Source of the DNA: Rhodopseudomonas sp.
Lineage (GTDB): Bacteria > Pseudomonadota > Alphaproteobacteria > Rhizobiales > Xanthobacteraceae
DNA: 64,000 nucleotides
Reading direction: 5' to 3'
Assembly: GCA_016124795.1 (NCBI GenBank)
Contig: WGNB01000022.1
Location: forward strand, 1 to 64,000
The notes under the pieces are model-generated. The model searched no databases and was not told where the DNA came from. It saw only the letters and a program-made list of their open reading frames with translations. Positions 1-64,000 of this stretch are shown here, piece by piece. Position numbers and translations under genes: made by a program. Numbering within the stretch: the first letter of the stretch is position 1; each line of letters opens with the position of its first letter.

Positions 1-723
1 CGCATCACCGGCGACGTGTTCATCGATTGGCTGGCGGTGCCCCAGGGACTTCGCTGCATCGATGTCGGTTGCGGCAACGGCGTCTTTACCGACCTGTTGA
101 TGGAACGCTGCGCGTTGGCGGAAGTGCACGGTGTCGATCCGGCGCCGGCGCAACTGGAATACGCGCGCCAGCGCGCCGCCGGGCGGCCGATGCATTTTCA
201 TCAAGGCGATGCATCGAGCTTGCCGTTTCCCGATCGGCACTTCGATCTTGCCACCATGGCGCTGGTGATTTTCTTCGTCCCGCAGCCGGCCAAGGGCGTT
301 GCCGAAATGGCGCGCGTGGTGAAACCCGGCGGCGTGGTCGCCTCCTACACATGGGATGTGTTTGGCGGCGGCGCGCCGATGGAGGAGATTCGGGCGCAGA
401 TGCGCGAAATGGGAATCCCGCCGATCAATCCGCCATCGGTCGATGCGTCACGGATGGAAGCGCTGGTCGAGCTTTGGCGCGGTGCCGGTCTCACGGACAT
501 CGAGACCAAGGAAATCACGGTTCATCGCCGTTTCTCCGATTTCGAAGAAATGTGGGCCATCAGCACGCAGAGCGCGACCAATGCCCCGGTGCTGGCCAAG
601 CTGTCGGCAACGGAAGTGGCGCGCATGAAAGAGGGTGTGCGGGCCCGCATTCCGGTCGGGACCGACGGTTCGGTGCGGCCGAGCGGCCGCGCCAACGCGA
701 TCAAGGGCCGGGTGGCGGCCTGA
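1..723 (+). CDS. Class I SAM-dependent methyltransferase (5' end outside window)
   Basis: Rossmann-fold methyltransferase that would transfer a methyl group from S-adenosylmethionine; the acceptor is unknown. Motif I is visible as IDVGCGNG close to the visible N-terminus, followed by the acidic motif II region (VHGVDPAP) and a motif III-like stretch (DASSLPFPDRHFD). The frame is open from base 1, and a GTG at 16 is the first possible start inside the window. UbiE-like methyltransferases usually have about 20 to 30 residues before motif I, so the true start probably lies upstream. The gene converges with the amidohydrolase downstream. Substrate and pathway cannot be named. Confidence 0.85.
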   Translation, partial: RITGDVFIDWLAVPQGLRCIDVGCGNGVFTDLLMERCALAEVHGVDPAPAQLEYARQRAAGRPMHFHQGDASSLPFPDRHFDLATMALVIFFVPQPAKGVAEMARVVKPGGVVASYTWDVFGGGAPMEEIRAQMREMGIPPINPPSVDASRMEALVELWRGAGLTDIETKEITVHRRFSDFEEMWAISTQSATNAPVLAKLSATEVARMKEGVRARIPVGTDGSVRPSGRANAIKGRVAA

Positions 724-751
724 GCATCGCGTCGGCCGGGCGGCCGAGGCT

Positions 752-2116
752 TCAGGCGGCCTCGCGCGGCAGCAGACCGAAATCGGTGAGAATGCGGGTG
801 CCGGATTGGCGCAACGCCGCCTTCTTGCCGGCAAGCCCGTCGACCAGCAGCTTGCCGCCGCGCTTCATGGTCTTGCCGGCGACCAGCACGGTGTCGACCT
901 GGGCGATGCCGCCCTGCATCACCGCCGACACCACCGGATCGGTGACCGGGAACATTGCGAGGTCGTCGGCGCGCAGCAGGATGATATCGGCCTGCTTGCC
1001 GGGGGTGAGCGAGCCGATCTTGTCGGCGAGCCCGGCCATCCGGGCGCCGTTGATGGTCGCCCATTCCAGCGCCTGACGTGCGGTGACCGGCATTTCCATC
1101 GGCCGCGATCCGGTCTCGGCCAGGATCTCGAGCGTGCGGCGGTGGCGCTCGTGCTGCAATGTCGTGCGCATGGCGCTGAACATATCGCTGCGCGAGGCCG
1201 GCTCCACGTCGGTGCCGATCGAAAGCGGCGCGCCGCAGCTTGCCAATACGCCGGTCAGCGGGTCGCCATAGCCCATCTGCAATTCGATTTCGGCGGTCGC
1301 GGTGAATTGCACGCCTTGCCCGGCCAGCGCCCGCACCAGGTCCGGCTTCATGTCGTTGCCATGAACGATGTTGAAGTTGTCGCCGACCAGCCCTTCGGCC
1401 AGTAGCCGGTCAAAGCCGTCCGGCTGTAACCAGATGCCGCCGCCGACATGCATGCTGGCGATCAGCCCGAACTCGCGCGCCAGCAACACATCGGCACGCG
1501 TCACGTCGCGGACCGAATAGCACGGCCCGAGAATGGCCAGACCGAGCGTCACCAGTCTGTCGTTGCTGGCGAAGGCGCCCTTGCGCAGACGTTCGACCTC
1601 GTCGCGCGGCATCGGGATTTCGCTGAAATGCTTCTGGCCCGGCTTGGCATTCGGCTTCGGCGAGCCATGCAGGAACAGCGCGCGCGCACCGGACTCGGTC
1701 AGGCCCTGGACCGCGGCGTCGGTAATCTCCGGCGAGCGGTTGCAGTGGCACCAGTCGACCAGCGTCGTCGTGCCGCAGTTGAGCGAATTGATCGCGCCCA
1801 TCAGGTTGGCGATATAAACGTCGTCCGGTTCGAAATAGCCGGCCAGCCCGCCATGCATCGCCTGCATGTACTTGCCGACGGTCCAGTCGCCGGCGATGCC
1901 GCGCAGTGCGCTTTGCCAGGTGTGGACGTGGGCGTTTACAAGTCCCGGCAGAACGATCATGTCCGTGGCATCGACGATCTCGGCGTCGTCCGCCTGCAGC
2001 TGCGGGGCAACGGCGGCGATGCGTCCATTCTCGATCAGCAGATCGCCGTGCGGCAGATCCTTGATCGCGGCATCCATGGTGATGATCGATCCGCCTTTAA
2101 TTAAAGTCCGCCGCAC
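752..2116 (-). CDS. Amidohydrolase family protein (TRZ/ATZ, chlorohydrolase/deaminase type)
   Basis: Metal-dependent hydrolase of 454 residues, expected to cleave C-N bonds of an amidine, ring nitrogen or amino-heterocycle. The N-terminal beta-domain begins RRTLIKGGSIITMD. The metal-binding signature NAHVHTW gives His63 and His65, with later conserved segments SMHVGGG, IVHGND and the Asp of SIGTDVEP. The C-terminal GSLTPGKQADIILL is typical of the family. It lies beside a flavin monooxygenase and a molybdenum hydroxylase operon, suggesting breakdown of a nitrogen-containing organic compound, which is inference. The substrate (guanine, 5-methylthioadenosine, triazine or other) cannot be fixed by motif alone. 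Confidence 0.9.
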   Translation of the reverse strand: MRRTLIKGGSIITMDAAIKDLPHGDLLIENGRIAAVAPQLQADDAEIVDATDMIVLPGLVNAHVHTWQSALRGIAGDWTVGKYMQAMHGGLAGYFEPDDVYIANLMGAINSLNCGTTTLVDWCHCNRSPEITDAAVQGLTESGARALFLHGSPKPNAKPGQKHFSEIPMPRDEVERLRKGAFASNDRLVTLGLAILGPCYSVRDVTRADVLLAREFGLIASMHVGGGIWLQPDGFDRLLAEGLVGDNFNIVHGNDMKPDLVRALAGQGVQFTATAEIELQMGYGDPLTGVLASCGAPLSIGTDVEPASRSDMFSAMRTTLQHERHRRTLEILAETGSRPMEMPVTARQALEWATINGARMAGLADKIGSLTPGKQADIILLRADDLAMFPVTDPVVSAVMQGGIAQVDTVLVAGKTMKRGGKLLVDGLAGKKAALRQSGTRILTDFGLLPREAA

Positions 2117-2431
2117 GCGCCGCTCCCTGTTCTCATTTTCAATTGGTCGAATGACCGCAGAGACCTAGCTTGCGCCGCCGCCGAAATCCAGTGTGGGCAT
2201 TAATATTTACGATGCGGGACGTGGCCCGCTTGATGGCCGCGATGGCGAAGAGGACGGTATGTTTTCGCCGTTAGAAAGCGGTTGCTTCATGCATTATGAT
2301 TGACTTGAAAATTTGTAGTCGGGCGCGGAATGTCCTTCCTTGTCACGCAACGATGCCATTAAGGTGTGGGCAGAAACGATGAGCCGACGCCGCGTGCCGG
2401 TTCGCTAGATGAGCCCAAGGAGCCAAAGCCA
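2117..2431. other. Divergent intergenic region, amidohydrolase / flavin monooxygenase
   Basis: About 315 bases between two divergent starts. It is AT-richer than its surroundings around 2280-2310. No convincing gene, terminator or operator was found. It must contain the promoters of both neighbouring genes. Confidence 0.5.
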
Positions 2432-3520
2432 ATGAACCTCGGCTTTTTCACGATGCCAATTCATCCGCTTGACAAGGACTGGCGGCAATCGCTGCGCGAG
2501 GATCGTGAGGCCTTTATTCTGGCCGACGAACTGGGCTTTACCGAAGGCTTGTGCGGCGAGCACGTCACCGACCGCGCCGAGAATATTACCTCCTGCGCGA
2601 TCTTTCTCGCCACGCTGGCGCATGCCACAAAAAACATCAAGCTCGGCACCGGCACCATCAATATGCCGAACGCTCATCCGGCGGCGGTCGCGTCGCAGAT
2701 CGCGATGCTCGATCATATGCTCGACGGTCGCTTTCTGTTCGGCATCAGCCCCGGCGGTTTGCTGTCGGATGCAGAAGTATTCGGCAATCTCGACGCCAAT
2801 CGTAACGAGATGTTTCTCGAGGGCATCAATCAGGTGCTGGAGATCTGGGCCAGCGAGCCGCCTTACAACATCAAGGGCAAATACTGGAACATCAGTGTCG
2901 AGCGTCAGTTCATCGCCGATCTTGGTCAGGGCTATATCGCCAAGCCGTTCCAGCGGCCGCATCCGCCGATCGTCGTGACCGCGGTAGCCCCGTTCTCCAA
3001 GGGCGTGACCGAAGCCGCGGCGCGCGGCTGGGAGCCGATCTCGGCCAACTTCCTGATGCCGCAATGGGTCAAGAGCCACTGGCCGAAATATGTCGAAGGT
3101 TGCGAGCGGGTCGGCCGGCCGGCCTTGCCGGCGAACTGGCGTGTGGCGCGTTCGATTTTCGTCGCCGACGATGAGAAGACCGCGAAGGCCTATGCCACCG
3201 ATCCGAGCGGGCCTTATCATTATTACTACAAACAGCTTTTCACGAAGCTGAAGATGAATGGTCGAATCGAACTGTTCAAGACCCGGCGCGATCAACCGGA
3301 CGACGAGGTGACGCTGGAAAGCGTGTGCGACGCGCTTATCACCTACGGAACGCCGGACAAGGTGGCGGACGAGCTGCTGAAATACCGTGAGACGGTCGGC
3401 GACTTCGGGACATTGCTGTATGCCGGCAAGGACTGGAAGGACCCCGCCCTCGGCCGTCGTTCGATGGTGTTGCTGGCCGAAAAGGTCCTGCCCAAGGTTA
3501 ATGCGGCCATCAAAGCATGA
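2432..3520 (+). CDS. LLM-class flavin-dependent oxidoreductase
   Basis: Luciferase-like monooxygenase of 362 residues, using reduced flavin to oxygenate an organic substrate. The N-terminus MNLGFFTMPIHP and the segments TLAHATKNIKLGTGTINMPNAHP and MLDGRFLFGISPGG are characteristic of the bacterial luciferase TIM-barrel family. The ATG at 2432 is preferred over an upstream in-frame start at 2366 because the family begins directly at this strand and AAGGA lies about ten bases before it. The stop overlaps the next gene by four bases (ATGA), so the two are probably translationally coupled. No flavin reductase partner is nearby. The substrate is unknown. Confidence 0.9.
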   Translation: MNLGFFTMPIHPLDKDWRQSLREDREAFILADELGFTEGLCGEHVTDRAENITSCAIFLATLAHATKNIKLGTGTINMPNAHPAAVASQIAMLDHMLDGRFLFGISPGGLLSDAEVFGNLDANRNEMFLEGINQVLEIWASEPPYNIKGKYWNISVERQFIADLGQGYIAKPFQRPHPPIVVTAVAPFSKGVTEAAARGWEPISANFLMPQWVKSHWPKYVEGCERVGRPALPANWRVARSIFVADDEKTAKAYATDPSGPYHYYYKQLFTKLKMNGRIELFKTRRDQPDDEVTLESVCDALITYGTPDKVADELLKYRETVGDFGTLLYAGKDWKDPALGRRSMVLLAEKVLPKVNAAIKA

Positions 3521-4506
3521 GGCGACCGAAAGTTTTTGTAACCCAGCCGATTGCTGAAAGTGCGCTGGCGAGATTGCGTGACGTTGCGGAGGTCGAGGTC
3601 AATCCGGACTCGAGCCGGGTCCTGGCCAAGGACAATCTGATCGACGGCGTCAAGCGCGCCGATATTCTGCTGTGCCTGCTGCACGATGCCATCGACCGCG
3701 ATGTGCTGACCGCCAATCCGAATCTCAAGGCGGTGTCGTCGATGAATATCACGCAGGATCACATCGATCTTGCGGCCGCGACCGATCTCGGCATTCCGGT
3801 GGCCAATATTCCGGCGATCGTCACCGACGCGACCGCCGATATTGCTTTTGGATTGCTGCTGGCGGTGGCGCGCAACATCGCGCTCGGCGATCGGCTGTTT
3901 CGGCAGGGCATTTATCCCGGTTCGCAGTCGAACCATTTCGCCGGTTATGCGGTCACCGGCAAGACGCTGGGGTTGATCGGCTTCGGCCGCATCGGCCAGG
4001 CCGTCGCGCGCCGTGGCAGCGGCTTCGGCATGAAGATCATCTATTACGATCCGTGCCGGCTGCCGGCGGAGGATGAGCGCGGCTTTTCGGTCGTCTATCG
4101 TGATCTCGATGATTTGCTGCGCGAGGCGGATTTCGTGTCGCTGCATCCGCGGCTGACGCCGGATACCCACCAGTTAATGAGCGATGCGCAGTTCGCGTTG
4201 ATGAAGCCGACTGCTTTTGTCGTCAACACTTCGCGTGGCCCGGTGATCGACGAGGCGGCTTTGGTGCGCGCGCTCGAATCCGGCCAGATCGCCGGCGCCG
4301 GGCTCGATGTCTACGAACACGAGCCCAAGGTGGCGCCCGAACTGGTGGCCATGCCGAACGTGGTGCTGACGCCGCATCTTGGCAGCGCGGTGCTGGAATT
4401 GCGTGAGGATATGGCGCACATCGTCGTCGATAATACGATTGCGCTGATCGAGGGCCGGCCGCCGGTCAGTTGTTTCAATCCGCAGGTGCTGAAGAAGCTG
4501 TTCTGA
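3517..4506 (+). CDS. D-isomer specific 2-hydroxyacid dehydrogenase
   Basis: NAD(P)-dependent dehydrogenase of 329 residues interconverting a 2-oxoacid and a D-2-hydroxyacid. The nucleotide-binding motif GLIGFGRIGQ is at about 152-161. The catalytic triad of the family is present: Arg240 (NTSRG), Glu269 (YEHEP) and His287 (TPHLGS). The start codon overlaps the stop of the flavin monooxygenase, so the two enzymes are likely co-expressed and may act in one route. The substrate is not defined. A second, more diverged member of the family lies at 11772-12677. Confidence 0.9.
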   Translation: MRRPKVFVTQPIAESALARLRDVAEVEVNPDSSRVLAKDNLIDGVKRADILLCLLHDAIDRDVLTANPNLKAVSSMNITQDHIDLAAATDLGIPVANIPAIVTDATADIAFGLLLAVARNIALGDRLFRQGIYPGSQSNHFAGYAVTGKTLGLIGFGRIGQAVARRGSGFGMKIIYYDPCRLPAEDERGFSVVYRDLDDLLREADFVSLHPRLTPDTHQLMSDAQFALMKPTAFVVNTSRGPVIDEAALVRALESGQIAGAGLDVYEHEPKVAPELVAMPNVVLTPHLGSAVLELREDMAHIVVDNTIALIEGRPPVSCFNPQVLKKLF

Positions 4507-4571
4507 TCTTGCGTGTCGTCACCGCACTTGTCTCGGTGGGCCCGTTAAGGATGGCGCGGTGCTCGCCTGAG

Positions 4572-4602
4572 CGGGATGGCCGGGACAAGCCCGGCCATGA
4601 CG
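4572..4602. repeat. GC-rich palindromic repeat, possible bidirectional terminator
   Basis: A perfect 9-bp stem (ATGGCCGGG at 4576-4584 with CCCGGCCAT at 4590-4598) and a 5-nt loop between two convergent genes. The core resembles a palindrome I recall as widely dispersed in Bradyrhizobium-type genomes. There is no T-run, so termination is only inferred from position. Confidence 0.6.
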
Positions 4603-4623
4603 GCTGCCGAAAAATATTTTCAG

Positions 4624-5394
4624 CTACTCTGCCGTCCAGCCGCCATCCAGCACCAGCGCCGAACCGGTCATCAGCGAGGAGGCCCGGCTCGCCAGGAAGA
4701 CGATGGCCCCGGTGAGTTCTTCGAGTTGGCCGAGCCGGCCGAGCTTGATTTTCGACAGCACCTCGTCGCGGAACGCCTTGTTCTCGAAGAACGGTCTGGT
4801 CATCGGCGTTTCGAGGAAGGTCGGGCCGAGCGAGTTGACCCGGATATTGTGCGGCGCCAGTTCGATGGCCATCGCCTTGGTGAAGCCTTCCATCGCGTGC
4901 TTGGAGGCGCAATAGACGGTGCGGCGTGCCGCGCCGACATGGCCCATCTGCGACGAGATGTTGATGATCGAGCCCGGCAATTTCTCGGCCAGCAGCCGCT
5001 GGGCAATCGTCTGCGCCATGAAGAATGCGGCGCGGACGTTCAGCCCCATGATGGCGTCGAAGTCTTCGATCTTCACGTCGGTCAGCATCGCCGGCCGGTT
5101 CATGCCGGCATTGTTGACCAGCACCTGATAAGGCGCGCGTTCTGCCAGCGCCTTACGGGCCGCCTCGATATCGGTGACGTCGAGGGTGAGCGCATCGGCC
5201 GATTGGCCGCGCGCGCGGATGGCGCTCGCGGCCTCTTCGATTTCCGACGATGTGCGTGCGGCCAGCGTGACGTGCGCGCCAGCCTCGGCCAATGCGGCAG
5301 CGGCGCTGAGGCCGATGCCGCGACCGGCGCCGGTCACCAGTGCGCGTTTGCCGTCGAGGCTAAACGACGGCGTCGGTGTCAGTTCGACCGTCAT
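4624..5394 (-). CDS. SDR family oxidoreductase
   Basis: Classical short-chain dehydrogenase/reductase of 256 residues. Visible motifs are the cofactor loop TGAGRGIG at 21-28, the structural NNAG at 94-97, the catalytic serine region INISS and the YxxxK pair Tyr161/Lys165. The ATG at 5394 overlaps the stop codon of the upstream HisD-like gene (ATGA), which fixes the start and implies translational coupling. A much longer open frame upstream is ignored for that reason. With the HisD paralogue it may oxidise an alcohol and then an aldehyde, or two hydroxyls, of one substrate; this is inference from coupling. Confidence 0.92.
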
Positions 5395-6698
5395 TCCGCC
5401 GCCTGGCCGTAGGGCACATTCTTGCGGCCGTAACGCCGGACGCGGATATTGGCCTGTTCGGCATGCGCCACGAAGCCTTCCAGCATGCACAGCCGCGAGC
5501 AATATTCGCCGATCATGGCCGAGGCTTCGTCAGTCGTGACCCGCTGATAGGTGCAGGTTTTGAGGAATTTGCCGACCCACAGGCCGCCGGTGAAGCGGGC
5601 GTTTTTCTTGGTCGGCAGCGTGTGGTTGGTGCCGATCACCTTGTCGCCATAGGCGACATTGGTGCGCGGCCCGAGAAACAGCGCGCCGTAATTGGTCATG
5701 TTGTTGAGGAAGTGGTCGGGGTCACGGGTCATGACCTGAACATGTTCGGAAGCGACGCGGTCGGCTTCGCTGACCATTTCCTCGTAGCTGTCGCAGACGA
5801 TAACTTCGCCGTAGTCGTTCCACGCCTGCCGTGCGACTTCCGCCGTCGGCAGAATGGTCAGGAGCCGCTCGATCTCGGCTATGGTGTCGCGCGCCAGCTT
5901 TTCCGAATTGGTGATCATTACCGCCGGCGTGTTCGGCCCGTGCTCGGCCTGGCCGAGCAGGTCGGTGGCGCAGATTTCGCCGTCGACCGTGTCGTCGGCG
6001 ATGATCAACGTTTCGGTCGGGCCGGCGAGCAGGTCGATGCCGACGCGGCCGAACAATTGCCGCTTGGCTTCGGCGACATAGGCATTGCCGGGGCCAACGA
6101 TCATGTCGACCGGCTCGATGGTTTCGGTGCCGAGCGCCATGGCGGCGATCGCCTGGACGCCGCCGAGTACGTAGATCTCGTCGGCGCCGCCGAAATGCAT
6201 CGCCGCGACAATGGCCGGGTGCGGACCGCCCTGAAACGGCGGCGCGCAGGCGATGATGCGCTTCACGCCGGCGACCTTGGCGGTGACGATCGACATATGC
6301 GCGGAGGCGACCATCGGATAGCGGCCGCCCGGCACGTAGCAGCCGATGGCACTGACCGGCACATGCTTGTGGCCGAGCACGACGCCAGGCAGGGTTTCGA
6401 CCTCGACATCCTGCATGCTGTCGCGCTGCTTCTGCGCGAAATTCCGAACCTGCGCCTGCGCGAACTTGATGTCTTCGAGGTCGCGCTTTGACACCTTGGC
6501 AATGGCGGCTTCGATCTCGGCCGGCGTCAGCCGGAAATCCTTCGGTTCCCACTTGTCGAATTTTTTCGACAGGTCGCGGATCGCCTGGTCGCCCTTGGTT
6601 TTGACCTCGGCAAGGATGCTTTCGACGGTCTGGCGCACTTTGGCGTCGGCGTCTTCGATCGCGCCGGCATCCATTCCGCGCTTGAGATGACGGGGCAT
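5391..6698 (-). CDS. Histidinol dehydrogenase family protein, probably a catabolic paralogue
   Basis: Zinc- and NAD-dependent HisD-fold dehydrogenase of 435 residues. Zinc-site and catalytic segments are retained: LLGQAEHGP (Gln and His ligands) and SEHVQVM (Glu-His pair). The start at 6698 ([12 protein letters not shown]) has AGGAG seven bases upstream; an earlier in-frame ATG extends into a palindromic repeat and is rejected. No other his gene is adjacent, it is coupled to an SDR, and its N-terminus differs from biosynthetic alphaproteobacterial HisD. I therefore infer oxidation of a polyol or sulfonated diol, as in sulfopropanediol 3-dehydrogenase, rather than histidine synthesis. The substrate remains open. 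Confidence 0.85.
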
Positions 6699-6714
6699 GT
6701 TGGTTCTCCTGGTT

Positions 6715-6840
6715 GTCTCCGTCATCCCAAGGTGGCCGCCGAAGGCGGCCCTCGCAAAATGAGCGGGCAAGTTATTGCAATAGCGCCGCCACCCATCGAG
6801 GCTCGGCGCAACACGCCTCGCCCTTCAGGGTGACGGAGAG
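6715..6840. repeat. Composite palindromic repeat between cyclase and HisD-like genes
   Basis: Long imperfect inverted repeat: CGTCATCCC near 6720 is matched by GGGTGACG near 6828-6835. An internal hairpin GGCCGCCGAAGGCGGCC lies at about 6734-6750. It separates the cyclase from the hisD-SDR pair and may attenuate or stabilise the transcript. Confidence 0.55.
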
Positions 6841-6860
6841 AGTTTCGCGGCCGGTCCGGA

Positions 6861-7814
6861 CTACTTGATCGCCTGCGGGTTGATCGGCGAACCGGTCGCG
6901 CCGGTGATGATCAGCGGCGGGCCGTTGAAGAAGAACTCGTAGACGCCGTCTTCCGCGCAATCCTCTGCGAGTTCCTTGAGATAGAAGATCTCGCCCATGC
7001 ACAGGCCCATCGCCGGGATCACAACCCAGTGCCACGGTTGGTTGGCTTCGGTGGTCTCGTTCGGACGCACTTCGCAGCCCCAGGTGTCCATGCACAGCGC
7101 GGCGATTTCTTTCTCCTGGCACCAGTAGCAATTCTCGAACTTGACGCCCGGCGCATCGCCGCCAGCATAGCCGCCCCATTCGCCTTCGGACAGGCAGCGC
7201 TCCATCTGGCCGGTGCGGACATGCACGAAGTCGCCCTTGCGGATGGTGACGTTCTGCGCCTTGGCGCAGGCATCGAGTTCATCGTTGGAGATGCTCTCGC
7301 CGTCCTGCATCCATTTCACCTTGCGGAAACGGGCGATGTCGAGCAGCACGCCACGGCCGATCATCTTGCTCTTGGAGTGTTCAATGCCGAGCACCGACAG
7401 ACCGCGCGAGTCGATCAGCTTGGCGTCGAAGCCGTTATAGGCCTTGTCCTCGTAGAACAGGTGGCCGAGCGCGTCCCAGTGGGTGGCGCCCTGCACGCAG
7501 AGCATCAAGGTGTCGTCGGCGTAGCGGATCTTGTTCCAGTCCTGCTGGCCGGCGACGGCGTCGGTGCCGGTGGCGAGCATCTGGTGAATCGGATTGAAGC
7601 GGCCGCCGAACAGGCCGTTCTGCGGCCCTTCGCGGTCGAGCGGAATGCCGAGCGCGAAGACCTTGCCGGTCTTGACCAGCTTGGCGGCGTTGACGATGTC
7701 TTCCGGCGAGACGTGATTGAGCGTGCCGATCTGGTCGTCCTTGCCCCAGCGGCCCCAGTTCGAGAGCTTCTTCGAGGCTTCGGCGATCGCGGCTTTGCCG
7801 ACCTTGATATCCAT
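6861..7814 (-). CDS. Cyclase family protein (PF04199-type metal-dependent hydrolase)
   Basis: Hydrolase of 317 residues in the family that includes kynurenine formamidase and isatin hydrolase. The metal-binding signature GATHWDALGH gives His112, Asp114 and His118. The start at 7814 is supported by an AAAGGG-like ribosome binding site. The family usually hydrolyses an amide, N-formyl or lactam bond with a metal ion such as Mn2+ or Zn2+. It sits between a molybdenum hydroxylase operon and a HisD/SDR pair, consistent with opening a ring oxidised by the hydroxylase. That order of reactions is inference. Confidence 0.87.
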   Translation of the reverse strand: MDIKVGKAAIAEASKKLSNWGRWGKDDQIGTLNHVSPEDIVNAAKLVKTGKVFALGIPLDREGPQNGLFGGRFNPIHQMLATGTDAVAGQQDWNKIRYADDTLMLCVQGATHWDALGHLFYEDKAYNGFDAKLIDSRGLSVLGIEHSKSKMIGRGVLLDIARFRKVKWMQDGESISNDELDACAKAQNVTIRKGDFVHVRTGQMERCLSEGEWGGYAGGDAPGVKFENCYWCQEKEIAALCMDTWGCEVRPNETTEANQPWHWVVIPAMGLCMGEIFYLKELAEDCAEDGVYEFFFNGPPLIITGATGSPINPQAIK

Positions 7815-7967
7815 GAAACGTTTCCCTTTGGTGTTTTGTGTTCTCGAACGACGCGCCATCGCGCGGATGGCTCGTCTTTCATGATCGTTGGAGCATGACT
7901 TATCATGCGACAGATCGCCCGGCTCGTTCAAGCCGGGCGACGCCATGCAGCTATGCGGCCGATGCGC

Positions 7968-10364
7968 CTAGACCTTGCCGAGTGCGCGCAGAATCTTTCC
8001 GGGTGTGAAAGGCATGTCGGTCAGCGGTTGTGCGCCGAGCGGACGCAGCGCATCGTTGATCGCATTCATGATGCAGGCCGGCGCACCGGCGGTTCCGGCT
8101 TCACCCGCGCCTTTGGCGCCGAGTTCGCTATCGGCGGTTGGCGACACCACATGGCCGCAATCGATGTCCGGCATCTCGCCGGCCATCGGCACCAGATAGT
8201 CGGCCATGTTGCCATTCATCATCTGGCCGCGTTCGTCATAGAGGCATTGTTCGAACAGCGCCGCGCCGATGCCCTGGACGACGCCGCCCCGAATTTGTTC
8301 GTTGACCAGTTGCGGATTGATGATGGTGCCGCAATCCTCGACGCACCAGTGCCGCAGCAATTTGACGAAGCCGGTATCGGTGTCGACTTCGAGATAGCTG
8401 GCCTGGATGCCATTGGTGAAGGCGAAGGGCCAGCCGCGCGGCACGTAATGACGGGTCGCGACCAGTTCGGCCTGGAAGCCGGGCGGCAGCGTGTCCGGGC
8501 GGAAATAGGCGACCCGCGCCAGTTCGGTCAGCGGCAGCCGTTCGGCGCCGTTCGCCTTGTCGACGACGATGCCGTCACGGATGTCGAGCGCTTCGGGCTT
8601 GGCCTGCAACATCGCGCCGGCGACGGCCAGCACGTTGTCGCGCAGCGCCTTGCCAGCCTGCCAGGCGGCTTCGCCGCCGATGCCGGCGGCGCGCGAGGCC
8701 CAGGTGCCGCCACCATAGGGCGTGGCGTCGGTGTCGCCGAGCACGATGCGGACCTTATCCATCGAGATGCCGAAGGAGGTGGCGACGACCTGCGCCAGCA
8801 CCGACTCGGTGCCCTGGCCCTGTTCGGTAACGCCGCTTTGCAAGGTCAGCGTGCCTTGCGGATCGAGCTTGACCGTCGCGCCATCCTGCGAGGTGATCTT
8901 GGCGCCGCCGACGCCGTAGAAGGCCGCCGACGGGTTGGTGACCTCGATGAAGCTGGCGAAGCCGATGCCGCGATAGATGCCTTTCTTGCGCAGTTCGGCC
9001 TGTTCGGCGCGCAAGCCGGCATAGTTCATCATGCCGTCAAGATGGGCGAGCGCCTCGTGATGCGACAGTTGTTCGAACTTCAATCCGGATGCCGACTGGG
9101 CCGGATAGCCGTCGTCGGGAAACAGATTGCGCCGCCGCAGTTCCAGCGGGTCCATGCCGATCCTGGCGGCGGCGAGTTCGACAAGCCCCTCGGTCACAGC
9201 AACGGCGATCGGATGCCCGACCGCGCGATATTGACACATGACGTTCTTGTTCTGAAACACGACGCGGGTCTGCGCCCGGTAGTTCGGGCAGGTATATGGC
9301 CCGCCAACCAGGTTGACGACCTGGTTGGCTTCGATGCCGGAGGTGCGTGGATAGACCGAATAAGGCCCGATGCCGGTGAGGTCGTCGATCTCGAAGGCGG
9401 TGATGGTGCCGTCCCTGGTGACGCCGATCTTCGCCTTGATACGGTGATCGCGGGCGTGAATGTCGGTGACGAAACTCTCGATCCGGTCGGCGACGAACTT
9501 GACCGGCCGCTTGAGCAGCTTGGCGAGCGCGACGGTCGCCATCTCGTCGGCGTAGCAATGCACCTTGATCCCGAACGAGCCGCCGACATCCTTGGTCAGC
9601 ACGCGCACCTGGTGTTCGGCCAGATCGAGGTGCTTGGCGAACAGGTTCTGCATCATGTGCGGCGCCTGGGTGCCCTGATAGACGGTCAGGCGGCGGTCGC
9701 CTTCGTTCCAGTCGGCGACAATCGAGCGCGGTTCGTTGGTGACGCCGGTGTGGCGGCCGAACATGAAGGTGGTTTCGACCACGGCGTCGGCGCCGGCGAG
9801 AGCCTTGTCGACTTCGCCAACGTCGAGCTTGCGTTCGAAACACAGATTGTCGCCGAGTTCGGCATGGATCACGGGCGTCTGGCCGTCGAGCGCCAGTTCG
9901 ACATCGACCACCGGCGGAAGTTCTTCGTAAGCGATGTCGATCAGTTCGCAGGCGTCCTCGGCTTGCGCGCGGCTTTTGGCGACCACGGCGCAGACCGCTT
10001 CGCCCTGCCAGCAGGCGCGGTCGACCGCGATTGGATATTGCTGCGCCGATTTCAGGCCCTTGAGATGGGTTAGCACGCCGACCCAGGGGGTCATCACCTT
10101 GGCGAGTTCGGCGCCGGTGACGACCGCGATCACGCCGGGCGATTTCTTCGCCGCGCCGGTGTCGATTGAAACGATGCGGGCATGGGCGTGCGGCGTGCGC
10201 AGGAAGGCGACATGCGCCATGCGCGGCAGGTTGACGTCGCTGACATACTGACCGCGGCCTTGCGTCAGGCGGTGCAAATTCGGTCGCGGCACCGCGCGGC
10301 CGATATAGGAATTTGGCCGGTCGAGCGCGGTCAGCACGGGTGGAGAGTCGGCGACGATTTTCAT
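7968..10364 (-). CDS. Xanthine dehydrogenase/CO dehydrogenase family molybdopterin-binding subunit
   Basis: Large catalytic subunit of 798 residues binding the Mo-cytosine dinucleotide cofactor. The N-terminal aldehyde-oxidase a/b hammerhead begins near SYIGRAVPRPN. The conserved catalytic glutamate lies in GAGEAGTAG (about Glu755). The AYxCSFR loop of form I CO dehydrogenase is absent: the corresponding region reads CQYRAVGHP, so the enzyme is not a CODH and more likely hydroxylates a heterocycle or aldehyde. The ATG at 10364 overlaps the stop of the Fe-S subunit (ATGA), fixing the start. The gene order FAD, Fe-S, Mo subunit is the usual medium-small-large arrangement. Confidence 0.93.
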   Translation of the reverse strand: MKIVADSPPVLTALDRPNSYIGRAVPRPNLHRLTQGRGQYVSDVNLPRMAHVAFLRTPHAHARIVSIDTGAAKKSPGVIAVVTGAELAKVMTPWVGVLTHLKGLKSAQQYPIAVDRACWQGEAVCAVVAKSRAQAEDACELIDIAYEELPPVVDVELALDGQTPVIHAELGDNLCFERKLDVGEVDKALAGADAVVETTFMFGRHTGVTNEPRSIVADWNEGDRRLTVYQGTQAPHMMQNLFAKHLDLAEHQVRVLTKDVGGSFGIKVHCYADEMATVALAKLLKRPVKFVADRIESFVTDIHARDHRIKAKIGVTRDGTITAFEIDDLTGIGPYSVYPRTSGIEANQVVNLVGGPYTCPNYRAQTRVVFQNKNVMCQYRAVGHPIAVAVTEGLVELAAARIGMDPLELRRRNLFPDDGYPAQSASGLKFEQLSHHEALAHLDGMMNYAGLRAEQAELRKKGIYRGIGFASFIEVTNPSAAFYGVGGAKITSQDGATVKLDPQGTLTLQSGVTEQGQGTESVLAQVVATSFGISMDKVRIVLGDTDATPYGGGTWASRAAGIGGEAAWQAGKALRDNVLAVAGAMLQAKPEALDIRDGIVVDKANGAERLPLTELARVAYFRPDTLPPGFQAELVATRHYVPRGWPFAFTNGIQASYLEVDTDTGFVKLLRHWCVEDCGTIINPQLVNEQIRGGVVQGIGAALFEQCLYDERGQMMNGNMADYLVPMAGEMPDIDCGHVVSPTADSELGAKGAGEAGTAGAPACIMNAINDALRPLGAQPLTDMPFTPGKILRALGKV

Positions 10365-10861
10365 GCTTTGGCTCCCGCGCGCGCCTTCGCGACCGTTTCC
10401 ACCGCGTCGACGATGGCGTGATAGCCGGTGCAGCGGCAGTAATTGCCCGAGATGTGTTCGCGAATTTCCTCGCGGCTCGGCACCGTGCCGCTGGCTTTCG
10501 CTTGCAGCAGGATGGCCTGCGCCGCCGTCACCATGCCGGGCGTGCAGAAGCCGCATTGCAGGGCGTTGCGTTGCTCGAAAGCGGCCTGCAGATCGGCGAC
10601 CTCGCCCTGGTCGGACAGGCCCTCGATGGTTTCGACGGTCGCGCCGTCACATTGCACCGCCAGCATCAGGCAGCCGCGCACAATCTCGCCGTCCACCCGC
10701 ATAGTGCAGGCGCCGCAGACGCCGTGCTCGCAACCGACGTGGCTGCCGGTGAGCCCGAGGTCGTCGCGAACGAAATCGACCAGTGTTTTGCGCGCCTCAA
10801 CGCGCTCGCTGACCGGCTCGCCATTGACGGTCAGCGTGATGTCCATGATGAGTTCGGCCAT
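10361..10861 (-). CDS. (2Fe-2S)-binding subunit of molybdenum hydroxylase
   Basis: Small subunit of 166 residues carrying two [2Fe-2S] clusters that pass electrons from molybdenum to FAD. The plant-ferredoxin-type cluster uses Cys44, Cys49, Cys52 and Cys64 (GCEHGVCGACT). The second cluster uses Cys103, Cys106, Cys142 and Cys144 (CGFCTPG and YCRCTGY). The start is ATG at 10861 overlapping the upstream TGA by one base; a GTG at 10864 is an equally coupled alternative. It is flanked and overlapped by the FAD and Mo subunits, so the three are one operon. Confidence 0.95.
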   Translation of the reverse strand: MAELIMDITLTVNGEPVSERVEARKTLVDFVRDDLGLTGSHVGCEHGVCGACTMRVDGEIVRGCLMLAVQCDGATVETIEGLSDQGEVADLQAAFEQRNALQCGFCTPGMVTAAQAILLQAKASGTVPSREEIREHISGNYCRCTGYHAIVDAVETVAKARAGAKA

Positions 10862-11709
10862 CACCGGGCCTCCATTAATTGCGCGGCGACACGGCGCAGC
10901 AGCACGCCGGCCAGATGTTTCTTGACCTCGGGCGTCGCCTGAATGTCGTCGTGCGGATCGAGGTCGAGCGCGGCGACGGCGGCCTCGATGTCGCCGGCCG
11001 CAAGCGCGGCTTCCGACTTCTCGGCGCGCAGCGGCGTGTTGCCGACACCGAAGAAGGCGAGCCGCACATCCGCAAGACCGGCACCATGGGCGCGGGCGCT
11101 CGCCGCCAGGCCGACGATGGCATAGTCGCCGTGGCGGCGCGCCAGTTCGGCAAAACCGAAGCGGCTGTCCTTGTCGGCGGCCGGCACCCGGAAGCCGGTC
11201 AGCACGTCCTGTGAGCCCAGCGCGGTCTCATACAGGCCTTGGAAATAGTCCGCCGCCTTGATGGTGCTTTTGCCGTCCGGACCTTGCGCATCGACTTCGC
11301 CGTCGAGCGCCAGCAGGCAGGCGGGCATTTCGGCAGCCGGATCGGCAAAGGCGATCGAGCCGCCGAGGGTGCCGCGGGTGCGGATCGCCGGATGGGCAAT
11401 GAACGGCATGGCGCGCGCGATCAGCGGCGCGTGCCGCGCGATCAGGTCGGAACGCTCGGCTTGGGCATGGCGCACCAGCGCGCCGATCTCGACGAAGCTC
11501 TTGCCGGCGCGGTCCTGGACCGCGATCTCGGCCAAGCCCGCGATGCCGTTGATGTCGATGAGCAGCGTGGGCGCCGACAGCCGCATATTCAGCGTGGCGA
11601 TCAGGCTTTGCCCACCGGCGAGCAGGCGGGCGTCGCTATGTTGGCCCAACAGCGCAATCGCGTCGGCTAGCGAGGCCGCCTTGTGATACGCAAACGGCGC
11701 TGGCTTCAC
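10861..11709 (-). CDS. FAD-binding subunit of molybdenum hydroxylase (XDH/CoxM family)
   Basis: Medium subunit of 282 residues transferring electrons from the Fe-S clusters to FAD and onward to an acceptor. FAD-binding motifs are LAGGQSLI at about 30-37 and TRGTLGGSIAFADP at 111-124. Translation begins at GTG (11709), preceded by GGGAGGAG at good spacing, and this is the first gene of the operon. Its stop codon abuts the small-subunit start. Confidence 0.94.
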   Translation of the reverse strand: MKPAPFAYHKAASLADAIALLGQHSDARLLAGGQSLIATLNMRLSAPTLLIDINGIAGLAEIAVQDRAGKSFVEIGALVRHAQAERSDLIARHAPLIARAMPFIAHPAIRTRGTLGGSIAFADPAAEMPACLLALDGEVDAQGPDGKSTIKAADYFQGLYETALGSQDVLTGFRVPAADKDSRFGFAELARRHGDYAIVGLAASARAHGAGLADVRLAFFGVGNTPLRAEKSEAALAAGDIEAAVAALDLDPHDDIQATPEVKKHLAGVLLRRVAAQLMEAR

Positions 11710-11771
11710 GTCAAAACTCCTCCCGATCTTTTTTCTTATTGTGACCGGGAATGGTCGGACGTCAATGCGGC

Positions 11772-12677
11772 TCAGCCGATAATTGTTTTGACGATGTCAA
11801 CAGCCCGGCGCAGCAGGGTCATTGAGGCTTCCAGCGTGCGAAAGCCGGCATGCGCGGTCAGTGTGACGTTGGGAAGTCGCGCCAGCGGGTTGTCGGCCTG
11901 CAACGGTTCGGCGTGAAACACGTCCAGGCCCGCATGGCGGATGTGGCCGGACCGCAGCGCATCGATCAGCGCGGCCTCGTCGGTCAGCGCCCCGCGCGCG
12001 GTATTGACGAAGATCGCGCCTTTCTTCATGCGCGCGATCCGCGCAGCCGACAGGAAGCCGCGGGTTTCGTCGCCGAGTGTGAGATTCATCGAAACGACGT
12101 CAGCGCGGGCCAGCAGCGTATCGATATCGACCAGCGGTACGGAGATGTCGGTGTGCGGCGTTCTGTTCCAGCCGATCACGGTCATGCCCAGCCCCGCGCC
12201 CATGCGTGCCACCTCGCGGCCGATGCCGCCCAAGCCGATGACGCCCAGCGTTTTGCCGGTCAGTTGCATGCCCTCGCGCGGCGTCCAGTGGCCGGCGCGG
12301 ATATCGCGATCCATGCGGGCAACGTCGCGGGCCGCCGCCATCATCAGTGCGATTGAATGTTCGGCGACGGCGGTGTCGCCATAGCCCTTGATGATGTGAA
12401 CCTTGATGCCGCGCGCTTCGATCTCGCCGACGTTCATGTAGCTCGCCGGTCCCGTGCCGAGAAACACGATGTGTTTGAGGCGCGGCGCCTGCGCCACCAG
12501 CTCGGTCGGCATGTAGGAGTGATCGTCGATCGCGATCTGATAATCGCCGAGCACGCGCGGCAGCTCGTCGCGGGCAAAAGCTGTGCGATTGACATCGATT
12601 GCCGGATCGGCCGGCGTGATGATGCTGTTCCACACCGGCGCGAGTTGATCGTTGCAATCGAGGAATATGGTTTTCAT
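11772..12677 (-). CDS. D-2-hydroxyacid dehydrogenase family protein
   Basis: NAD-binding dehydrogenase of 301 residues. It has a Rossmann motif GVIGLGGIG (145-153) and the family triad Arg228 (NTARG), Glu257 (HAEP) and His276 (TAHAG). It lies 62 bases upstream of the molybdenum hydroxylase operon on the same strand, so cotranscription is possible. It is distinct from the enzyme at 3517-4506, and the presence of two family members at one locus suggests a hydroxyacid intermediate. The substrate is unknown. Confidence 0.9.
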   Translation of the reverse strand: MKTIFLDCNDQLAPVWNSIITPADPAIDVNRTAFARDELPRVLGDYQIAIDDHSYMPTELVAQAPRLKHIVFLGTGPASYMNVGEIEARGIKVHIIKGYGDTAVAEHSIALMMAAARDVARMDRDIRAGHWTPREGMQLTGKTLGVIGLGGIGREVARMGAGLGMTVIGWNRTPHTDISVPLVDIDTLLARADVVSMNLTLGDETRGFLSAARIARMKKGAIFVNTARGALTDEAALIDALRSGHIRHAGLDVFHAEPLQADNPLARLPNVTLTAHAGFRTLEASMTLLRRAVDIVKTIIG

Positions 12678-12719
12678 GCCGGCACTCTAGCCAGTGCCGC
12701 CGCGTGCGGTAAAGGCCAC

Positions 12720-13346
12720 CTAGAGTTGCCGGATGCTGCCGAGGTCGAAGCTGACGCCGGGCGGATTTTCGCCGATGCGCAAGGTGTGGTCGTTCTCGAA
12801 GCGATATGGCGGCACCGGAAGATTATAAGGCGCCGGTACGCCCTTGAAGACCCGGCCGGCGAGATCGTATTTCGAGCCGTGGCACGGACAGAAATAGCCG
12901 CCCAGCCAATCGGTGGCTGGCGACACCGGGTCCGGGCTTGGAAAGAATTTCGGAATGCAGCCGAGATGGGTGCAGATGCCGATCAACACGGCATATTCCG
13001 GCTTGGCCGAGCGATGCCAGTTGTGCGCGTAAGGTGGCTGTTGCGGCGCATCGGAATTGGGATCGCTCAGGCGGTCGATAAGCTTGGAGTCCTGCAAAGT
13101 CTTTAGCGCCGCCGGCGGGCGGTTGACGATCAGGATCGGTTTCGAGCGCCAGAATACCTGGATCTGTTGGCCGGGGCTGACGCGGCTCAGGTCGACCGAA
13201 ATCGGCGCGCCGGCCGCGACGGTCGCGCGGTCGGGCTCCATCTGGCTGATCAGCGGTACCAGCGTGGCGAGGGCGCCGACGCTGCCAACGGCAGCTGTCG
13301 CGACATAAAGAAAGTCGCGGCGGGTAGGTTCGGTGATAACGGACAT
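12720..13346 (-). CDS. petA: Ubiquinol-cytochrome c reductase Rieske iron-sulfur subunit
   Basis: Rieske [2Fe-2S] protein of 208 residues, expected to move electrons from ubiquinol to cytochrome c1 on the periplasmic face of the membrane. Cluster ligands are in CTHLGC (Cys125, His127, Cys130) and CPCHGS (Cys153, His156, with Cys155 in the disulfide). The N-terminus has a twin-arginine-like TRRDFL followed by a hydrophobic anchor (about 13-35), normal for this subunit. Cytochrome b and c1 genes usually follow directly, but here the next gene is a dehydrogenase. Either bc1 is split in this genome or this is an additional Rieske copy. Confidence 0.92.
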   Translation of the reverse strand: MSVITEPTRRDFLYVATAAVGSVGALATLVPLISQMEPDRATVAAGAPISVDLSRVSPGQQIQVFWRSKPILIVNRPPAALKTLQDSKLIDRLSDPNSDAPQQPPYAHNWHRSAKPEYAVLIGICTHLGCIPKFFPSPDPVSPATDWLGGYFCPCHGSKYDLAGRVFKGVPAPYNLPVPPYRFENDHTLRIGENPPGVSFDLGSIRQL

Positions 13347-13438
13347 CGGCTTGCCTTGGGTAAAGGCGCCGCCCCTATGGCGTTAACCGCCCCGTCGCCC
13401 AAGGGTTCCAGCATGTCGGGAAGTTCACAATCCCTGCG

Positions 13439-13825
13439 TCATGCCGCCGAGGTGGCGCGTTCGCGCAGCGTATTGCGGCGGAACGTCATTTCCTCGATCT
13501 CGTAGATTTCCACTGTCAAACCGATCGGATGCGTCGGGTAGGCTGCGGCAAGCCGCTTGTCGGCCGCAGCCAGTAGCTTTTCGCCCAGAGTCTGGCGCAA
13601 TGCCTCCGGCCGGCCGATGCGCAGCCGCGCGACGATGTGGACAAAGCCATTGGCCGGATTGCCGTCGGCGACGCGAAAATGCTCGCGGCGGGCCGCGCGG
13701 GTGCGGATGGCGACGAGTTCCGCCACCTTGCTGTCGATGGCGGCCTGATGCAGGTCGTCGACCAGGCCCTGCACATCGAGGCAATCCTCGAGATTGGCTG
13801 AATATTCGGCAATGATGTGCGGCAA
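13439..13825 (-). CDS. 5-carboxymethyl-2-hydroxymuconate isomerase (CHMI) family tautomerase
   Basis: Small tautomerase of 128 residues in the CHMI family, which isomerises 5-carboxymethyl-2-hydroxymuconate in homoprotocatechuate degradation using an N-terminal proline as base. An ATG at 13831 would bury this proline at position 4. A TTG at 13825 gives MPHIIAEYSANL with proline second, as the mechanism requires after Met removal. GGGGGA at 13831-13836 sits five bases before that TTG but directly overlaps the ATG, so TTG is chosen. An FAH-family hydrolase, the next step in some pathways, is divergently placed at 14030. The exact substrate is not certain. Confidence 0.85.
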   Translation of the reverse strand: MPHIIAEYSANLEDCLDVQGLVDDLHQAAIDSKVAELVAIRTRAARREHFRVADGNPANGFVHIVARLRIGRPEALRQTLGEKLLAAADKRLAAAYPTHPIGLTVEIYEIEEMTFRRNTLRERATSAA

Positions 13826-14029
13826 GGTCATCCCCCGTCTTGAATTTCACCGGCGTTGACGGCTCGTCAGGGGCGGAATACATCCTGCGGGCGCCGCCGG
13901 CCGTCACCATAGTCGCGATGCGCGGACGGCGCCATGTAGCTTTTGCCCGCCCCCCACCGCAGGGGCGCGGCCGTTAGAGAAGTCCGGTCACGCCAGGCCT
14001 GAACCGGTCAACCAAAGTCGGGAATCATC

Positions 14030-14899
14030 ATGAAGCTTGCGAGTTACAGGGTGCGCGGCCGCGACAGTTTTGGGGCGGTCGTCGGCGAGGGCGCCCAACA
14101 GGGCGTCGTCGACCTGAAAACCCGGTTGTCGCCGCATGTCGACAGCATGCTGCAATTGCTGCGCGACGGCGGGCTCGACCTGGCCCGCGACGCGGTGCGC
14201 GGCGTGCGGCCGGATTTTTCCGTCGCCGAGGTGGAGTGGCAGGCGCCGGTGGTCGCGCCGGAGAAGATTCTGTGCATTGGCATCAATTATGCAAACCGGA
14301 ATGCCGACTACGGCGATCAGGACATTCCGAAATATCCGAGCATGTTTTACCGCGTCCCTCATTCACTGGCGCCGCATAACGGCGCGATCATACTGCCGCG
14401 TGAATCCGAACAACTCGACTACGAAGGCGAGATTGCGCTGGTGATCGGCCGCGCCGGACGGCGGATCGCGCATGACGATGCCTTGAGCCATGTCGCTGGC
14501 TTGACTTTGTGCAACGAAGGCACCATTCGCGACTGGATCAGGCACGGCAAGTTCAACGTCACCCAGGGCAAGAACTGGGATCTCACCGGTGGCATCGGCC
14601 CCTGGATGGTGACGACCGACGAAGTCGATCCGGCCAAGCCGTTGCAACTGACCGTCAAGGTCAATGGCGCGGTGACTCAGGACGACAGCACCGCCAATAT
14701 GATAAAGTCCTTTGCCGATCTGATTGCCTATGTCAGCACCTTCATGACCTTGAAGGCCGGCGATATCATCGTCACCGGCACGCCGGTCAAGTTGACGCCG
14801 CGCAGCGATCCGCCGATCTGGCTGAAGGCTGGCGACGTCGTTGAAGTATCGGTGCCGGAGATCGGCACTTTGCGTAACACGGTAGTGGCCGAAACATGA
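14030..14899 (+). CDS. Fumarylacetoacetate hydrolase (FAH) family protein
   Basis: Hydrolase of 289 residues that would cleave a C-C bond in a diketo acid or act as an acylpyruvase-like enzyme. The family segment CIGINYANR and the metal ligands Glu132 and Glu134 (DYEGEIALV) are present. The usual NDGSxRD motif reads NEGTIRDW, an Asp-to-Glu change at a position that often binds the metal; I recall this as a subfamily trait rather than decay. PGKN-like (QGKNWD) and VTGTP motifs are intact. The stop overlaps aroE by four bases. Confidence 0.9.
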   Translation: MKLASYRVRGRDSFGAVVGEGAQQGVVDLKTRLSPHVDSMLQLLRDGGLDLARDAVRGVRPDFSVAEVEWQAPVVAPEKILCIGINYANRNADYGDQDIPKYPSMFYRVPHSLAPHNGAIILPRESEQLDYEGEIALVIGRAGRRIAHDDALSHVAGLTLCNEGTIRDWIRHGKFNVTQGKNWDLTGGIGPWMVTTDEVDPAKPLQLTVKVNGAVTQDDSTANMIKSFADLIAYVSTFMTLKAGDIIVTGTPVKLTPRSDPPIWLKAGDVVEVSVPEIGTLRNTVVAET

Positions 14900-15903
14900 G
14901 CGACGAACGTAAAGCGGTTTGCGTCATCGGCTGGCCGGCCGGTCATTCGCGCTCGCCGCTGATTCATAATTATTGGATCGCGCAGCATAAACTTGATGCC
15001 GAGTATCGCAGCGAGTCAGTGCCGCCGCGGCAGTTCGGCGATTTCGTCACGCATCTGCGCGAGCACGGTTACATTGGCTGCAACGTCACGGTGCCGCACA
15101 AGCAGGCGGCGCTTGAATTGTCGACCCCGGATGAGCGCGCCAAGGCGGTCGGCGCCGCCAATACGCTGTGGCTCGATGGCGAGACGCTGCGTTCGACCAA
15201 TACCGATGTCGAAGGCTTTCTCAACAACCTCGATGCGGCGACGCCGGGCTGGGACCGTGGGCTCGACAGTGCGATGGTGCTTGGCGCCGGCGGCGCGGCG
15301 CGCGCGGTGGTGTTCGCGCTGATCCAGCGCGACGTGCAGCGCATCTATGTCATCAACCGCACCCCGGATCGGGCCGAAGCGCTGCGCAAGCAGTTCGGCG
15401 CGCGGGTCTATCCGGCCGGCTGGGGCGAGATCACCGGGCTGCTCGGCGGTTGCGGTCTGCTGGTCAATACCACGGTGCTCGGCATGACCGGCGAGCCGGC
15501 GCTCGAGGTTAATCTGCGCTGCCCGGATTCGCTGGTGGTGGCCGATCTGGTTTATGTGCCGCTCAAGACCGGCCTTCTGGCGGCGGCGCGCGAGCGTGGC
15601 CTGCGCACGGCCGACGGTCTCGGTATGTTGCTGCATCAGGCGGTGCGCGGTTTCGAGTTATGGTTCGGCGTCAAGCCCGAGGTGACGGCGGAATTGCGGG
15701 CGTTGATCGAGGCCGATCTCAAGCCGCATGCCGAACCGGCCGACAGCGCGGCCAAGGACGAAGCCGCGTCGTCGGCCAAAACGGGTGACAAGGCGGCCGA
15801 CAAGGCGATCGCCAAGGCGATTGCACGCAAGGCGCCGAAAGCGCCACGCAAGTCCGGCAATAGCCCCCGGAATAAAAAGACCGACGAGGGGTTGTCGGAC
15901 TAG
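14896..15903 (+). CDS. aroE: Shikimate dehydrogenase with C-terminal Ala/Lys-rich tail
   Basis: NADPH-dependent reduction of 3-dehydroshikimate to shikimate in aromatic amino acid synthesis. Substrate-site residues are in GHSRSPLIH (15-23), NVTVPHK (Lys69) and NTDVEGF (Asp104), with the cofactor loop GAGGAARA at 130-137. At 335 residues it is about 50 longer than usual: from about residue 278 a low-complexity tail rich in Ala, Lys, Asp and Pro follows the catalytic domain. The start overlaps the FAH gene (ATGA). Pairing with a catabolic hydrolase suggests it may be a quinate/shikimate-type paralogue, not necessarily the sole AroE. Confidence 0.88.
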   Translation: MSDERKAVCVIGWPAGHSRSPLIHNYWIAQHKLDAEYRSESVPPRQFGDFVTHLREHGYIGCNVTVPHKQAALELSTPDERAKAVGAANTLWLDGETLRSTNTDVEGFLNNLDAATPGWDRGLDSAMVLGAGGAARAVVFALIQRDVQRIYVINRTPDRAEALRKQFGARVYPAGWGEITGLLGGCGLLVNTTVLGMTGEPALEVNLRCPDSLVVADLVYVPLKTGLLAAARERGLRTADGLGMLLHQAVRGFELWFGVKPEVTAELRALIEADLKPHAEPADSAAKDEAASSAKTGDKAADKAIAKAIARKAPKAPRKSGNSPRNKKTDEGLSD

Positions 15904-15945
15904 ACGGGCCGGACGATATGCGCCGGCTCTGTAAGGGAGACGGTC

Positions 15946-16572
15946 ATGGCTTTGGTCTTGAGATGGATGTCTTGGCGCGCGTTGGGCTGCGCGGCCTTTC
16001 TTGTCGTCGGCGCGATCGTTCCGGCGTCGGCGCAGCAGCTGGTCGCGATGCGGGTGGCGGGCACGGTCGAGAGCGTCGACGGTTTGGTCTTGACCGTGAA
16101 GTCGGACAAGCTCGGGGTGATCAAGCTTGCCGTGACCGGCGATGTAGCAGTGTTCGGCGTGGCCAAGGGCACGCTCGCCGATCTGAAGCCCGGCGCCTAT
16201 ATCGGCGTCGGCGCCATGCCGCAGGCCGATGGCAGCCAGCGCGCCATTCAGGTGACGGTGTTCGCGCCGGTTCAGCGGGGTATCGGCGACGGCTTCCGGC
16301 CCTGGGACCGGCCGAACAGCACCATGACCAATGGCGCGGTCGCCGAAACGGTGGGCGGTGTCGATGGGCCGATGCTGACGGTGAAATATCAAGGCGGCGA
16401 AAAGAAAATCGTCGTGCCGCCGGAGGCGATCATTCTGGCCTATGCCGTCGGCGACAAATCCGAGTTGAAGCCCGGCGCGCATGTCGCGGCGATCCGTGCG
16501 GTGAAGAAGTCCGACGGATCGTTCGAAACCAATCGCATCAATGTCGGCCGCGGCGGCGTGGTGCCGAAGTAG
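15946..16572 (+). CDS. Exported hypothetical protein with duplicated DUF5666-like domain
   Basis: Protein of 208 residues with a clear Sec signal peptide (hydrophobic 12-27, cleavage near ASA|QQ at 29/30), so periplasmic. The mature part contains two related halves. One has the pattern GTVESVDGLVLTVK, then LKPGAYIGVGA and ADGSQRAIQV. The other has VGGVDGPMLTVK, then LKPGAHVAAIRA and SDGSFETNRI. This looks like an internal duplication of a small beta-barrel (DUF5666/OB-like). AAGGGAG precedes the ATG. The function is unknown. Confidence 0.82.
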   Translation: MALVLRWMSWRALGCAAFLVVGAIVPASAQQLVAMRVAGTVESVDGLVLTVKSDKLGVIKLAVTGDVAVFGVAKGTLADLKPGAYIGVGAMPQADGSQRAIQVTVFAPVQRGIGDGFRPWDRPNSTMTNGAVAETVGGVDGPMLTVKYQGGEKKIVVPPEAIILAYAVGDKSELKPGAHVAAIRAVKKSDGSFETNRINVGRGGVVPK

Positions 16573-16635
16573 CGTGTCGTCATTCCGGTTGGCACTGAAA
16601 GTGCGAGCCGGACGTCGGATTGGCCGGCGCGGTTG

Positions 16636-19600
16636 TCACGACCGCGCTCGTCGTCCCGGCACATGGGCCGAACCGGGCGCGGATACGCCGAGATCGGCGG
16701 CCAGTTCCGGCATCTCGCGCATCAGCGCTATCAGCCGGCTTTCCCGACCGCCGAGGGCTCTGGCTTCGCGATGGTCCTCGATCGGCCGGCGTACCTCGTC
16801 GGCGCGCGCCAGCCCGTCAATGTCGGCACCCTGTTCGGCCAGCTTGGCCAGCCAGACCGTGAGGTCTTCCAGCTGGTCGGCGACGACATGAATGACGCCG
16901 CTTTCCGATTGCACCCGGCCGCTCACCTTGACATAGCGCGCGCCGAGCACGATCGGGCGGACACGTTCGAAGATCTTCGGCCAGACGATCACATTGGCGA
17001 CCGCGCTTTCATCCTCGATCGTCATGAACACCACGCCGCGCGCCGAGCCCGGCCGTTGCCGGCAGGTGACCAGCCCGGAAATGGTGGCGCGCGCACCGGT
17101 GGCAAGTTGCGACAGAGCCTGGTTGCGGATGACGCCGTGTGCGGTCAGATCGGCGCGCAGGAATTGCGCCGGGTGGGCGCGCAGCGACAGCCGCAGGAAG
17201 CGATAGTCGTTGACGACCTCTTCGCCGAGCGGCATCGGCGGCAATGCGACGTCGGGCTCGCGCGAGCGCGGGTCATGCGTGAGAGCGCCGACGGCGGGCG
17301 AGGCAAACAACGGCAGGTCGTCGTTGCTGTCGCCGACGCGGCCGAGCGCCTTGGCCGCCCAGAGCCCGTCGCGGCGCGACAGGCCAAGCGAGGCAAAGGC
17401 GTCGGCATCGGCCAGCCGCTCCAGCACGCGCGGCGACAGGCCGGTGCGCAGCCACAGATCGCGGACGGAGTCGTAGTTCTTCTTTCCTTCTCCACGCGCC
17501 GCATCGCCGGGCGTCGGGAGGGAGAAAGACGCCGCATTGCGCTTCGCCACAATCAGGTTGGCTTCTTCCTCGTTCAGTCCCTTGATTTCGCGCAGGCCCA
17601 GCCGGATCGCATGATCGGTGCGGACGTCGTCGCGCATCGTGCGATGCTGGGGAAACATGTGATCGGCGGCGCGCTGGCCCGGCTCCAGCGTCGAATCCCA
17701 ATCCGAATGGTTGATGTCGGGCGCGCGCACCTCGACGCCATGTTCGCGGGCGTCGCGCACGATCTGGGCCGGCGCATAGAAGCCCATCGGTTGCGCGTTG
17801 AGCAGCGCCGTCGCGAAGACATCCGGATAATGACACTTCAGCCAGGCCGAGGCATAGACCAGCAGCGCGAAGCTCGCGGCATGGCTCTCCGGGAAACCGT
17901 ATTCGCCGAAGCCTTCGATCTGCTGGAAGCAGCGTTCGGCGAAGGCGCGCTCATAGCCATTGGCCAACATGCCGTCGATCATCTTGCGCTGGAAGGTGCC
18001 GATGGTGCCGACGCGCTTGAAGGTCGCCATCGCGCGCCGCAGCTTGTCGGCTTCCGACGGCGTGAAGCCGGCGGCGACGATGGCGATCTTCATCGCCTGT
18101 TCCTGAAACAGCGGCACGCCGAGCGTTTTCGACAGCACGGCTTCGAGGTCTTTCGACGGATAGGACACTTTCTCCAGGCCCTGACGGCGGCGCAGATAAG
18201 GATGCACCATGTCGCCCTGGATCGGGCCGGGCCGCACGATCGCGACCTCGATGACGAGATCGTAGAAATTCGTCGGCTTGAGGCGCGGCAGCATGGTCAT
18301 CTGGGCGCGGCTCTCGACCTGGAATACGCCGAGGGAATCGGCGCGCTGCAACATGCGATAGATGGCGTCGTCCTTGTCCGGGATTGACGACAGGGTACGG
18401 CGCTCGTCGTAATGCCGCTCCGCCAGATCGAAAGCCTTGCGGATGCAGGACAGCATGCCGAGGCCGAGCACGTCGATCTTCAAGATGCCGAGTGCGTCGA
18501 GGTCGTCCTTGTCCCATTCGACGAAGGTGCGGTCCTCCATCGCGCCATTGCCGATCGGCATGACTTCGTCGAGCCGGCTGCGGGTGATGACGAAGCCGCC
18601 GACATGTTGCGACAGATGACGCGGGAAGCCGGATATTTCCTGGGACAGCGCCGAAATCTGCTTGACGCGCCGGCTGTCGGGATCGAGCCCGGCGCGCTTG
18701 AGATCGGCATGGCCGTCGCTGCCGCCCCCCCAGATCGACGACGACAGCGCACTAATGGTGTCCTGCGACAGGCCGAAGACCTTGCCGACCTCGCGGATCG
18801 CCGAACGGCCGCGATAGCTGATGACGGTGGCGGCGATGCCGGCGCGCTCGCGGCCGTATTTGCGGTAGATATACTGGATGACCTCCTCGCGCCGTTCATG
18901 CTCGAAGTCGACGTCGATGTCGGGCGGTTCGCGCCGCTCCGGCGAGATGAAACGCTCGAACAGGAGATCGGCGCGGTCGGGATCGACCTCAGTGACGCCG
19001 AGACAGAAACATACGGCGGAATTGGCCGCCGAACCGCGGCCTTGACAGAGAATGCCCTGGCTGCGGGCATAGCGCACGATGTCATGCACGGTCAGGAAAT
19101 AGGGCGCGTATTTAAGTTGCGCGATCAGGTCGAGTTCGTATTCGATGCCGGCACGCACCTTGGCGGGAATGCCTTGCGGATAGCGCCGCGCCGCGCCCTG
19201 TTCGGTGAGATGACGCAAGGCGGCCTGCGCATTGTCGAAGCCGGCGACGGTCTCGTCGGGATATTCATATTTCAATTCGTCGAGCGAGAAGCTCAGCGCC
19301 TCGCTCAGCCGCACGGTTTCGTCGATCGCCTCGGGCGCGTCACGGAACAGCCGTGCCATCTCGGCCGGCGGTTTGAGAAAGCGCTCGGCATTGGCGGCAA
19401 GCTTGCGGCCGGCGCGGTCGATGGTCGTCTTCTCGCGGATGCAGGTCAGCACGTCGGCAAGCATCCGGCGGTCGGGGTGATGGAAGTGAACGTCGTTGAT
19501 CGCGATCAGCGGCACGGCGGTTTCGCGCGCCAGTGTTCTCAGCCGCGTGAGCCGGCTGCGGTCCTGGCCGCGATACAGCATCGTGGCGGCGAGCCGCACC

Positions 19601-20106
19601 CGACCGGGGGCGATGGCGCGCAGGGCTTTAAGGACGTGACGAATGTCATGCGTGGCGCGCTCTCTGTTGTCCCGTCCCCTTTGTTGGGGAGGGGACGATG
19701 ACGCGGAAGGTGGTGACGTTGTGTTTTCCATCGCCACCAGCTCCAGCCCGAAGGCATGGGCGATCAGGTCGTCGCGGGTCAGAAGGCAATGGCCTTTATC
19801 GGCGCGCAGATTGCCGAGCGTAATGAGGCGGGTCAGCCGGCCCCAGCCGGCACGGTCGCGCGGATAAGCCAGGATGTCCGGCGTGCCATCGCTGAACACC
19901 AGCCGCGCGCCCGGATGATAGTTGACCGGCAGGTTCTGCTCGCGTTTGGCCAGATGCGCGCGCACCACGCCGGCGACCGAATTGCGGTCGCACAGACCGA
20001 TGCCGGTCAGGCCGAGCAGGGCGGCCTGCACCATCAATTCCTCCGGATGCGACGCGCCGCGCAGGAAGGAGAAGTTCGAACTGCAAGCGAATTCGATGTA
20101 ACGCAT
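16636..20106 (-). CDS. dnaE2: Error-prone DNA polymerase III alpha-like subunit DnaE2
   Basis: Translesion C-family polymerase of 1156 residues acting with ImuA and ImuB in SOS mutagenesis. The PHP domain starts immediately (MRYIEFACSSNFSFLRGASH). The polymerase active site PDIDVDF provides Asp396, Asp398 and Asp400, and the C-terminal OB domain includes ATISGLVTCRQRPGSARG. The start at 20106 is chosen because the family begins at this strand; the upstream frame crosses a palindrome and non-homologous sequence. Two in-frame segments, residues about 127-154 and 860-876, look foreign to the family and coincide with DNA palindromes. It is the last gene of the imuA-imuB-dnaE2 operon. Confidence 0.94.
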   Translation of the reverse strand: MRYIEFACSSNFSFLRGASHPEELMVQAALLGLTGIGLCDRNSVAGVVRAHLAKREQNLPVNYHPGARLVFSDGTPDILAYPRDRAGWGRLTRLITLGNLRADKGHCLLTRDDLIAHAFGLELVAMENTTSPPSASSSPPQQRGRDNRERATHDIRHVLKALRAIAPGRVRLAATMLYRGQDRSRLTRLRTLARETAVPLIAINDVHFHHPDRRMLADVLTCIREKTTIDRAGRKLAANAERFLKPPAEMARLFRDAPEAIDETVRLSEALSFSLDELKYEYPDETVAGFDNAQAALRHLTEQGAARRYPQGIPAKVRAGIEYELDLIAQLKYAPYFLTVHDIVRYARSQGILCQGRGSAANSAVCFCLGVTEVDPDRADLLFERFISPERREPPDIDVDFEHERREEVIQYIYRKYGRERAGIAATVISYRGRSAIREVGKVFGLSQDTISALSSSIWGGGSDGHADLKRAGLDPDSRRVKQISALSQEISGFPRHLSQHVGGFVITRSRLDEVMPIGNGAMEDRTFVEWDKDDLDALGILKIDVLGLGMLSCIRKAFDLAERHYDERRTLSSIPDKDDAIYRMLQRADSLGVFQVESRAQMTMLPRLKPTNFYDLVIEVAIVRPGPIQGDMVHPYLRRRQGLEKVSYPSKDLEAVLSKTLGVPLFQEQAMKIAIVAAGFTPSEADKLRRAMATFKRVGTIGTFQRKMIDGMLANGYERAFAERCFQQIEGFGEYGFPESHAASFALLVYASAWLKCHYPDVFATALLNAQPMGFYAPAQIVRDAREHGVEVRAPDINHSDWDSTLEPGQRAADHMFPQHRTMRDDVRTDHAIRLGLREIKGLNEEEANLIVAKRNAASFSLPTPGDAARGEGKKNYDSVRDLWLRTGLSPRVLERLADADAFASLGLSRRDGLWAAKALGRVGDSNDDLPLFASPAVGALTHDPRSREPDVALPPMPLGEEVVNDYRFLRLSLRAHPAQFLRADLTAHGVIRNQALSQLATGARATISGLVTCRQRPGSARGVVFMTIEDESAVANVIVWPKIFERVRPIVLGARYVKVSGRVQSESGVIHVVADQLEDLTVWLAKLAEQGADIDGLARADEVRRPIEDHREARALGGRESRLIALMREMPELAADLGVSAPGSAHVPGRRARS
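17482..17528. repeat. In-frame palindromic insertion in dnaE2 (C-terminal part)
   Basis: Imperfect palindrome whose left arm CTTTCCTTCTCCACGC is complementary, with small gaps, to the right arm ending GGAGGGAGAAAG. It encodes low-complexity residues SLPTPGDAARGEGKKN between two conserved DnaE2 segments. The frame is preserved. Confidence 0.6.
19673..19697. repeat. In-frame palindromic insertion in dnaE2 (PHP domain)
   Basis: Palindrome with arms CGTCCCCT (19673-19680) and AGGGGACG (19690-19697) at the centre of a Ser/Pro/Gln/Arg-rich insertion (about residues 127-154) that interrupts the PHP domain. The core resembles the intercistronic element at 20131-20153. Confidence 0.6.
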
Positions 20107-20130
20107 GGCCTTAACGCAGATACTGACCAC

Positions 20131-20153
20131 CCCTCTCCCTTGGCGGGAGAGGG
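20131..20153. repeat. Palindromic element between imuB and dnaE2
   Basis: Perfect 9-bp inverted repeat CCCTCTCCC (20131-20139) / GGGAGAGGG (20145-20153) with loop TTGGC, in the 77-base gap between imuB and dnaE2. It could form a hairpin in the operon mRNA. There is no T-run, so it is read as a dispersed palindrome rather than a terminator. Confidence 0.7.
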
Positions 20154-20183
20154 TTAGGAGCGCGCAGGACGAATTCGGAATCC

Positions 20184-21842
20184 TTACGCAAAGGTGCCGT
20201 GCACGAACCAGCCCGGCGCGCGGCCTTGCGCCATGTCGTGCGGCGTGACGTCGCGATAAAGACCGGCGCGGAACAGCCAGAAGCGATGACCGGATTCGTC
20301 CTCGACGCGGAAGTAATCGCGCGTCAGATTGTGTGGCTGCTGTCTTGCGAACGAGGCCGGTTCGCTCCACCAGTCGCCTTCGATGCGTTCCGGTCCGTCG
20401 GCCGCGATGACGTCGTGCTGGGCGCGCCGCCAGCGGAAGCGCAAGGGCGGGCCGTCCGGCACTTCCGCCAGAGCCTCGATCGGTTCCGGCTGGTTCAGCA
20501 GGCGCAACGGACGTGGGGCGAGTTCGGTAGTGGCGCGATGGCGGCGAAAGGCATCCCAGCCGAGCGCGCGGTCGTGAAGATCGCGGCCGGTGTTCTGCGC
20601 CGGCATCATGGCCGCGGCCTGCTCGGGGATATGGCTGTCATGCGCCACCGTGCGGCGGACGCGACCGGCGCCGAGCCGCGCGCTCAGGCGATCGACCAGC
20701 CGCACCAGTTCGCGGGCGTCCTCGGCGGCGCCGATGCCGATCTGTTCGGCCGGCGCCGGCTCGGCAACGGCAACCGCCAGCCGCACCATGTCGAAGCCGA
20801 AACCGGGATCGTATTCGTCGGCCAGCGCCGCCAGCCGTTCGGCAAACAGCGCGCGGATGTCCTGGGCATTGCGCAAGGGCCGGGCGCAGCCGGTGGCGAT
20901 CCGGCGCAGCGCGCCGTCGGTGCGGAATAAAGTAAGCTCCAGCCGGCGCGCGCCGTCGCCGCGCCGTTCGAGCGCGATAGCCAGCCGCCCCGCCAGCTTC
21001 TCGACGGTGCCAAGCACATCGTCTTCGCGTCCGATCGGTTCGTGAAACCGTTGTTCGGCGACATAGGGCGCGACCGGCAGCCGTGGATTGAGCGGCTCAT
21101 GCTCAAGACCGAGCGCGCGATCGAGCTGGCGTAGCAGGTCGCCGCCGAAACGCGCGGTCAGCGGGCTGCGCGGCAGATCGGCGATGTCGCGCACGCGCTT
21201 GAGGCCGACACGGGCGAGCGAGGCGACGGTCTCCGGCGGCAGGCGCAACGCCATTAGCGGCAGCGGCAACAGTATCGCGCGTTCCGTGCCGGTGTCATAG
21301 GCGGCCGGTCTGCCGCCATGCGCTGCGGCATAGGCGGCGCCGATCGTGCCGGCGATCGCAATGCGATAGGTAAAGCCGGCCTGCGCGATCCGTTGGCCGA
21401 GATCGGCGACCAGTTCGGACTCGCCACCGTACAGGTGCGCGCAACCGCCGATGTCGAGCAGCAGGCCGTCGGGCGGGTCGGTCGCGACCAGCGGCGTATA
21501 GCGCAGGCACCAGTCGGCGATGTTGTCGAGCAGCGCGGCGTCGGCCTGGCTGTCTTCTTCCAGCGCCTCGATGGCCGGATGCATGGCGCGGGCCTGCGTT
21601 AGCGCCATGCCGGCATGAAGGCCGAGCGTTTCGGCGTCTTCATCGACGGCGGTCAGCACATCGGCATTGCCGCGTTTGCCGTAAATGACGAGCGGCGGTT
21701 CGCTCAGCGTTTCCGCGCTTCGGAGTGATGAAGAGTCCGAATGCGCGAAGGCCGAGGCGTCACGCAATCTTTTGACGCGATCGGTCGCGAGCCGGGGCAG
21801 CCACAGGCACAGTATGCGTTGCGAGGATGAAGCGTTCATCAT
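20184..21842 (-). CDS. imuB: ImuB, Y-family polymerase-like mutasome protein
   Basis: Inactive Y-family polymerase homologue (552 residues) that links DnaE2 and the beta clamp in the SOS mutasome. The family N-terminus LCLWLPRLATDRV is present. Where active Y-polymerases carry a catalytic SxDE-type motif this protein has LLLDIGGCAHLYGGE, consistent with lost catalysis. The start at 21842 has GGAG five bases upstream and lies 83 bases inside the imuA reading frame. Residues about 28-48 are a Ser-rich segment that splits the conserved N-terminus and match a DNA palindrome. The gene runs in the same operon as imuA and dnaE2. Confidence 0.92.
   Translation of the reverse strand: MMNASSSQRILCLWLPRLATDRVKRLRDASAFAHSDSSSLRSAETLSEPPLVIYGKRGNADVLTAVDEDAETLGLHAGMALTQARAMHPAIEALEEDSQADAALLDNIADWCLRYTPLVATDPPDGLLLDIGGCAHLYGGESELVADLGQRIAQAGFTYRIAIAGTIGAAYAAAHGGRPAAYDTGTERAILLPLPLMALRLPPETVASLARVGLKRVRDIADLPRSPLTARFGGDLLRQLDRALGLEHEPLNPRLPVAPYVAEQRFHEPIGREDDVLGTVEKLAGRLAIALERRGDGARRLELTLFRTDGALRRIATGCARPLRNAQDIRALFAERLAALADEYDPGFGFDMVRLAVAVAEPAPAEQIGIGAAEDARELVRLVDRLSARLGAGRVRRTVAHDSHIPEQAAAMMPAQNTGRDLHDRALGWDAFRRHRATTELAPRPLRLLNQPEPIEALAEVPDGPPLRFRWRRAQHDVIAADGPERIEGDWWSEPASFARQQPHNLTRDYFRVEDESGHRFWLFRAGLYRDVTPHDMAQGRAPGWFVHGTFA
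21714..21747. repeat. In-frame palindromic insertion in imuB
   Basis: Arms CGCGCTTCGGA (21714-21724) and TCCGAATGCGCG (21736-21747) pair with a single bulge. The segment encodes part of the Ser-rich residues 28-48 that interrupt the conserved ImuB N-terminus. Confidence 0.6.
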
Positions 21843-22545
21843 TCTCTCTCCATTCGAAGATCCATGAGCCGGTCGGACCGCGACGGTTGCGGATGAGTTG
21901 CGCGGCAAAGCGTGGCGCGCCGAATTCGAAGTCCGGGACCGGCAATGATGGCGCGGCGCCGACGATCCAGCGGGTGGCGGCGGTCGAGGCATCGCGCGCC
22001 GGGCTGGCGCGCAGCAGCAGGGCGAGCGCGCCGCTTTGCGCCGCCGCCAGCGACAGCCGCCGTACCGCGACGGCATCGAGCGGACCGTGGCGGATTTCGC
22101 CGATCGCGGCGCCGATGGCATGGCAGCGCAGGGCTTCTTCCATCGTCCACAACAGGTCGCGGCGATGGCCGACGGTAACGGTCAGCAGGCGTTCGGGATC
22201 GAGCGTGAAGGCGTCGAGGCCGGGGCCATAAGGCGCGCCGCTTTCGGCCAGCGCCATGTCCTCGGCGATCCAGACGAGGTGTTTCCTGGTCGCTCCGGGT
22301 TCGCTCACACCGTTCGCGCCCCGGGATGACGAGGCAGGCAGCGCCGCCAGCCCGAGCGTGAAGCCGGTAGCGGCGGCCAGATGCGGCTCGCCGGCCGCCG
22401 CGATCTCATGCAGCGCGCCCGGCGCCAGTCCGCCGCCGAGGGCGGCGTCGACTTCGGCAATGCCGAAGGGCACAAGACCGGGATCGCTATCGAGCCCGGT
22501 CGCCTTCTGCAAAGTCGTCAGACGCTGGCGTAATTCGTCGAGCAT
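21760..22545 (-). CDS. imuA: ImuA, RecA-like SOS mutagenesis protein
   Basis: RecA-fold partner of ImuB and DnaE2 (261 residues). Features are VPFGIAEVDAALGGGLAPGALHEI, which is typical of the ImuA/SulA-like family, and a later RDLLWTMEEALRC segment. Residues 72-89 (SSSRGANGVSEPGATRKH) are a low-complexity insert between two core strands and coincide with a palindromic repeat. It is the first gene of the operon. A LexA-type site lies 62 bases before its start, and its 3' end overlaps imuB by 83 bases. These genes raise mutation rate during DNA damage tolerance. Confidence 0.92.
   Translation of the reverse strand: MLDELRQRLTTLQKATGLDSDPGLVPFGIAEVDAALGGGLAPGALHEIAAAGEPHLAAATGFTLGLAALPASSSRGANGVSEPGATRKHLVWIAEDMALAESGAPYGPGLDAFTLDPERLLTVTVGHRRDLLWTMEEALRCHAIGAAIGEIRHGPLDAVAVRRLSLAAAQSGALALLLRASPARDASTAATRWIVGAAPSLPVPDFEFGAPRFAAQLIRNRRGPTGSWIFEWRENDERFILATHTVPVAAPARDRSRQKIA
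22287..22333. repeat. In-frame palindromic insertion in imuA
   Basis: Contains the CCCGGGATGACG end and GGTTCGC-type internal arm seen in the intergenic repeats near 47.0 and 59.7 kb. It encodes the foreign-looking residues 72-89 of ImuA without breaking the frame. Confidence 0.6.
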
Positions 22546-22606
22546 CGATCAAGCCTTTGACGGAACACTACAAATCTGGTGGCCGGGCGCTGTGGCGTCG
22601 GCTTTT

Positions 22607-22621
22607 GTTCTCTATTTGTTC
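22607..22621. promoter_or_regulatory. LexA (SOS) box for imuA-imuB-dnaE2
   Basis: GTTC TCTATTT GTTC, an exact match to the alphaproteobacterial LexA site GTTC-N7-GTTC (GAAC-N7-GAAC on the coding strand). It lies 62 bases upstream of the imuA start, as expected for LexA repression of this operon. Confidence 0.88.
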
Positions 22622-22758
22622 TAGTTCTCTCCCGTCACACCGTCAAGCCGCAAGGGAAGGGAGGCCGGGCCGGCCGAGGCACCATGCCTAGCGGGCGGTT
22701 GGTAAAATGGGCTTTCGTGGGGCTCGGAAACAGCCGCCGGCGAACGGGAATCGCCGGC

Positions 22759-22790
22759 AAAAAAAGAAAAGCCCGGCTCAAGACCGGGCT
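22759..22790 (-). terminator. Rho-independent terminator after small hypothetical gene
   Basis: On the minus strand AGCCCGG, a 7-nt loop and CCGGGCT (stem 22770-22776 with 22784-22790) are followed by TTTTCTTTTTTT. This is a textbook intrinsic terminator 25 bases after the stop of the 62-residue gene, insulating the SOS operon. Confidence 0.9.
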
Positions 22791-22814
22791 CCTCTTACAA
22801 AATTCACGGACGGC

Positions 22815-23003
22815 TTAGGCCGTCTTGTCGACGATCGTACCGGTGCCGGGGCTCGGGGCCGCTTGCACGGAGGCCGAGCTCGACCCGCTGCCGTCATTGT
22901 CGCCATCGTTATCCTGGCTCGGCGACGGCCCTTGGGTCTGTGCCGAACTGATCGGAGCGACGGGCGCTTGCGGAGGCGCCGATCCAACAGATGAGACGTT
23001 CAT
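22815..23003 (-). CDS. Small conserved hypothetical protein, Ser/Pro/Asp-rich
   Basis: Protein of 62 residues with no membrane segment and little predicted structure. It begins MNVSSVGSAPPQAP, has a central acidic DNDGDNDG stretch and ends GTGTIVDKTA. The ATG at 23003 has AAAGGA eight bases upstream, and a strong terminator follows the stop, so it is a real monocistronic gene. I recall similar short proteins with the MNVSSV start and VDKTA end in Bradyrhizobiaceae; the function is unknown. The DxDxDG-like centre could bind Ca2+, which is speculative. Confidence 0.75.
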   Translation of the reverse strand: MNVSSVGSAPPQAPVAPISSAQTQGPSPSQDNDGDNDGSGSSSASVQAAPSPGTGTIVDKTA

Positions 23004-23131
23004 ATACAAGTCCTTTGTATGCCCCCGTTAAAGGGCATAGGCCCAAGAAGCTAACGTGGAACTAAATTAGATAGTAAATTACGTCGCCATCCCGGGATTG
23101 GTGTCAGGAATAGGCGGATACCGCAGCGGGA

Positions 23132-23362
23132 TCACTTCGGCTGTAACAAAGCCCGGCCGCGCGGCGTCAGCATCAGCCGCGATTGCCGCATTTCATTGCC
23201 GCCTTCGAAGCGGATCAGGCCGTCGGAGATGGCGTCTTCCCATATGGCGAAATGCGGGCAACTGCGCCGCCAGGCTTCGCCATCGGCATAGCTTCGCTCG
23301 CCCTCGTCGATCCAGGCGAGGAATTGCTGCGTCAGCAATTGCGCGGCGGTGGTCATGACCAT
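23132..23362 (-). CDS. Small hypothetical protein (76 residues)
   Basis: Soluble, mixed-charge protein beginning MVMTTAAQLLTQQFLAWIDEG and ending SRLMLTPRGRALLQPK. The C-terminal LTPRGRALL resembles the wing end of small winged-helix or HTH domains, which often read LTxxGRxLL, so a DNA-binding role is possible but not shown. The ribosome binding site is weak, and codon bias and GC pattern match neighbouring genes. No family is assigned. Confidence 0.65.
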   Translation of the reverse strand: MVMTTAAQLLTQQFLAWIDEGERSYADGEAWRRSCPHFAIWEDAISDGLIRFEGGNEMRQSRLMLTPRGRALLQPK

Positions 23363-23425
23363 GTTATTTTACACGAACATGGCAAATTCGTCACCGTGAG
23401 GCTTATCGTTGGCGCGGCTCGCATC

Positions 23426-24655
23426 TCAGGATGAGGCGACCCGCCGTTCCTCGGTGTGAATGTCGACCTGCGACTCCAGCGTCTTGTGCACTGGACACTT
23501 GTCGGCGATCTCCATCAGTTTCTGACGTTGGCCGTCGTCGAGCGGACCTTCCAGCGTGATGATGCGCTCGATATGGTCGACCATGCTCACCTTGGTGTCG
23601 CAGTCTTCGCAGTCCTTGCTGTGGATCTTGCCGTGGCTCAAACGCACCGACACATCGGTTAGCGGGATTTTCTTGAACTCGGCATAAAGCCGGATTGTCA
23701 TCGAGGTGCAGGCGCCCAGGCCCGCCAGCAGGAAGTCGTAAGGCCCCGGCCCGGAATTCAGGCCGCCGAGTTTTTCCGGCTCGTCGGCGAGCATGCGATG
23801 CGGGCCGGTCAGAATTTCCTGCTGGAATTTGCCGCCATGGGTTTCGCGCACCAGCACCAGTCCGGCCTCGACTTCCGCCTCGGTCATCACTTCGGGCTTG
23901 TCGAGATAACGCTCCGCCCAGGCCGCGATCACATCGGCGACATAGACCGCGTCGTCCTTCTTCGTCAGCAGATGATCGGCCTTGTCGAGCGATACGAAAC
24001 TTTTCGGATGCTTGGCGGCGAGAAAGATATGCGAGGCATTGTCGATGCCGACGAAGCTGTCGGTCGGCGCGTGAAATACCAGCAACGCCTTGCGCAGGCC
24101 GGCGATATGGCTATCGAGTTTGGCCGCGGCGATATCGTCGAGAAACGCCTTCTTGATCGTGAAGGGCCGGCCGACCAGTTTGACTTCGAGTTCGCCTTGT
24201 TCTCGGATGGTGTCGACGTGTTCCTTGAACAGACCGGTGACGTGGCCCGGATCGTAGGGCGCGCCGATGGTGACGACCGCGCGCGCTTCGGGGATGCGAT
24301 GCGCCGCCGCCAGCACGGCGGCGCCGCCGAGGCTGTGTCCGATCAGGATCGAGGCCGGTCCGTGTGCGGCGCGCAAGTGATCGGCGGCCGCGACCAGATC
24401 CTCGATGTTCGAGGAAAAATGCGTATTGGCGAATTCGCCTTCGCTCGAACCCAGGCCGGTGAAATCGAAACGCAGTACGGCGATGCCGTGAATGGTCAGG
24501 CGTTCGGCGATGCGCTTGGCGGCGAGATTGTCCTGACCGCAGGTGAAACAATGCGCCAGCAGCGCGAAGGCGGTCGGCTTGCCGAGCGGCCAGTCGAGCG
24601 TGGCGGCGAGCTGCTCGCCCTGGGCATTGGGGAAGGTGAATTTTTCACTGCGCAT
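23426..24655 (-). CDS. Bifunctional alpha/beta hydrolase - OsmC family protein
   Basis: Fusion of 409 residues. The N-terminal alpha/beta-hydrolase (about 1-250) has the nucleophile elbow GHSLGG (Ser108) and a late His region (DKADHLL). The C-terminal OsmC/Ohr domain (about 260-409) has GLGACTSMT and CPVHKTLE, with the two cysteines used by OsmC proteins to reduce organic hydroperoxides. The start at 24655 (MRSEKFTFPN) is preferred over an upstream in-frame codon because the family begins here and AGAGG precedes it. The fusion is a known architecture. Possible roles are peroxide defence and ester hydrolysis. Confidence 0.9.
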   Translation of the reverse strand: MRSEKFTFPNAQGEQLAATLDWPLGKPTAFALLAHCFTCGQDNLAAKRIAERLTIHGIAVLRFDFTGLGSSEGEFANTHFSSNIEDLVAAADHLRAAHGPASILIGHSLGGAAVLAAAHRIPEARAVVTIGAPYDPGHVTGLFKEHVDTIREQGELEVKLVGRPFTIKKAFLDDIAAAKLDSHIAGLRKALLVFHAPTDSFVGIDNASHIFLAAKHPKSFVSLDKADHLLTKKDDAVYVADVIAAWAERYLDKPEVMTEAEVEAGLVLVRETHGGKFQQEILTGPHRMLADEPEKLGGLNSGPGPYDFLLAGLGACTSMTIRLYAEFKKIPLTDVSVRLSHGKIHSKDCEDCDTKVSMVDHIERIITLEGPLDDGQRQKLMEIADKCPVHKTLESQVDIHTEERRVASS

Positions 24656-24895
24656 GGCAAGGCCTCTTGACGACGAGACGTGGCGGGACCGGCTCACCAC
24701 GGCGGTTCGACCTTATATATAGGCAAATCGCCGGAACGCCCGGTAACGGCCGTGGCTATGACAGAGAATTTATCGGCGCTTGATCGTCGGCGGTCCGCCC
24801 TCTGACCGGCTTGCAAAAGCGGACGTGCTTGCCCAGCTTGTCAGGCTTGTTGTCATGTTTATCATTCATAATGCCTAGTCCGTCCGGAGACTGTC

Positions 24896-26587
24896 ATGAG
24901 CCTTGCCGACGATCGTTTCAATCAGATGTTTCCGGTGCTGGATACGCTGGCGCTGACCGCCGCCAAGCGTTTCGCCAGCGGCCCGGCGCAGCGTTTTGCG
25001 CCCGGTGTATTGCTGTACGACGTCGGCGCCCGCAACGCCCCGGCCTGGCTGGTGCTCGACGGCAGCCTGGAGGTCGTGCGACGCGACGGGCTGCATCGCG
25101 AATCCTCGGTGGTCGCGCTTGGCGTCGGTCAGTTCTCCGGCGAGGTCAGCCAGCTCAGCGGCCATGGCACCATCGCCGCCGGCCGCGCCGGACCGGACGG
25201 TTGCACCGCGCTGCCGTTTGACGCGGCTCATATCCGCGCACTGATGGTCGGTTCGGCCGAACTCGGCGAGATCATGATGCGCGCGTTCATCTTGCGCCGG
25301 GTGGCGCTGATCCAGGAAGGCGGCTCCGGCTCGCTGCTGATCGGCCATCCGAACGCGCCGGATCTGTTGCGGCTGCAGGGCTTTCTGGCGCGCAACGGCT
25401 ATCCTTACACGGTCCTCGATGTTGCGACCGACGACGAAGCGCGTGCCGCGGTCGAGCGCTTCGGCATTCTCGAACACGAATTGCCGCTGATGATCTGCCC
25501 GAATGGTGCGTTGCTGAAGCGGCCGACGGACGCCGAGGCCGGCGCCTGTCTCGGCATCACGCCGGAACTGGATGCCGACAAGATTTATGACGTCGCTGTG
25601 GTCGGCGCGGGCCCCGCCGGATTGGCCGCGGCGGTCTATGGTGCGTCGGAAGGGTTGTCGATGATCGTGCTCGACCAGCGTGCTTTTGGCGGACAGGCTG
25701 GCGCGTCGGCGCGTATCGAGAATTACCTCGGCTTTCCGACCGGCATTTCCGGCATGGCTTTGGCCGGCCGCGCTTTCAATCAGGCGCAGAAGTTCGGCGC
25801 CGAGATCGCCATTCCGTTACAGGTCGACCGGCTCGACTGTGGCGGCGTCGAACGCGGCGCCGGCGAACCGTTCCGGATTCATATCGAGGATGGCAAGGCG
25901 GTCATGGCGCGCAACGTCATCATCGCGTCCGGCGCTCGCTATCGCCGGCCGGAGATTCCCAACCTCGCCGAGTTCGACAATCACGGTGTGTCCTTTTGGG
26001 CTTCGCCGATCGAAGCCAAACTCTGCGAGGGCGAGGAAGTGGCGCTGATCGGCGGCGGCAATTCGGCCGGTCAGGCAGTGGTCTATCTCGCGCCCAAGGT
26101 GAAGCATCTCTATCTCAGCGTCCGGCGGCCGCTGGAAGCGACCATGTCGAAATATCTGATCGAGCGGATCGAGGCCCTGCCGAATGTCACCATGCATGTC
26201 GGCAACGAAATCGTCGCGCTCGGCGGCGACGACAGCGGCCTGGCGTCGGCGACCTTCCGCAATCGCAAGACCGGCGCCGAGAAGACTTACGCCTTGCGGC
26301 ATCTGTTTCTGTTCATCGGCGCCGATCCCAATGCCGACTGGCTCGATGGCTGCGTCGCGACCGACGACAAGGGCTTTGTCATCACGGGCGCCACCTTCGA
26401 TCGCGAAGCCGGACGTGCGCCGATGTCACTGGAGACAAGTGTGCCGGGTGTTTTCGCCATCGGCGATGTGCGCGCCGGTTCGACCAAACGCGTCGGCGCC
26501 GCGATTGGCGAGGGGGCGGCGGTGGTCGCGCAGATTCATCAGGTGATGGCGCTTGCCGCGCAGGCGCAAGCCGAGGCGGCGGAATGA
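24896..26587 (+). CDS. cNMP-binding domain / thioredoxin reductase-like FAD-dependent oxidoreductase
   Basis: Protein of 563 residues. The N-terminal cyclic-nucleotide-binding-like fold (about 10-145) is followed by a thioredoxin/glutaredoxin-like linker (about 145-215). The TrxR-type flavoprotein has FAD motif VVGAGPAGLAAA at about 230, NAD motif LIGGGNSAGQA and closing GDVRAGSTKR. The redox-active CxxC of thioredoxin reductases is missing: that position reads SFWASPIEAKLC. It is therefore probably not a thioredoxin reductase but an NAD(P)H-flavin enzyme whose activity may be gated by a ligand of the N-terminal domain. No partner gene is adjacent. Confidence 0.88.
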   Translation: MSLADDRFNQMFPVLDTLALTAAKRFASGPAQRFAPGVLLYDVGARNAPAWLVLDGSLEVVRRDGLHRESSVVALGVGQFSGEVSQLSGHGTIAAGRAGPDGCTALPFDAAHIRALMVGSAELGEIMMRAFILRRVALIQEGGSGSLLIGHPNAPDLLRLQGFLARNGYPYTVLDVATDDEARAAVERFGILEHELPLMICPNGALLKRPTDAEAGACLGITPELDADKIYDVAVVGAGPAGLAAAVYGASEGLSMIVLDQRAFGGQAGASARIENYLGFPTGISGMALAGRAFNQAQKFGAEIAIPLQVDRLDCGGVERGAGEPFRIHIEDGKAVMARNVIIASGARYRRPEIPNLAEFDNHGVSFWASPIEAKLCEGEEVALIGGGNSAGQAVVYLAPKVKHLYLSVRRPLEATMSKYLIERIEALPNVTMHVGNEIVALGGDDSGLASATFRNRKTGAEKTYALRHLFLFIGADPNADWLDGCVATDDKGFVITGATFDREAGRAPMSLETSVPGVFAIGDVRAGSTKRVGAAIGEGAAVVAQIHQVMALAAQAQAEAAE

Positions 26588-26613
26588 CGGCAGGGGTGAT
26601 TGGCAGAGCTGTG

Positions 26614-26720
26614 CCACACGTGATGTTCATTCCCGCGGAAGCGGGAAGCCAGTTCTGTTCTCTCTAGTCTGTCGGTTGCGCTCCTCGGGTCCTGCTTTCG
26701 CGGGGACGAACGGAGAAATA
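26614..26720. repeat. Dispersed inverted repeat (CATTCCCGC family)
   Basis: CATTCCCGCGGAAGCGGGA near 26627-26645 forms one hairpin, and CTTTCGCGGGGACGAACG near 26694-26711 forms the opposing end of an imperfect larger palindrome. It lies between two convergent genes. Confidence 0.6.
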
Positions 26721-26735
26721 CGTCCAGGCCGCACG

Positions 26736-28043
26736 CTACTCGTCGCCGTGCTGGTTCCTGATCCGCCGGACCAGGAACCAGATGCCGAGCATCGCGACCG
26801 GAACGAACAGACCGGTGACCAAAGGGACGTTCACCGGCACGCCTTTGTCGTGCAGGCCTTCCATCAGATAATGAAACAGGCCGACGACGTAATAACTCAC
26901 CGCCGCCACCGACAGGCCCTCGACCGTGGTCTGCAGTCGCAATTGCAGTCGCGTGCGGTCATTCATCGATTTCAGAAGGTCGCGGTTCTGCCGCTCCAGT
27001 TCAACGTCGACCCGGGTGCGCAACAGATTGGCGGCGCGAGACAGCCGCGCCGATAGCGTCGCCTGCCGGTCCTCGATGGTGACGCAGGTGCGCATCGCCG
27101 GCTGCATCCGCCGGGTCAGGAACGACGACCAGGTCGGATAGATGTCGACCTTGCGTTCGCCGATGGTTTGCAGGCGCAGTTGCACGATCTCGTTATAGGC
27201 GCGGCTCGCGCCGAAGCGGAAATGGCTGGCGCCGGCGCCGGCTTCCAGTTCGGCGGCCAGCGCGGTCAATTCGTCGAGCAGGTTCTGGTTGTCCTGCAAC
27301 TGATGGGCGTGGCGCATTTCCTGCGTGAGTTCGGCCAGCCGCGTTTCGATCCGGTTGATCGAGGGCGAGAGCCGTTGTGCTTCCGGCAGGCCGAGCAGCG
27401 CCAAGGTGCGATAGGTCTCGGTCTCGATAATGCGCTGCACGACCGCGCCGGCCCGTTCCGGTCCAAGGCCGCGGTCGAGCAGCAGAACGCGCACGAAGCC
27501 GGATGGGTCGGCCTGAAAATCGGTGGCAAACAGGACGCTGCCGTCGGAGTTCTCGGCGACCGCGAGACTGGCATGATCGAACAGGTTGCCGATCGCGACC
27601 GGTTTGTCCTTGTTGTCGGATAACAGGTGCAGGTCGAGCGCAACCAGCAGCGGGCCGGGTTGCGGTACGTTGCTCATCGGGCCGGCGAGCGACGCGGCCG
27701 CCGGATAAAACGGCGTCCCAGGCTCCGACGGGAGCTCCCATGTATATGTGGTGAATTCGGAATGCTGTTCCCAGCGCAAGGTCGCGCCGCCGAGCATGAC
27801 GCGGTGATGCTTGGCGGACGGCTTCGGCGCTTCGAGGTCGCGGCGCGCGCAGAAATCCGACAGCGCGGCGCGGTCGGCCCTGGCGGCCTCTCCGGCGGTG
27901 TCGAAGGCAAAATGCAGGATACGGCGCGGCGTGGCGATCGGCGTGAACGGCCGGGCGTGCACCTCCCCGAGAATGACCGCGCGCAACGGATGCGGCGTGA
28001 GCCGTGCGGTATTCCCATCTCCGATGGATACTTCGGCGCTCAT
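26736..28043 (-). CDS. DUF3422 family protein, C-terminal membrane anchors
   Basis: Conserved alphaproteobacterial protein of 435 residues with the signature HPLRAVILGEVHARPF near the N-terminus. The middle is soluble and helical (LTQEMRHAHQLQDNQNLLDELT). Two C-terminal hydrophobic segments (about 375-398 and 404-425) end in RRIRNQHGDE, suggesting an inner-membrane protein with a large cytoplasmic part. The start at 28043 is chosen over a TTG at 28103 because the DUF3422 signature begins shortly after it. No biochemical role is established for the family. Confidence 0.88.
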   Translation of the reverse strand: MSAEVSIGDGNTARLTPHPLRAVILGEVHARPFTPIATPRRILHFAFDTAGEAARADRAALSDFCARRDLEAPKPSAKHHRVMLGGATLRWEQHSEFTTYTWELPSEPGTPFYPAAASLAGPMSNVPQPGPLLVALDLHLLSDNKDKPVAIGNLFDHASLAVAENSDGSVLFATDFQADPSGFVRVLLLDRGLGPERAGAVVQRIIETETYRTLALLGLPEAQRLSPSINRIETRLAELTQEMRHAHQLQDNQNLLDELTALAAELEAGAGASHFRFGASRAYNEIVQLRLQTIGERKVDIYPTWSSFLTRRMQPAMRTCVTIEDRQATLSARLSRAANLLRTRVDVELERQNRDLLKSMNDRTRLQLRLQTTVEGLSVAAVSYYVVGLFHYLMEGLHDKGVPVNVPLVTGLFVPVAMLGIWFLVRRIRNQHGDE

Positions 28044-28351
28044 GAGTGTCAGGTTGCATGACGCGAGGCAGGTGGCAAGCGAAGCGATCCGCGCCAGCGA
28101 CAAGACCGGTTTGAGCCTTCATGGCGGGTGCGGGTTGCCGCTAAAATAGGCAAACGTTCAATTCCATATAAGACATTGTAAATAATGCCATTAACCGAAA
28201 TATTCATCGTCACTTGAGCGCCGGTATCTTGTTATTTTAACAAATTGTATACTATCGTTCGCGCCGGGTTTGGTGAGGGTTGCGTTCACGGGGGTATGCG
28301 CGGCGATCCGTCCGGGTCGGCAGCGTCGACATTCATAGGAAAATTGGGGCA
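28044..28351. other. Divergent intergenic region, DUF3422 / autotransporter
   Basis: AT-rich stretch around 28150-28260. A perfect inverted repeat TTGTTA-TTT-TAACAA lies at 28229-28243, and TTGTATACTATC follows it. It probably holds the promoters of both genes and a possible operator. No coding sequence was recognised. Confidence 0.55.
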
Positions 28352-30004
28352 ATGGTAGCGGGTCGGTTGAGCCTGCGCGAGCGTGCGCGCGCGTCAAAGT
28401 CAGGTGCAAGTCGCAAGAACGGCCGGCGGGGGCGGCGCGCGGCGCTCTCATCCCTGGTCGTGGCGGCCGGCCTGTTACCGGTACTCGGCACCGGCGCCTG
28501 GGCCGATTGTTCTGTCGCCGGCAACAATAATGTCCTTGTAAATTGCGGCGCCGAAAGCGGCCTGACCGGATGGACGTTTACCGGAGCCGGCGCGTTTACC
28601 GGCGCGCCCTATGCCGGCAGCTACGAATTCGGGATGACCGGCGGCGGCGCTTCGAGTCAAAGTATCGCGCAGACCGCCCATCTCAGCACGACGAATTATT
28701 TTCTCAACTTTTATTACAAGTCGATTGTCACGGGCAGCAACACCGTCGGTTTGTCCGCGGTGCTCAATGGAACGACCGTCTTTTCGACAACCACCACGGC
28801 CACGTCGGCCTATATCTATAAATCCATCACTGTGAAGAGCGTGGTGGGCGCGAACACGCTGGCTTTCAATTTCACCAGCACCGACACAAACAGCGCGACC
28901 TACGTCATCGACGAAATTGTGCTCAGCCCGTTCCCGCAGGTGAGCATCCCCGTCAAAGTTAATACGCCGATCACGACTGCGAATGTTCAGTCGGCTCTGA
29001 GTTTATTCGCGCAAAACATGGCTCAAGTCCTGGGCGGCGGTAACCAGGCCGCGCAACGCGCGCAATCGCTGACTAATGTGACGGCGGGATATGCAGAGGA
29101 GCGCTCCTTGTCGCCGCAGGCGGCCGAAGCGCGTGCGGCGATTGATGATACCTTGTCCAAGCCCGCCAACCGTTTCGGTAATTGGCAGGTCTGGGCCTCG
29201 GCGACCGGTGCCGGCTCGTCAAGCAGCAATGCCACCGGGAGCACCACGACATCGCGCTCGGGCGGCGCGGTGGTTGCCACGGAATATCTCGGCTTCAAGG
29301 ACACCAAGCTTGGCGTCTCGTTCAGCGGTGCTGGTGCAAACTGGGGAATCAGCGACGGCAGCGGCGGCGGGTCGAGCAACAATTTTATGGCCGCCGCTTA
29401 CCTGAACAGTTGGTACGACGACTACTATATCGGCGCCGCGGGCATGGCCGGGCAGATGTGGACTCATACCAATCGCTACGACGCGACCTTCGGTCAGTCT
29501 TTTGAGGCCGAATTTTCGGCGCCGATGTATGGTGGGCGGCTGGAAGCCGGCCATCGCTTCAATTTCAATACCTTCACGGTCATTCCATACGCGGCCGCTC
29601 AGTTCTTGGTTATAAAGATGCCGTCTTACGCGGAAACCGTCGTGAACGGCTCGGCCAGTAACGCTCTGGCGTCGACCTCTGGCCAATCCGTGTCGACCCG
29701 CACCGAACTGGGGTCCTGGTTCGGCGCGCCGTTGCCGATGGCGGTGCCGGTCAGCGCTTTCGGCAAGTTGGCCTGGGCGCACGACACCAACGGTTCGAAT
29801 ATCGCTACCGGTTTCCTGACCGATCCGAGCACCAATATCGTCGCCGATACATCGTCGATGCCGAAAAATTTCGCGTTGGTGACGAGCGGCCTCCAATTTC
29901 CGCTGAGTCACGCGGTCAACCTGTCGGTGAAGTTCGACGGGCAGTTCGCCAAGGGCTATCGCGGCTATGCCGGCTCCGGCACTTTGACCTACGCGCTCAA
30001 CTGA
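28352..30004 (+). CDS. Autotransporter outer-membrane beta-barrel domain protein
   Basis: Exported protein of 550 residues. It has a long N-region rich in Arg/Lys then a hydrophobic core (SSLVVAAGLLPVLGTG) with cleavage near AWA|DC at 51/52, the extended signal typical of autotransporters. The passenger begins with a beta-sandwich resembling a carbohydrate-binding fold (NNVLVNCGAESGLTGWTFTG). After a short linker (AEERSLSPQAAEARAAID) comes a barrel of about 280 residues with alternating aromatic strands. The last strand ends GTLTYALN rather than in an aromatic residue. The ATG at 28352 is chosen over a start 24 codons upstream. Possible roles are adhesin or surface binding. Confidence 0.8.
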   Translation: MVAGRLSLRERARASKSGASRKNGRRGRRAALSSLVVAAGLLPVLGTGAWADCSVAGNNNVLVNCGAESGLTGWTFTGAGAFTGAPYAGSYEFGMTGGGASSQSIAQTAHLSTTNYFLNFYYKSIVTGSNTVGLSAVLNGTTVFSTTTTATSAYIYKSITVKSVVGANTLAFNFTSTDTNSATYVIDEIVLSPFPQVSIPVKVNTPITTANVQSALSLFAQNMAQVLGGGNQAAQRAQSLTNVTAGYAEERSLSPQAAEARAAIDDTLSKPANRFGNWQVWASATGAGSSSSNATGSTTTSRSGGAVVATEYLGFKDTKLGVSFSGAGANWGISDGSGGGSSNNFMAAAYLNSWYDDYYIGAAGMAGQMWTHTNRYDATFGQSFEAEFSAPMYGGRLEAGHRFNFNTFTVIPYAAAQFLVIKMPSYAETVVNGSASNALASTSGQSVSTRTELGSWFGAPLPMAVPVSAFGKLAWAHDTNGSNIATGFLTDPSTNIVADTSSMPKNFALVTSGLQFPLSHAVNLSVKFDGQFAKGYRGYAGSGTLTYALN

Positions 30005-30011
30005 CGCGATC

Positions 30012-30031
30012 GGCGCGGCTCGCTCCGCGCC
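30012..30031. terminator. Hairpin between convergent autotransporter and thioesterase genes
   Basis: GGCGCGG (30012-30018) pairs with CCGCGCC (30025-30031). There is no T-run, so it is a weak or Rho-assisted terminator at best. Confidence 0.4.
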
Positions 30032-30047
30032 GGCGTTATCGCCGAGT

Positions 30048-30485
30048 TCAGCCGCCGGTCAGCGTTCCGAGCACGCTTTTCAGCGTCTCCGGCAGCGCGA
30101 CCGGCCGGCCGCTGGTCCGGTCGACATAGACGTGGACGAAATGGCCCTGGGCGGACGCGGTGGTGTCGTCGTTGCGAAAGATGCCGACCTCGTAACGCAC
30201 GCTCGATGTGCCGATCTGGCTGACCCGGATGCCGGTCCGTATCGTGTCGGGAAAAGCGACCGGTTTGAAATAGTTGCACTGGGTTTCGACCACCAGGCCG
30301 ATGATCTCGCTTTTGGCGATATCGAGCGCGCCCTGTTCGATCAGGAATCCGTTCACCGCGGTATCGAAGAACGAATAATAGACTACGTTGTTGATGTGGC
30401 CGTAGACGTCGTTATCCATCCAGCGCGTCGTGATCTCGCCGACGTGCGGAAAGTCGCTCAACGATAGCGGAACGGGTCTGGCCAT
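30048..30485 (-). CDS. Acyl-CoA thioesterase, hotdog fold (4HBT/YbgC-FadM type)
   Basis: Cytosolic thioesterase of 145 residues hydrolysing acyl-CoA. The family motif RWMDNDVYGHINNVVYY (21-37) contains the Asp and His-Asn pattern of YbgC/FadM enzymes. The start is ATG at 30485 (MARPVPLSL), with AAGGA about 12 bases upstream; a longer open frame has no homologous sequence. It is convergent with the autotransporter. The chain-length preference is unknown. Confidence 0.88.
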   Translation of the reverse strand: MARPVPLSLSDFPHVGEITTRWMDNDVYGHINNVVYYSFFDTAVNGFLIEQGALDIAKSEIIGLVVETQCNYFKPVAFPDTIRTGIRVSQIGTSSVRYEVGIFRNDDTTASAQGHFVHVYVDRTSGRPVALPETLKSVLGTLTGG

Positions 30486-30562
30486 GGCGATGTCGTTTCC
30501 TTGCCGTCGCGGCGGATACGGGCGGCGATGGGATGCCGCCCGGCCTTTCATCCACGCGATAT

Positions 30563-31789
30563 TTATGGCGCCGATTTCTTGGACGGCGATTTCGCCTTTG
30601 CCTTGGCCGGTGCTTTCGGCGCGGCCGTGCGCGGCGCCGCCGGTTTCGCCATGCCGTCGTCGATGACCCGGCCGTCGATGTCGGCGACCTTGCCGACGCC
30701 GGTTAGCGCCATGGCGACGCTGAATTCCTTTTCGAGAATGTCGATGGCCTTGGCGACGCCGGCCTGACCATAGGCGCCGAGCCCATAGACATAGGACCGG
30801 CCGATCAGGCAGGCGCGCGCACCGAGCGCCAGCGCGCGCAGCACGTCGGCGCCGGTGCGAATGCCGCCATCGAACAAGATCTCGGTGCCGTCGCCGACCG
30901 CATCGACGACGCGCGGCAGCATGGCGATCGACGACGAGGCGCCGTCGAGCTGACGGCCGCCGTGGTTCGACACGACGATGGCGTCGGCGCCCATATCGAC
31001 CGCCGTGCGCGCGTCATCGGTGTCGAGAATGCCCTTGATGATCAGCTTGCCGGGCCAATATTTCTTGATCCATTCGACGTCCTTCCAGTTCAGCGCCGGA
31101 TCGAACTGGTCGTTGGTCCACTTGGCCAGCGAATTGACGTTCTCCATGCCGGGAACGTGGCCCGAGATATTGCCGAAGGTCTTGCTCTGCCCCATCAGCA
31201 CGCTCCAGGCCCAGACCGGCTTGGTGGCGATGTCGATGATGTTCTTGAGCCGCATCTCCGGCGGCACGGTCAGACCGTTCTTGACGTCGCGGTGACGCTG
31301 GCCGAGCACCTGCAAATCGACGGTCAGCACCAGGGTATCGACTTTGGCGGCGATCGCGCGGTCCATCAGCGCCCGCGAAAAGCCCTTGTCCTTGATGACA
31401 TAAAGCTGGAACCAGAATGGCTGGCCGGTGCCCTGCGCGACGTGTTCGATCGAACAGACCGACATGGTCGAGAGCGTGAAGGGAATGCCGGCGGCATGGG
31501 CGGCGCGCGCCGCGAGAATTTCGCCGTCGCCGTGCTGCATGCCGCACAGCCCGATCGGCGCCAGGATCAGCGGCGCGGCGATCTTCTTGCCGAGCACGGT
31601 GGTGGTCAGGTCGCGCTCGGACACGTCGACCAGCACGCGCTGGCGCAGCTTGATCGCCTCGAGGTCGGCGCGGTTGGCGCGCAGCGTCTGCTCGGTATAG
31701 GAGCCGGAATCGGCATATTCGAAAAAGGCGCGCGGCACGCGGGCTTTCGCGATCGTCCGCAGGTCCTCGATGCAGGTGACGTTTTTCAT
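30563..31789 (-). CDS. FMN-dependent alpha-hydroxy-acid oxidase/dehydrogenase with basic C-terminal tail
   Basis: TIM-barrel flavoenzyme (408 residues) of the L-lactate/glycolate oxidase family that oxidises L-2-hydroxyacids to oxoacids. The active-site motif SNHGGRQLD contains the catalytic base His276. FMN-phosphate binding regions FDGGIRTGADV and ALGARACLIGRSY follow. The last roughly 30 residues are Ala/Pro/Lys-rich (AKAKAKSPSKKSAP) and are not part of the fold. The ATG at 31789 has AGAGAGG upstream. Three 9-bp direct repeats lie just upstream at 31814-31840. Confidence 0.9.
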   Translation of the reverse strand: MKNVTCIEDLRTIAKARVPRAFFEYADSGSYTEQTLRANRADLEAIKLRQRVLVDVSERDLTTTVLGKKIAAPLILAPIGLCGMQHGDGEILAARAAHAAGIPFTLSTMSVCSIEHVAQGTGQPFWFQLYVIKDKGFSRALMDRAIAAKVDTLVLTVDLQVLGQRHRDVKNGLTVPPEMRLKNIIDIATKPVWAWSVLMGQSKTFGNISGHVPGMENVNSLAKWTNDQFDPALNWKDVEWIKKYWPGKLIIKGILDTDDARTAVDMGADAIVVSNHGGRQLDGASSSIAMLPRVVDAVGDGTEILFDGGIRTGADVLRALALGARACLIGRSYVYGLGAYGQAGVAKAIDILEKEFSVAMALTGVGKVADIDGRVIDDGMAKPAAPRTAAPKAPAKAKAKSPSKKSAP

Positions 31790-32309
31790 CGGACCTCTCT
31801 GGATGGCTCTGACGGTTCTTATGGTTGTTATGGTTCTTAAGGGTCTTGTGGCGCGCGCGGGCGGGGTTCCCAGGCGCTTCATCGGGTAGCACAGGGGCCG
31901 GATCGACGAAATGCCCGCTTCCGTTCCGGCCTGCACAGGCGGTCGTCGCCACCGTGCGATCCACCGGAAGTGCTGCCGGCGGCGGTTTGATCGGACCAGG
32001 CCGGCCGGTTTAGCGGTGGACAACGCCCGGTATTGGGTAACCGTTAACCCCAGTTAGTAATGATTCCTCACAATTTTTGACCTAGGTTACCGGCCCGGGC
32101 CGCCTATAAGGGCACCGCGGGGCTGGCCTGAGGCCGGATTTAGGCGCGGTTTGGTCGGCTTTTGCCGATCCTTGACCGGGCTTTGCCGGTTTTGACGGCT
32201 GGAACATGCCATTCCGCATCGATGCGCCCTGAACTTTAACGGGCATTCGAGGGCTAGACGTCCTGGCGATAGGCTGTTGTAAGATTTTCGGGCGTTGAGG
32301 GGGTACTTC
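31790..32309. other. Divergent intergenic region, hydroxyacid oxidase / glmM
   Basis: 520 bases without a supported gene. It contains three tandem 9-bp repeats (31814-31840) and an AT-rich region with GTTAACC-type palindromes near 32035-32060. The glmM promoter must lie here; no good -35/-10 pair with proper spacing was identified. Confidence 0.5.
31814..31840. repeat. Three tandem 9-bp direct repeats upstream of hydroxyacid oxidase
   Basis: Units GGTTCTTAT, GGTTGTTAT and GGTTCTTAA follow each other exactly, with a degenerate fourth (GGGTCTTGT). They begin 25 bases upstream of the minus-strand start and could be a regulator-binding array. Confidence 0.65.
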
Positions 32310-33653
<1,344 letters not shown>

Positions 33654-33716
33654 AACACGTCTTCTCGCGAAAAGCGCGGCGCACGCGCTTCGGCGTTGGC
33701 CGTCAGCGTGGGTTGA

Positions 33717-34412
33717 TCAAACCGCGTGCCCGATCAGGCGGCCGATGGCCGCCGTCGTTCCCATCGCGATCGCGCCCCAGAAAACAATTCGCAACGCCGG
33801 TTTGAAGATGCCCGCGCCGCCGGTCCAGGCGCCGGCCATGCCCAGAACCGCGAGCGCGACGATCGAGCCGCCCGACACCGTCCACGGCATTTGCGCCAGC
33901 GGCGAAAGCATCGCGATGACGACGGGAATGGCGGCGCCGCAGGCGAAGGTCACGGCCGAGGTCAGCGCCGCCTGCACGGGACGCGCCACGACATGTTCCG
34001 ACAGTCCCAGTTCGTCGCGTGCGTGCGCGGCGAAAGCGTCCTTCGCCGTCAAGGCTTCGGCGACCTGACGCGCCAGCGCGGTGTCGAGCCCGCGCGCGAC
34101 GTAGATCTGGGTGAGTTCGTTGAGTTCCGCCTCGGGCTGTTCGGCAAGTTCGCGTCGTTCCTTGGCCAGATCGGCGGCCTCGGTGTCGGCTTGCGAACTC
34201 ACCGAGACATATTCACCGGCCGCCATCGCGGTGGCCCCGGCGACCAGGCCGGCGACGCCGGCGACAATGACTTCGCTCGATGTTGTCGAAGCCGCGGCGA
34301 CACCGACAACCAGACTGGACGTCGAGATGATGCCGTCATTGGCGCCGAGCACGGCGGCCCGCAGCCAGCCGATGCGTTCGATGAGATGGCTTTCGATATG
34401 GAGGCGGCTCAT
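33717..34412 (-). CDS. VIT family iron/manganese transporter
   Basis: Membrane protein of 231 residues in the VIT1/CCC1 family, which moves Fe2+ or Mn2+ out of the cytosol. The N-terminal helix pair LRAAVLGANDGIISTSSLVVGVAAAS carries the typical Gly-Ala-Asn-Asp motif. A Glu-rich cytoplasmic region (AKERRELAEQPEAELNEL) corresponds to the metal-binding domain of VIT1, and three C-terminal membrane helices follow. No N-terminal ferritin-like domain is present, unlike MbfA. A likely Irr box lies 82 bases upstream and bfd-bfr are divergent, so it probably protects from iron excess. Confidence 0.9.
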   Translation of the reverse strand: MSRLHIESHLIERIGWLRAAVLGANDGIISTSSLVVGVAAASTTSSEVIVAGVAGLVAGATAMAAGEYVSVSSQADTEAADLAKERRELAEQPEAELNELTQIYVARGLDTALARQVAEALTAKDAFAAHARDELGLSEHVVARPVQAALTSAVTFACGAAIPVVIAMLSPLAQMPWTVSGGSIVALAVLGMAGAWTGGAGIFKPALRIVFWGAIAMGTTAAIGRLIGHAV

Positions 34413-34493
34413 GGGTGGGCGTCTCGCTGGCAGGTGGCTTAAGGGCAGGTGGGTTGGGGGCAGGCGGAAGAGGAGAATATCTTGAGCCCTTGA

Positions 34494-34508
34494 TTAGAGC
34501 TTTTCTAA
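34494..34508. promoter_or_regulatory. Irr-type box (ICE) upstream of VIT gene
   Basis: TTAGAG CTT TTCTAA matches the rhizobial Irr/ICE pattern TTAGAA-N3-TTCTAA with one mismatch, inside a perfect GATTAGA/TCTAATC inverted repeat. It is 82 bases from the VIT start. Confidence 0.65.
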
Positions 34509-34645
34509 TCAGACGTCATCCCGCTTCCACAACATCGACATCGACGCCGTTACGGTGACCTAACATCTTCCAATGCGTAATAAATCTTAGTTGCATAGAC
34601 TCATTCCAAACTGGGGAGGAACAAAAAGTTGTTATAATTCAATAC

Positions 34646-34662
34646 TTTAGAACAGATTTAAA
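34646..34662. promoter_or_regulatory. Second Irr-like box upstream of bfd
   Basis: TTTAGAA CAG ATTTAAA: one half matches the Irr consensus exactly and the second half differs at two of seven bases. It lies about 90 bases before the bfd start. Confidence 0.4.
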
Positions 34663-34674
34663 GAGCGATTTGGT

Positions 34675-34688
34675 TTGACTTCGATCAA
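34675..34688. promoter_or_regulatory. FNR/FixK-type box upstream of bfd
   Basis: TTGACTTCGATCAA fits TTGA-N6-TCAA, the site of FNR/FixK/NnrR regulators. It is centred about 70 bases before the bfd start codon. Confidence 0.45.
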
Positions 34689-34751
34689 GCCGCCGGATAG
34701 CCAGAATGCCATTCTGCGTTTGCGACACCGAACCGGATTTGGCGATTTACG

Positions 34752-34973
34752 ATGATCGTTTGCTCCTGCAACGTCCTGAGTGACAAGGCTGTCCGCAGCG
34801 CCGTCGCCACATCGGCGCCGCGCTCGACCGGGCAGGTTTACGGCTGTCTTGGTTGCAGCGCGCAATGTGGACGCTGCGCCCGCTCGATCCGCAAGATCAT
34901 GGACGAAGCCTTGGCCGGCGCCACAGCCTGTCCGTCCGGCTGCGGTTGCGCGCTTCACCATAAGCACGACTGA
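34752..34973 (+). CDS. bfd: Bacterioferritin-associated ferredoxin
   Basis: Small [2Fe-2S] protein of 73 residues that reduces ferric iron in bacterioferritin for release. The Bfd cysteine pattern is complete: Cys4 and Cys6 (VCSCN), then Cys39 and Cys42 (CGRC). Extra cysteines (32, 35 and a CPSGCGC tail) extend beyond the usual length of about 64. It is 180 bases upstream of bfr on the same strand, the normal partnership. The upstream region carries Irr- and FNR-type sites. Confidence 0.92.
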   Translation: MIVCSCNVLSDKAVRSAVATSAPRSTGQVYGCLGCSAQCGRCARSIRKIMDEALAGATACPSGCGCALHHKHD

Positions 34974-35152
34974 ATTTCCACAAGCGTCTGGCTGTTGTCG
35001 TCGGGCCGCGGAGACCTGTGGTCATTTTCAGCCGGCGCGCCTTGACCGTGCCGGTCAGACGTTGAATTGTTCTGATGACAATCGGTCCGCCAGACCGCCG
35101 GTGCGGGTGATCTTCATTCGCTTTTTATCGGCCCGCGAGAAGGATTTTTGCG

Positions 35153-35638
35153 ATGAAGGGTGACACCAAGGTTATCGAATACCTCAACAAGGCGCTGCGT
35201 CACGAACTCACGGCGGTCAATCAATATTGGCTGCATTATCGTCTGCTCGACAACTGGGGTCTGAAGGACCTCGCCAAGCAGTGGCGCAAGGAATCGATCG
35301 AGGAGATGGAGCACGCCGACAAGCTGATCGAGCGCATCATTTTCTTTGACGGCTTCCCGAACATGCAGGTGCTCGATCCGTTGCACATCGGGCAGGACGT
35401 CAAGGAAATCCTCGACTGCGATCTGGCGGCCGAAATGTCGGCGCGTGCGCTGTATCAGGAAGCCTCGACCTACTGTCATTCGGCCAAGGATTACGTCACC
35501 CGCGATTTGTTCGACAAGCTGATGTCGGACGAGGAACATCATATCGACTTCCTCGAGACCCAGCTTGATCTGGTGAGCAAGATCGGCGTGCAGCTTTATT
35601 CGCAGCATCACATCGGCGAGATGGGCGAGGGCGACTGA
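35153..35638 (+). CDS. bfr: Bacterioferritin
   Basis: Haem-containing ferritin of 161 residues forming a 24-subunit iron store in the cytosol. Ferroxidase ligands are conserved: Glu18, Glu51, His54, Glu94, Glu127 and His130. Met52 supplies the haem ligand at the dimer interface. It is preceded by bfd and followed by a strong terminator at 35666-35709, so bfd-bfr form the transcription unit or bfr has its own promoter in the 180-base gap. Confidence 0.96.
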
Positions 35639-35985
35639 GCCTCGGTCGTCGGCAGGCATGATTGCGGACAAGTGATGCGCGACCGCATCACTTGTCCCGT
35701 GCTTTTTTTAAGACATTATTTTGACGCGCGACGTTATCGCGGCGTTGGCACCGCCGTCGGACCGCGAATTCATTCGTGGACAAACGTCGCAGCGTCGCAT
35801 TCAAGCGACTAATCTGAGTTGGGGTCGGTGCGGGCCGTCGATGGGCCGCTGTGCGCTTCGGGTATTCGAGATTTCCAACGAAATTTTTTCGCCGCGAGGC
35901 GATGTCGATACGTATTGCGAGCATTGCCGCAAGGCTGCTACCGCTTAGACCGTCGTCGATCGATCGTTCCGGGGGGATGCAGCGC
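35639..35985. other. Intergenic region after bfr
   Basis: Holds the bfr terminator at its left end; the rest is the leader of the Bug-type binding protein. Short open frames here have no family features or ribosome binding sites. Confidence 0.5.
35666..35709 (+). terminator. Strong Rho-independent terminator of bfr
   Basis: A perfect 14-bp stem (35666-35679 with 35684-35697), 4-nt loop CGAC, followed five bases later by seven T residues. Confidence 0.93.
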
Positions 35986-36978
35986 ATGTCTTTGCCGTCA
36001 ATGACGCCACGTAACGCGGCGCGGTCGGTCACCACGATTGCCGCGGGCTTGTGCGCCGCGCTGGCGTTGCTGACGGCGACGCCCCGGACGAGCCTCGCCG
36101 AAACCTGGCCGGACCATTCGATCACGATCCTGCTGCCTTATGCCGGCGGCGGCATGATGGATTTCACCGTTCGGTCGCTGGCCAAGGACCTGACCGAGAC
36201 GCTCGGGCAGACTGTGGTGGTCGAACCGAAAGCCGGCGGCGCCGGCGTCGTCGCCACACTGGCGACCGCCAACGCCAAGCCGGACGGCTATACGCTCCTG
36301 ATCACCGCGATCGGTCCGGTGGTGTTGCGGCCGTTGATGGAGAAGGGCGCTACCGCCGATCCCGGCAAGGACCTGACGCCGATCGCCCTGCTTGGCGATA
36401 CGCCGAATGTCATTTTGGCCAGCCCCAAGCTCGGCGTCAGCACGGTGGCGGAATTGCGAGCCTATGCCGCGCAGCATCAGAACCGGTTGACCATCGGCCA
36501 CCCCGGCGTCGGCACCATGGGTCAGTTCTGCGGCATGTTGCTGGCGGCCAAGACGCATATCACCGCCACCATGGTCGGCTATCGCGGCGCCGCGCCGATC
36601 ATCGCCGATCTGCTCGGCGGACAGATCGATATCGGCACGCCGGCCTATGGTCCCGGCTCGAACGCGGTCAAGATGCTGGCGGTGACCGGCAGCGCGCGGT
36701 TGGCCTCCTTGCCCAATGTGCCGACCGTCAAGGAAAGCGGTCTCGATATGGAATGCGCGACCTGGCTGGCGATCTATGGACCGCCCGGTATGCCGCGTCC
36801 GATCGTCGACAAGCTCAACGCGGCGATCAATGCCTTCCTGAAGAAGCCGGAAAGCCATGCGGCCTTTGCCAAGGTCGGCCTGTCGCCGCTCGGCGGCTCG
36901 CCGGAACGTCTGCGCGATCGCGCCAAGTTCGACACCGCGGTGTGGCAGCCGATCGTGGGCGGCAGCGCGCCGAAATAA
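35986..36978 (+). CDS. Tripartite tricarboxylate transporter (Bug-type) substrate-binding protein
   Basis: Periplasmic solute-binding protein of 330 residues in the TctC/Bug family, which delivers carboxylates or related anions to TTT transporters. A signal peptide occupies about 1-40 (ALALLTATPRTSLA|E). The mature start WPDHSITILLPYAGGGMMDFTVR is characteristic, as are VVVEPKAGGAGVVAT and GGQIDIG. The start at 35986 has a GGGGGG purine run nine bases upstream. No TctA/TctB membrane genes are adjacent, so it is an orphan binding protein, as is common in this order. The ligand is unknown. Confidence 0.88.
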   Translation: MSLPSMTPRNAARSVTTIAAGLCAALALLTATPRTSLAETWPDHSITILLPYAGGGMMDFTVRSLAKDLTETLGQTVVVEPKAGGAGVVATLATANAKPDGYTLLITAIGPVVLRPLMEKGATADPGKDLTPIALLGDTPNVILASPKLGVSTVAELRAYAAQHQNRLTIGHPGVGTMGQFCGMLLAAKTHITATMVGYRGAAPIIADLLGGQIDIGTPAYGPGSNAVKMLAVTGSARLASLPNVPTVKESGLDMECATWLAIYGPPGMPRPIVDKLNAAINAFLKKPESHAAFAKVGLSPLGGSPERLRDRAKFDTAVWQPIVGGSAPK

Positions 36979-37052
36979 ATCATGGCGTTGTCGCCGCGCC
37001 TTGCCGCGAGAGACCGACCGATGATCCGGTTGAGCCGTTGGATTGCCGTGTC

Positions 37053-37847
37053 ATGACCGAACCGAATAATGGACGGATCGTCGGGCAGATCGTCGACATC
37101 GCGACCGCCGACGGCGTCATGGACGGCTATGCCGCTTATCCGGAGCGGGGCGGCCGTTTTCCGCTGGTTGTGATGTTCATGGACATCTGGGGTTTGCGCG
37201 AGGAGCTGTTCGCGTTGATGCGCCGCGTGGCGTCGCACGGCTATTATTGCATCGTGCCGAATTTGTTTTATCGCAGCGGCAAGAAAACCTTCGCGCGCTA
37301 CGACGCGGCCGGCAAGATGATGTCGTTCGACTTGATTCCGCCGGATGTGCAGGACGAGATGCTCAAGCTCGGCCGGGGTATCGATCGGGCGATGGTGCGC
37401 AGTGACGTCGGCGGTCTGCTGGATTTTTGTCGGGGCCAGCCGGTCAGCGAGGGACCGGCCGGCACGGTCGGCTTTTGCCTGGGCGGTCGCATCGCGTTCC
37501 TGGCGGCCCAGGAATATCCCGACCGTTTCCGCGCCACGGCCAGTTTGCACGGGGTGTTCCTGGTGACCGATGCGCCGGATTCGCCGCATCGTCTGGTGTC
37601 GAAGATGCATGGCGAGGTCTATTGCGGCCATGCCGAGCACGACAAATTCAGCGCGCCGCATTTTCTGTCGGCGTTGGCCGGTGCCTTCGACGGCCGCAGC
37701 GATCCGACCTATCGCAGCCGTTTTCACCCCGGCGCCGATCACGGCTATTCTCTGCCGGACCGCGATATTCATGACGCCGCCGCCGCCGAAGCCGACTGGT
37801 CGGAGATTTTTGCGATGTTTGCCCGCCAGCTACATCCGGCGGACTGA
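37053..37847 (+). CDS. Dienelactone hydrolase family protein
   Basis: Alpha/beta hydrolase of 264 residues. The catalytic triad is visible as Cys142 (GFCLGG), Asp197 (AEHD) and His230 (ADHGY). The family hydrolyses dienelactone to maleylacetate in aromatic ring degradation, but many members act on other esters. The ATG at 37053 starts at the family N-terminus, and a long in-frame extension upstream overlaps the preceding gene in another frame and is rejected. The gene lies 74 bases after the binding protein and may be cotranscribed; a LysR gene converges. Confidence 0.9.
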   Translation: MTEPNNGRIVGQIVDIATADGVMDGYAAYPERGGRFPLVVMFMDIWGLREELFALMRRVASHGYYCIVPNLFYRSGKKTFARYDAAGKMMSFDLIPPDVQDEMLKLGRGIDRAMVRSDVGGLLDFCRGQPVSEGPAGTVGFCLGGRIAFLAAQEYPDRFRATASLHGVFLVTDAPDSPHRLVSKMHGEVYCGHAEHDKFSAPHFLSALAGAFDGRSDPTYRSRFHPGADHGYSLPDRDIHDAAAAEADWSEIFAMFARQLHPAD

Positions 37848-37859
37848 CAAGCTTTCGGC

Positions 37860-38762
37860 TCAGGCTTTCAGTGCGCGCGCGCGGGTTCGCAGGAAATCGA
37901 GGAAGGCCTTGACCGCCGGCGCTGTTTCATTGCGCCGATAGACCACGGCCAGTTCGGCCTTGCGGTTGACGCCGGAAATCTTGCGGAACACGATGCCGGG
38001 AATTCTGACATTGGTCAGCGGTTGCGACAGCACGCTAAGGCCGACGCCGGCCGCGACCATGATCAGCACTGAAAAGATGTCGGGTACCCGTTCGACGATC
38101 CGCAGCGAGGTGCCGAGCGGGCTGATCGCGGCGATGTTGCCGCCGCCGAAACCGACTTCCATCTCCAGCGACACCGCGACGAAAGCTTCGTCGGCGATCA
38201 TCGCCGGGGTGATGTGCTTGCGCGTGGCGAGCGGATGGCGCTCCGGCATCGCCAGATAAAACGGCTGCCGGTCGATGATGAAGCCGACCAGCCCGGACGG
38301 GTAGCTTTGCGGCGCGGCGGTGAAGCCGACATCGATCGAATTATCGACCAGCGAACGAAACTGCTCGAAGGTCACCAGCCGCCGCAAGTGCATCGCGATA
38401 CCGGGATGCTGCTGGTGGAAGTCGGACACGACCGATGAGATCAGGCCGCTGCACCCGGCCGAGAAAATATAGCCGGCCGCGATCGAGCCGACATCGCCGC
38501 GCGCGGCGCGACGGCCGACCAGTTCGGCCTGCGAGGCCTGCTTGAGCGTTGCATAGGCCTCGACCAGAAAGCGCTTTCCGGTTTCGGTCAAAGCCACCGC
38601 GCTTTTGGTTCGCCGGGCGAAAAGTTTGGCGCCGAGGATCGACTCCAGCGCGCCGATCTGGTGGCTCAAGGTCGGCGCCGCGATGTTAAGTCGCGCGGCG
38701 GCGCGGCCGAAATGCATTTCTTCGGCGACGGCGGTGAAATATCGAAGGTGGCGCAGCTCCAT
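37860..38762 (-). CDS. LysR family transcriptional regulator
   Basis: DNA-binding regulator of 300 residues. The N-terminal winged HTH (about 1-60: MELRHLRYFTAVAEEMHFGRAAARLNIAAPTLSHQI) is followed by a ligand-sensing periplasmic-binding-like domain. It converges with the Bug protein-dienelactone hydrolase pair rather than diverging from it, so its target is not obvious from position. The start at 38762 is the family start; an upstream frame extension is ignored. The effector is probably an aromatic or organic acid. Confidence 0.92.
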   Translation of the reverse strand: MELRHLRYFTAVAEEMHFGRAAARLNIAAPTLSHQIGALESILGAKLFARRTKSAVALTETGKRFLVEAYATLKQASQAELVGRRAARGDVGSIAAGYIFSAGCSGLISSVVSDFHQQHPGIAMHLRRLVTFEQFRSLVDNSIDVGFTAAPQSYPSGLVGFIIDRQPFYLAMPERHPLATRKHITPAMIADEAFVAVSLEMEVGFGGGNIAAISPLGTSLRIVERVPDIFSVLIMVAAGVGLSVLSQPLTNVRIPGIVFRKISGVNRKAELAVVYRRNETAPAVKAFLDFLRTRARALKA

Positions 38763-39083
38763 CGAAATATTATGAGACGAAACCTCATAAAAAGCGATAG
38801 CGGCGTTAATGACATTGCCGCGCGGCCGGGTAATTCTCAAAGTCGGGGTGTTGCTTTTGTGTCATGCGCAACGGCGCCGGTTCTCCGGTACGCTGCGGCC
38901 ATCGGACGCTTACCGTGAGCATGTTACCGTGGTCGCCGTCGTGTTAATAAATGCCGTTTCTGCCGACACCGATGACGCGAGCTTCGGGTCCGCCGATGCC
39001 GCCATCGCCGCTATGTCGCCGCTGCCCGATGCCTGTTTGTTTGCCGCCCCGATCCGCAGCTCATGGAAGGCCCGCTTAGGCGC
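38763..39083. other. Intergenic region between LysR gene and small hypothetical
   Basis: About 320 bases containing the LysR promoter region. No operator, repeat or gene could be supported. Confidence 0.4.
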
Positions 39084-39353
39084 ATGACCCAATCTCCGCA
39101 TGAGCCCGATAATAACGTCGTCCAGATGCCGGCCAAGCCGCGTGCCGGTCGCCAGCCGATGACCAGTTTCGTTGCCGCACCGGCCGATGACGTGTTTGCC
39201 GTTGGCAGCGCCGACGATCCGCGGGTGCAGGAAGCCTTGCGACTGGTGCGGGCTTTTCTGGCCATCGAAGATGCCCCGGCGCGTGACGCGCTGATTGCAT
39301 TGGCGGAGCGGTTGGTCAGCAAGGCTTATCGTCTCGACGTCCGCAATCTGTAA
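39084..39353 (+). CDS. Small conserved hypothetical protein (89 residues)
   Basis: Begins MTQSPHEPDNNVVQMPAK and ends with a helical segment DPRVQEALRLVRAFLAIEDAPARDALIALAERLV. That helix resembles C-terminal tails of some XRE-type regulators in rhizobia (LVRAFxxIxDPxxR), but no HTH is present here. An ATG seven codons upstream is possible; 39084 is chosen because AGG lies seven bases before it. Soluble, function unknown. Confidence 0.6.
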   Translation: MTQSPHEPDNNVVQMPAKPRAGRQPMTSFVAAPADDVFAVGSADDPRVQEALRLVRAFLAIEDAPARDALIALAERLVSKAYRLDVRNL

Positions 39354-39706
39354 CGGCGGTCTGCCGTTATCGGCGGCGCCGACCGCCGCTCCATCCGCAT
39401 TGCCATGTTCCGGTGATTGTTGGCGCGCGTGCGCGCTGTGCGATTGATCGATGTCATGGCTGGCGTCGTCGCATCGAGGGGGCATCCCGGATCGCGTCGC
39501 CTTGTGCGTCGTAAAGACCCTCACGCCGGCCATCATGATTAATAACTTGCTAACAAGCGCGCCGGGCAAAGTTCCCGCGCGCGAGAAATCGATTAAATAA
39601 CGTGGTTAAAAATCACGGTTAAGAGCCATTTAAGGTTTTGCTGCCATGGTCCCCTCAGTCTTTCCGTCGCTCCCGCGTGTGGTGGAATCGAGCAAGGGAT
39701 GTTGGT
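39354..39706. other. Intergenic region before first outer-membrane barrel gene
   Basis: About 350 bases. The right end (39590-39640) is AT-rich and holds four TTAA tetramers, two of which form a CtrA-type box at 39619-39633. The rest shows nothing recognisable. Confidence 0.5.
39619..39633. promoter_or_regulatory. CtrA-type box upstream of first barrel gene
   Basis: TTAA GAGCCAT TTAA matches the CtrA consensus TTAA-N7-TTAA. It lies 73 bases before the ATG and within a 35-base element shared with the next barrel gene. Confidence 0.6.
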
Positions 39707-40591
39707 ATGTATTGCGCGCGTTTGAAAACTTCGCTCCTGGCCGTTGCTGCGGTCACGGCCTTCGGCATCGGTGCAGCCAGCGCCGCCGATTATTCTCAAC
39801 CACTGCCGTGCTACGATGCGGCCGAAATCGCCAGCGGGCGCGCGCCCTATGGCGCGATACCGTGCTACGTCGCTCCGCGTAAGGTCGAGGAGTTTTCCGG
39901 CTGGTATCTGCGTGGCGATATCGGCATGAGCAATCAGCAGGCCAAGCTGTATCATCCGTCGTTCGATACGTCGCCTTATACGCATCAGGATGACGGCTTC
40001 GATTCGGCGCCGATCTTCGGCATCGGTCTTGGTTATTATTATAACGACTGGCTGCGCTTCGACGTTACCGGCGAATATCGCGGTAGCGCCAGCTATCACG
40101 GCTACGGCACCTATCCCGGCGGCAGCGACGAATATCGCGCCCGCAAGAAGGAATGGGTTGGCCTCGTCAACGGTTATGTCGATCTCGGCACATGGTACAA
40201 GCTGACGCCTTTCGTCGGCGCCGGTGTCGGTTTCGCTTATAACACGGTCGACAGCTTCCTCGACATCAATACGCCGACCGGTGGTGCTTATTCGGCGCAG
40301 GGCGCGAGCAAGTTCAACTTTGCCTGGGCGCTGCATGCCGGTGTCGCCTACAAGGTCACGCCCGGTTTCACCGTTCAGCTCGCCTATCGCTATCTCGATC
40401 TCGGCAGCGCCGAGACCGGCAATGGCGTGTCTTACGACGGCAGCAATGCCAACGGCCGGCCGTTCCAGTTCAACAATCTGGTGTCGCACGACATCATGCT
40501 GGGCTTGCGGTTCAATCTCGACGCGGGTGATTCCTACGCGCCGGCGCCGACTTATTACGCGCCGCCGCCGCCGCTGCGCAGCAAGGGCTGA
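39707..40591 (+). CDS. Omp25-like outer-membrane beta-barrel protein with Pro-rich tail
   Basis: Exported porin-like protein of 294 residues. The signal peptide (LLAVAAVTAFGIGAASA) is cleaved near residue 26. Eight-stranded barrel features include GWYLRGDIGMS, FGIGLGYYYNDWLRFDVTGEYR, YVDLGTWYKLTPFVGAGVGFAY and VQLAYRYLDLG. The barrel would normally end at the strand IMLGLRFNL, but a Pro/Tyr-rich extension (APAPTYYAPPPPLRSKG) follows. GGGAT precedes the ATG. It forms a tandem pair with the related gene at 40769. The role is likely envelope structure. Confidence 0.88.
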   Translation: MYCARLKTSLLAVAAVTAFGIGAASAADYSQPLPCYDAAEIASGRAPYGAIPCYVAPRKVEEFSGWYLRGDIGMSNQQAKLYHPSFDTSPYTHQDDGFDSAPIFGIGLGYYYNDWLRFDVTGEYRGSASYHGYGTYPGGSDEYRARKKEWVGLVNGYVDLGTWYKLTPFVGAGVGFAYNTVDSFLDINTPTGGAYSAQGASKFNFAWALHAGVAYKVTPGFTVQLAYRYLDLGSAETGNGVSYDGSNANGRPFQFNNLVSHDIMLGLRFNLDAGDSYAPAPTYYAPPPPLRSKG

Positions 40592-40695
40592 CGGTCGTGG
40601 CGCCGGATGATGCCGGCGCCATTTCCGCCGGCAGGATGGCCGCCAGGGGTTGGCGGCCGGCGCAGGCGGTAAAGAAACGTGGTGAACTTTCTTGG

Positions 40696-40710
40696 TTAAG
40701 CGCCGCTTAA
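40696..40710. promoter_or_regulatory. CtrA-type box upstream of second barrel gene
   Basis: TTAA GCGCCGC TTAA matches TTAA-N7-TTAA, 58 bases before the ATG. It sits in the same surrounding element as the site at 39619, with identical internal spacing. Confidence 0.6.
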
Positions 40711-40768
40711 GCCGGTTGGGTCATGGCAGCGGCTCTCGTTCGGTACAGCGTCGCCCAGGAGTTATGTG

Positions 40769-41524
40769 ATGAGTTTGTTGCGTAAGTTGGTTCTCATCGG
40801 CATCGGCTGCGCGTTTGGCGCACCCGCCGTCCTGGTCGCTGCCTCGTCCGGCGCCGTGGCCGCCGACATGCCGCGCGACCCGCCGTGGATGCCGCCGCCC
40901 ACCTACGATCGTCGGCCTCAAGAAGTTGAATTCTCGTCCGGTTGGTACCTGCGCGGCGACGCCGGCTATCGCCTGCAGGGCATCGGCGAATCCTCGTCGC
41001 TGGACACGACTTCGGTGCCGACGCCGAGCGGGCCGAAGCTCGACAATGCCGCCGTGTTCGGCGTCGGTTTCGGCATCAAGCAGAGCTGGTTGCGCCTCGA
41101 CGTCACCGGCGATTACGGCTGGCGCGGAAAATACAGCGCCGACGTGACCGGCGGCGGCACGATGTCCGGCAAGGTCGAGAGCTTCACCGTGCTCGGCAAC
41201 GCCTATGCCGATCTCGGCACCTGGTATGGCTTCACGCCTTACATCGGCGCCGGCATCGGCGGCACCAACCTGACCTTCACCAGCTATGAATATGGCGCCG
41301 CGGTCGCGCCGATGGATACGACCGCCGTGCCGGTACAGCGCTGGAATTTCGCCTGGGCCGCGATGGCCGGCGTCAGCTACAACGTCGCGCACAACGTGCT
41401 GTTTGACCTCGGCTACCGGCATGTCGATCTCGGCGACATCAGCGGCGGTCCGTCGAGCAACCTGTCGGTCAAGAAGCTGACCGGCGACGAAGTCCGCATC
41501 GGCATCCGTTATTTGATCGACTAG
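40769..41524 (+). CDS. Omp25-like outer-membrane beta-barrel protein
   Basis: Exported protein of 251 residues, signal peptide cleaved near AVA|AD (31/32). Barrel strands include GWYLRGDAGYRLQG, GVGFGIKQSWLRLDVTGDYG, YADLGTWYGFTPYIGAGIGG and LFDLGYRHVDLG. It ends at the strand VRIGIRYLID without a tail. It is a paralogue of the preceding gene, sharing the GWYLRGD and DLGTWY segments, and probably arose by tandem duplication. AGGAG stands eight bases before the ATG; a GTG one codon earlier is the alternative. Confidence 0.9.
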   Translation: MSLLRKLVLIGIGCAFGAPAVLVAASSGAVAADMPRDPPWMPPPTYDRRPQEVEFSSGWYLRGDAGYRLQGIGESSSLDTTSVPTPSGPKLDNAAVFGVGFGIKQSWLRLDVTGDYGWRGKYSADVTGGGTMSGKVESFTVLGNAYADLGTWYGFTPYIGAGIGGTNLTFTSYEYGAAVAPMDTTAVPVQRWNFAWAAMAGVSYNVAHNVLFDLGYRHVDLGDISGGPSSNLSVKKLTGDEVRIGIRYLID

Positions 41525-41700
41525 CGCGGCGGCTTGTCGCGCCGGCCGCGCATCCGCAAGCCGGCGCGCGATGGCCGTCCGGGCATCGCCGGCCGCCTCG
41601 GTCCACCGGATTAATCAGGCATTGTCGAAATCGCCGGGATTCGCTAACGCGATGGCCTGATCGTCGTCGGCCGCCCGGTCGACTCTTTGCGGAGGCCCTC

Positions 41701-43362
41701 ATGGATCACGTCGACACCGAAATTCTTGTTATCGGCGCCGGTCCCTGCGGCCTGATGCTGGCTAACGAGCTGGGCCGCCGGGCCGTTGCCACCCAGGTGT
41801 TCGACCAGGAATCCGGCGTCGCCACCGCGCCGCAGGCCAATGCCACCCAGGCGCGCTCGATGGAGCATTATCGCCGGCTCGGTTTTGCCGAAGAGATTCG
41901 CGCGCTCGGTATGCCCGGCGATCATCCCACCGACGTCGCCTATTTCACGACCTATGCCGGCTATGAGCTGGCGCGCGCCGAATTTCCGTCCGCCAATCAG
42001 GTCAAGACCCGGGTGCGTGAACTCGAGCCGGTGTGGAATGCCGCCGAACTGCCGCATCGCGTGCCGCAGAGTCTGGTCGAGGGCGTGTTGTATAAACATG
42101 CCTCGCAATTGCCGTCGGTCGAGATCGCCTTCGACTGGCGCGCCACCGGCTTTACCGAATCGGCGGATTCGGTCGCGGTGCATCTGGTCCATACCCAGAC
42201 TGGCGAAACCAAAACGGTGAGCGCACGCTATCTGTTCGCCGCCGACGGCGGCTCCAGCGTCACGCGCAAGCAACTCGGCATCGGCTATATGGGCGGTGAC
42301 GCCGCCGAGCGCGATTTCATGGGCGGGCAGATGCTGTCGGTCTATCTCGACGCGCCGGCATTCTACGATGTCGTCAAGGCCAAGCGCGCCTGGATGTATT
42401 GGACCTTCAACCGCCGCCGCCGCGCGCTGCTGGCCACCACCGACGGCAAAGGCGGCTTCGTGCTGCAAACCCAGTTACGCAAGGGCGAGAACTTCGACGC
42501 CATGACCGTGTCCGATGTAGGCCGGCTGTTCCTGCAAGCGGTGGGCTGCGATATTCCGTTCAAGGTCACTGGCATGGCGAGCTGGCAGGCCGGCCGCGCG
42601 CTGGTCGCCGAGCGTTACGGTCAAGGCCGCGTGCTGCTCGGCGGCGACGCCGTGCATCTGTTCACGCCGACCGGCGGCATGGGCTACAACACCGCGATCG
42701 AGGACGCCGTCAATATCGGCTGGAAGCTCGCCGCCGTCGTCAAAGGTCAGGCTTCGCCGAAACTGCTGGAGAGTTATGAAATCGAGCGTCGCCCGATCGC
42801 GCTGCGCAACACCCGCTTCGCCGCCGGCTTTGCCGACTCGGTCGGGCTTTATGTGCCGTCGGCGGCCATCGAAGACGACAGTCCGGCCGGGGAGGCGGCG
42901 CGCGCCCGCGCCGGTGTCTATCTCGGTCAGCATGGTCGTGCCGAGTTCACCATTCCCGGTTTCACCTTTGGCGCGCGCTACGACAATTCGCCGATCATTG
43001 CCGGCGACAACACGCCGGCGCCGGCCGATCTGCCGACGGTCTATGTGCCGACCGGCAAGCCCGGCGGCCGCGCGCCGCATAGCTGGCAGGCCGACGGTCG
43101 CTCGTTGTTCGACCTGTTCGGCTTCGATTGGACCCTGCTGAGCTTCGGCGAGCCGGGCGCGATGATCGCAGCTTTTGATGCCGAAGCCAAAGCGCGCGGC
43201 GTCAGCCTCAAGCACCTCGACCTGCGTGACGATACCGTCGCCGCCGATCTCTATGACGCGCCTTTCGCCTTGATCCGGCCCGACCAGATCGTGGCCTGGC
43301 GCGGTACTGAATTGGACGCAGCTGGCGTCAAAACGCTGTTCGATAAGGTTTTAGGTTATTGA
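41701..43362 (+). CDS. FAD-dependent aromatic monooxygenase (PheA/TfdB-type hydroxylase)
   Basis: Flavoprotein hydroxylase of 553 residues. FAD motifs: dinucleotide fold ILVIGAGPCGLML (8-20), DG motif FAADGGSSVTRK, and GDAVHLFTPTGGMGYNTAIEDAVNIGWKL, all diagnostic of class A monooxygenases. A C-terminal thioredoxin-like domain (about 450-553) is typical of the phenol hydroxylase/TfdB group. It would hydroxylate an aromatic ring with NAD(P)H and oxygen. No ring-cleavage gene is adjacent, so the substrate is unknown. Confidence 0.9.
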   Translation: MDHVDTEILVIGAGPCGLMLANELGRRAVATQVFDQESGVATAPQANATQARSMEHYRRLGFAEEIRALGMPGDHPTDVAYFTTYAGYELARAEFPSANQVKTRVRELEPVWNAAELPHRVPQSLVEGVLYKHASQLPSVEIAFDWRATGFTESADSVAVHLVHTQTGETKTVSARYLFAADGGSSVTRKQLGIGYMGGDAAERDFMGGQMLSVYLDAPAFYDVVKAKRAWMYWTFNRRRRALLATTDGKGGFVLQTQLRKGENFDAMTVSDVGRLFLQAVGCDIPFKVTGMASWQAGRALVAERYGQGRVLLGGDAVHLFTPTGGMGYNTAIEDAVNIGWKLAAVVKGQASPKLLESYEIERRPIALRNTRFAAGFADSVGLYVPSAAIEDDSPAGEAARARAGVYLGQHGRAEFTIPGFTFGARYDNSPIIAGDNTPAPADLPTVYVPTGKPGGRAPHSWQADGRSLFDLFGFDWTLLSFGEPGAMIAAFDAEAKARGVSLKHLDLRDDTVAADLYDAPFALIRPDQIVAWRGTELDAAGVKTLFDKVLGY

Positions 43363-43523
43363 GCCTGTTTCACGCTTTGGTGATGGCTCACGCAGATCCA
43401 AAATCCCTGGCGTGCCGTATTTCTTTTGCAGCTGACTGAATGGACCGGCCGCCCGCTGTGGCGACCGGGATCGTCCGGGCGTTCACGTCGGTATCTGAGT
43501 TCGCGCAAAAGGAAAACGGTACC

Positions 43524-43766
43524 ATGCGAAAATTGATTGTGTTGTCGGCCTTGATGGCGGCGCTGCCGCTGATGACGGCAGGCCATGCTGTGGCCCAGAC
43601 TTATCCATGGTGCGCCAATTCCGGCGACAATGTCAGTTGTCTATCGTCGACTTATCAGCAATGCGTCGCGACCGTTCACGGCAACGGCGGGACCTGCGAT
43701 CGTAATCCCCGCTATACCGTTTCGGACAAAGAGCCGGCGGCAGGGCGAGCCATGGTGACGCGATAA
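43524..43766 (+). CDS. DUF3551 domain-containing exported protein
   Basis: Short exported protein of 80 residues. The signal peptide is MRKLIVLSALMAALPLMTAGHAVA, cleaved near residue 24. The mature part has the DUF3551 pattern YPWCA...C...QC...G..GTCDRNPRY with Cys30, Cys39, Cys47 and Cys58, probably forming two disulfides in the periplasm. AAGGA precedes the ATG at 43524. These proteins are numerous in Bradyrhizobium relatives and have no known function. Confidence 0.88.
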   Translation: MRKLIVLSALMAALPLMTAGHAVAQTYPWCANSGDNVSCLSSTYQQCVATVHGNGGTCDRNPRYTVSDKEPAAGRAMVTR

Positions 43767-43866
43767 CGGCTTTGCGCCGGCGCGGTCTTGGGCATCGCGG
43801 TAAAAATAATTGTCAGGCAGGCACGGGGCGTGATCTGAACGCTCCGTGCTGTCGTATTATAATCGC

Positions 43867-45306
43867 ATGACGACGCTTCTTTGGTTCCGACAGGATTTGC
43901 GGTTGCGCGACAACCCGGCGCTGGTGGCGGCGGCCGAACGCGGCCCGGTTGTGCCGGTGTTCATTATCGATACCTCCGATACGAATTGGGCGCCGGGCGG
44001 CGCATCGTTATGGTGGCTGCATCACAGCCTCGCCGCATTGCGCAACCGACTCGGTGCCCTGTCTCTGTTCAAGGGCGATCCGCGCGTTCTCTTGCCGCAG
44101 ATCGCGCGCGCCAGCGGCGCGACGTCGGTTCACTGGAACCGGTGTTACGAGCCGCATGCCATTGCCCGCGACACCGACATCAAGGCCGCGCTGAAGGAGC
44201 TTGGCGTCGAGGCGCAAAGTTTCAACGCCGCGCTGTTGCATGAGCCCTGGCAGATTGCGACCGGTAGCGGCAGTCCGTTCAAGGTATTCACGCCGTATTG
44301 GCGCGCCGCCAGCGCGAAAGATTCGGCCGCGCCGCTGCCGCCGCCGTCGTCAATCGATGTGCGTGACGTGGCCGGTGGCGACAGGCTTGACGACTGGCGT
44401 TTGCTGCCGCGCAATCCCGATTGGGCCGCGGGCTGGGACCGGATATGGACGCCGGGCGAGGAGGGCGCGCTCGACCGTTTCGAGTCTTTCGTCGCCAGCG
44501 ATCTTGTCCGCTATGGCGAAGACCGTGACCGGCCGGATCTTCAGCACACGTCGCGCCTGTCGCCGCATCTGCATTGGGGCGAAATCTCGCCTCGCCAGAT
44601 CGCGACACATCTCGCCCTGGCCGTTGAGGGCAATCCGGCGATCCGTTCCGGCGTCGACAAATTCATGAGCGAGATCGGCTGGCGCGAGTTCGCCCATCAC
44701 CTGCTTTATCATTATCCGTCCCTGCCGGATCGCAACTGGCGCGCCGGCTTTGACGCCTATCCGTGGCGCGATGGCGCCGCCGATCTTGAGGCGTGGCAGC
44801 AGGGCCGTACCGGCTATCCCTTCGTCGACGCCGGTATGCGTGAGCTATGGCAGACCGGCTTCATGCATAACCGTGTGCGCATGGTGGCGGCGAGTTTTCT
44901 GGTCAAGCATTTGCGGATCGACTGGCGGCGTGGCGAGCAATGGTTCTGGGATACGTTGCTCGATGCCGATCTCGCCAATAACGCCGCCGGTTGGCAGTGG
45001 GTTGCCGGTAGCGGCGCCGACGCCTCGCCATATTTCCGGATCTTCAATCCGGTGTTGCAGGGCGAGAAGTTCGATCCGGACGGCGATTACATCCGGCGCT
45101 GGTGTCCGGAACTCAAGGAGCTGAGCAACGCCGACATTCATGCGCCGTTCAAGGCCAAGGCGGAGGCCTTGGCGCGGGCCGGCGTCGTACTCGGGAAGAC
45201 CTATCCGCGGCCGATTGTCGATCACGATGCGGCCCGCCAGGCGGCGCTGGCGGGTTATCGGCAGGTCAAGGACGGCGCCGTTCAGCCGCCGCCAGCCGGA
45301 CTTTAG
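43867..45306 (+). CDS. phr: Deoxyribodipyrimidine photolyase (class I cryptochrome/photolyase family)
   Basis: Light-dependent repair of cyclobutane pyrimidine dimers using FADH- and an antenna. At 479 residues it is standard length. The N-terminal antenna domain starts LLWFRQDLRLRDNPAL, and the C-terminal FAD domain contains GRTGYPFVDAGMRELWQTG, WFWDTLLDADLANNAAGWQW and ASPYFRIFNPVLQG. The ATG at 43867 fits the family; there is no clear ribosome binding site and a GTG seven codons earlier is possible. The last four bases overlap the convergent small membrane gene. Confidence 0.94.
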   Translation: MTTLLWFRQDLRLRDNPALVAAAERGPVVPVFIIDTSDTNWAPGGASLWWLHHSLAALRNRLGALSLFKGDPRVLLPQIARASGATSVHWNRCYEPHAIARDTDIKAALKELGVEAQSFNAALLHEPWQIATGSGSPFKVFTPYWRAASAKDSAAPLPPPSSIDVRDVAGGDRLDDWRLLPRNPDWAAGWDRIWTPGEEGALDRFESFVASDLVRYGEDRDRPDLQHTSRLSPHLHWGEISPRQIATHLALAVEGNPAIRSGVDKFMSEIGWREFAHHLLYHYPSLPDRNWRAGFDAYPWRDGAADLEAWQQGRTGYPFVDAGMRELWQTGFMHNRVRMVAASFLVKHLRIDWRRGEQWFWDTLLDADLANNAAGWQWVAGSGADASPYFRIFNPVLQGEKFDPDGDYIRRWCPELKELSNADIHAPFKAKAEALARAGVVLGKTYPRPIVDHDAARQAALAGYRQVKDGAVQPPPAGL

Positions 45307-45530
45307 AGCTTGCGCACCGTGCCGGCGATGGTCGCATCGTCGATGGTGGTAAAATGCGCGGCGATCATGAAGAAGCCCAGCGCCAGCGATGCGACGATCG
45401 CAATCGATACCAGCGGTGCGAGGAACGGCTTGCCGACAAACCAGGCGGTCTTGCCGTTTTTCGGACGGCTGAGTTGCACTACGATAATGCTGGCGGCGAT
45501 CAGAACGAGGCCGATGATCAGGTCCTGCAC
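45303..45530 (-). CDS. Small membrane protein, two transmembrane helices
   Basis: Hypothetical protein of 75 residues with helices at about 3-19 (DLIIGLVLIAASIIVVQ) and 36-60 (LAPLVSIAIVASLALGFFMIAAHF). Translation starts at GTG (45530) with GGGAGGAG eight bases upstream, which makes the gene convincing despite its size. It overlaps the end of phr tail-to-tail by four bases. No family is recognised. Confidence 0.75.
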   Translation of the reverse strand: MQDLIIGLVLIAASIIVVQLSRPKNGKTAWFVGKPFLAPLVSIAIVASLALGFFMIAAHFTTIDDATIAGTVRKL

Positions 45531-45751
45531 GGTTATCTCCTCCCAGAGAACTGAAGCGATTTATTGTGCCGCGCCAGACTGTTGTTTCCAGTTTTCAGGC
45601 GAGGTCGGAGGTTTGTTCCCCTCCTTGTTGGTTCGATTCTAGGCGCTGCCGCCGGGTCGGTGCAACGCATTTATGACTTGTTAAGGGTTGGCATCGCCGC
45701 GCTCGCCGATAAGTCTTCTTGACCTTTTCGCGTTCCTTCCTTATCTCCGCC

Positions 45752-45804
45752 GGTGGGACACCTCTCCCCAACGAGAGGCTCACTATCTGGAAGGATAGCC
45801 AGAC
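45752..45804 (+). ncRNA. serC-type leader RNA motif
   Basis: Two hairpins directly before the serC start. One is CCTCTC-CCCAAC-GAGAGG (45761-45778), extendable by GTGGG/CTCAC. The other is CTATC-TGGAAG-GATAG (45783-45798), whose loop and 3' arm contain the Shine-Dalgarno GGAAGGA. Sequence and position fit the alphaproteobacterial serC motif (Rfam RF00517, recalled from memory), a likely cis-regulator that masks or exposes the ribosome binding site. Confidence 0.85.
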
Positions 45805-46977
45805 ATGACGATGACGAAGCCCGGCGTGCGGCCGGTAAACCCGCATTTTTCATCCGGCCCCTGCGCCAAGCGCCCCGGATGGACTTTCCAAGCCCTTAAA
45901 GACGCGGCCCTCGGTCGCTCCCACCGCGCCAAGATCGGCAAGGCGAAGCTCAAGCGCGCCATCGATCTGACCGGCGAAATTCTCGGCGTGCCCGAAGGTT
46001 ACAAGATCGGCATCGTGCCGGCCTCCGATACCGGCGCCGTTGAAATGGCGATGTGGTCGCTGCTCGGCGCGCGTCCCGTCACGATGCTGACCTGGGAGTC
46101 CTTCGGCGAAGGCTGGGTGACCGACGTCGAAAAGCAGTTGAAGCTGAAAGACACCACGGTGCTCAAGGCGCCCTATGGCGAATTGCCCGATCTGTCGAAG
46201 GTCGATTTCAAGACCGACGTTGTCTTCACCTGGAACGGCACCACCTCCGGCGTGCGCGTTCCGAACGCCGACTGGATCGCGGCCGACCGCGAAGGCCTGA
46301 CAATCTGCGACGCCACCTCGGCGGCCTTCGCGCAGAAGATGGATTTCACCAAGCTCGATGTCGTCACCTTCTCCTGGCAGAAGGTGCTCGGCGGCGAAGG
46401 CGGCCACGGCATGTTGATCCTGTCGCCGCGCGCGGTCGAACGGCTCGAAACCTACAAGCCGGCCTGGCCGTTGCCGAAGATCTTCCGCATGACCAAGGGC
46501 GGCAAGTTCAACGAAGGCATCTTCGTCGGCGAGACCATCAACACGCCGTCGATGCTGTGCGTCGAGGATTACCTCGACACGCTGGACTGGGCCAAATCGG
46601 TCGGCGGTCTGGACGCCACCGTGGCGCGCTCCGACGCCAACGCCAAGGCGATCGCGCAATGGGTCGAGAAGACCGACTGGGTCGATCATCTCGCCACCGT
46701 GCCGGCCACCCGCTCCAACACCTCGGTCTGTCTGAAGGTTGTCGATCCGGCGATTGCCGCATTGCCCGTCGAGGCGCAAGCAACATTCGCCAAGGCCCTG
46801 GCTGGCGCGCTTGAGAAGGAAGGCGTCGCTTTCGACATCGCCTATTACCGCGATGCGCCGCCGGGACTGCGCATCTGGTGCGGCGCCACCATCGAGACCA
46901 AGGACGTCGAAGCTTTGATGCCGTGGCTCGACTGGGCTTTCGCGCAAGCCAAGGCCGCGCTGCCAAAGGCGGCGTGA
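45805..46977 (+). CDS. serC: Phosphoserine aminotransferase
   Basis: PLP enzyme of 390 residues converting 3-phosphohydroxypyruvate and glutamate to phosphoserine, step two of serine synthesis; it also acts in pyridoxal phosphate synthesis. The N-terminus [15 protein letters not shown] matches the alphaproteobacterial SerC subfamily. The PLP lysine is Lys193 in [16 protein letters not shown] serC leader RNA precedes the ATG, and serA follows 130 bases later on the same strand with a palindromic repeat between. Confidence 0.97.
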
Positions 46978-46981
46978 CGTA

Positions 46982-47097
46982 ATGGTCATTCCGGGGCGCG
47001 CCGAAGGCGCGAACCCGGAATCCAGAGCTCCATATCTTTAATCAGCGAATGACTTGCTGGATTCCGGATCTCGCGCTGCGCGCTCGTCCGGAATGAC
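46982..47097. repeat. Two-arm palindromic repeat between serC and serA
   Basis: GTCATTCCGGGGCGCGC near 46984, AACCCGGAATCCAG near 47010, then inverted TGGATTCCGG near 47054 and CCGGAATGAC at 47088-47097. Together they form a long imperfect palindrome with internal hairpins. The same family appears at 59658-59757. Confidence 0.75.
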
Positions 47098-47110
47098 AAT
47101 CGAGGTTCCC

Positions 47111-48694
47111 ATGCCCAAAGTTCTCATCTCCGACGCACTCTCCGAAGCCGCCATTCAGATCTTCAAGGATCGCGGTGTCGAGGTCGACTTCCAGCCGGCG
47201 CTCGGCAAGGACAAGGACAAGCTCGCCGAGATCATCGGCAACTACGACGGTCTCGCCATTCGTTCGGCCACCAAGGTGACACCGAAGATTCTGGAAAATG
47301 CCAAGAACCTGAAGGTCATCGGCCGCGCCGGCATCGGCGTCGACAACGTCGATATTCCGGCCGCGACCGCCAAGGGCATCATCGTGATGAACACGCCCTT
47401 CGGTAACTCGATTACCACGGCCGAACATGCGATCACCCTGATGCTGGCGCTGGCCCGCCAGATCCCGCAGGCCGACGCCTCGACCCAGGCCGGCAAGTGG
47501 GAAAAGAACAAGTTCATGGGCGTCGAAATCACCGGCAAGACGCTCGGTGTCATCGGCTGCGGCAATATCGGTTCTATCGCCGCCGATCGCGGCATCGGCC
47601 TGCGCATGAAAGTGATTGCCTACGATCCCTTCCTGTCGCCGGAGCGCGCACTCGATATCGGCGTCGAAAAGGTCGAGCTTGACGAATTGCTCAAGCGCGC
47701 CGACTTCATCACGCTGCACACGCCGCTGACCGACAAGACCCGCAACATTCTCGACGCCACCGCGATCAACAAGACCAAGAAGGGCGTGCGCATCATCAAC
47801 TGCGCGCGCGGCGGTCTGGTCGATGAAGTCGCGTTGCGCGCCGCGCTCGATACCGGCCATGTCGCCGGTGCTGCGTTTGACGTGTTCGTGACCGAGCCGG
47901 CGACCGAGAATGTGCTGTTCGGCCACCCCAATGTGATCTGCACGCCGCATCTCGGCGCGTCGACCACCGAAGCGCAGGAAAACGTCGCGCTGCAGGTCGC
48001 CGAGCAGATGTCGGATTATCTGATGACCGGCGCCATCTCTAACGCGATCAACTTCCCGTCGATCACCGCGGAAGAAGCGCCGAAGCTCAAGCCCTTCGTC
48101 GAACTGGCCGAGAAGCTCGGCTCGTTCGCCGGTCAGTTGACCGAGACCGGCATCAGCAAGGTGCAGATCGCCTATGAGGGCGCGGTGGCGGAAATGAAGA
48201 CCAAGGCGCTGACCTCGGCGGCGCTCGCCGGTCTGCTGCGGCCGATGCTCGGCGCGGCCAACGTGGTGTCGGCGCCGATCATGGCCAAGGAACGCGGCAT
48301 CGTGGTCGAGGAAGTGACCCGCGAGGTGGCCGGCGATTTCGAAAGCCTGATCACCATCACCGTGACGACCGAAACCCAGACGCGTGCGGTGTCCGGCACG
48401 GTGTTCGCCGACGGCCGGCCGCGGATCGTCAACATCAAGGGCATCCGCATGGACGCGGAGTTCGGTCATTCGATGATCTACATCACCAACCTCGACAAGC
48501 CGGGCTTTATCGGCCGGTTCTCGTCGACGCTGGGCGAGGCCGGCATCAACATCGCCACCTTCCACGTCGGCCGCGAAGCGCCCGGCGCCTCGGCGGTGGC
48601 GCTGATCGAGATCGACGGCGATCTGCCGCCGGCGGTGCTGGAGCAGGTGCGGGCGCTGCCGCAGGTGCAGAGCGCCAAGGCGCTGCATTTCTAA
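47111..48694 (+). CDS. serA: D-3-phosphoglycerate dehydrogenase, ACT-domain type
   Basis: First enzyme of serine synthesis, oxidising 3-phosphoglycerate with NAD. At 527 residues it is the long form with catalytic, ASB and C-terminal ACT domains (about 455-527: MIYITNLDKPGFIGRFSSTLGEAGINIATFHVGR). Catalytic residues are Arg233 (NCARGG), Glu (FVTEPATE) and His280 (CTPHLGAS), with the NAD loop GVIGCGNIGS. Feedback control by serine through the ACT domain is expected for the family. The start at 47111 follows the repeat; serC-serA are a functional pair. Confidence 0.97.
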   Translation: MPKVLISDALSEAAIQIFKDRGVEVDFQPALGKDKDKLAEIIGNYDGLAIRSATKVTPKILENAKNLKVIGRAGIGVDNVDIPAATAKGIIVMNTPFGNSITTAEHAITLMLALARQIPQADASTQAGKWEKNKFMGVEITGKTLGVIGCGNIGSIAADRGIGLRMKVIAYDPFLSPERALDIGVEKVELDELLKRADFITLHTPLTDKTRNILDATAINKTKKGVRIINCARGGLVDEVALRAALDTGHVAGAAFDVFVTEPATENVLFGHPNVICTPHLGASTTEAQENVALQVAEQMSDYLMTGAISNAINFPSITAEEAPKLKPFVELAEKLGSFAGQLTETGISKVQIAYEGAVAEMKTKALTSAALAGLLRPMLGAANVVSAPIMAKERGIVVEEVTREVAGDFESLITITVTTETQTRAVSGTVFADGRPRIVNIKGIRMDAEFGHSMIYITNLDKPGFIGRFSSTLGEAGINIATFHVGREAPGASAVALIEIDGDLPPAVLEQVRALPQVQSAKALHF

Positions 48695-48749
48695 CAGCCC
48701 CGGCTGCTTGAGGCCGGCTGCCGATATTCGACAGAACGATGACAAGAAC

Positions 48750-48781
48750 AAGGGGCGATGGCGTTAACGCCGTCGCCCCTT
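48750..48781. terminator. Hairpin terminator candidate after serA
   Basis: AAGGGGCGA (48750-48758) pairs with TCGCCCCTT (48773-48781), with an inner GGCGTTAACGCC palindrome. The stem is strong but lacks a T-run beyond TT. Confidence 0.6.
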
Positions 48782-48883
48782 GGCGCATCCGGCCCGCGAC
48801 AAATAACCGTCGTCGTCCCGCCTTACGGAAACCCGAATTGCCATGATTGCTGCCGCCCGGATTTATCGTCTCGGGAGGACATC

Positions 48884-50587
48884 ATGCGTTTTGGTACAGG
48901 CGCCGCGATTGCGCACGCCAATCCGGTATTCAGATCCCTCGTCGTTGTCGCCGTGTTCGCCGGCTTGCCGGTCCTGGCGCAAGCCGCCGAAATCGAAACG
49001 CAATCCTCCATCGATAGCGTGACCGTCTATCCCGATGGCGCGACCGTCACCCGTATCATCAAGGTCAACCTGACGGCCGGCGATAACACGCTGCTGGCGC
49101 GTGACCTGCCGTTGTCGCTCGATTCGTCGTCGCTGCGGGTCGAGGGCCAAGGCGGCGCGCCGCTCACCATTGGCGCCATCGATGCGCGGCCGCCACGGCC
49201 GCAGCCGCCGGCCAATCTGCCCGAGATCGACAAGCGCATCGAAGCCTTGCGCGACCAGCGTGGCGCACTCGACGGCGCGATCGCCGCCGCCACCGCGCGG
49301 CGCAAATTCGCCGAACGCTTCGCCGAGGCCTCGCCCGCCGGCATCGGCGACAAAGGTGAAGCGCGCCCGCTCAGCGAATGGCGGTCGGCTTTCGCGGCGG
49401 TTGGAGAGGAAGTCGCCGCCGCCGACGGCGCGGTACGCGAAGCGCGCATCAAGCAGCGCGACATCGATCGTGAACTGGCGCGGCTTGAAGTCGAGCGCCG
49501 CGCCAAGCCGTCGCGCAAGCTGGAACTGCGCGTCGATCTCAAGGCCGCGACGGCGGCGCCCGCGACCCTGCGGGTGACTTACACCGTGCGCGGCGCGCGC
49601 TGGATGCCGCTCTACGATGCCCGGCTCGATACCGGCGCCAGGGATCGCAAGCCCGCGCTTGAATTGATCCGTCGCGCCGAGATCGTGCAGGCGACCGGCG
49701 AGGATTGGGACAACGTCGCGCTGTCGGTTTCGACTGTCCGCACCGGGACCGGCGGCGATGCGCCCGAACTGCGGCCGCTGGTCGTGCATTATCCCGCGCC
49801 GCCACCGCCGCCCGTCTCGGCGTCGCGGCCATTGGCGACACTGCAGCGTGATGCCGTCATGGCCGCCGCGCCGGCCGCGCGTTTCAAAAGCGAAGCGGCC
49901 GCATTGTCGTTTGAGTCGGCGCGCGAGCAGGAAGCCGCGCTCGACACCGGCGGCTATCAGGTTGTCTTCCACGTGCCGGGAAGGACCAGCATTGCCGCGC
50001 AGCAGGGCGCCAAGACGGTCCGGCTGGCGACCGCGACGGTTGCGCCGGCCTTGATCGTTCATGCGGTGCCGTCGCTCGACCAGACCGCCTTCCTCGAAGC
50101 CGATTTCAAGAATGCCGATGAAGCCGCGCTCTTGCCGGGTCGGGTCTCGCTCTATCGCGACGGGATATATGTCGGCCGCACGACGGTGACGCTGACGCCG
50201 ACCGGCGATACGGTGCGGCTCGGTTTCGGCGCCGACGACAAGGTCAGGATCACGCATACGGTCGTGCGCAAGGTGACCGGCACCGCCGGCATCATCGGCT
50301 CGTCGAAGACCGACGAGCGCGAATTCAAGACCGGCATTCGCAACGGCCACGATGTTCCGATCAAGGTGGCGATCGAAGACCGGATGCCGGTCAGCGAGGC
50401 CGGCGATATCGCGGTCGAGATGCTGCCGGTCACCACGCCGCCGACAGCGCGCGACTGGCGCGATCGACGCGGCGTGCTGCAATGGGCCTTCGATATCGCG
50501 CCCGGCGAGGCGCGCGATATCAAATTTGGCTGGCGGGTAAGCTGGCCGAAGGACAAATCGGTGGTGATGACGCCGGCGTCGCAATAG
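48884..50587 (+). CDS. Mucoidy inhibitor MuiA family protein (DUF4139)
   Basis: Exported protein of 567 residues, signal peptide cleaved near AQA|AE (34/35). The N-terminal DUF4140 segment SIDSVTVYPDGATVTRIIKVNL is followed by a coiled region with Arg/Glu-rich helices (about 130-215). The DUF4139 beta-domain starts at RVTYTVRGARWMPLYDARLDTG and ends near EARDIKFGWRVSWPKD. GGGAGGAC precedes the ATG; an upstream frame extension lacks homology. MuiA was named for an effect on mucoidy in Shigella; here the role is unknown, probably envelope. Confidence 0.85.
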   Translation: MRFGTGAAIAHANPVFRSLVVVAVFAGLPVLAQAAEIETQSSIDSVTVYPDGATVTRIIKVNLTAGDNTLLARDLPLSLDSSSLRVEGQGGAPLTIGAIDARPPRPQPPANLPEIDKRIEALRDQRGALDGAIAAATARRKFAERFAEASPAGIGDKGEARPLSEWRSAFAAVGEEVAAADGAVREARIKQRDIDRELARLEVERRAKPSRKLELRVDLKAATAAPATLRVTYTVRGARWMPLYDARLDTGARDRKPALELIRRAEIVQATGEDWDNVALSVSTVRTGTGGDAPELRPLVVHYPAPPPPPVSASRPLATLQRDAVMAAAPAARFKSEAAALSFESAREQEAALDTGGYQVVFHVPGRTSIAAQQGAKTVRLATATVAPALIVHAVPSLDQTAFLEADFKNADEAALLPGRVSLYRDGIYVGRTTVTLTPTGDTVRLGFGADDKVRITHTVVRKVTGTAGIIGSSKTDEREFKTGIRNGHDVPIKVAIEDRMPVSEAGDIAVEMLPVTTPPTARDWRDRRGVLQWAFDIAPGEARDIKFGWRVSWPKDKSVVMTPASQ

Positions 50588-50685
50588 ACGCCGGCTGGGC
50601 GGGGCGCGGGCTGGGACTGTCGGATTGCTGCAATCGGTTATATGATGGTCCGACTTCTTACGGGTGACGAAGCGAGGAACGCGCA

Positions 50686-50916
50686 TTGGCTAGGCCGATC
50701 ATTGTTCATGCCGATTGGGATCCGGATGCTTCGGTCTGGGTCGCAACCACGTCCGATTTGCGTGGCCTCGTCACCGAGGCCGCATCCATCGAAGCTTTGC
50801 GGGCCAAGCTGCCCGGCATGATTCTTGATCTGCTGGAAGAAAGCGGCGATACCGATTTGCCGGTTTCGATTGAGATCGTCGCGCGGGCAAGCGACCGGCT
50901 GCCTGCGGCCGAATAG
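50686..50916 (+). CDS. DUF1902 domain protein, probable antitoxin partner of HicA
   Basis: Protein of 76 residues with a HicB-like beta-alpha fold (IIVHADWDPDASVWVATTSDLRGLVTEAAS) but no C-terminal DNA-binding helix-turn-helix or ribbon. Starts at TTG (50686) with GAGGAA upstream. It is two bases upstream of the HicA-like gene, so they are translated together. DUF1902 proteins often stand where HicB does; that it neutralises the toxin is inference. Confidence 0.8.
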   Translation: MARPIIVHADWDPDASVWVATTSDLRGLVTEAASIEALRAKLPGMILDLLEESGDTDLPVSIEIVARASDRLPAAE

Positions 50917-50918
50917 CG

Positions 50919-51113
50919 GTGTCCGACTATTACCGCGACGTAATCCGGCTGTTGAAAGAGAGCGGTTATCGATTCAAGCGACAGGGCCGCGGTGATCACG
51001 AAATCTGGTGGAACCCCGAGACCGCGGTTAGCGTCGTTGTCGATCGTAAGATGAAGTCCCGCTTCACCGCCAACGGTATTTTGAAGGAAGCCGGTTTGCC
51101 AAAGTCGCTTTGA
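50919..51113 (+). CDS. HicA-family mRNA interferase-like toxin
   Basis: Double-stranded-RNA-binding-like protein of 64 residues. HicA features are the N-terminal helix YYRDVIRLLKESGYRFKRQG, the active-site region GDHEIWWNP with His27, and the closing FTANGILKEAGL. Starts at GTG (50919) immediately after the DUF1902 stop. HicA toxins cleave mRNA; the order here (partner first, toxin second) is the reverse of canonical hicA-hicB. Short intact pair, no truncation. Confidence 0.87.
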   Translation: MSDYYRDVIRLLKESGYRFKRQGRGDHEIWWNPETAVSVVVDRKMKSRFTANGILKEAGLPKSL

Positions 51114-51168
51114 GATGCGGGCGCCACCGCCGTCGGGAAGCGCCCGCGCATTGCTTGCCTGAACCGCT

Positions 51169-51564
51169 CTACATCCCCGGTTCGATCGGATGGTCGATCG
51201 CGCCGCCGCTTTCGGCCCAGTCCTTGAACGCACCGAGGTTGAAGACATTGCTGTAGCCGAGGTCCTTGAGCGTCTTGCCGCTCAGGGCCGAACGGCCGCC
51301 GGAAGCGCAATAGACGATCAGGGTCTTGTCCTTGGCGAGCGTCTTGTCGTGATAGGGCGAATCCGGGTCGGCGCGGAATTCCAGCATGCCGCGCGAGATG
51401 TGTAGCGCGCCCGCGACCTTGCCGGTCTTTTCCACTTCCGGCGCATCGCGCACGTCGATCACCACGGCCTTGCCGCTTGCCATCAGTTCCTTGGCCTCGG
51501 CCGGGCTGATCTTCGGCACCGCCGCGTTGGCGGCTTCCATCATCTGTTTGACGTTCGTCGACAT
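51169..51564 (-). CDS. Rhodanese-like domain protein
   Basis: Single-domain sulfurtransferase-like protein of 131 residues. The active-site loop is YCASGGRSA with Cys86, preceded by AVVIDVRDAPE (CH2A-like) and followed by LGYSNVFNLGAFKDW. The start at 51564 (MSTNVKQMM) has GAGGAG seven bases upstream; a longer frame is rejected. Cytosolic. Likely carries sulfur as a persulfide; the partner is unknown. Confidence 0.93.
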   Translation of the reverse strand: MSTNVKQMMEAANAAVPKISPAEAKELMASGKAVVIDVRDAPEVEKTGKVAGALHISRGMLEFRADPDSPYHDKTLAKDKTLIVYCASGGRSALSGKTLKDLGYSNVFNLGAFKDWAESGGAIDHPIEPGM

Positions 51565-51886
51565 GCTCTGCTCCTCGTTGGGGTCCGTCACCGTCGGTCC
51601 GGCGTATCACGGCCTGACCTAACATAAGCGGCGGTCTTGCGCGCTGCCGTGTCCCGCCCGTCGGCGCTGCCGAACCGGTTACCGGCCAGGGCCGTCGCCC
51701 GGGTTGCTCAGCCTTTGGGGAACGTTAAAATAATTCTTTAAAATCAATCTGTTGGTCATCCACTGGGGCGGCCGGCCAAGGCCGTTCGGCGCTTGCCTCT
51801 GGCCACCGCTTCCTTTATCCGAGGGTGGACCTGACCGGCATCGCCCGGCGTCAGTGTCCGAGCGCTGACGCGGAGATGAAGTTTTC

Positions 51887-53182
51887 ATGGCGAATGTGGT
51901 GGTTGTCGGCTCCCAGTGGGGCGACGAAGGCAAAGGCAAGATTGTCGATTGGTTGTCGGAGCAGGCCGATATCGTGGTCCGGTTCCAGGGCGGGCATAAT
52001 GCCGGCCATACTCTGGTGATCGGTAATCAGGTCTACAAACTGTCGCTCCTGCCGTCCGGCGTGGTGCGTGGCGGCAAGCTGTCGGTGGTTGGCAATGGCG
52101 TGGTCATCGACCCGCAGGCGCTGCTGGCCGAGATCGCCCAGCTCAAGTCGCAGGGCGTTGCGGTGTCGCCGGACAATCTGCGCATCGCCGAGAACGCAAT
52201 CCTGATTCTGCCGCTGCATCGCGAACTGGAAGCGATCCGCGAAGCCGACGATTCCAAGACCCGCATCGGCACCACCAAGCGCGGCATCGGTCCGGCCTAT
52301 GAAGACAAGGTCGGGCGGCGCGCCATCCGCTTCATGGATCTCGCCGATCTGCCGGCCTTGATGCCGAAGATCGACCGGTTGCTGGCGCACCACAACGCGC
52401 TGCGCCGTGGCAACGGCATGGCGGAAGTCGAAGCCGCGACGGTGTACGACCATCTGGCGGCCATCGCGCCGCAGGTTCTGCCGTATATGGATTCGGTGTG
52501 GTCGTTGCTCGACGTCAAGCGGCGCGAAGGCAAACGCATTCTGTTCGAAGGCGCGCAGGGCGCGCTGCTCGATATCGACCACGGCACTTATCCTTACGTG
52601 ACGTCGTCGAACACCGTCGCCTCGCAGGCCGCGACCGGCTCTGGCCTCGGTCCCAATGCGATCGACTATGTGCTCGGCATCACCAAGGCCTACACCACGC
52701 GTGTCGGTGAGGGACCGTTCCCGACCGATCAGATGCATAACGAGATCGGCAAGACGCTGGGCGAACGCGGCCGCGAATTCGGCACCGTCACTGGCCGGGC
52801 CCGTCGCTGCGGCTGGTTCGACGCCGTATTGGTGCGCCAGACCGTGCGCACCTCGGGTATCGACGGCATCGCGCTGACCAAGCTCGATATTCTCGATGGC
52901 TTCGACGAGATCAAGGTCTGCACCGGCTATCGTCTGGACGGCCGCGATATCGATTATCTGCCGGCCGGTGAGCATGCCCAGGCGGCGGTCGAACCGGTCT
53001 ATGAGACGATTGCCGGCTGGAAGGAGCCGACCGCTGGCGCCCGGTCCTGGGCGCAATTGCCGGCTCAGGCGATTAAATATGTCCGTCGTATCGAGGAATT
53101 GATCGGCTGTCCGGTGACGCTGTTGTCGACCAGCCCGGAGCGCGAGGATACAATTCTGATGAAGAATCCTTTCGAGACTTGA
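51887..53182 (+). CDS. purA: Adenylosuccinate synthetase
   Basis: GTP-dependent synthesis of adenylosuccinate from IMP and aspartate, first committed step to AMP. 431 residues, family length. The P-loop [11 protein letters not shown] carries Asp13, and the GGHNAGHT motif carries His41. [14 protein letters not shown] and [24 protein letters not shown] are diagnostic. The ATG at 51887 gives the exact family N-terminus. A conserved membrane-anchored protein follows in the same direction. Confidence 0.98.
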
Positions 53183-53293
53183 GCTGTCTCTCGCGTCTTC
53201 TGAGCCCAATCCATCGGCCCCAGCAACATATCGGGTATTTGAAAAGCATCGGACACCGAAAAAAGACACGATCAAAAGGTATTTCACTGCGTA

Positions 53294-54790
53294 ATGGCTG
53301 ACTATTATCCCCTGATCGCCCGTGCTGTTGCCGGCCTCGACAAGAATTCGGGCGAGAACCGTCGCGCCCTTTATGAGCGCGCGCGTTCGGCATTGGTCAA
53401 TCAATTGCGCGGAGTCGATCCGCCGCTCGACGAATCCGAGATCACGCGCGAGCGCCTGGCGCTGGAAGACGCGATCCGCCGCCTGGAGGCCGAGTCCGTC
53501 AAGCGGCCGCGGACCGAATCGCCGCCTCACGACGATCAGCCGGCCCAGCCCGACACCTCTCATCCCGTGGAAACGCCACGTCAGCCGCCGCAAGCCACCG
53601 GTGGCGAGGAGCGTCCGTCGCTGCGCCAGCAGGCGATGCGTGAATTCCGGAGCACCGTGGCCGAGGCCGAAGGCCTGGGCGAAGCTTCGGCGGTGGCCAA
53701 GCGTTCGGCGCGCGCGGCCTACGATGACGTTCAGGGTTACGACACCCCGGGCTATGAGCCGCGAGCGGAGCAGAATCGGCCGGCCGCCGCTCGTCACGAT
53801 GTCGCGCGTCACGACACGGCGGCGCATGATGAAGCCTATGGCCATGCCGGCGCCGCCGAGGATCATTATTTCGAACCGCCCGCCGACGATCACTACGACG
53901 CGGGCGGTTACGAGCCGCCGCCGGAGCCGCCGGCCGGTCATGAGGAGTGGCATCCGCCGGCCGCAGCCGACCATCTCCCCGACGAGGCCGAGGTCTATCA
54001 TGGTCCGCCGCGCGACTACCGGCGGATCGCCAAGTTGGCGGCGATGGCTTTCGGCGCCGTCATTGTGCTGATCCTGGCGGTCTGGCAGGGCGGCGCTTTG
54101 TTGTCGGCGGTGACCCACACCGTCGCCAGCCTGACCACCGCGCCGGCGCCGGTCAAACCGAAGGTGGCGAGCGACACGACCACCCAGCGCAAGATTACCG
54201 ACCGCATCGGCTCCAGCGATAGCGGCGGCGCGAACGCGCCGAGCGCGGCGGTGGCGCAGAAGGTCGTGCTTTACGACGAAGACCCGAGCGATCCGAAGGG
54301 CAAGCGTTATGTCGGTTCGGCGGTCTGGCGCACCGAGACGGTGTCGCCGGGGCCGGGCCTGGCGCCTGAACTGGCGGTGCGCGCTGACGTCGAGATTCCC
54401 GAACGGCGTCTGCGCATGACCTGGTCGTTGCGGCGGAATACCGACAAGGCGCTGCCGGCGAGTCACACCATAGAGATCATGTTCACCTTGCCGGCCGACT
54501 TCGCCGAAGGCGGTATCAACAACGTGCCCGGCGTGTTGATGAAGCAGGACGAGCAGGCCCGCGGCGTGCCACTCGCCGGTCTGGCGGTCAAGGTCACCAA
54601 CGGTTATTTCCTGATCGGCCTGTCGTCGGTCAGCGTCGACCTGCAACGTAATATTCAATTGCTGAAAGAGCGCGACTGGTTCGACATTCCGATCGTTTAT
54701 ACCAGCGGCAAGCGCGGTATTCTCGCGGTCGAAAAAGGCACGCCCGGCGCCCGCGCCTTCGAGGAAGCCTTCCGCGCCTGGGGGCAGTAG
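53294..54790 (+). CDS. Hypothetical membrane-anchored protein downstream of purA
   Basis: Protein of 498 residues. The N-terminal helical domain (about 1-75: MADYYPLIARAVAGLDKNSGENRRALYERARSALV) precedes a disordered region rich in Pro, His, Asp and Tyr (about 76-235). One transmembrane helix (about 247-270, AAMAFGAVIVLILAVWQGGALL) leads to a folded C-terminal domain (about 320-498). It is therefore cytoplasmic at the N-terminus and periplasmic at the C-terminus. I recall the N-terminal domain as recurrent beside purA in Hyphomicrobiales. No enzyme motif; function unknown. Confidence 0.75.
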   Translation: MADYYPLIARAVAGLDKNSGENRRALYERARSALVNQLRGVDPPLDESEITRERLALEDAIRRLEAESVKRPRTESPPHDDQPAQPDTSHPVETPRQPPQATGGEERPSLRQQAMREFRSTVAEAEGLGEASAVAKRSARAAYDDVQGYDTPGYEPRAEQNRPAAARHDVARHDTAAHDEAYGHAGAAEDHYFEPPADDHYDAGGYEPPPEPPAGHEEWHPPAAADHLPDEAEVYHGPPRDYRRIAKLAAMAFGAVIVLILAVWQGGALLSAVTHTVASLTTAPAPVKPKVASDTTTQRKITDRIGSSDSGGANAPSAAVAQKVVLYDEDPSDPKGKRYVGSAVWRTETVSPGPGLAPELAVRADVEIPERRLRMTWSLRRNTDKALPASHTIEIMFTLPADFAEGGINNVPGVLMKQDEQARGVPLAGLAVKVTNGYFLIGLSSVSVDLQRNIQLLKERDWFDIPIVYTSGKRGILAVEKGTPGARAFEEAFRAWGQ

Positions 54791-55019
54791 CGCCCTTCTT
54801 TTCGTTCGAATCTGGCGCGTTACGGTCCGCTTGAACGATTTGAAGTTGGCGGCCCGTGCGGTCGGCCTTTGGCCGGAAGCCGACGGAATGCGAATCGCGG
54901 GGCCGCGCCGGGCTCAGCGCTGCGGCCGAATGCCGTCATGATAAAGCCGTCGATTTGACCTATCGCATGGCGTGCCAGCGGCCGGTGGTTTTGATTGCCG
55001 CTCAATGATGAGGGAAATC

Positions 55020-56864
55020 ATGGCTCCTGAATCGAAAGCGGCGGACGCGCCGACGGTCGTGCCGATGCCGGCCACCACCCGTCAGGCGCGGCGCATCGAG
55101 CTCGAACCGGGGCCTGGTCCTGAGCCGGAACGCGATTCCTACGCGGTGACCGCGCTGTCCGATATCGTCGACCGCTCGACCCATGCCGCCGCTGCCCGCT
55201 TCACCGCCGGTCTGTCGCCGGCGGCATTGGCCGAAGCCTATCTCGACTGGGCGACGCATCTTGCCTTCGCCCCCGGCAAGCGGCTGCAACTGGCCGACAA
55301 GGCGTGGCGCAAGGCGACGCGGCTGGCCAATTACGCCACCCATTGCGCGCTGAAGGCTGACCCTTCCGTCGCCTGCATCGAGCCGCTGCCGCAGGATCAC
55401 CGCTTCGACGCGCCGGAGTGGAAGCAGTGGCCCTATAACCTCATCCACCAGTCGTTCCTGCTCACCCAGCAGTGGTGGTACAACGCCACGACCGGCATTC
55501 GCGGCGTCACCCCGCAGCATGAAAATGTCGTCGAATTCGCCGCCCGGCAGATGCTCGACATGATGTCGCCGGCCAATTTCCTCGCCACCAATCCCGAACT
55601 GTTGCGCCGGACGGTTGCGACCGGCGGGATGAATCTGGTGCAGGGCGCCCGCAACATGGCCGAGGACTGGGAGCGCACGGTCGGCGGCCACAAGCTGCCC
55701 GGCACCGAGAACTTCAAGGTCGGCCGCGACGTCGCGATCACACCCGGCAAGGTCGTCTATCGCAACCGGCTGATCGAGCTCATCCAGTATGAGCCTGCTA
55801 CCGCGCAGGTGCGGCCGGAGCCGGTGCTGATCGTGCCGGCCTGGATCATGAAGTATTACATCCTCGATCTGTCGCCGCATAACTCGCTGGTGAAATACCT
55901 GACCGGGCAGGGCTTCACCGTGTTCATGGTGTCGTGGAAGAACCCGACCGAGCAGGACCGCGATCTCGGCATGGAGGATTATCGCGAGCTCGGCGTCATC
56001 GCCGCGCTCGACGCGATTTCGTCGATCGTGCCGGAGCGCAAGATCCACGCCGCCGGCTATTGCATCGGCGGTACGCTGCTGTCGATCGCCGCCGCCACGA
56101 TGGCGCGCGACGGCGACGACCGGCTTAAATCGGTGACGCTGCTGGCGGCACAGACCGATTTTACCGAAGCCGGCGAACTGATGCTGTTCATCAACGAGAG
56201 CGAACTGGCCTTCCTCGAAGACCTGATGTGGGAGCAGGGCTTCCTCGACACCAAGCAGATGGCCGGTGCGTTTCAGTTGCTGCGTTCGAACGATCTGATC
56301 TGGTCGCGGATGGTGCGCAACTACATGATGGGCGAGCGCGAGCCGATGACCGACCTGATGGCCTGGAACGCCGACGCGACCCGTATGCCTTACCGGATGC
56401 ATTCGGAATATCTGCGCAAGCTGTTCCTTGACAACGATCTGGCGGAAGGCCGCTACCGCAGCGGCGGCCGGGCGGTGGCGCTGCGCGACATCACCGCGCC
56501 GATCTTCGCGGTCGGCACCGTCACCGATCACGTCGCGCCCTGGCGCTCGGTGCATAAAATTCACCTGCTCACCGACACCGACGTTACCTTCGTGCTGACC
56601 AGCGGCGGCCATAATGCCGGCATCGTCTCGGAGCCCGGCCATCCGCATCGGCACTATCAGGTGCTGACGCGGATCGATGGCGATCATTATCTCGATCGCC
56701 ATAGCTGGGAAGAGCAGGCGCCGACCAAGGACGGTTCGTGGTGGCCGGAATGGGCCGCCTGGCTCGGCGAGCGCTCCGGCGCACCGGTCGCGCCGCCGCC
56801 GATGGGAAGCGCGGTCTGTCCGGCGCTGGCCGACGCGCCCGGCCGTTACGTGCTGGCGGACTGA
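55020..56864 (+). CDS. phaC: Class I poly(3-hydroxyalkanoate) synthase
   Basis: Polymerises hydroxyacyl-CoA into PHA storage granules. 614 residues. The catalytic triad is Cys348 (GYCIGGT, lipase-box-like), Asp503 (TDHVAPW) and His531 (GGHNAG). The N-terminal domain with LADKAWRKATRLANYATHCAL and FVMVSWKNPT-like FTVFMVSWKNPTEQDR is conserved. The ATG at 55020 has AGGG five bases upstream, and starts at 55005 and 55008 are alternatives. phaA, phaB and phasin genes are not adjacent, so the PHA genes are dispersed in this genome. Confidence 0.95.
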   Translation: MAPESKAADAPTVVPMPATTRQARRIELEPGPGPEPERDSYAVTALSDIVDRSTHAAAARFTAGLSPAALAEAYLDWATHLAFAPGKRLQLADKAWRKATRLANYATHCALKADPSVACIEPLPQDHRFDAPEWKQWPYNLIHQSFLLTQQWWYNATTGIRGVTPQHENVVEFAARQMLDMMSPANFLATNPELLRRTVATGGMNLVQGARNMAEDWERTVGGHKLPGTENFKVGRDVAITPGKVVYRNRLIELIQYEPATAQVRPEPVLIVPAWIMKYYILDLSPHNSLVKYLTGQGFTVFMVSWKNPTEQDRDLGMEDYRELGVIAALDAISSIVPERKIHAAGYCIGGTLLSIAAATMARDGDDRLKSVTLLAAQTDFTEAGELMLFINESELAFLEDLMWEQGFLDTKQMAGAFQLLRSNDLIWSRMVRNYMMGEREPMTDLMAWNADATRMPYRMHSEYLRKLFLDNDLAEGRYRSGGRAVALRDITAPIFAVGTVTDHVAPWRSVHKIHLLTDTDVTFVLTSGGHNAGIVSEPGHPHRHYQVLTRIDGDHYLDRHSWEEQAPTKDGSWWPEWAAWLGERSGAPVAPPPMGSAVCPALADAPGRYVLAD

Positions 56865-56889
56865 CGCCGTCGCCGGACAAGCCCCGGGG

Positions 56890-57774
56890 CTATTTGGCCC
56901 AGGGGAACAGCACCGCCGGGAAATCGGCCGCCGAGCGCCGCGTCTTGTCGTCGGCGCGATAGGTCGGGCGTGGGCTGTCGTCGGCCACCACCAGCTTGCG
57001 ATAGAGATGCCAGGTGGCGTGGCCGAGGATCGGCACCACGACCGTTAGTCCGACGAACAGCGGCAGCGAGCCGACGACCAGCAGCGCCGCGACGATCAGG
57101 CCCCACAGCGCCATGGTCATCGGGTTCTTCGCGACGGCGCGGATCGAGGTGACCAGCGCCAGCGCCGCGCCGACGTCGCGGTCGAGCAGCAGCGGGAACG
57201 ACACCACGCTGATGGTCAGTACGACGATGGCGAAGACGAGGCCGACCAGATTTCCGGCGACGATCAGGTGCCAGCCGGCGGCGGTGGTAAACACATCATG
57301 CAGGAAGGCGGTCGGCGAAGCCGGCGGCGCGTAGCCGAAGTCGGCGATATAGATCGCGTTGGCCGCCGCCATCCACAGCGCGAAGACCAGCGCGAGCAGA
57401 AGGGCCAGCGCGACGATGCCGCCGATCGAGGACGAGCGCAGTACGTCGAAGGCGTGCGACGCCGAATTGTCGAGACCGGCCTCGCGTCGCCGGCTGAGTT
57501 CGTAAAGGCCGAGCCCGGCCACCGGGCCGATTAGCGCGAAGCCGGTCGCCAGCGGATAGAGCAAAGGCAGCACGGCATAGCCGAACGCCAGCCGCGCGGT
57601 CAGAAGACCAACGATCGGATAGATCAGGCATAGAAACATCGCGTGGGTCGGCATCGCCTGAAAGTCGCGCGCGCCGAGCCGCAAGGCATCCTTGATATCG
57701 GCAAAGCCGATGCGCCGGACCTGCGGTTCGGCCGTACTGATGCCGGCGCCGAGAATGATATGCGAATGCGTCAT
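56890..57774 (-). CDS. DUF2189 domain-containing integral membrane protein
   Basis: Membrane protein of 294 residues with about six helices. The family N-terminus VRRIGFADIKDALRLGARDFQAMPTHAMF is recognisable. Hydrophobic segments include LCLIYPIVGLLTARLAFGY, GGIVALALLLALVFALWMAAANAIY and MALWGLIVAALLVVGSLPLFVGL. The ATG at 57774 follows AGGAGG at seven bases. Function unknown. It converges with phaC. Confidence 0.88.
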   Translation of the reverse strand: MTHSHIILGAGISTAEPQVRRIGFADIKDALRLGARDFQAMPTHAMFLCLIYPIVGLLTARLAFGYAVLPLLYPLATGFALIGPVAGLGLYELSRRREAGLDNSASHAFDVLRSSSIGGIVALALLLALVFALWMAAANAIYIADFGYAPPASPTAFLHDVFTTAAGWHLIVAGNLVGLVFAIVVLTISVVSFPLLLDRDVGAALALVTSIRAVAKNPMTMALWGLIVAALLVVGSLPLFVGLTVVVPILGHATWHLYRKLVVADDSPRPTYRADDKTRRSAADFPAVLFPWAK

Positions 57775-58093
57775 GAGCAAGCCTCCTGAATCACGTTCAG
57801 GCTGCCGCGGCGTCGCTCCCGACCTTCGCCAGTTATCGTTCAGCTCAGGTCATTTCCTGCCACGAGCCTGCGTCGACGCTACCATGAATTGCGGGCGGCC
57901 CGCGTTCACGTTTTCGCGCCCCGGCTGTGTCAGCTCCGTGTCGGTTCCATGCCGGTTCCGGCGCGGCCCGCTCGCGAAGTGTTGACTTGGTCGGCACCGC
58001 CGCCGCTGGCTAAGTCAGCGTCCCGACAACGGCAATCCCGATCTGCTTCCGCGGCGGTTTCAGGAATTTGCGGCAGACAGAGGATTTCCGGCA
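57775..58093. other. Divergent intergenic region, DUF2189 / symporter
   Basis: About 320 bases; no operator, hairpin or extra gene could be supported. It should contain promoters for both flanking genes. Confidence 0.4.
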
Positions 58094-59518
58094 TTGACCG
58101 ACGACGTACAGGCTTATGCGCTGATCGGCGTGACGCTTCTGGTGATCGCCGCGAGCTTCATGATGTCGGGCCGGCACAGCAGCATTGGCGGATTTTTCGA
58201 TGGTCACGACGAGGCCGGCCGGCCGCCCGGCCTGTGGACGCTGGTCCTGAGTCAGGTCACGACCTGGATCTTTGCGCGGTCGCTGTTGAATGCCGCGATC
58301 CTCGGCTACTACTACGGCATCGCCGGCACGCTCGCCTACACCGCCTATTACGCCAGTTTTCTGACCGGCTGGCTGTTCGTCGATGGCATCCGGTTTCGCG
58401 ACGGCGCCGGTTCGATTCACAATTACCTGCGCGTGCGTTTCGGCCGCGTCGGCGTCGGTTGTTTCAATCTGGTGATCGGCCTGCGCCTGCTGTCGGAGGT
58501 CTTCGCCAATCTGCTGGCGGTCGGTTTGATCTTCGATGGCTTGTTGCCGGGCACTCATGCCGGCCAGATCGCCGTGGTCGGTCTGGCGCTGCTCGGCCTC
58601 GGCTACTCCGCGATGGGTGGCCTGCGCGCGTCGCTGCACACCGATGTGATGCAGATGCTGGTGTTCCTGGTTGTCTTCGCGATCACGTTTGGCGCGCTGG
58701 TGTCGCTCGACGGCTTCTCGTTTGCCGCGGTCCTCACCGCGCCGGGGATCGCCGGGCCGGGGCCCGGCTGGATGCTGCTCGCGGTCGCCGGACTACAGGT
58801 GTTTTCCTATCCGGCGCATGATCCGGTGATGACGGATCGCGGATTTCTCGCCGACCGCGCCACGACGGCGCGGAGCTTCCTGCACGCCTTCTGGATTTCG
58901 GCGCTTTGCATCTTCGGCTTCGGTCTGCTCGGCGTTCATGCCGGGCTGGTGGCGTCGCCGGGCGAAGCCATGCAGGCGGTCTGGGTGCGTCTGTTTCCGC
59001 CGGCGGTTCTGATCTGTCTCAACGCCGCGCTGATCATCTCGGCGCTTTCGACGCTGGACAGCGCGCTGGCGTCGGCGGCGCGGCTGGCCATTCGCGACAT
59101 GGGACTGGCGGCGGCAACAGTCGCCAATGGCCGGATCGCGATGGCCTTGTTCATGCTGGGCGGCGTCATCATGCTGCTCGCCAACGTCACCAATCTTTAC
59201 GCCGCGACGGCGGTGTCCGGCACCGCGTCGATGTTTCTGGCGCCGGTGCTGTTCTTCAACATTCTTGGCACGGCGCGGGGGGTGCCGCTGTGGTCTTATG
59301 CGGTGAGTTTCGCGGCGTCGTTCGGCGGCGCGTTGCTTTATTTGTTTATCGAGGCGCAGGCCGATTGGGCGATGGCCTTGATCGGGGGCGTGCAAAAATA
59401 CACCGCGCTGTTCTGGATCTGCGCGGTCGCGATGATCGTCGGCAACGCGGCCTTTGCCGTCGGTCTGGCGTTACGTCCGGCGGCGTCGCAACGCGCGAGA
59501 GCGGCGCGCTCCGCGTAA
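58094..59518 (+). CDS. Sodium:solute symporter family protein
   Basis: Inner-membrane secondary transporter of 474 residues with about 12-13 helices, SSF fold. Segments such as YYYGIAGTLAYTAYYASFLTGWLFVD, LGYSAMGGLRASLHTDVMQMLVF (the typical family core) and ALIISALSTLDSALASAARLAIRD are characteristic. Start is TTG at 58094 with AGAGGA nine bases upstream. A partner histidine kinase or small subunit is not adjacent, so a standalone uptake system is likely. The substrate is unknown. Confidence 0.88.
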   Translation: MTDDVQAYALIGVTLLVIAASFMMSGRHSSIGGFFDGHDEAGRPPGLWTLVLSQVTTWIFARSLLNAAILGYYYGIAGTLAYTAYYASFLTGWLFVDGIRFRDGAGSIHNYLRVRFGRVGVGCFNLVIGLRLLSEVFANLLAVGLIFDGLLPGTHAGQIAVVGLALLGLGYSAMGGLRASLHTDVMQMLVFLVVFAITFGALVSLDGFSFAAVLTAPGIAGPGPGWMLLAVAGLQVFSYPAHDPVMTDRGFLADRATTARSFLHAFWISALCIFGFGLLGVHAGLVASPGEAMQAVWVRLFPPAVLICLNAALIISALSTLDSALASAARLAIRDMGLAAATVANGRIAMALFMLGGVIMLLANVTNLYAATAVSGTASMFLAPVLFFNILGTARGVPLWSYAVSFAASFGGALLYLFIEAQADWAMALIGGVQKYTALFWICAVAMIVGNAAFAVGLALRPAASQRARAARSA

Positions 59519-59760
59519 CGACAGCTCCAGTTTCTTGTCATCCCCGCGCAGGCGGGGTGTTGTTGTAGGCCGCGACGATGCTGTGGAAGCGCGCGTTCGG
59601 CAGAGCGGCAAGGTCGGCCTTGCGCGGCGAGGCCATGGCCGCACACCTCAAGCATCGTCATTCCGGGGCTGGCGAAGCCAGAACCCGGAGTCCAGACGGG
59701 TTGTCATGCGCTTCTGGATTCCGGGTTCGCGCTTGCAGCGCGCCCCGGCATAACGGCGAA
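59519..59760. other. Gene-free stretch with repeats after symporter
   Basis: Contains a partial CCCGCGCAGGCGGGG element near 59542-59558 and a complete palindromic repeat at 59658-59757. No gene. Confidence 0.5.
59658..59757. repeat. Palindromic repeat, same family as 46982-47097
   Basis: CGTCATTCCGGGGCTGGC at the left, AACCCGGAGTCCAGA, then inverted TCTGGATTCCGGGTTCGCG and CGCCCCGGCATAACG at the right. Long imperfect palindrome with internal hairpins. Confidence 0.75.
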
Positions 59761-59769
59761 TTAAATTTC

Positions 59770-59798
59770 TTGACAACATTCCTATATAGGACTATAAG
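59770..59798 (+). promoter_or_regulatory. Near-consensus sigma-70 promoter
   Basis: TTGACA (59770-59775), exactly 17 bases of spacer, TATAAG (59793-59798). Such a perfect -35 with optimal spacing is the clearest promoter in the window. Transcription would start near 59805 and read into the hairpin-rich block. Confidence 0.75.
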
Positions 59799-59804
59799 CA
59801 CGCC

Positions 59805-60307
59805 ATCCCGCCCCATCGAAGGGGTATCTGCGCAAGCATCTTCAGATGCGGGGCGGGGAGCGGTGGCCGGAACGGGGGCGTCGGAGATGCGGCGCAACTT
59901 CCCCCTCCGGCGGTCCAAGCCGCATCGTCCCGGCGCGCCGACCGCGCGTCGCCGGGTCCCGCTGATGGCGATCTGCAAGCACGGTCAGAGTGCCCGATAT
60001 GAACGCCTGGACCCATAGCGGTGGATAGGCCGGCCTGCCGTAAGGGAGGCGGCCTGAAACGGGACGTCCACCGGGGGCGATACGGAGCAAACCTGACAAA
60101 CACCGCGCGCGGGACGCCAGGATGATGGCGGACTTGCGGCACTATCACCACTCGACAAGCCTCGATGTCGCGAGGCGTCGAGGCCCGTGGGTCCTTCGGA
60201 CCCCTGGCGTTCCGCGCGCCCTTCGTTTCCGGCAAGGGCGACTGACTGAAGACGACGGCGTTCCCCGCGCCGGTCAAGAACAGGGGCGGCGGAGCCATGC
60301 CTGTTTT
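59805..60307 (+). ncRNA. Candidate structured RNA of about 500 nt
   Basis: Block without a credible gene, directly after a strong promoter. It is built of consecutive inverted repeats: CCCGCCCC/GGGGCGGG (59807-59857), GATGCGGC/GCCGCATC (59886-59926), CCCGGCG/CGCCGGG (59929-59956), AGGCCG/CGGCCT (60027-60055), CCTCGA/TCGAGG (60160-60183), GGGTCC/GGACCC (60189-60203) and AACAGG/CCTGTT (60279-60305) before TTTT. It lacks the conserved signatures I know of RNase P RNA (GAGGAAAGTCC) and tmRNA (tag sequence, T-loop). Identity and exact ends are unknown. Short open frames on both strands look like shadows. Confidence 0.55.
60279..60307 (+). terminator. Terminator-like hairpin at 3' end of structured block
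   Basis: AACAGG (60279-60284) pairs with CCTGTT (60300-60305) around an inner GGC/GCC pair, ending in TTTT. Confidence 0.45.
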
Positions 60308-60389
60308 GGGTCGCATCCGCTTAAGACGAACCAGACCTAAAGAGGAGCCATGCGATCCACGCAGCGCTGGCCCCAGTCCGCTGTCGACG

Positions 60390-60403
60390 TTGACATAGGT
60401 CAA
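60390..60403. promoter_or_regulatory. FNR/FixK-type box upstream of DUF6455 gene
   Basis: TTGAC ATAG GTCAA is a perfect inverted repeat matching TTGA-N6-TCAA, 67 bases before the ATG. Suggests oxygen- or nitric-oxide-responsive control. Confidence 0.55.
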
Positions 60404-60430
60404 AGGCGGCCGACGGCGATCGGTATCGAA

Positions 60431-60454
60431 TGTAACCAAATAATCGGGGTTACA
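60431..60454. promoter_or_regulatory. Perfect inverted repeat TGTAACC-N10-GGTTACA
   Basis: Arms at 60431-60437 and 60448-60454, ending 16 bases before the DUF6455 start and overlapping its probable transcription start. Could be an operator or an mRNA hairpin near the ribosome binding site. Confidence 0.5.
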
Positions 60455-60469
60455 TTGAGGGGAATCGCC

Positions 60470-60886
60470 ATGTCCTTATCCGTTGCCAAATCATCCCGTT
60501 CTCCGCTCGCGGTCATGGCGCAATGGTGGCGCGACTGGACCGGCGGTCCGGTCAGTCAGGACAGCGACGAGGCGGCGCGCATCGCGCATGATGTCAATGT
60601 CACCAGTTTCGAACTTGAACGGCTGAACCGCCTCGGGCCGCACGCCGCCGACCTGATGGAGGTGCGCATGGCGCAACTCGATCTCGACCGCGACGAAGTC
60701 GCCCGTCTTGAGCCCGGCGTATTGCAGGACATGCAACGGGTCTGCTCGTTCTGCGCCAGCCACAAGCGTTGCAGCCGCGACGTCGCGCGCGATCCGGCCG
60801 ATACGATCTGGAAAAGCTATTGCCCCAACATCGGGACCTTCGAAGCGCTCGACGCGCGGCCGTGGGAAACGCGCCGCGAGTGGTAG
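60470..60886 (+). CDS. DUF6455 family protein with four-cysteine C-terminus
   Basis: Protein of 138 residues without signal peptide. The C-terminal DUF6455-like pattern VCSFCASHKRC...SYCPN gives Cys92, Cys95, Cys101 and Cys118, probably a metal or Fe-S site. The helical N-terminal half has DLMEVRMAQLDLDRDEVARLEPGVLQDMQR. The ATG at 60470 follows AGGGGA at six bases. An in-frame ATG at 60350 also has AGAGGAG before it, which would give a 178-residue protein, but that would place the FNR-type box inside the gene. Function unknown; redox or metal role suggested by the regulatory site. Confidence 0.82.
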   Translation: MSLSVAKSSRSPLAVMAQWWRDWTGGPVSQDSDEAARIAHDVNVTSFELERLNRLGPHAADLMEVRMAQLDLDRDEVARLEPGVLQDMQRVCSFCASHKRCSRDVARDPADTIWKSYCPNIGTFEALDARPWETRREW

Positions 60887-60937
60887 CGCGTCGCCGGCGA
60901 TCGCGCCGTGGAGCACAGCCTTGAAGCACATATGAAA

Positions 60938-60961
60938 ATGGCCGGGATCGCTCCCGGCCAT
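60938..60961. terminator. Bidirectional terminator between DUF6455 gene and rpoH
   Basis: ATGGCCGGGA (60938-60947) and TCCCGGCCAT (60952-60961) form a perfect 10-bp stem with a 4-nt loop. It is followed by TTTTCAT on the minus strand and TCTTATTC on the plus strand, between convergent genes. Confidence 0.85.
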
Positions 60962-60989
60962 TCTTATTCGATGATGGGTTTCGCGCCGG

Positions 60990-61913
60990 TCAGTGCATCG
61001 ACGCCTGCGCGGCAATCGCCGCCGGCTGGGCCTTGGGCTGTTCGAGCGCGGCGATCGACGACTTGACCGCCTTCTGCACCTTCTCGAAAGCCCGCACCTC
61101 GATCTGGCGCACGCGCTCGCGCGACACGCCGAACTCGGCGGCCAGGTCTTCCAGCGTCACCGGATCGTCGGCCAGGCGGCGCGCCTCGAAGATCCGCCGT
61201 TCGCGGTCGTTGAGCACGTCGAGCGCCGAGATCAGCGCGTGATGGCGGTTGTCGCTTTCCTCGCTGTCGGCGAGAACGCGCTCCTGGCTCGGCGCATCGT
61301 CGACCAGCCAGTCCTGCCATTCGCCGCTTTCGCCGTCGTCACGGATCGAGGCGTTGAGCGAGGCGTCGCCGCCGAGCCGGCGGTTCATGTCGACGACATC
61401 CTGCTCAGTGACGCCGAGCCGGGTCGCGATCAGTGACACCTGATCGGGCTTCAGATCGCCTTCTTCCAGCGCCGAGATCTTGCTCTTGGCCTTGCGCAGG
61501 TTGAAGAACAGCTTCTTCTGGTTGGCGGTGGTGCCCATCTTCACCAGCGACCACGAACGCAGGATGTACTCCTGGATCGCCGCCTTGATCCACCACATCG
61601 CATAGGTGGCGAGCCGGAAGCCCTTTTCCGGTTCGAAGCGCTTGACCGCCTGCATCAGGCCGACATTGCCTTCCGAGACGACTTCGGAAATCGGCAGGCC
61701 GTAACCGCGATAGCCCATGGCGATCTTGGCGACGAGACGGAGATGGCTGGTGACGAGCTGGTGCGCGGCTTCACGATCGCCGTGCTCGCGCCATTGGCGC
61801 GCCAGTGTGTATTCCTGCTTCGGCTCCAGCATCGGGAACCGGCGGATTTCTTCGAGGTAATGAGACAGTCCAGTTTCGGCACTCAGTGCCGGCATCGTGG
61901 CAGAACGGGCCAT
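60990..61913 (-). CDS. rpoH: RNA polymerase heat-shock sigma factor RpoH
   Basis: Sigma-32 of 307 residues directing RNA polymerase to heat-shock promoters. Region 2 is LVTSHLRLVAKIAMGYRGYGLPISEVVSEGNVGLMQAVKRFEP, followed by the tryptophan-rich TYAMWWIKAAIQEYILRSWSLVK. The RpoH box QKKLFFNLR (132-140) is diagnostic. Region 4 helix-turn-helix is near 255-285 (VTLEDLAAEFGVSRERVRQIE). The ATG at 61913 has AAGGAGGG eight bases upstream. The 5' region contains a CtrA-type TTAA-N7-TTAAC site. Several rhizobia have multiple rpoH copies; which one this is cannot be told. Confidence 0.95.
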   Translation of the reverse strand: MARSATMPALSAETGLSHYLEEIRRFPMLEPKQEYTLARQWREHGDREAAHQLVTSHLRLVAKIAMGYRGYGLPISEVVSEGNVGLMQAVKRFEPEKGFRLATYAMWWIKAAIQEYILRSWSLVKMGTTANQKKLFFNLRKAKSKISALEEGDLKPDQVSLIATRLGVTEQDVVDMNRRLGGDASLNASIRDDGESGEWQDWLVDDAPSQERVLADSEESDNRHHALISALDVLNDRERRIFEARRLADDPVTLEDLAAEFGVSRERVRQIEVRAFEKVQKAVKSSIAALEQPKAQPAAIAAQASMH

Positions 61914-62343
61914 GGTAGCGCCCTCCTTACATGAATGCCCCCGACAAGTCGGCGGGCGGTTGTCACCGTCGCTCCCCGAGCCGACGGTGCGCATCCTGAT
62001 GATCGCGACGCTTCATCGCGAGTCTTCATCGCTGCTGCAGCATACTGGTCGGGGCGGGGGAGTGGAAGCAATCCGCCGTCACGAGGTCGTGACCCAGCCA
62101 TGCAGCCGTAAGCGATTGTTGTTGTGCGGTTATTTTTGACAGGCAGGTCCGGTTAACGGGGCTTTAACCGGCCGGAATATCACGATAACGCCGCAATTGG
62201 ACCGATCGTTCCAGATGGAACGCGGTTTCCGGGCGGGAATCGATGTGCTGTGGGAAGTCACTCACGGTAAATGGGGTGGCCGGCCGGTTTTTCAAGGGCG
62301 CCATTGCCGCCGCCCGGCAAAAAGCCTCGTTTCGGCGCGTGTG
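61914..62343. other. Intergenic region upstream of rpoH
   Basis: 430 bases between the rluA-type gene and rpoH. Contains a CtrA-type box at 62153-62167 and a GCGATGAAG-like sequence recurring two to three times near 62010-62035. No gene. Confidence 0.5.
62153..62167. promoter_or_regulatory. CtrA-type box upstream of rpoH
   Basis: TTAA CGGGGCT TTAA followed by C: full match to TTAA-N7-TTAAC, also an inverted repeat GGTTAA/TTAACC. It lies 240 bases upstream of the rpoH start. Confidence 0.5.
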
Positions 62344-63414
62344 TCAGGCTTTCGCCCGGAGATGATCGATCAGCGCCTGAATATCGGCCGGTGGCTCGGA
62401 CTCGAAGCGCAGGAATTCGCCGGTCGTCGGGTGGGTGAAGCCGAGCACCGCGGCGTGCAGTGCCTGCCGGCCGAGCGCGTCGAGCGCGGCGCGTGTTTTC
62501 GGGCCCAATTGCCCGGCTTTGCTTTTGAAGCCGGTGGCATAAGTTTCGTCGCCCATGATCGGGTGGCCAATATGGGCGAGATGAACCCGGATCTGGTGGG
62601 TGCGGCCGGTCTCCAGCATGCAGGCGATCAGGCTGGCGATCGTCTTGCCCTCCGGCGCCTCGGCGGCTCTTTTGCCGGCGCGCTTGCCGAGCTTGATGTC
62701 GTCCGGCGCCAGATAGGTCTCGCGCAATTCCCAATGCGTTACGGCCGGCCGGCCATCCTCGCGCACGGCGCGCTTTTCGCGGCTGTGCGGATTGCGGTCA
62801 AGCGCGGCATCGATGACGCCGCTCGTGCGCGATGGCGCGCCCCAGACCACGGCGAGATAGCCGCGCTCGAGTTCACTTTCCAGCTTGTCGGCGAATTGTT
62901 TGGACAAGGCGTGATGGGCGCGGTCGTTCTTGGCCACGACCATCAGGCCGGTGGTGTCCTTGTCGAGCCGGTGCACGATGCCCGGCCGCTTGACGCCGCC
63001 GATGCCGGACAGGCTGTCGCCGCAATGGGCGATCAGCGCGTTGACCAGCGTGCCGGTGGCGTGCCCGGCCGAGGGGTGGACGACGAGCCCCTTCGGCTTG
63101 TCGATGACGATCAGGTCGTCGTCCTCGTAGACGATGGTCAGCGGGATCGCTTCGGCCCGCGGCTTGGCCTCTTCCGGCGGCGGCAGGGTGACGGTGAGGA
63201 TATCGCCGGATTTGACCTGGGCCGACGGATCAAGGATCGTGCGCGCCGCAGCGGGGGCGTGCGTCGGCTCTTGAACCGCCACCTGGCCGTCGAGGATCAG
63301 GGCCTTGAGCCGGGACCGCGACAGCGTTGGGATTCGCGCCGCCAGCACGCGGTCGAGCCTCGCGCCGGCGTCTTCCGGGGCCACGGTGATGGTTTCGCTG
63401 GCGCTGTCTGTCAT
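62344..63414 (-). CDS. RluA family pseudouridine synthase (RluC/RluD type)
   Basis: Isomerises specific uridines in 23S rRNA to pseudouridine. 356 residues: N-terminal S4 RNA-binding domain (about 17-75, ARLDRVLAARIPTLSRSRLKALILDGQV) and catalytic domain with HRLDKDTTGLMVVAKN, catalytic Asp151. A basic insertion (LGKRAGKRAAEAPEGK) occurs before the conserved LETGRTHQIRVH motif. Faces a divergent small membrane protein gene; the pairing with rpoH on the same strand downstream is common in alphaproteobacteria. Confidence 0.94.
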   Translation of the reverse strand: MTDSASETITVAPEDAGARLDRVLAARIPTLSRSRLKALILDGQVAVQEPTHAPAAARTILDPSAQVKSGDILTVTLPPPEEAKPRAEAIPLTIVYEDDDLIVIDKPKGLVVHPSAGHATGTLVNALIAHCGDSLSGIGGVKRPGIVHRLDKDTTGLMVVAKNDRAHHALSKQFADKLESELERGYLAVVWGAPSRTSGVIDAALDRNPHSREKRAVREDGRPAVTHWELRETYLAPDDIKLGKRAGKRAAEAPEGKTIASLIACMLETGRTHQIRVHLAHIGHPIMGDETYATGFKSKAGQLGPKTRAALDALGRQALHAAVLGFTHPTTGEFLRFESEPPADIQALIDHLRAKA

Positions 63415-63447
63415 TCTTTCTGTCTAGTCACTATTCGAGCCAAGCCA

Positions 63448-63792
63448 ATGTCCGAAGACGCCAAACCGATGAACCCCGATCAGGCCCGCGCCCTCATGCA
63501 GGTGCGCCGGTTCATGATGATCGCGCTGTTGACGACCGTCGTCGCCATCGGGCTGGTCTTCGCCGTCATTGGCTACAAGATTTACCGGTCCGGCGACAGC
63601 GCCGAGGAGGCCGCCGCCCCGCCGCCGGATGTGACCGTCAGCCTGCCGGCCGGCGCCAAAGTGCTGTCGACCGCCATCGGAAACGACCACATCGTGGTAA
63701 CGGTGGAGACCCCCGCCGGCGTCGAATTGCGGACCTTCGATCCGGACACCTTGCAACCGCTCGGCCGGCTGCATTTGACGCCGAAGCCCTGA
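63448..63792 (+). CDS. Small membrane-anchored protein (DUF6476-like)
   Basis: Protein of 114 residues: short cytoplasmic N-terminus (MSEDAKPMNPDQARALMQVRR), one transmembrane helix at about 23-43 (MMIALLTTVVAIGLVFAVIGY), and a C-terminal periplasmic beta-rich domain (VTVSLPAGAKVLSTAIGNDHIVVTVETPAG). It resembles the alphaproteobacterial DUF6476 proteins found beside rluA-type genes; that name is from memory. Function unknown. A long in-frame extension antisense to the pseudouridine synthase is rejected. Confidence 0.78.
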   Translation: MSEDAKPMNPDQARALMQVRRFMMIALLTTVVAIGLVFAVIGYKIYRSGDSAEEAAAPPPDVTVSLPAGAKVLSTAIGNDHIVVTVETPAGVELRTFDPDTLQPLGRLHLTPKP

Positions 63793-63932
63793 TAGGTCTT
63801 GCCCCCGGCCGGCCCCGAACCCCACGCGCGGACCGTCTGCCCGTATTTACCTCGCCGCAATTGTCGGTCTGCATTTGGCTGGCTGTACTTGCGCGGGCCC
63901 CCGATCAAGGCTATCCCGTGCGCCTTGGTCCA

Positions 63933-64000
63933 GCTCCCTTCGTCTAGTGGCCCAGGACGTCGCCCTCTCACGGCGAAAACAGGGGTTCGAGTCCCCTAGG
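63933..64000 (+). tRNA. tRNA-Glu (anticodon CTC), 3' end outside window
   Basis: Acceptor strand GCTCCCT, D-arm with GTCTAGTGGCCCAGGAC, anticodon stem TCGCC/GGCGA around loop CTCTCAC giving anticodon CTC, and T-arm AGGGG-TTCGAGT-CCCCT. The window ends after AGG of the 3' acceptor strand, so about the last five to eight bases are missing. Confidence 0.93.

Follow-up and report, generated by a model that had tools for sequence, protein, structure and literature searches.

To our knowledge, bacteria have few large structured RNAs. GOLLD, ROOL and OLE are of unclear function, GOLLD and ROOL being often linked to prophages, and group II introns are large structured RNAs that occur in several copies; models of all of these are present in Rfam. 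The HEARO or IscB omega RNA and other transposon guide RNAs are structured and have many copies per genome. In the relevant passage of PMC12286853, GOLLD, ROOL and OLE figure as large ornate bacterial RNAs. The nearest literature on the bacteria related to our organism (PMC5082802, PMC4842269) concerns, in its pertinent parts, other RNAs. Among these are Br-REP1, Br-REP2 and the BjsR sRNAs of Bradyrhizobium, repeated intergenic elements and sRNAs of related bacteria, and the corresponding passages of PMC5082802 present the Br-REPs as short palindromes and BjsR on blots with 60-160 nt markers.

The RNA described here lies in a window of 64,000 nucleotides, the whole stretch of DNA that was analysed, from Rhodopseudomonas sp. 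Like GOLLD, ROOL and OLE, its family consists of large noncoding RNAs with extensive conserved structure, but it is matched by none of their covariance models (assuming that Rfam includes them), it occupies up to 54 places per chromosome with its modules mixed and, in contrast to the prophage link of GOLLD and ROOL, no phage record matched it. With the HEARO or IscB omega RNA it shares structure and many copies per genome, whereas it has no Rfam match; the comparison of neighbours and the nine flanking proteins that were run gave no nuclease or insertion-sequence gene common to the loci. It resembles group II introns in being a large structured RNA in several copies, but has its own promoter and matches no intron or domain model. 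Judging from the descriptions of Br-REPs and BjsR in these parts of PMC5082802, it is set apart from them by a far larger RNA body (499 nt).

When window positions 58000-62500 were searched against Rfam 15 at E-values up to 10, the RNA itself had no match, the two weak ones obtained falling elsewhere, and none of 18 relative loci gave a family match to the RNA at gathering score. The terC RNA (RF03067) scored above gathering at 291-344 on the minus strand of locus L025, near another copy, and is unrelated. An earlier note on this DNA had seen no sign of RNase P or tmRNA, and rightly so: no RNase P covariance model matched the window RNA and ARAGORN found neither tRNA nor tmRNA there. The open-access papers searched contained no description among the matches listed and none of eleven literal family strings. 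As far as Rfam 15 and these papers go, the family is apparently undescribed.

Fold and covariation of the RNA

The RNA body extends on the + strand over 59805..60303, from a conserved ATCCCG start, six bases past the -10 hexamer of the promoter, to a conserved CTG end. Outside this interval the alignment of 38 flanked copies diverges, while 33 full bodies align within it, and the match of R1, our covariance model of the 5' domain, begins at 59805 as well; R2, the model of the 3' domain, was built from a more diverse set. Positions 59797-60312 fold at -267.8 kcal/mol (z -3.2), a stability reached by none of 100 dinucleotide shuffles, and the stems named in the earlier note do exist, so that its description as a hairpin-rich block is confirmed.

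The RNAalifold consensus was obtained from 33 of the 38 flanked copies (alignment A2, without L013, L014, L037, L060 and L061, which are truncated, contain N or miss the usual 3' part). It comprises 138 pairs, 48 of them changed on both sides, and 90.9% of its cells are paired; with slid partners the figure is 42-47%, and none of 500 shuffles equalled the observed covariation. The 3' domain was further compared in 50 sequences from several genera and families (alignment A3), namely the window and 49 of 53 non-redundant hits out of 72 before redundancy removal; left out were L110, L235 and two false hits, a second site each in L077 and L139. Here 86.4% of cells are paired, double changes occur in 26 of 42 pairs and again no shuffle out of 500 was as high. 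Both structures were scored on the alignments that they were derived from, which favours them.

The 5' domain (59806..59858, A2 helices 1-3, 100% of cells paired) consists of an outer stem CCCGCCCC/GGGGCGGG around a GCATC/GATGC hairpin and a pseudoknot loop. The earlier note had proposed that these two stems compete as alternative folds, but the outer stem encloses the hairpin; the two are nested and can form together. The next helix, P1, pairs GCGGTG at 59860..59865 with CACCGC at 60101..60106 (98.5% of cells in A2) and is almost invariant; other genera show G-U changes and, in L118, a single compensatory insertion. It is followed by an arm GCCGGA/TCCGGC with an inner GCGTCG/CGGCGC stem (59866..59911, helices 5-7) and by the core (59912..60093, helices 8-14), in which GGT(CCAAG)CCG and CGG(AGCAA)ACC form a conserved internal loop and enclose further arms, among them CGGTGGA/TCCACCG at 60019-60025 and 60067-60073. 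We also considered a competition of two CGGTGG strands for a single CCACCG, and rejected it, each having its own partner. The 3' domain (60107..60218, alignment A3) contains the long stem CGCGGGACGCC/GGCGTTCCGCG and a variable, covarying hairpin, and the body closes with an exchangeable 3' module (60225..60303, A2 helices 21-22), a GGCG..CGCC hairpin with a conserved end, for which alternative forms were seen by eye among the copies. The weak helices of A2 are 12, 14, 19 and 20, with 69-77% of cells paired (77% for both 12 and 14).

A pseudoknot joins the loop strand of the 5' domain (before GGG) to the strand immediately 3' of the long stem: in the window, GAAGGG at 59818..59823 has CCCTTC at 60219..60224 as its partner. 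We tested this pairing in 88 distinct copies. At the five positions beyond GGG/CCC, 72.7% of the cells are paired, permuted partners giving 59.2% (sd 1.7), and none of 2000 permutations was as high; mis-anchored rows (L289, L196, L221 and L228 among them) were retained in this test, which lowered the observed pairing. At position 2, G-C (56) alternates with A-U (18), and at position 3 all of C-G, A-U, G-C and U-A are used, while positions 4 and 5 are weaker (62% and 44% paired). Six pairs, GGG/CCC counted, are reached in 77 of 105 copies. Sequence comparison thus shows for the + strand a predicted fold of several domains, joined by a long-range pseudoknot and kept across many genera. A local hairpin of at least six pairs may also begin with the CCC strand. 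It is possible in 30 of 105 copies, compared with 16.2 (sd 3.0) when the downstream sequence is swapped, and 26 of the 105 allow both pairings. That the CCCTY strand, pairing with the 5' loop or locally, acts as a switch in a minority of copies is only suggested by these numbers.

Promoter and occurrence of the copies

The promoter of the window copy, TTGACA at 59770-59775 and TATAAG at 59793-59798 on the + strand with a 17-nt spacer, is of sigma-70 type and is the sole site with 11 of 12 matches when both strands of the window are scanned, so the earlier note was correct in calling it the best of the window. A stricter scan of 58000-62500 was empty because T was required as the last -10 base. 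At the corresponding place, 69 of 86 copies have at least 9 of 12 matches compared to 0.6% of 1720 random positions, in a tally where related and truncated copies count separately and a few starts are misplaced. In genome G275, which has the highest copy number, 40 of the 54 copies were retrieved and 34 scored, and none of these has as many as 8 of 12 matches to a promoter of this type, and in G253 6 of 11 do; many copies there may therefore be silent or rely on another promoter. At the other end, the hairpin with TTTT noted earlier is present in the window copy, but the T-run after the last hairpin is not common to the copies aligned with their flanks, which have no conserved terminator, and it is thus a candidate terminator at most.

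Several further sequence features surround the copies. A REP-like palindrome (59658-59754, arms 59675-59696 and 59713-59734), Br-REP2-like by description, lies directly upstream of the window promoter, and L060 and L061 have a stretch similar to this region upstream of their RNA copies. Just 5' of the -35 region, an AT-rich motif, AAAATATTCC or GGAATAAATTCC, was seen by eye in several genera (L072, L073, several G275 and G253 copies, L220, L239 and L245) and is perhaps an UP element or operator. Conserved stretches with CCCGACGGGCAAATCA stand upstream of the RNA copies in G275.

The search with DNA of 59765-60325 gave a match in 41 of 100 genomes of relatives, including 35 of 43 from the window's genus, and at least 32 matching pieces in the window's own draft genome, many of them at contig ends. 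R1 found the family in 53 of 149 genomes of the taxonomic family (23 of 47 genera) and 5 of 249 genomes of the order, and R2 in 75 of the 149 (26 of 47 genera) and 18 of the 249 (9 of 112 genera), being sparse in the other families of the order. Outside the order R2 found none: the single positive genome in a draw of 240 from the class is the window's own, and all 6 in a draw of 200 from the phylum belong to the same order. The own genome is included in every one of these tallies, and the strict filters of the large searches miss weak matches. A pattern scan of named genomes added 60 stretches, 41 of which are matched by R1 at E<=0.01; of the 19 others seven were examined, and by eye six have the same RNA layout (two from Ancylobacter, two from Chelatococcus, one each from Hansschlegelia and Methylopila). 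A Sphingomonas stretch (L229) was rejected as a member, having no RNA around the pattern match.

Within genomes the family is repeated. Raw match counts cover both strands, and distinct places were counted separately: the R2 matches amount to 54 places in G275 (89 matches), 20 in G253 (39), 17 in G355 (33), 28 in G351 (28) and 13 (23), as a lower bound, in the own draft genome. Among the matches listed, there are at least 17 places in G100, 10 in G004, 9 in G033, 5 in G324, 4 each in G350 and G417 and 3 in G010. Eleven genomes of 1-4 contigs have 3 to 54 places each, the low counts being lower bounds from the matches listed, and at least 56 of the 75 carrier genomes have three or more R2 matches, both strands counted. 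Gene overlap is absent in 63 of 69 copies (77 copies of at least 330 nt minus eight without a callable neighbour on one side; neighbour genes were called by a simple codon-position rule), and on this comparison the copies are classed as intergenic.

Readings of the dispersed unit

We are highly confident that the RNA family is real, structured and under selection. The earlier suggestion of an undescribed structured RNA is supported by the spread over genera, the covariation, the conserved promoter and the absence of both an Rfam match and a coding signal, and the checks proposed with it, against Rfam, for covarying stems and for conservation beyond close strains, came out in its favour. Its idea of a single candidate locus has to give way to that of a dispersed multi-copy family. 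On balance, and with some reserve, we favour the reading that the window locus is one gene of such a family of large structured noncoding RNAs, resident and acting in trans. The housekeeping RNA polymerase would make a free-standing transcript, the folded RNA would work in trans as a protein- or RNA-binding scaffold, perhaps making contact via the conserved CCAAG/AGCAA internal loop, and several gene copies would give dosage. DNA duplication would produce the copies and gene conversion would make some of their sequence uniform again, accounting for mosaic copies in a genome such as G355, in which the 5', central and 3' modules occur in mixed combinations. Counting against this explanation are the copy number of up to 54, more than dosage readily explains, the low promoter scores in G275, the turnover of sites and the lack of a conserved terminator.

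Some weight attaches to a selfish dispersed element, the fold of which would be selected because it helps the element to propagate, using a protein provided in trans, and not for any service to the host; we regard this as the main competitor, if a rather doubtful one. It is favoured by the 3 to 54 places in the eleven genomes of 1-4 contigs, by the many own-genome pieces at contig ends, by the degenerate promoters of G275 and by the flanks and sites of the copies. L072 and L073, from one genome, are 97.2% identical from -53 to +523 and have unrelated flanks; in another genome, the copies are alike up to 221 bases upstream of the RNA; and generally within a genome the RNA and a variable upstream stretch align, with divergence beyond. 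From such boundaries, the duplicated unit is judged to be promoter plus RNA body. Seven relatives that keep rpoH beside a DUF6455-type gene, as at the window's site, have no RNA copy within about 1.5 kb on either side, and by such comparisons site occupancy is seen to turn over between relatives. However, some copies do sit at orthologous sites by their flanking proteins, several between species and one across genera: this last is common to L004, L006, L065, L145 and, in another genus, L160, and Pfam finds Cpn10 beside it in L160 and Cpn60 in L065, so groES-groEL adjoins the copy in two genera. Within genus g59, 5 of 20 G253 sites are orthologous to a G275 site (flanks of at least 89% protein identity; 40 of the 54 G275 sites were read). 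Also against a selfish element, no inverted repeat of at least 12 nt joins the ends of the unit as in a MITE or transposon remnant, all those in 59500-60500 being upstream of it, and copying from the transcript would lose the promoter, yet the promoter is in the duplicated unit. Plasmid or phage carriage was rejected, as none of 72,556 plasmid and 50,697 phage records matched (records near the window's genome were possibly excluded). Insertion associated with tRNA genes was rejected too: among five tRNAs near the scanned loci, a single one, at L123, is adjacent. With the window copy close to rpoH and other copies beside groES-groEL, a link to heat shock suggests itself, but may be chance.

A DNA-level repeat, that is, a REP-like or chromosome-organising site in which the fold is merely palindromic DNA, would account for intergenic, dispersed copies, for the REP-like palindrome upstream of the window copy and for the orientation of the G275 copies, 38 of 54 of which run in the direction of replication, provided that coordinate 1 is the origin. 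We nevertheless consider it improbable. Long-range pairs and the pseudoknot covary, the promoter is kept in most copies tested, and stem positions accept G-U much more readily than A-C (326:85 for A3, 557:121 for the 33 copies), a ratio of 3.8-4.6 compared to 1.3-2.5 with slid partners. This excess favours selection on the + strand as RNA, an assignment that agrees with the far lower scores of R2 on the opposite strand in G275 (never above 40.2 bits, where the + strand has 54.8-89).

The window copy stands 5' of a co-oriented DUF6455-type gene (20.3 bits against PF20056, below the gathering score of 23.7), as a cis-acting leader or attenuator of that gene would. Upstream of the gene are also TTGACATAGGTCAA at 60390-60403, which we take to resemble a FixK/FNR-type box, and a palindrome ATGTAACC-N10-GGTTACAT at 60430-60455. 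Yet the downstream gene is co-oriented in only 36 of the 69 copies (the upstream gene in 48), and the DUF6455-type genes of the seven syntenic relatives have no copy upstream. We therefore find a leader function very improbable, and the tie to the DUF6455 gene raised in the earlier note proved to be no consistent link. That the locus is a shadow of a protein-coding gene, as its long open frames might suggest, is the least credible reading, since 521 of 577 indel runs relative to the window copy have lengths not divisible by three and none of the six frames is kept (no frame stays open in more than 3 of 33 aligned copies), just as the earlier note had it in seeing no gene in the block.

Going further than the trans-acting RNA gene that we favour, we tentatively put forward, as a possibility somewhat short of even, that the family represents a new class of element: a large pseudoknotted RNA with a selected fold, at up to 54 places, with exchangeable modules and possibly a switch, which would be either a high-dosage host RNA or an RNA-centred repeat. 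In any case, this RNA family is frequent among the relatives of Bradyrhizobium, a large group of bacteria that live in soil or with plants. It is repeated in most carriers and, in most of the copies tested outside the genus with the highest copy number, has a recognisable promoter; therefore it should be easy to detect and to delete. The question that it raises is why one chromosome keeps up to dozens of copies of so intricate an RNA.
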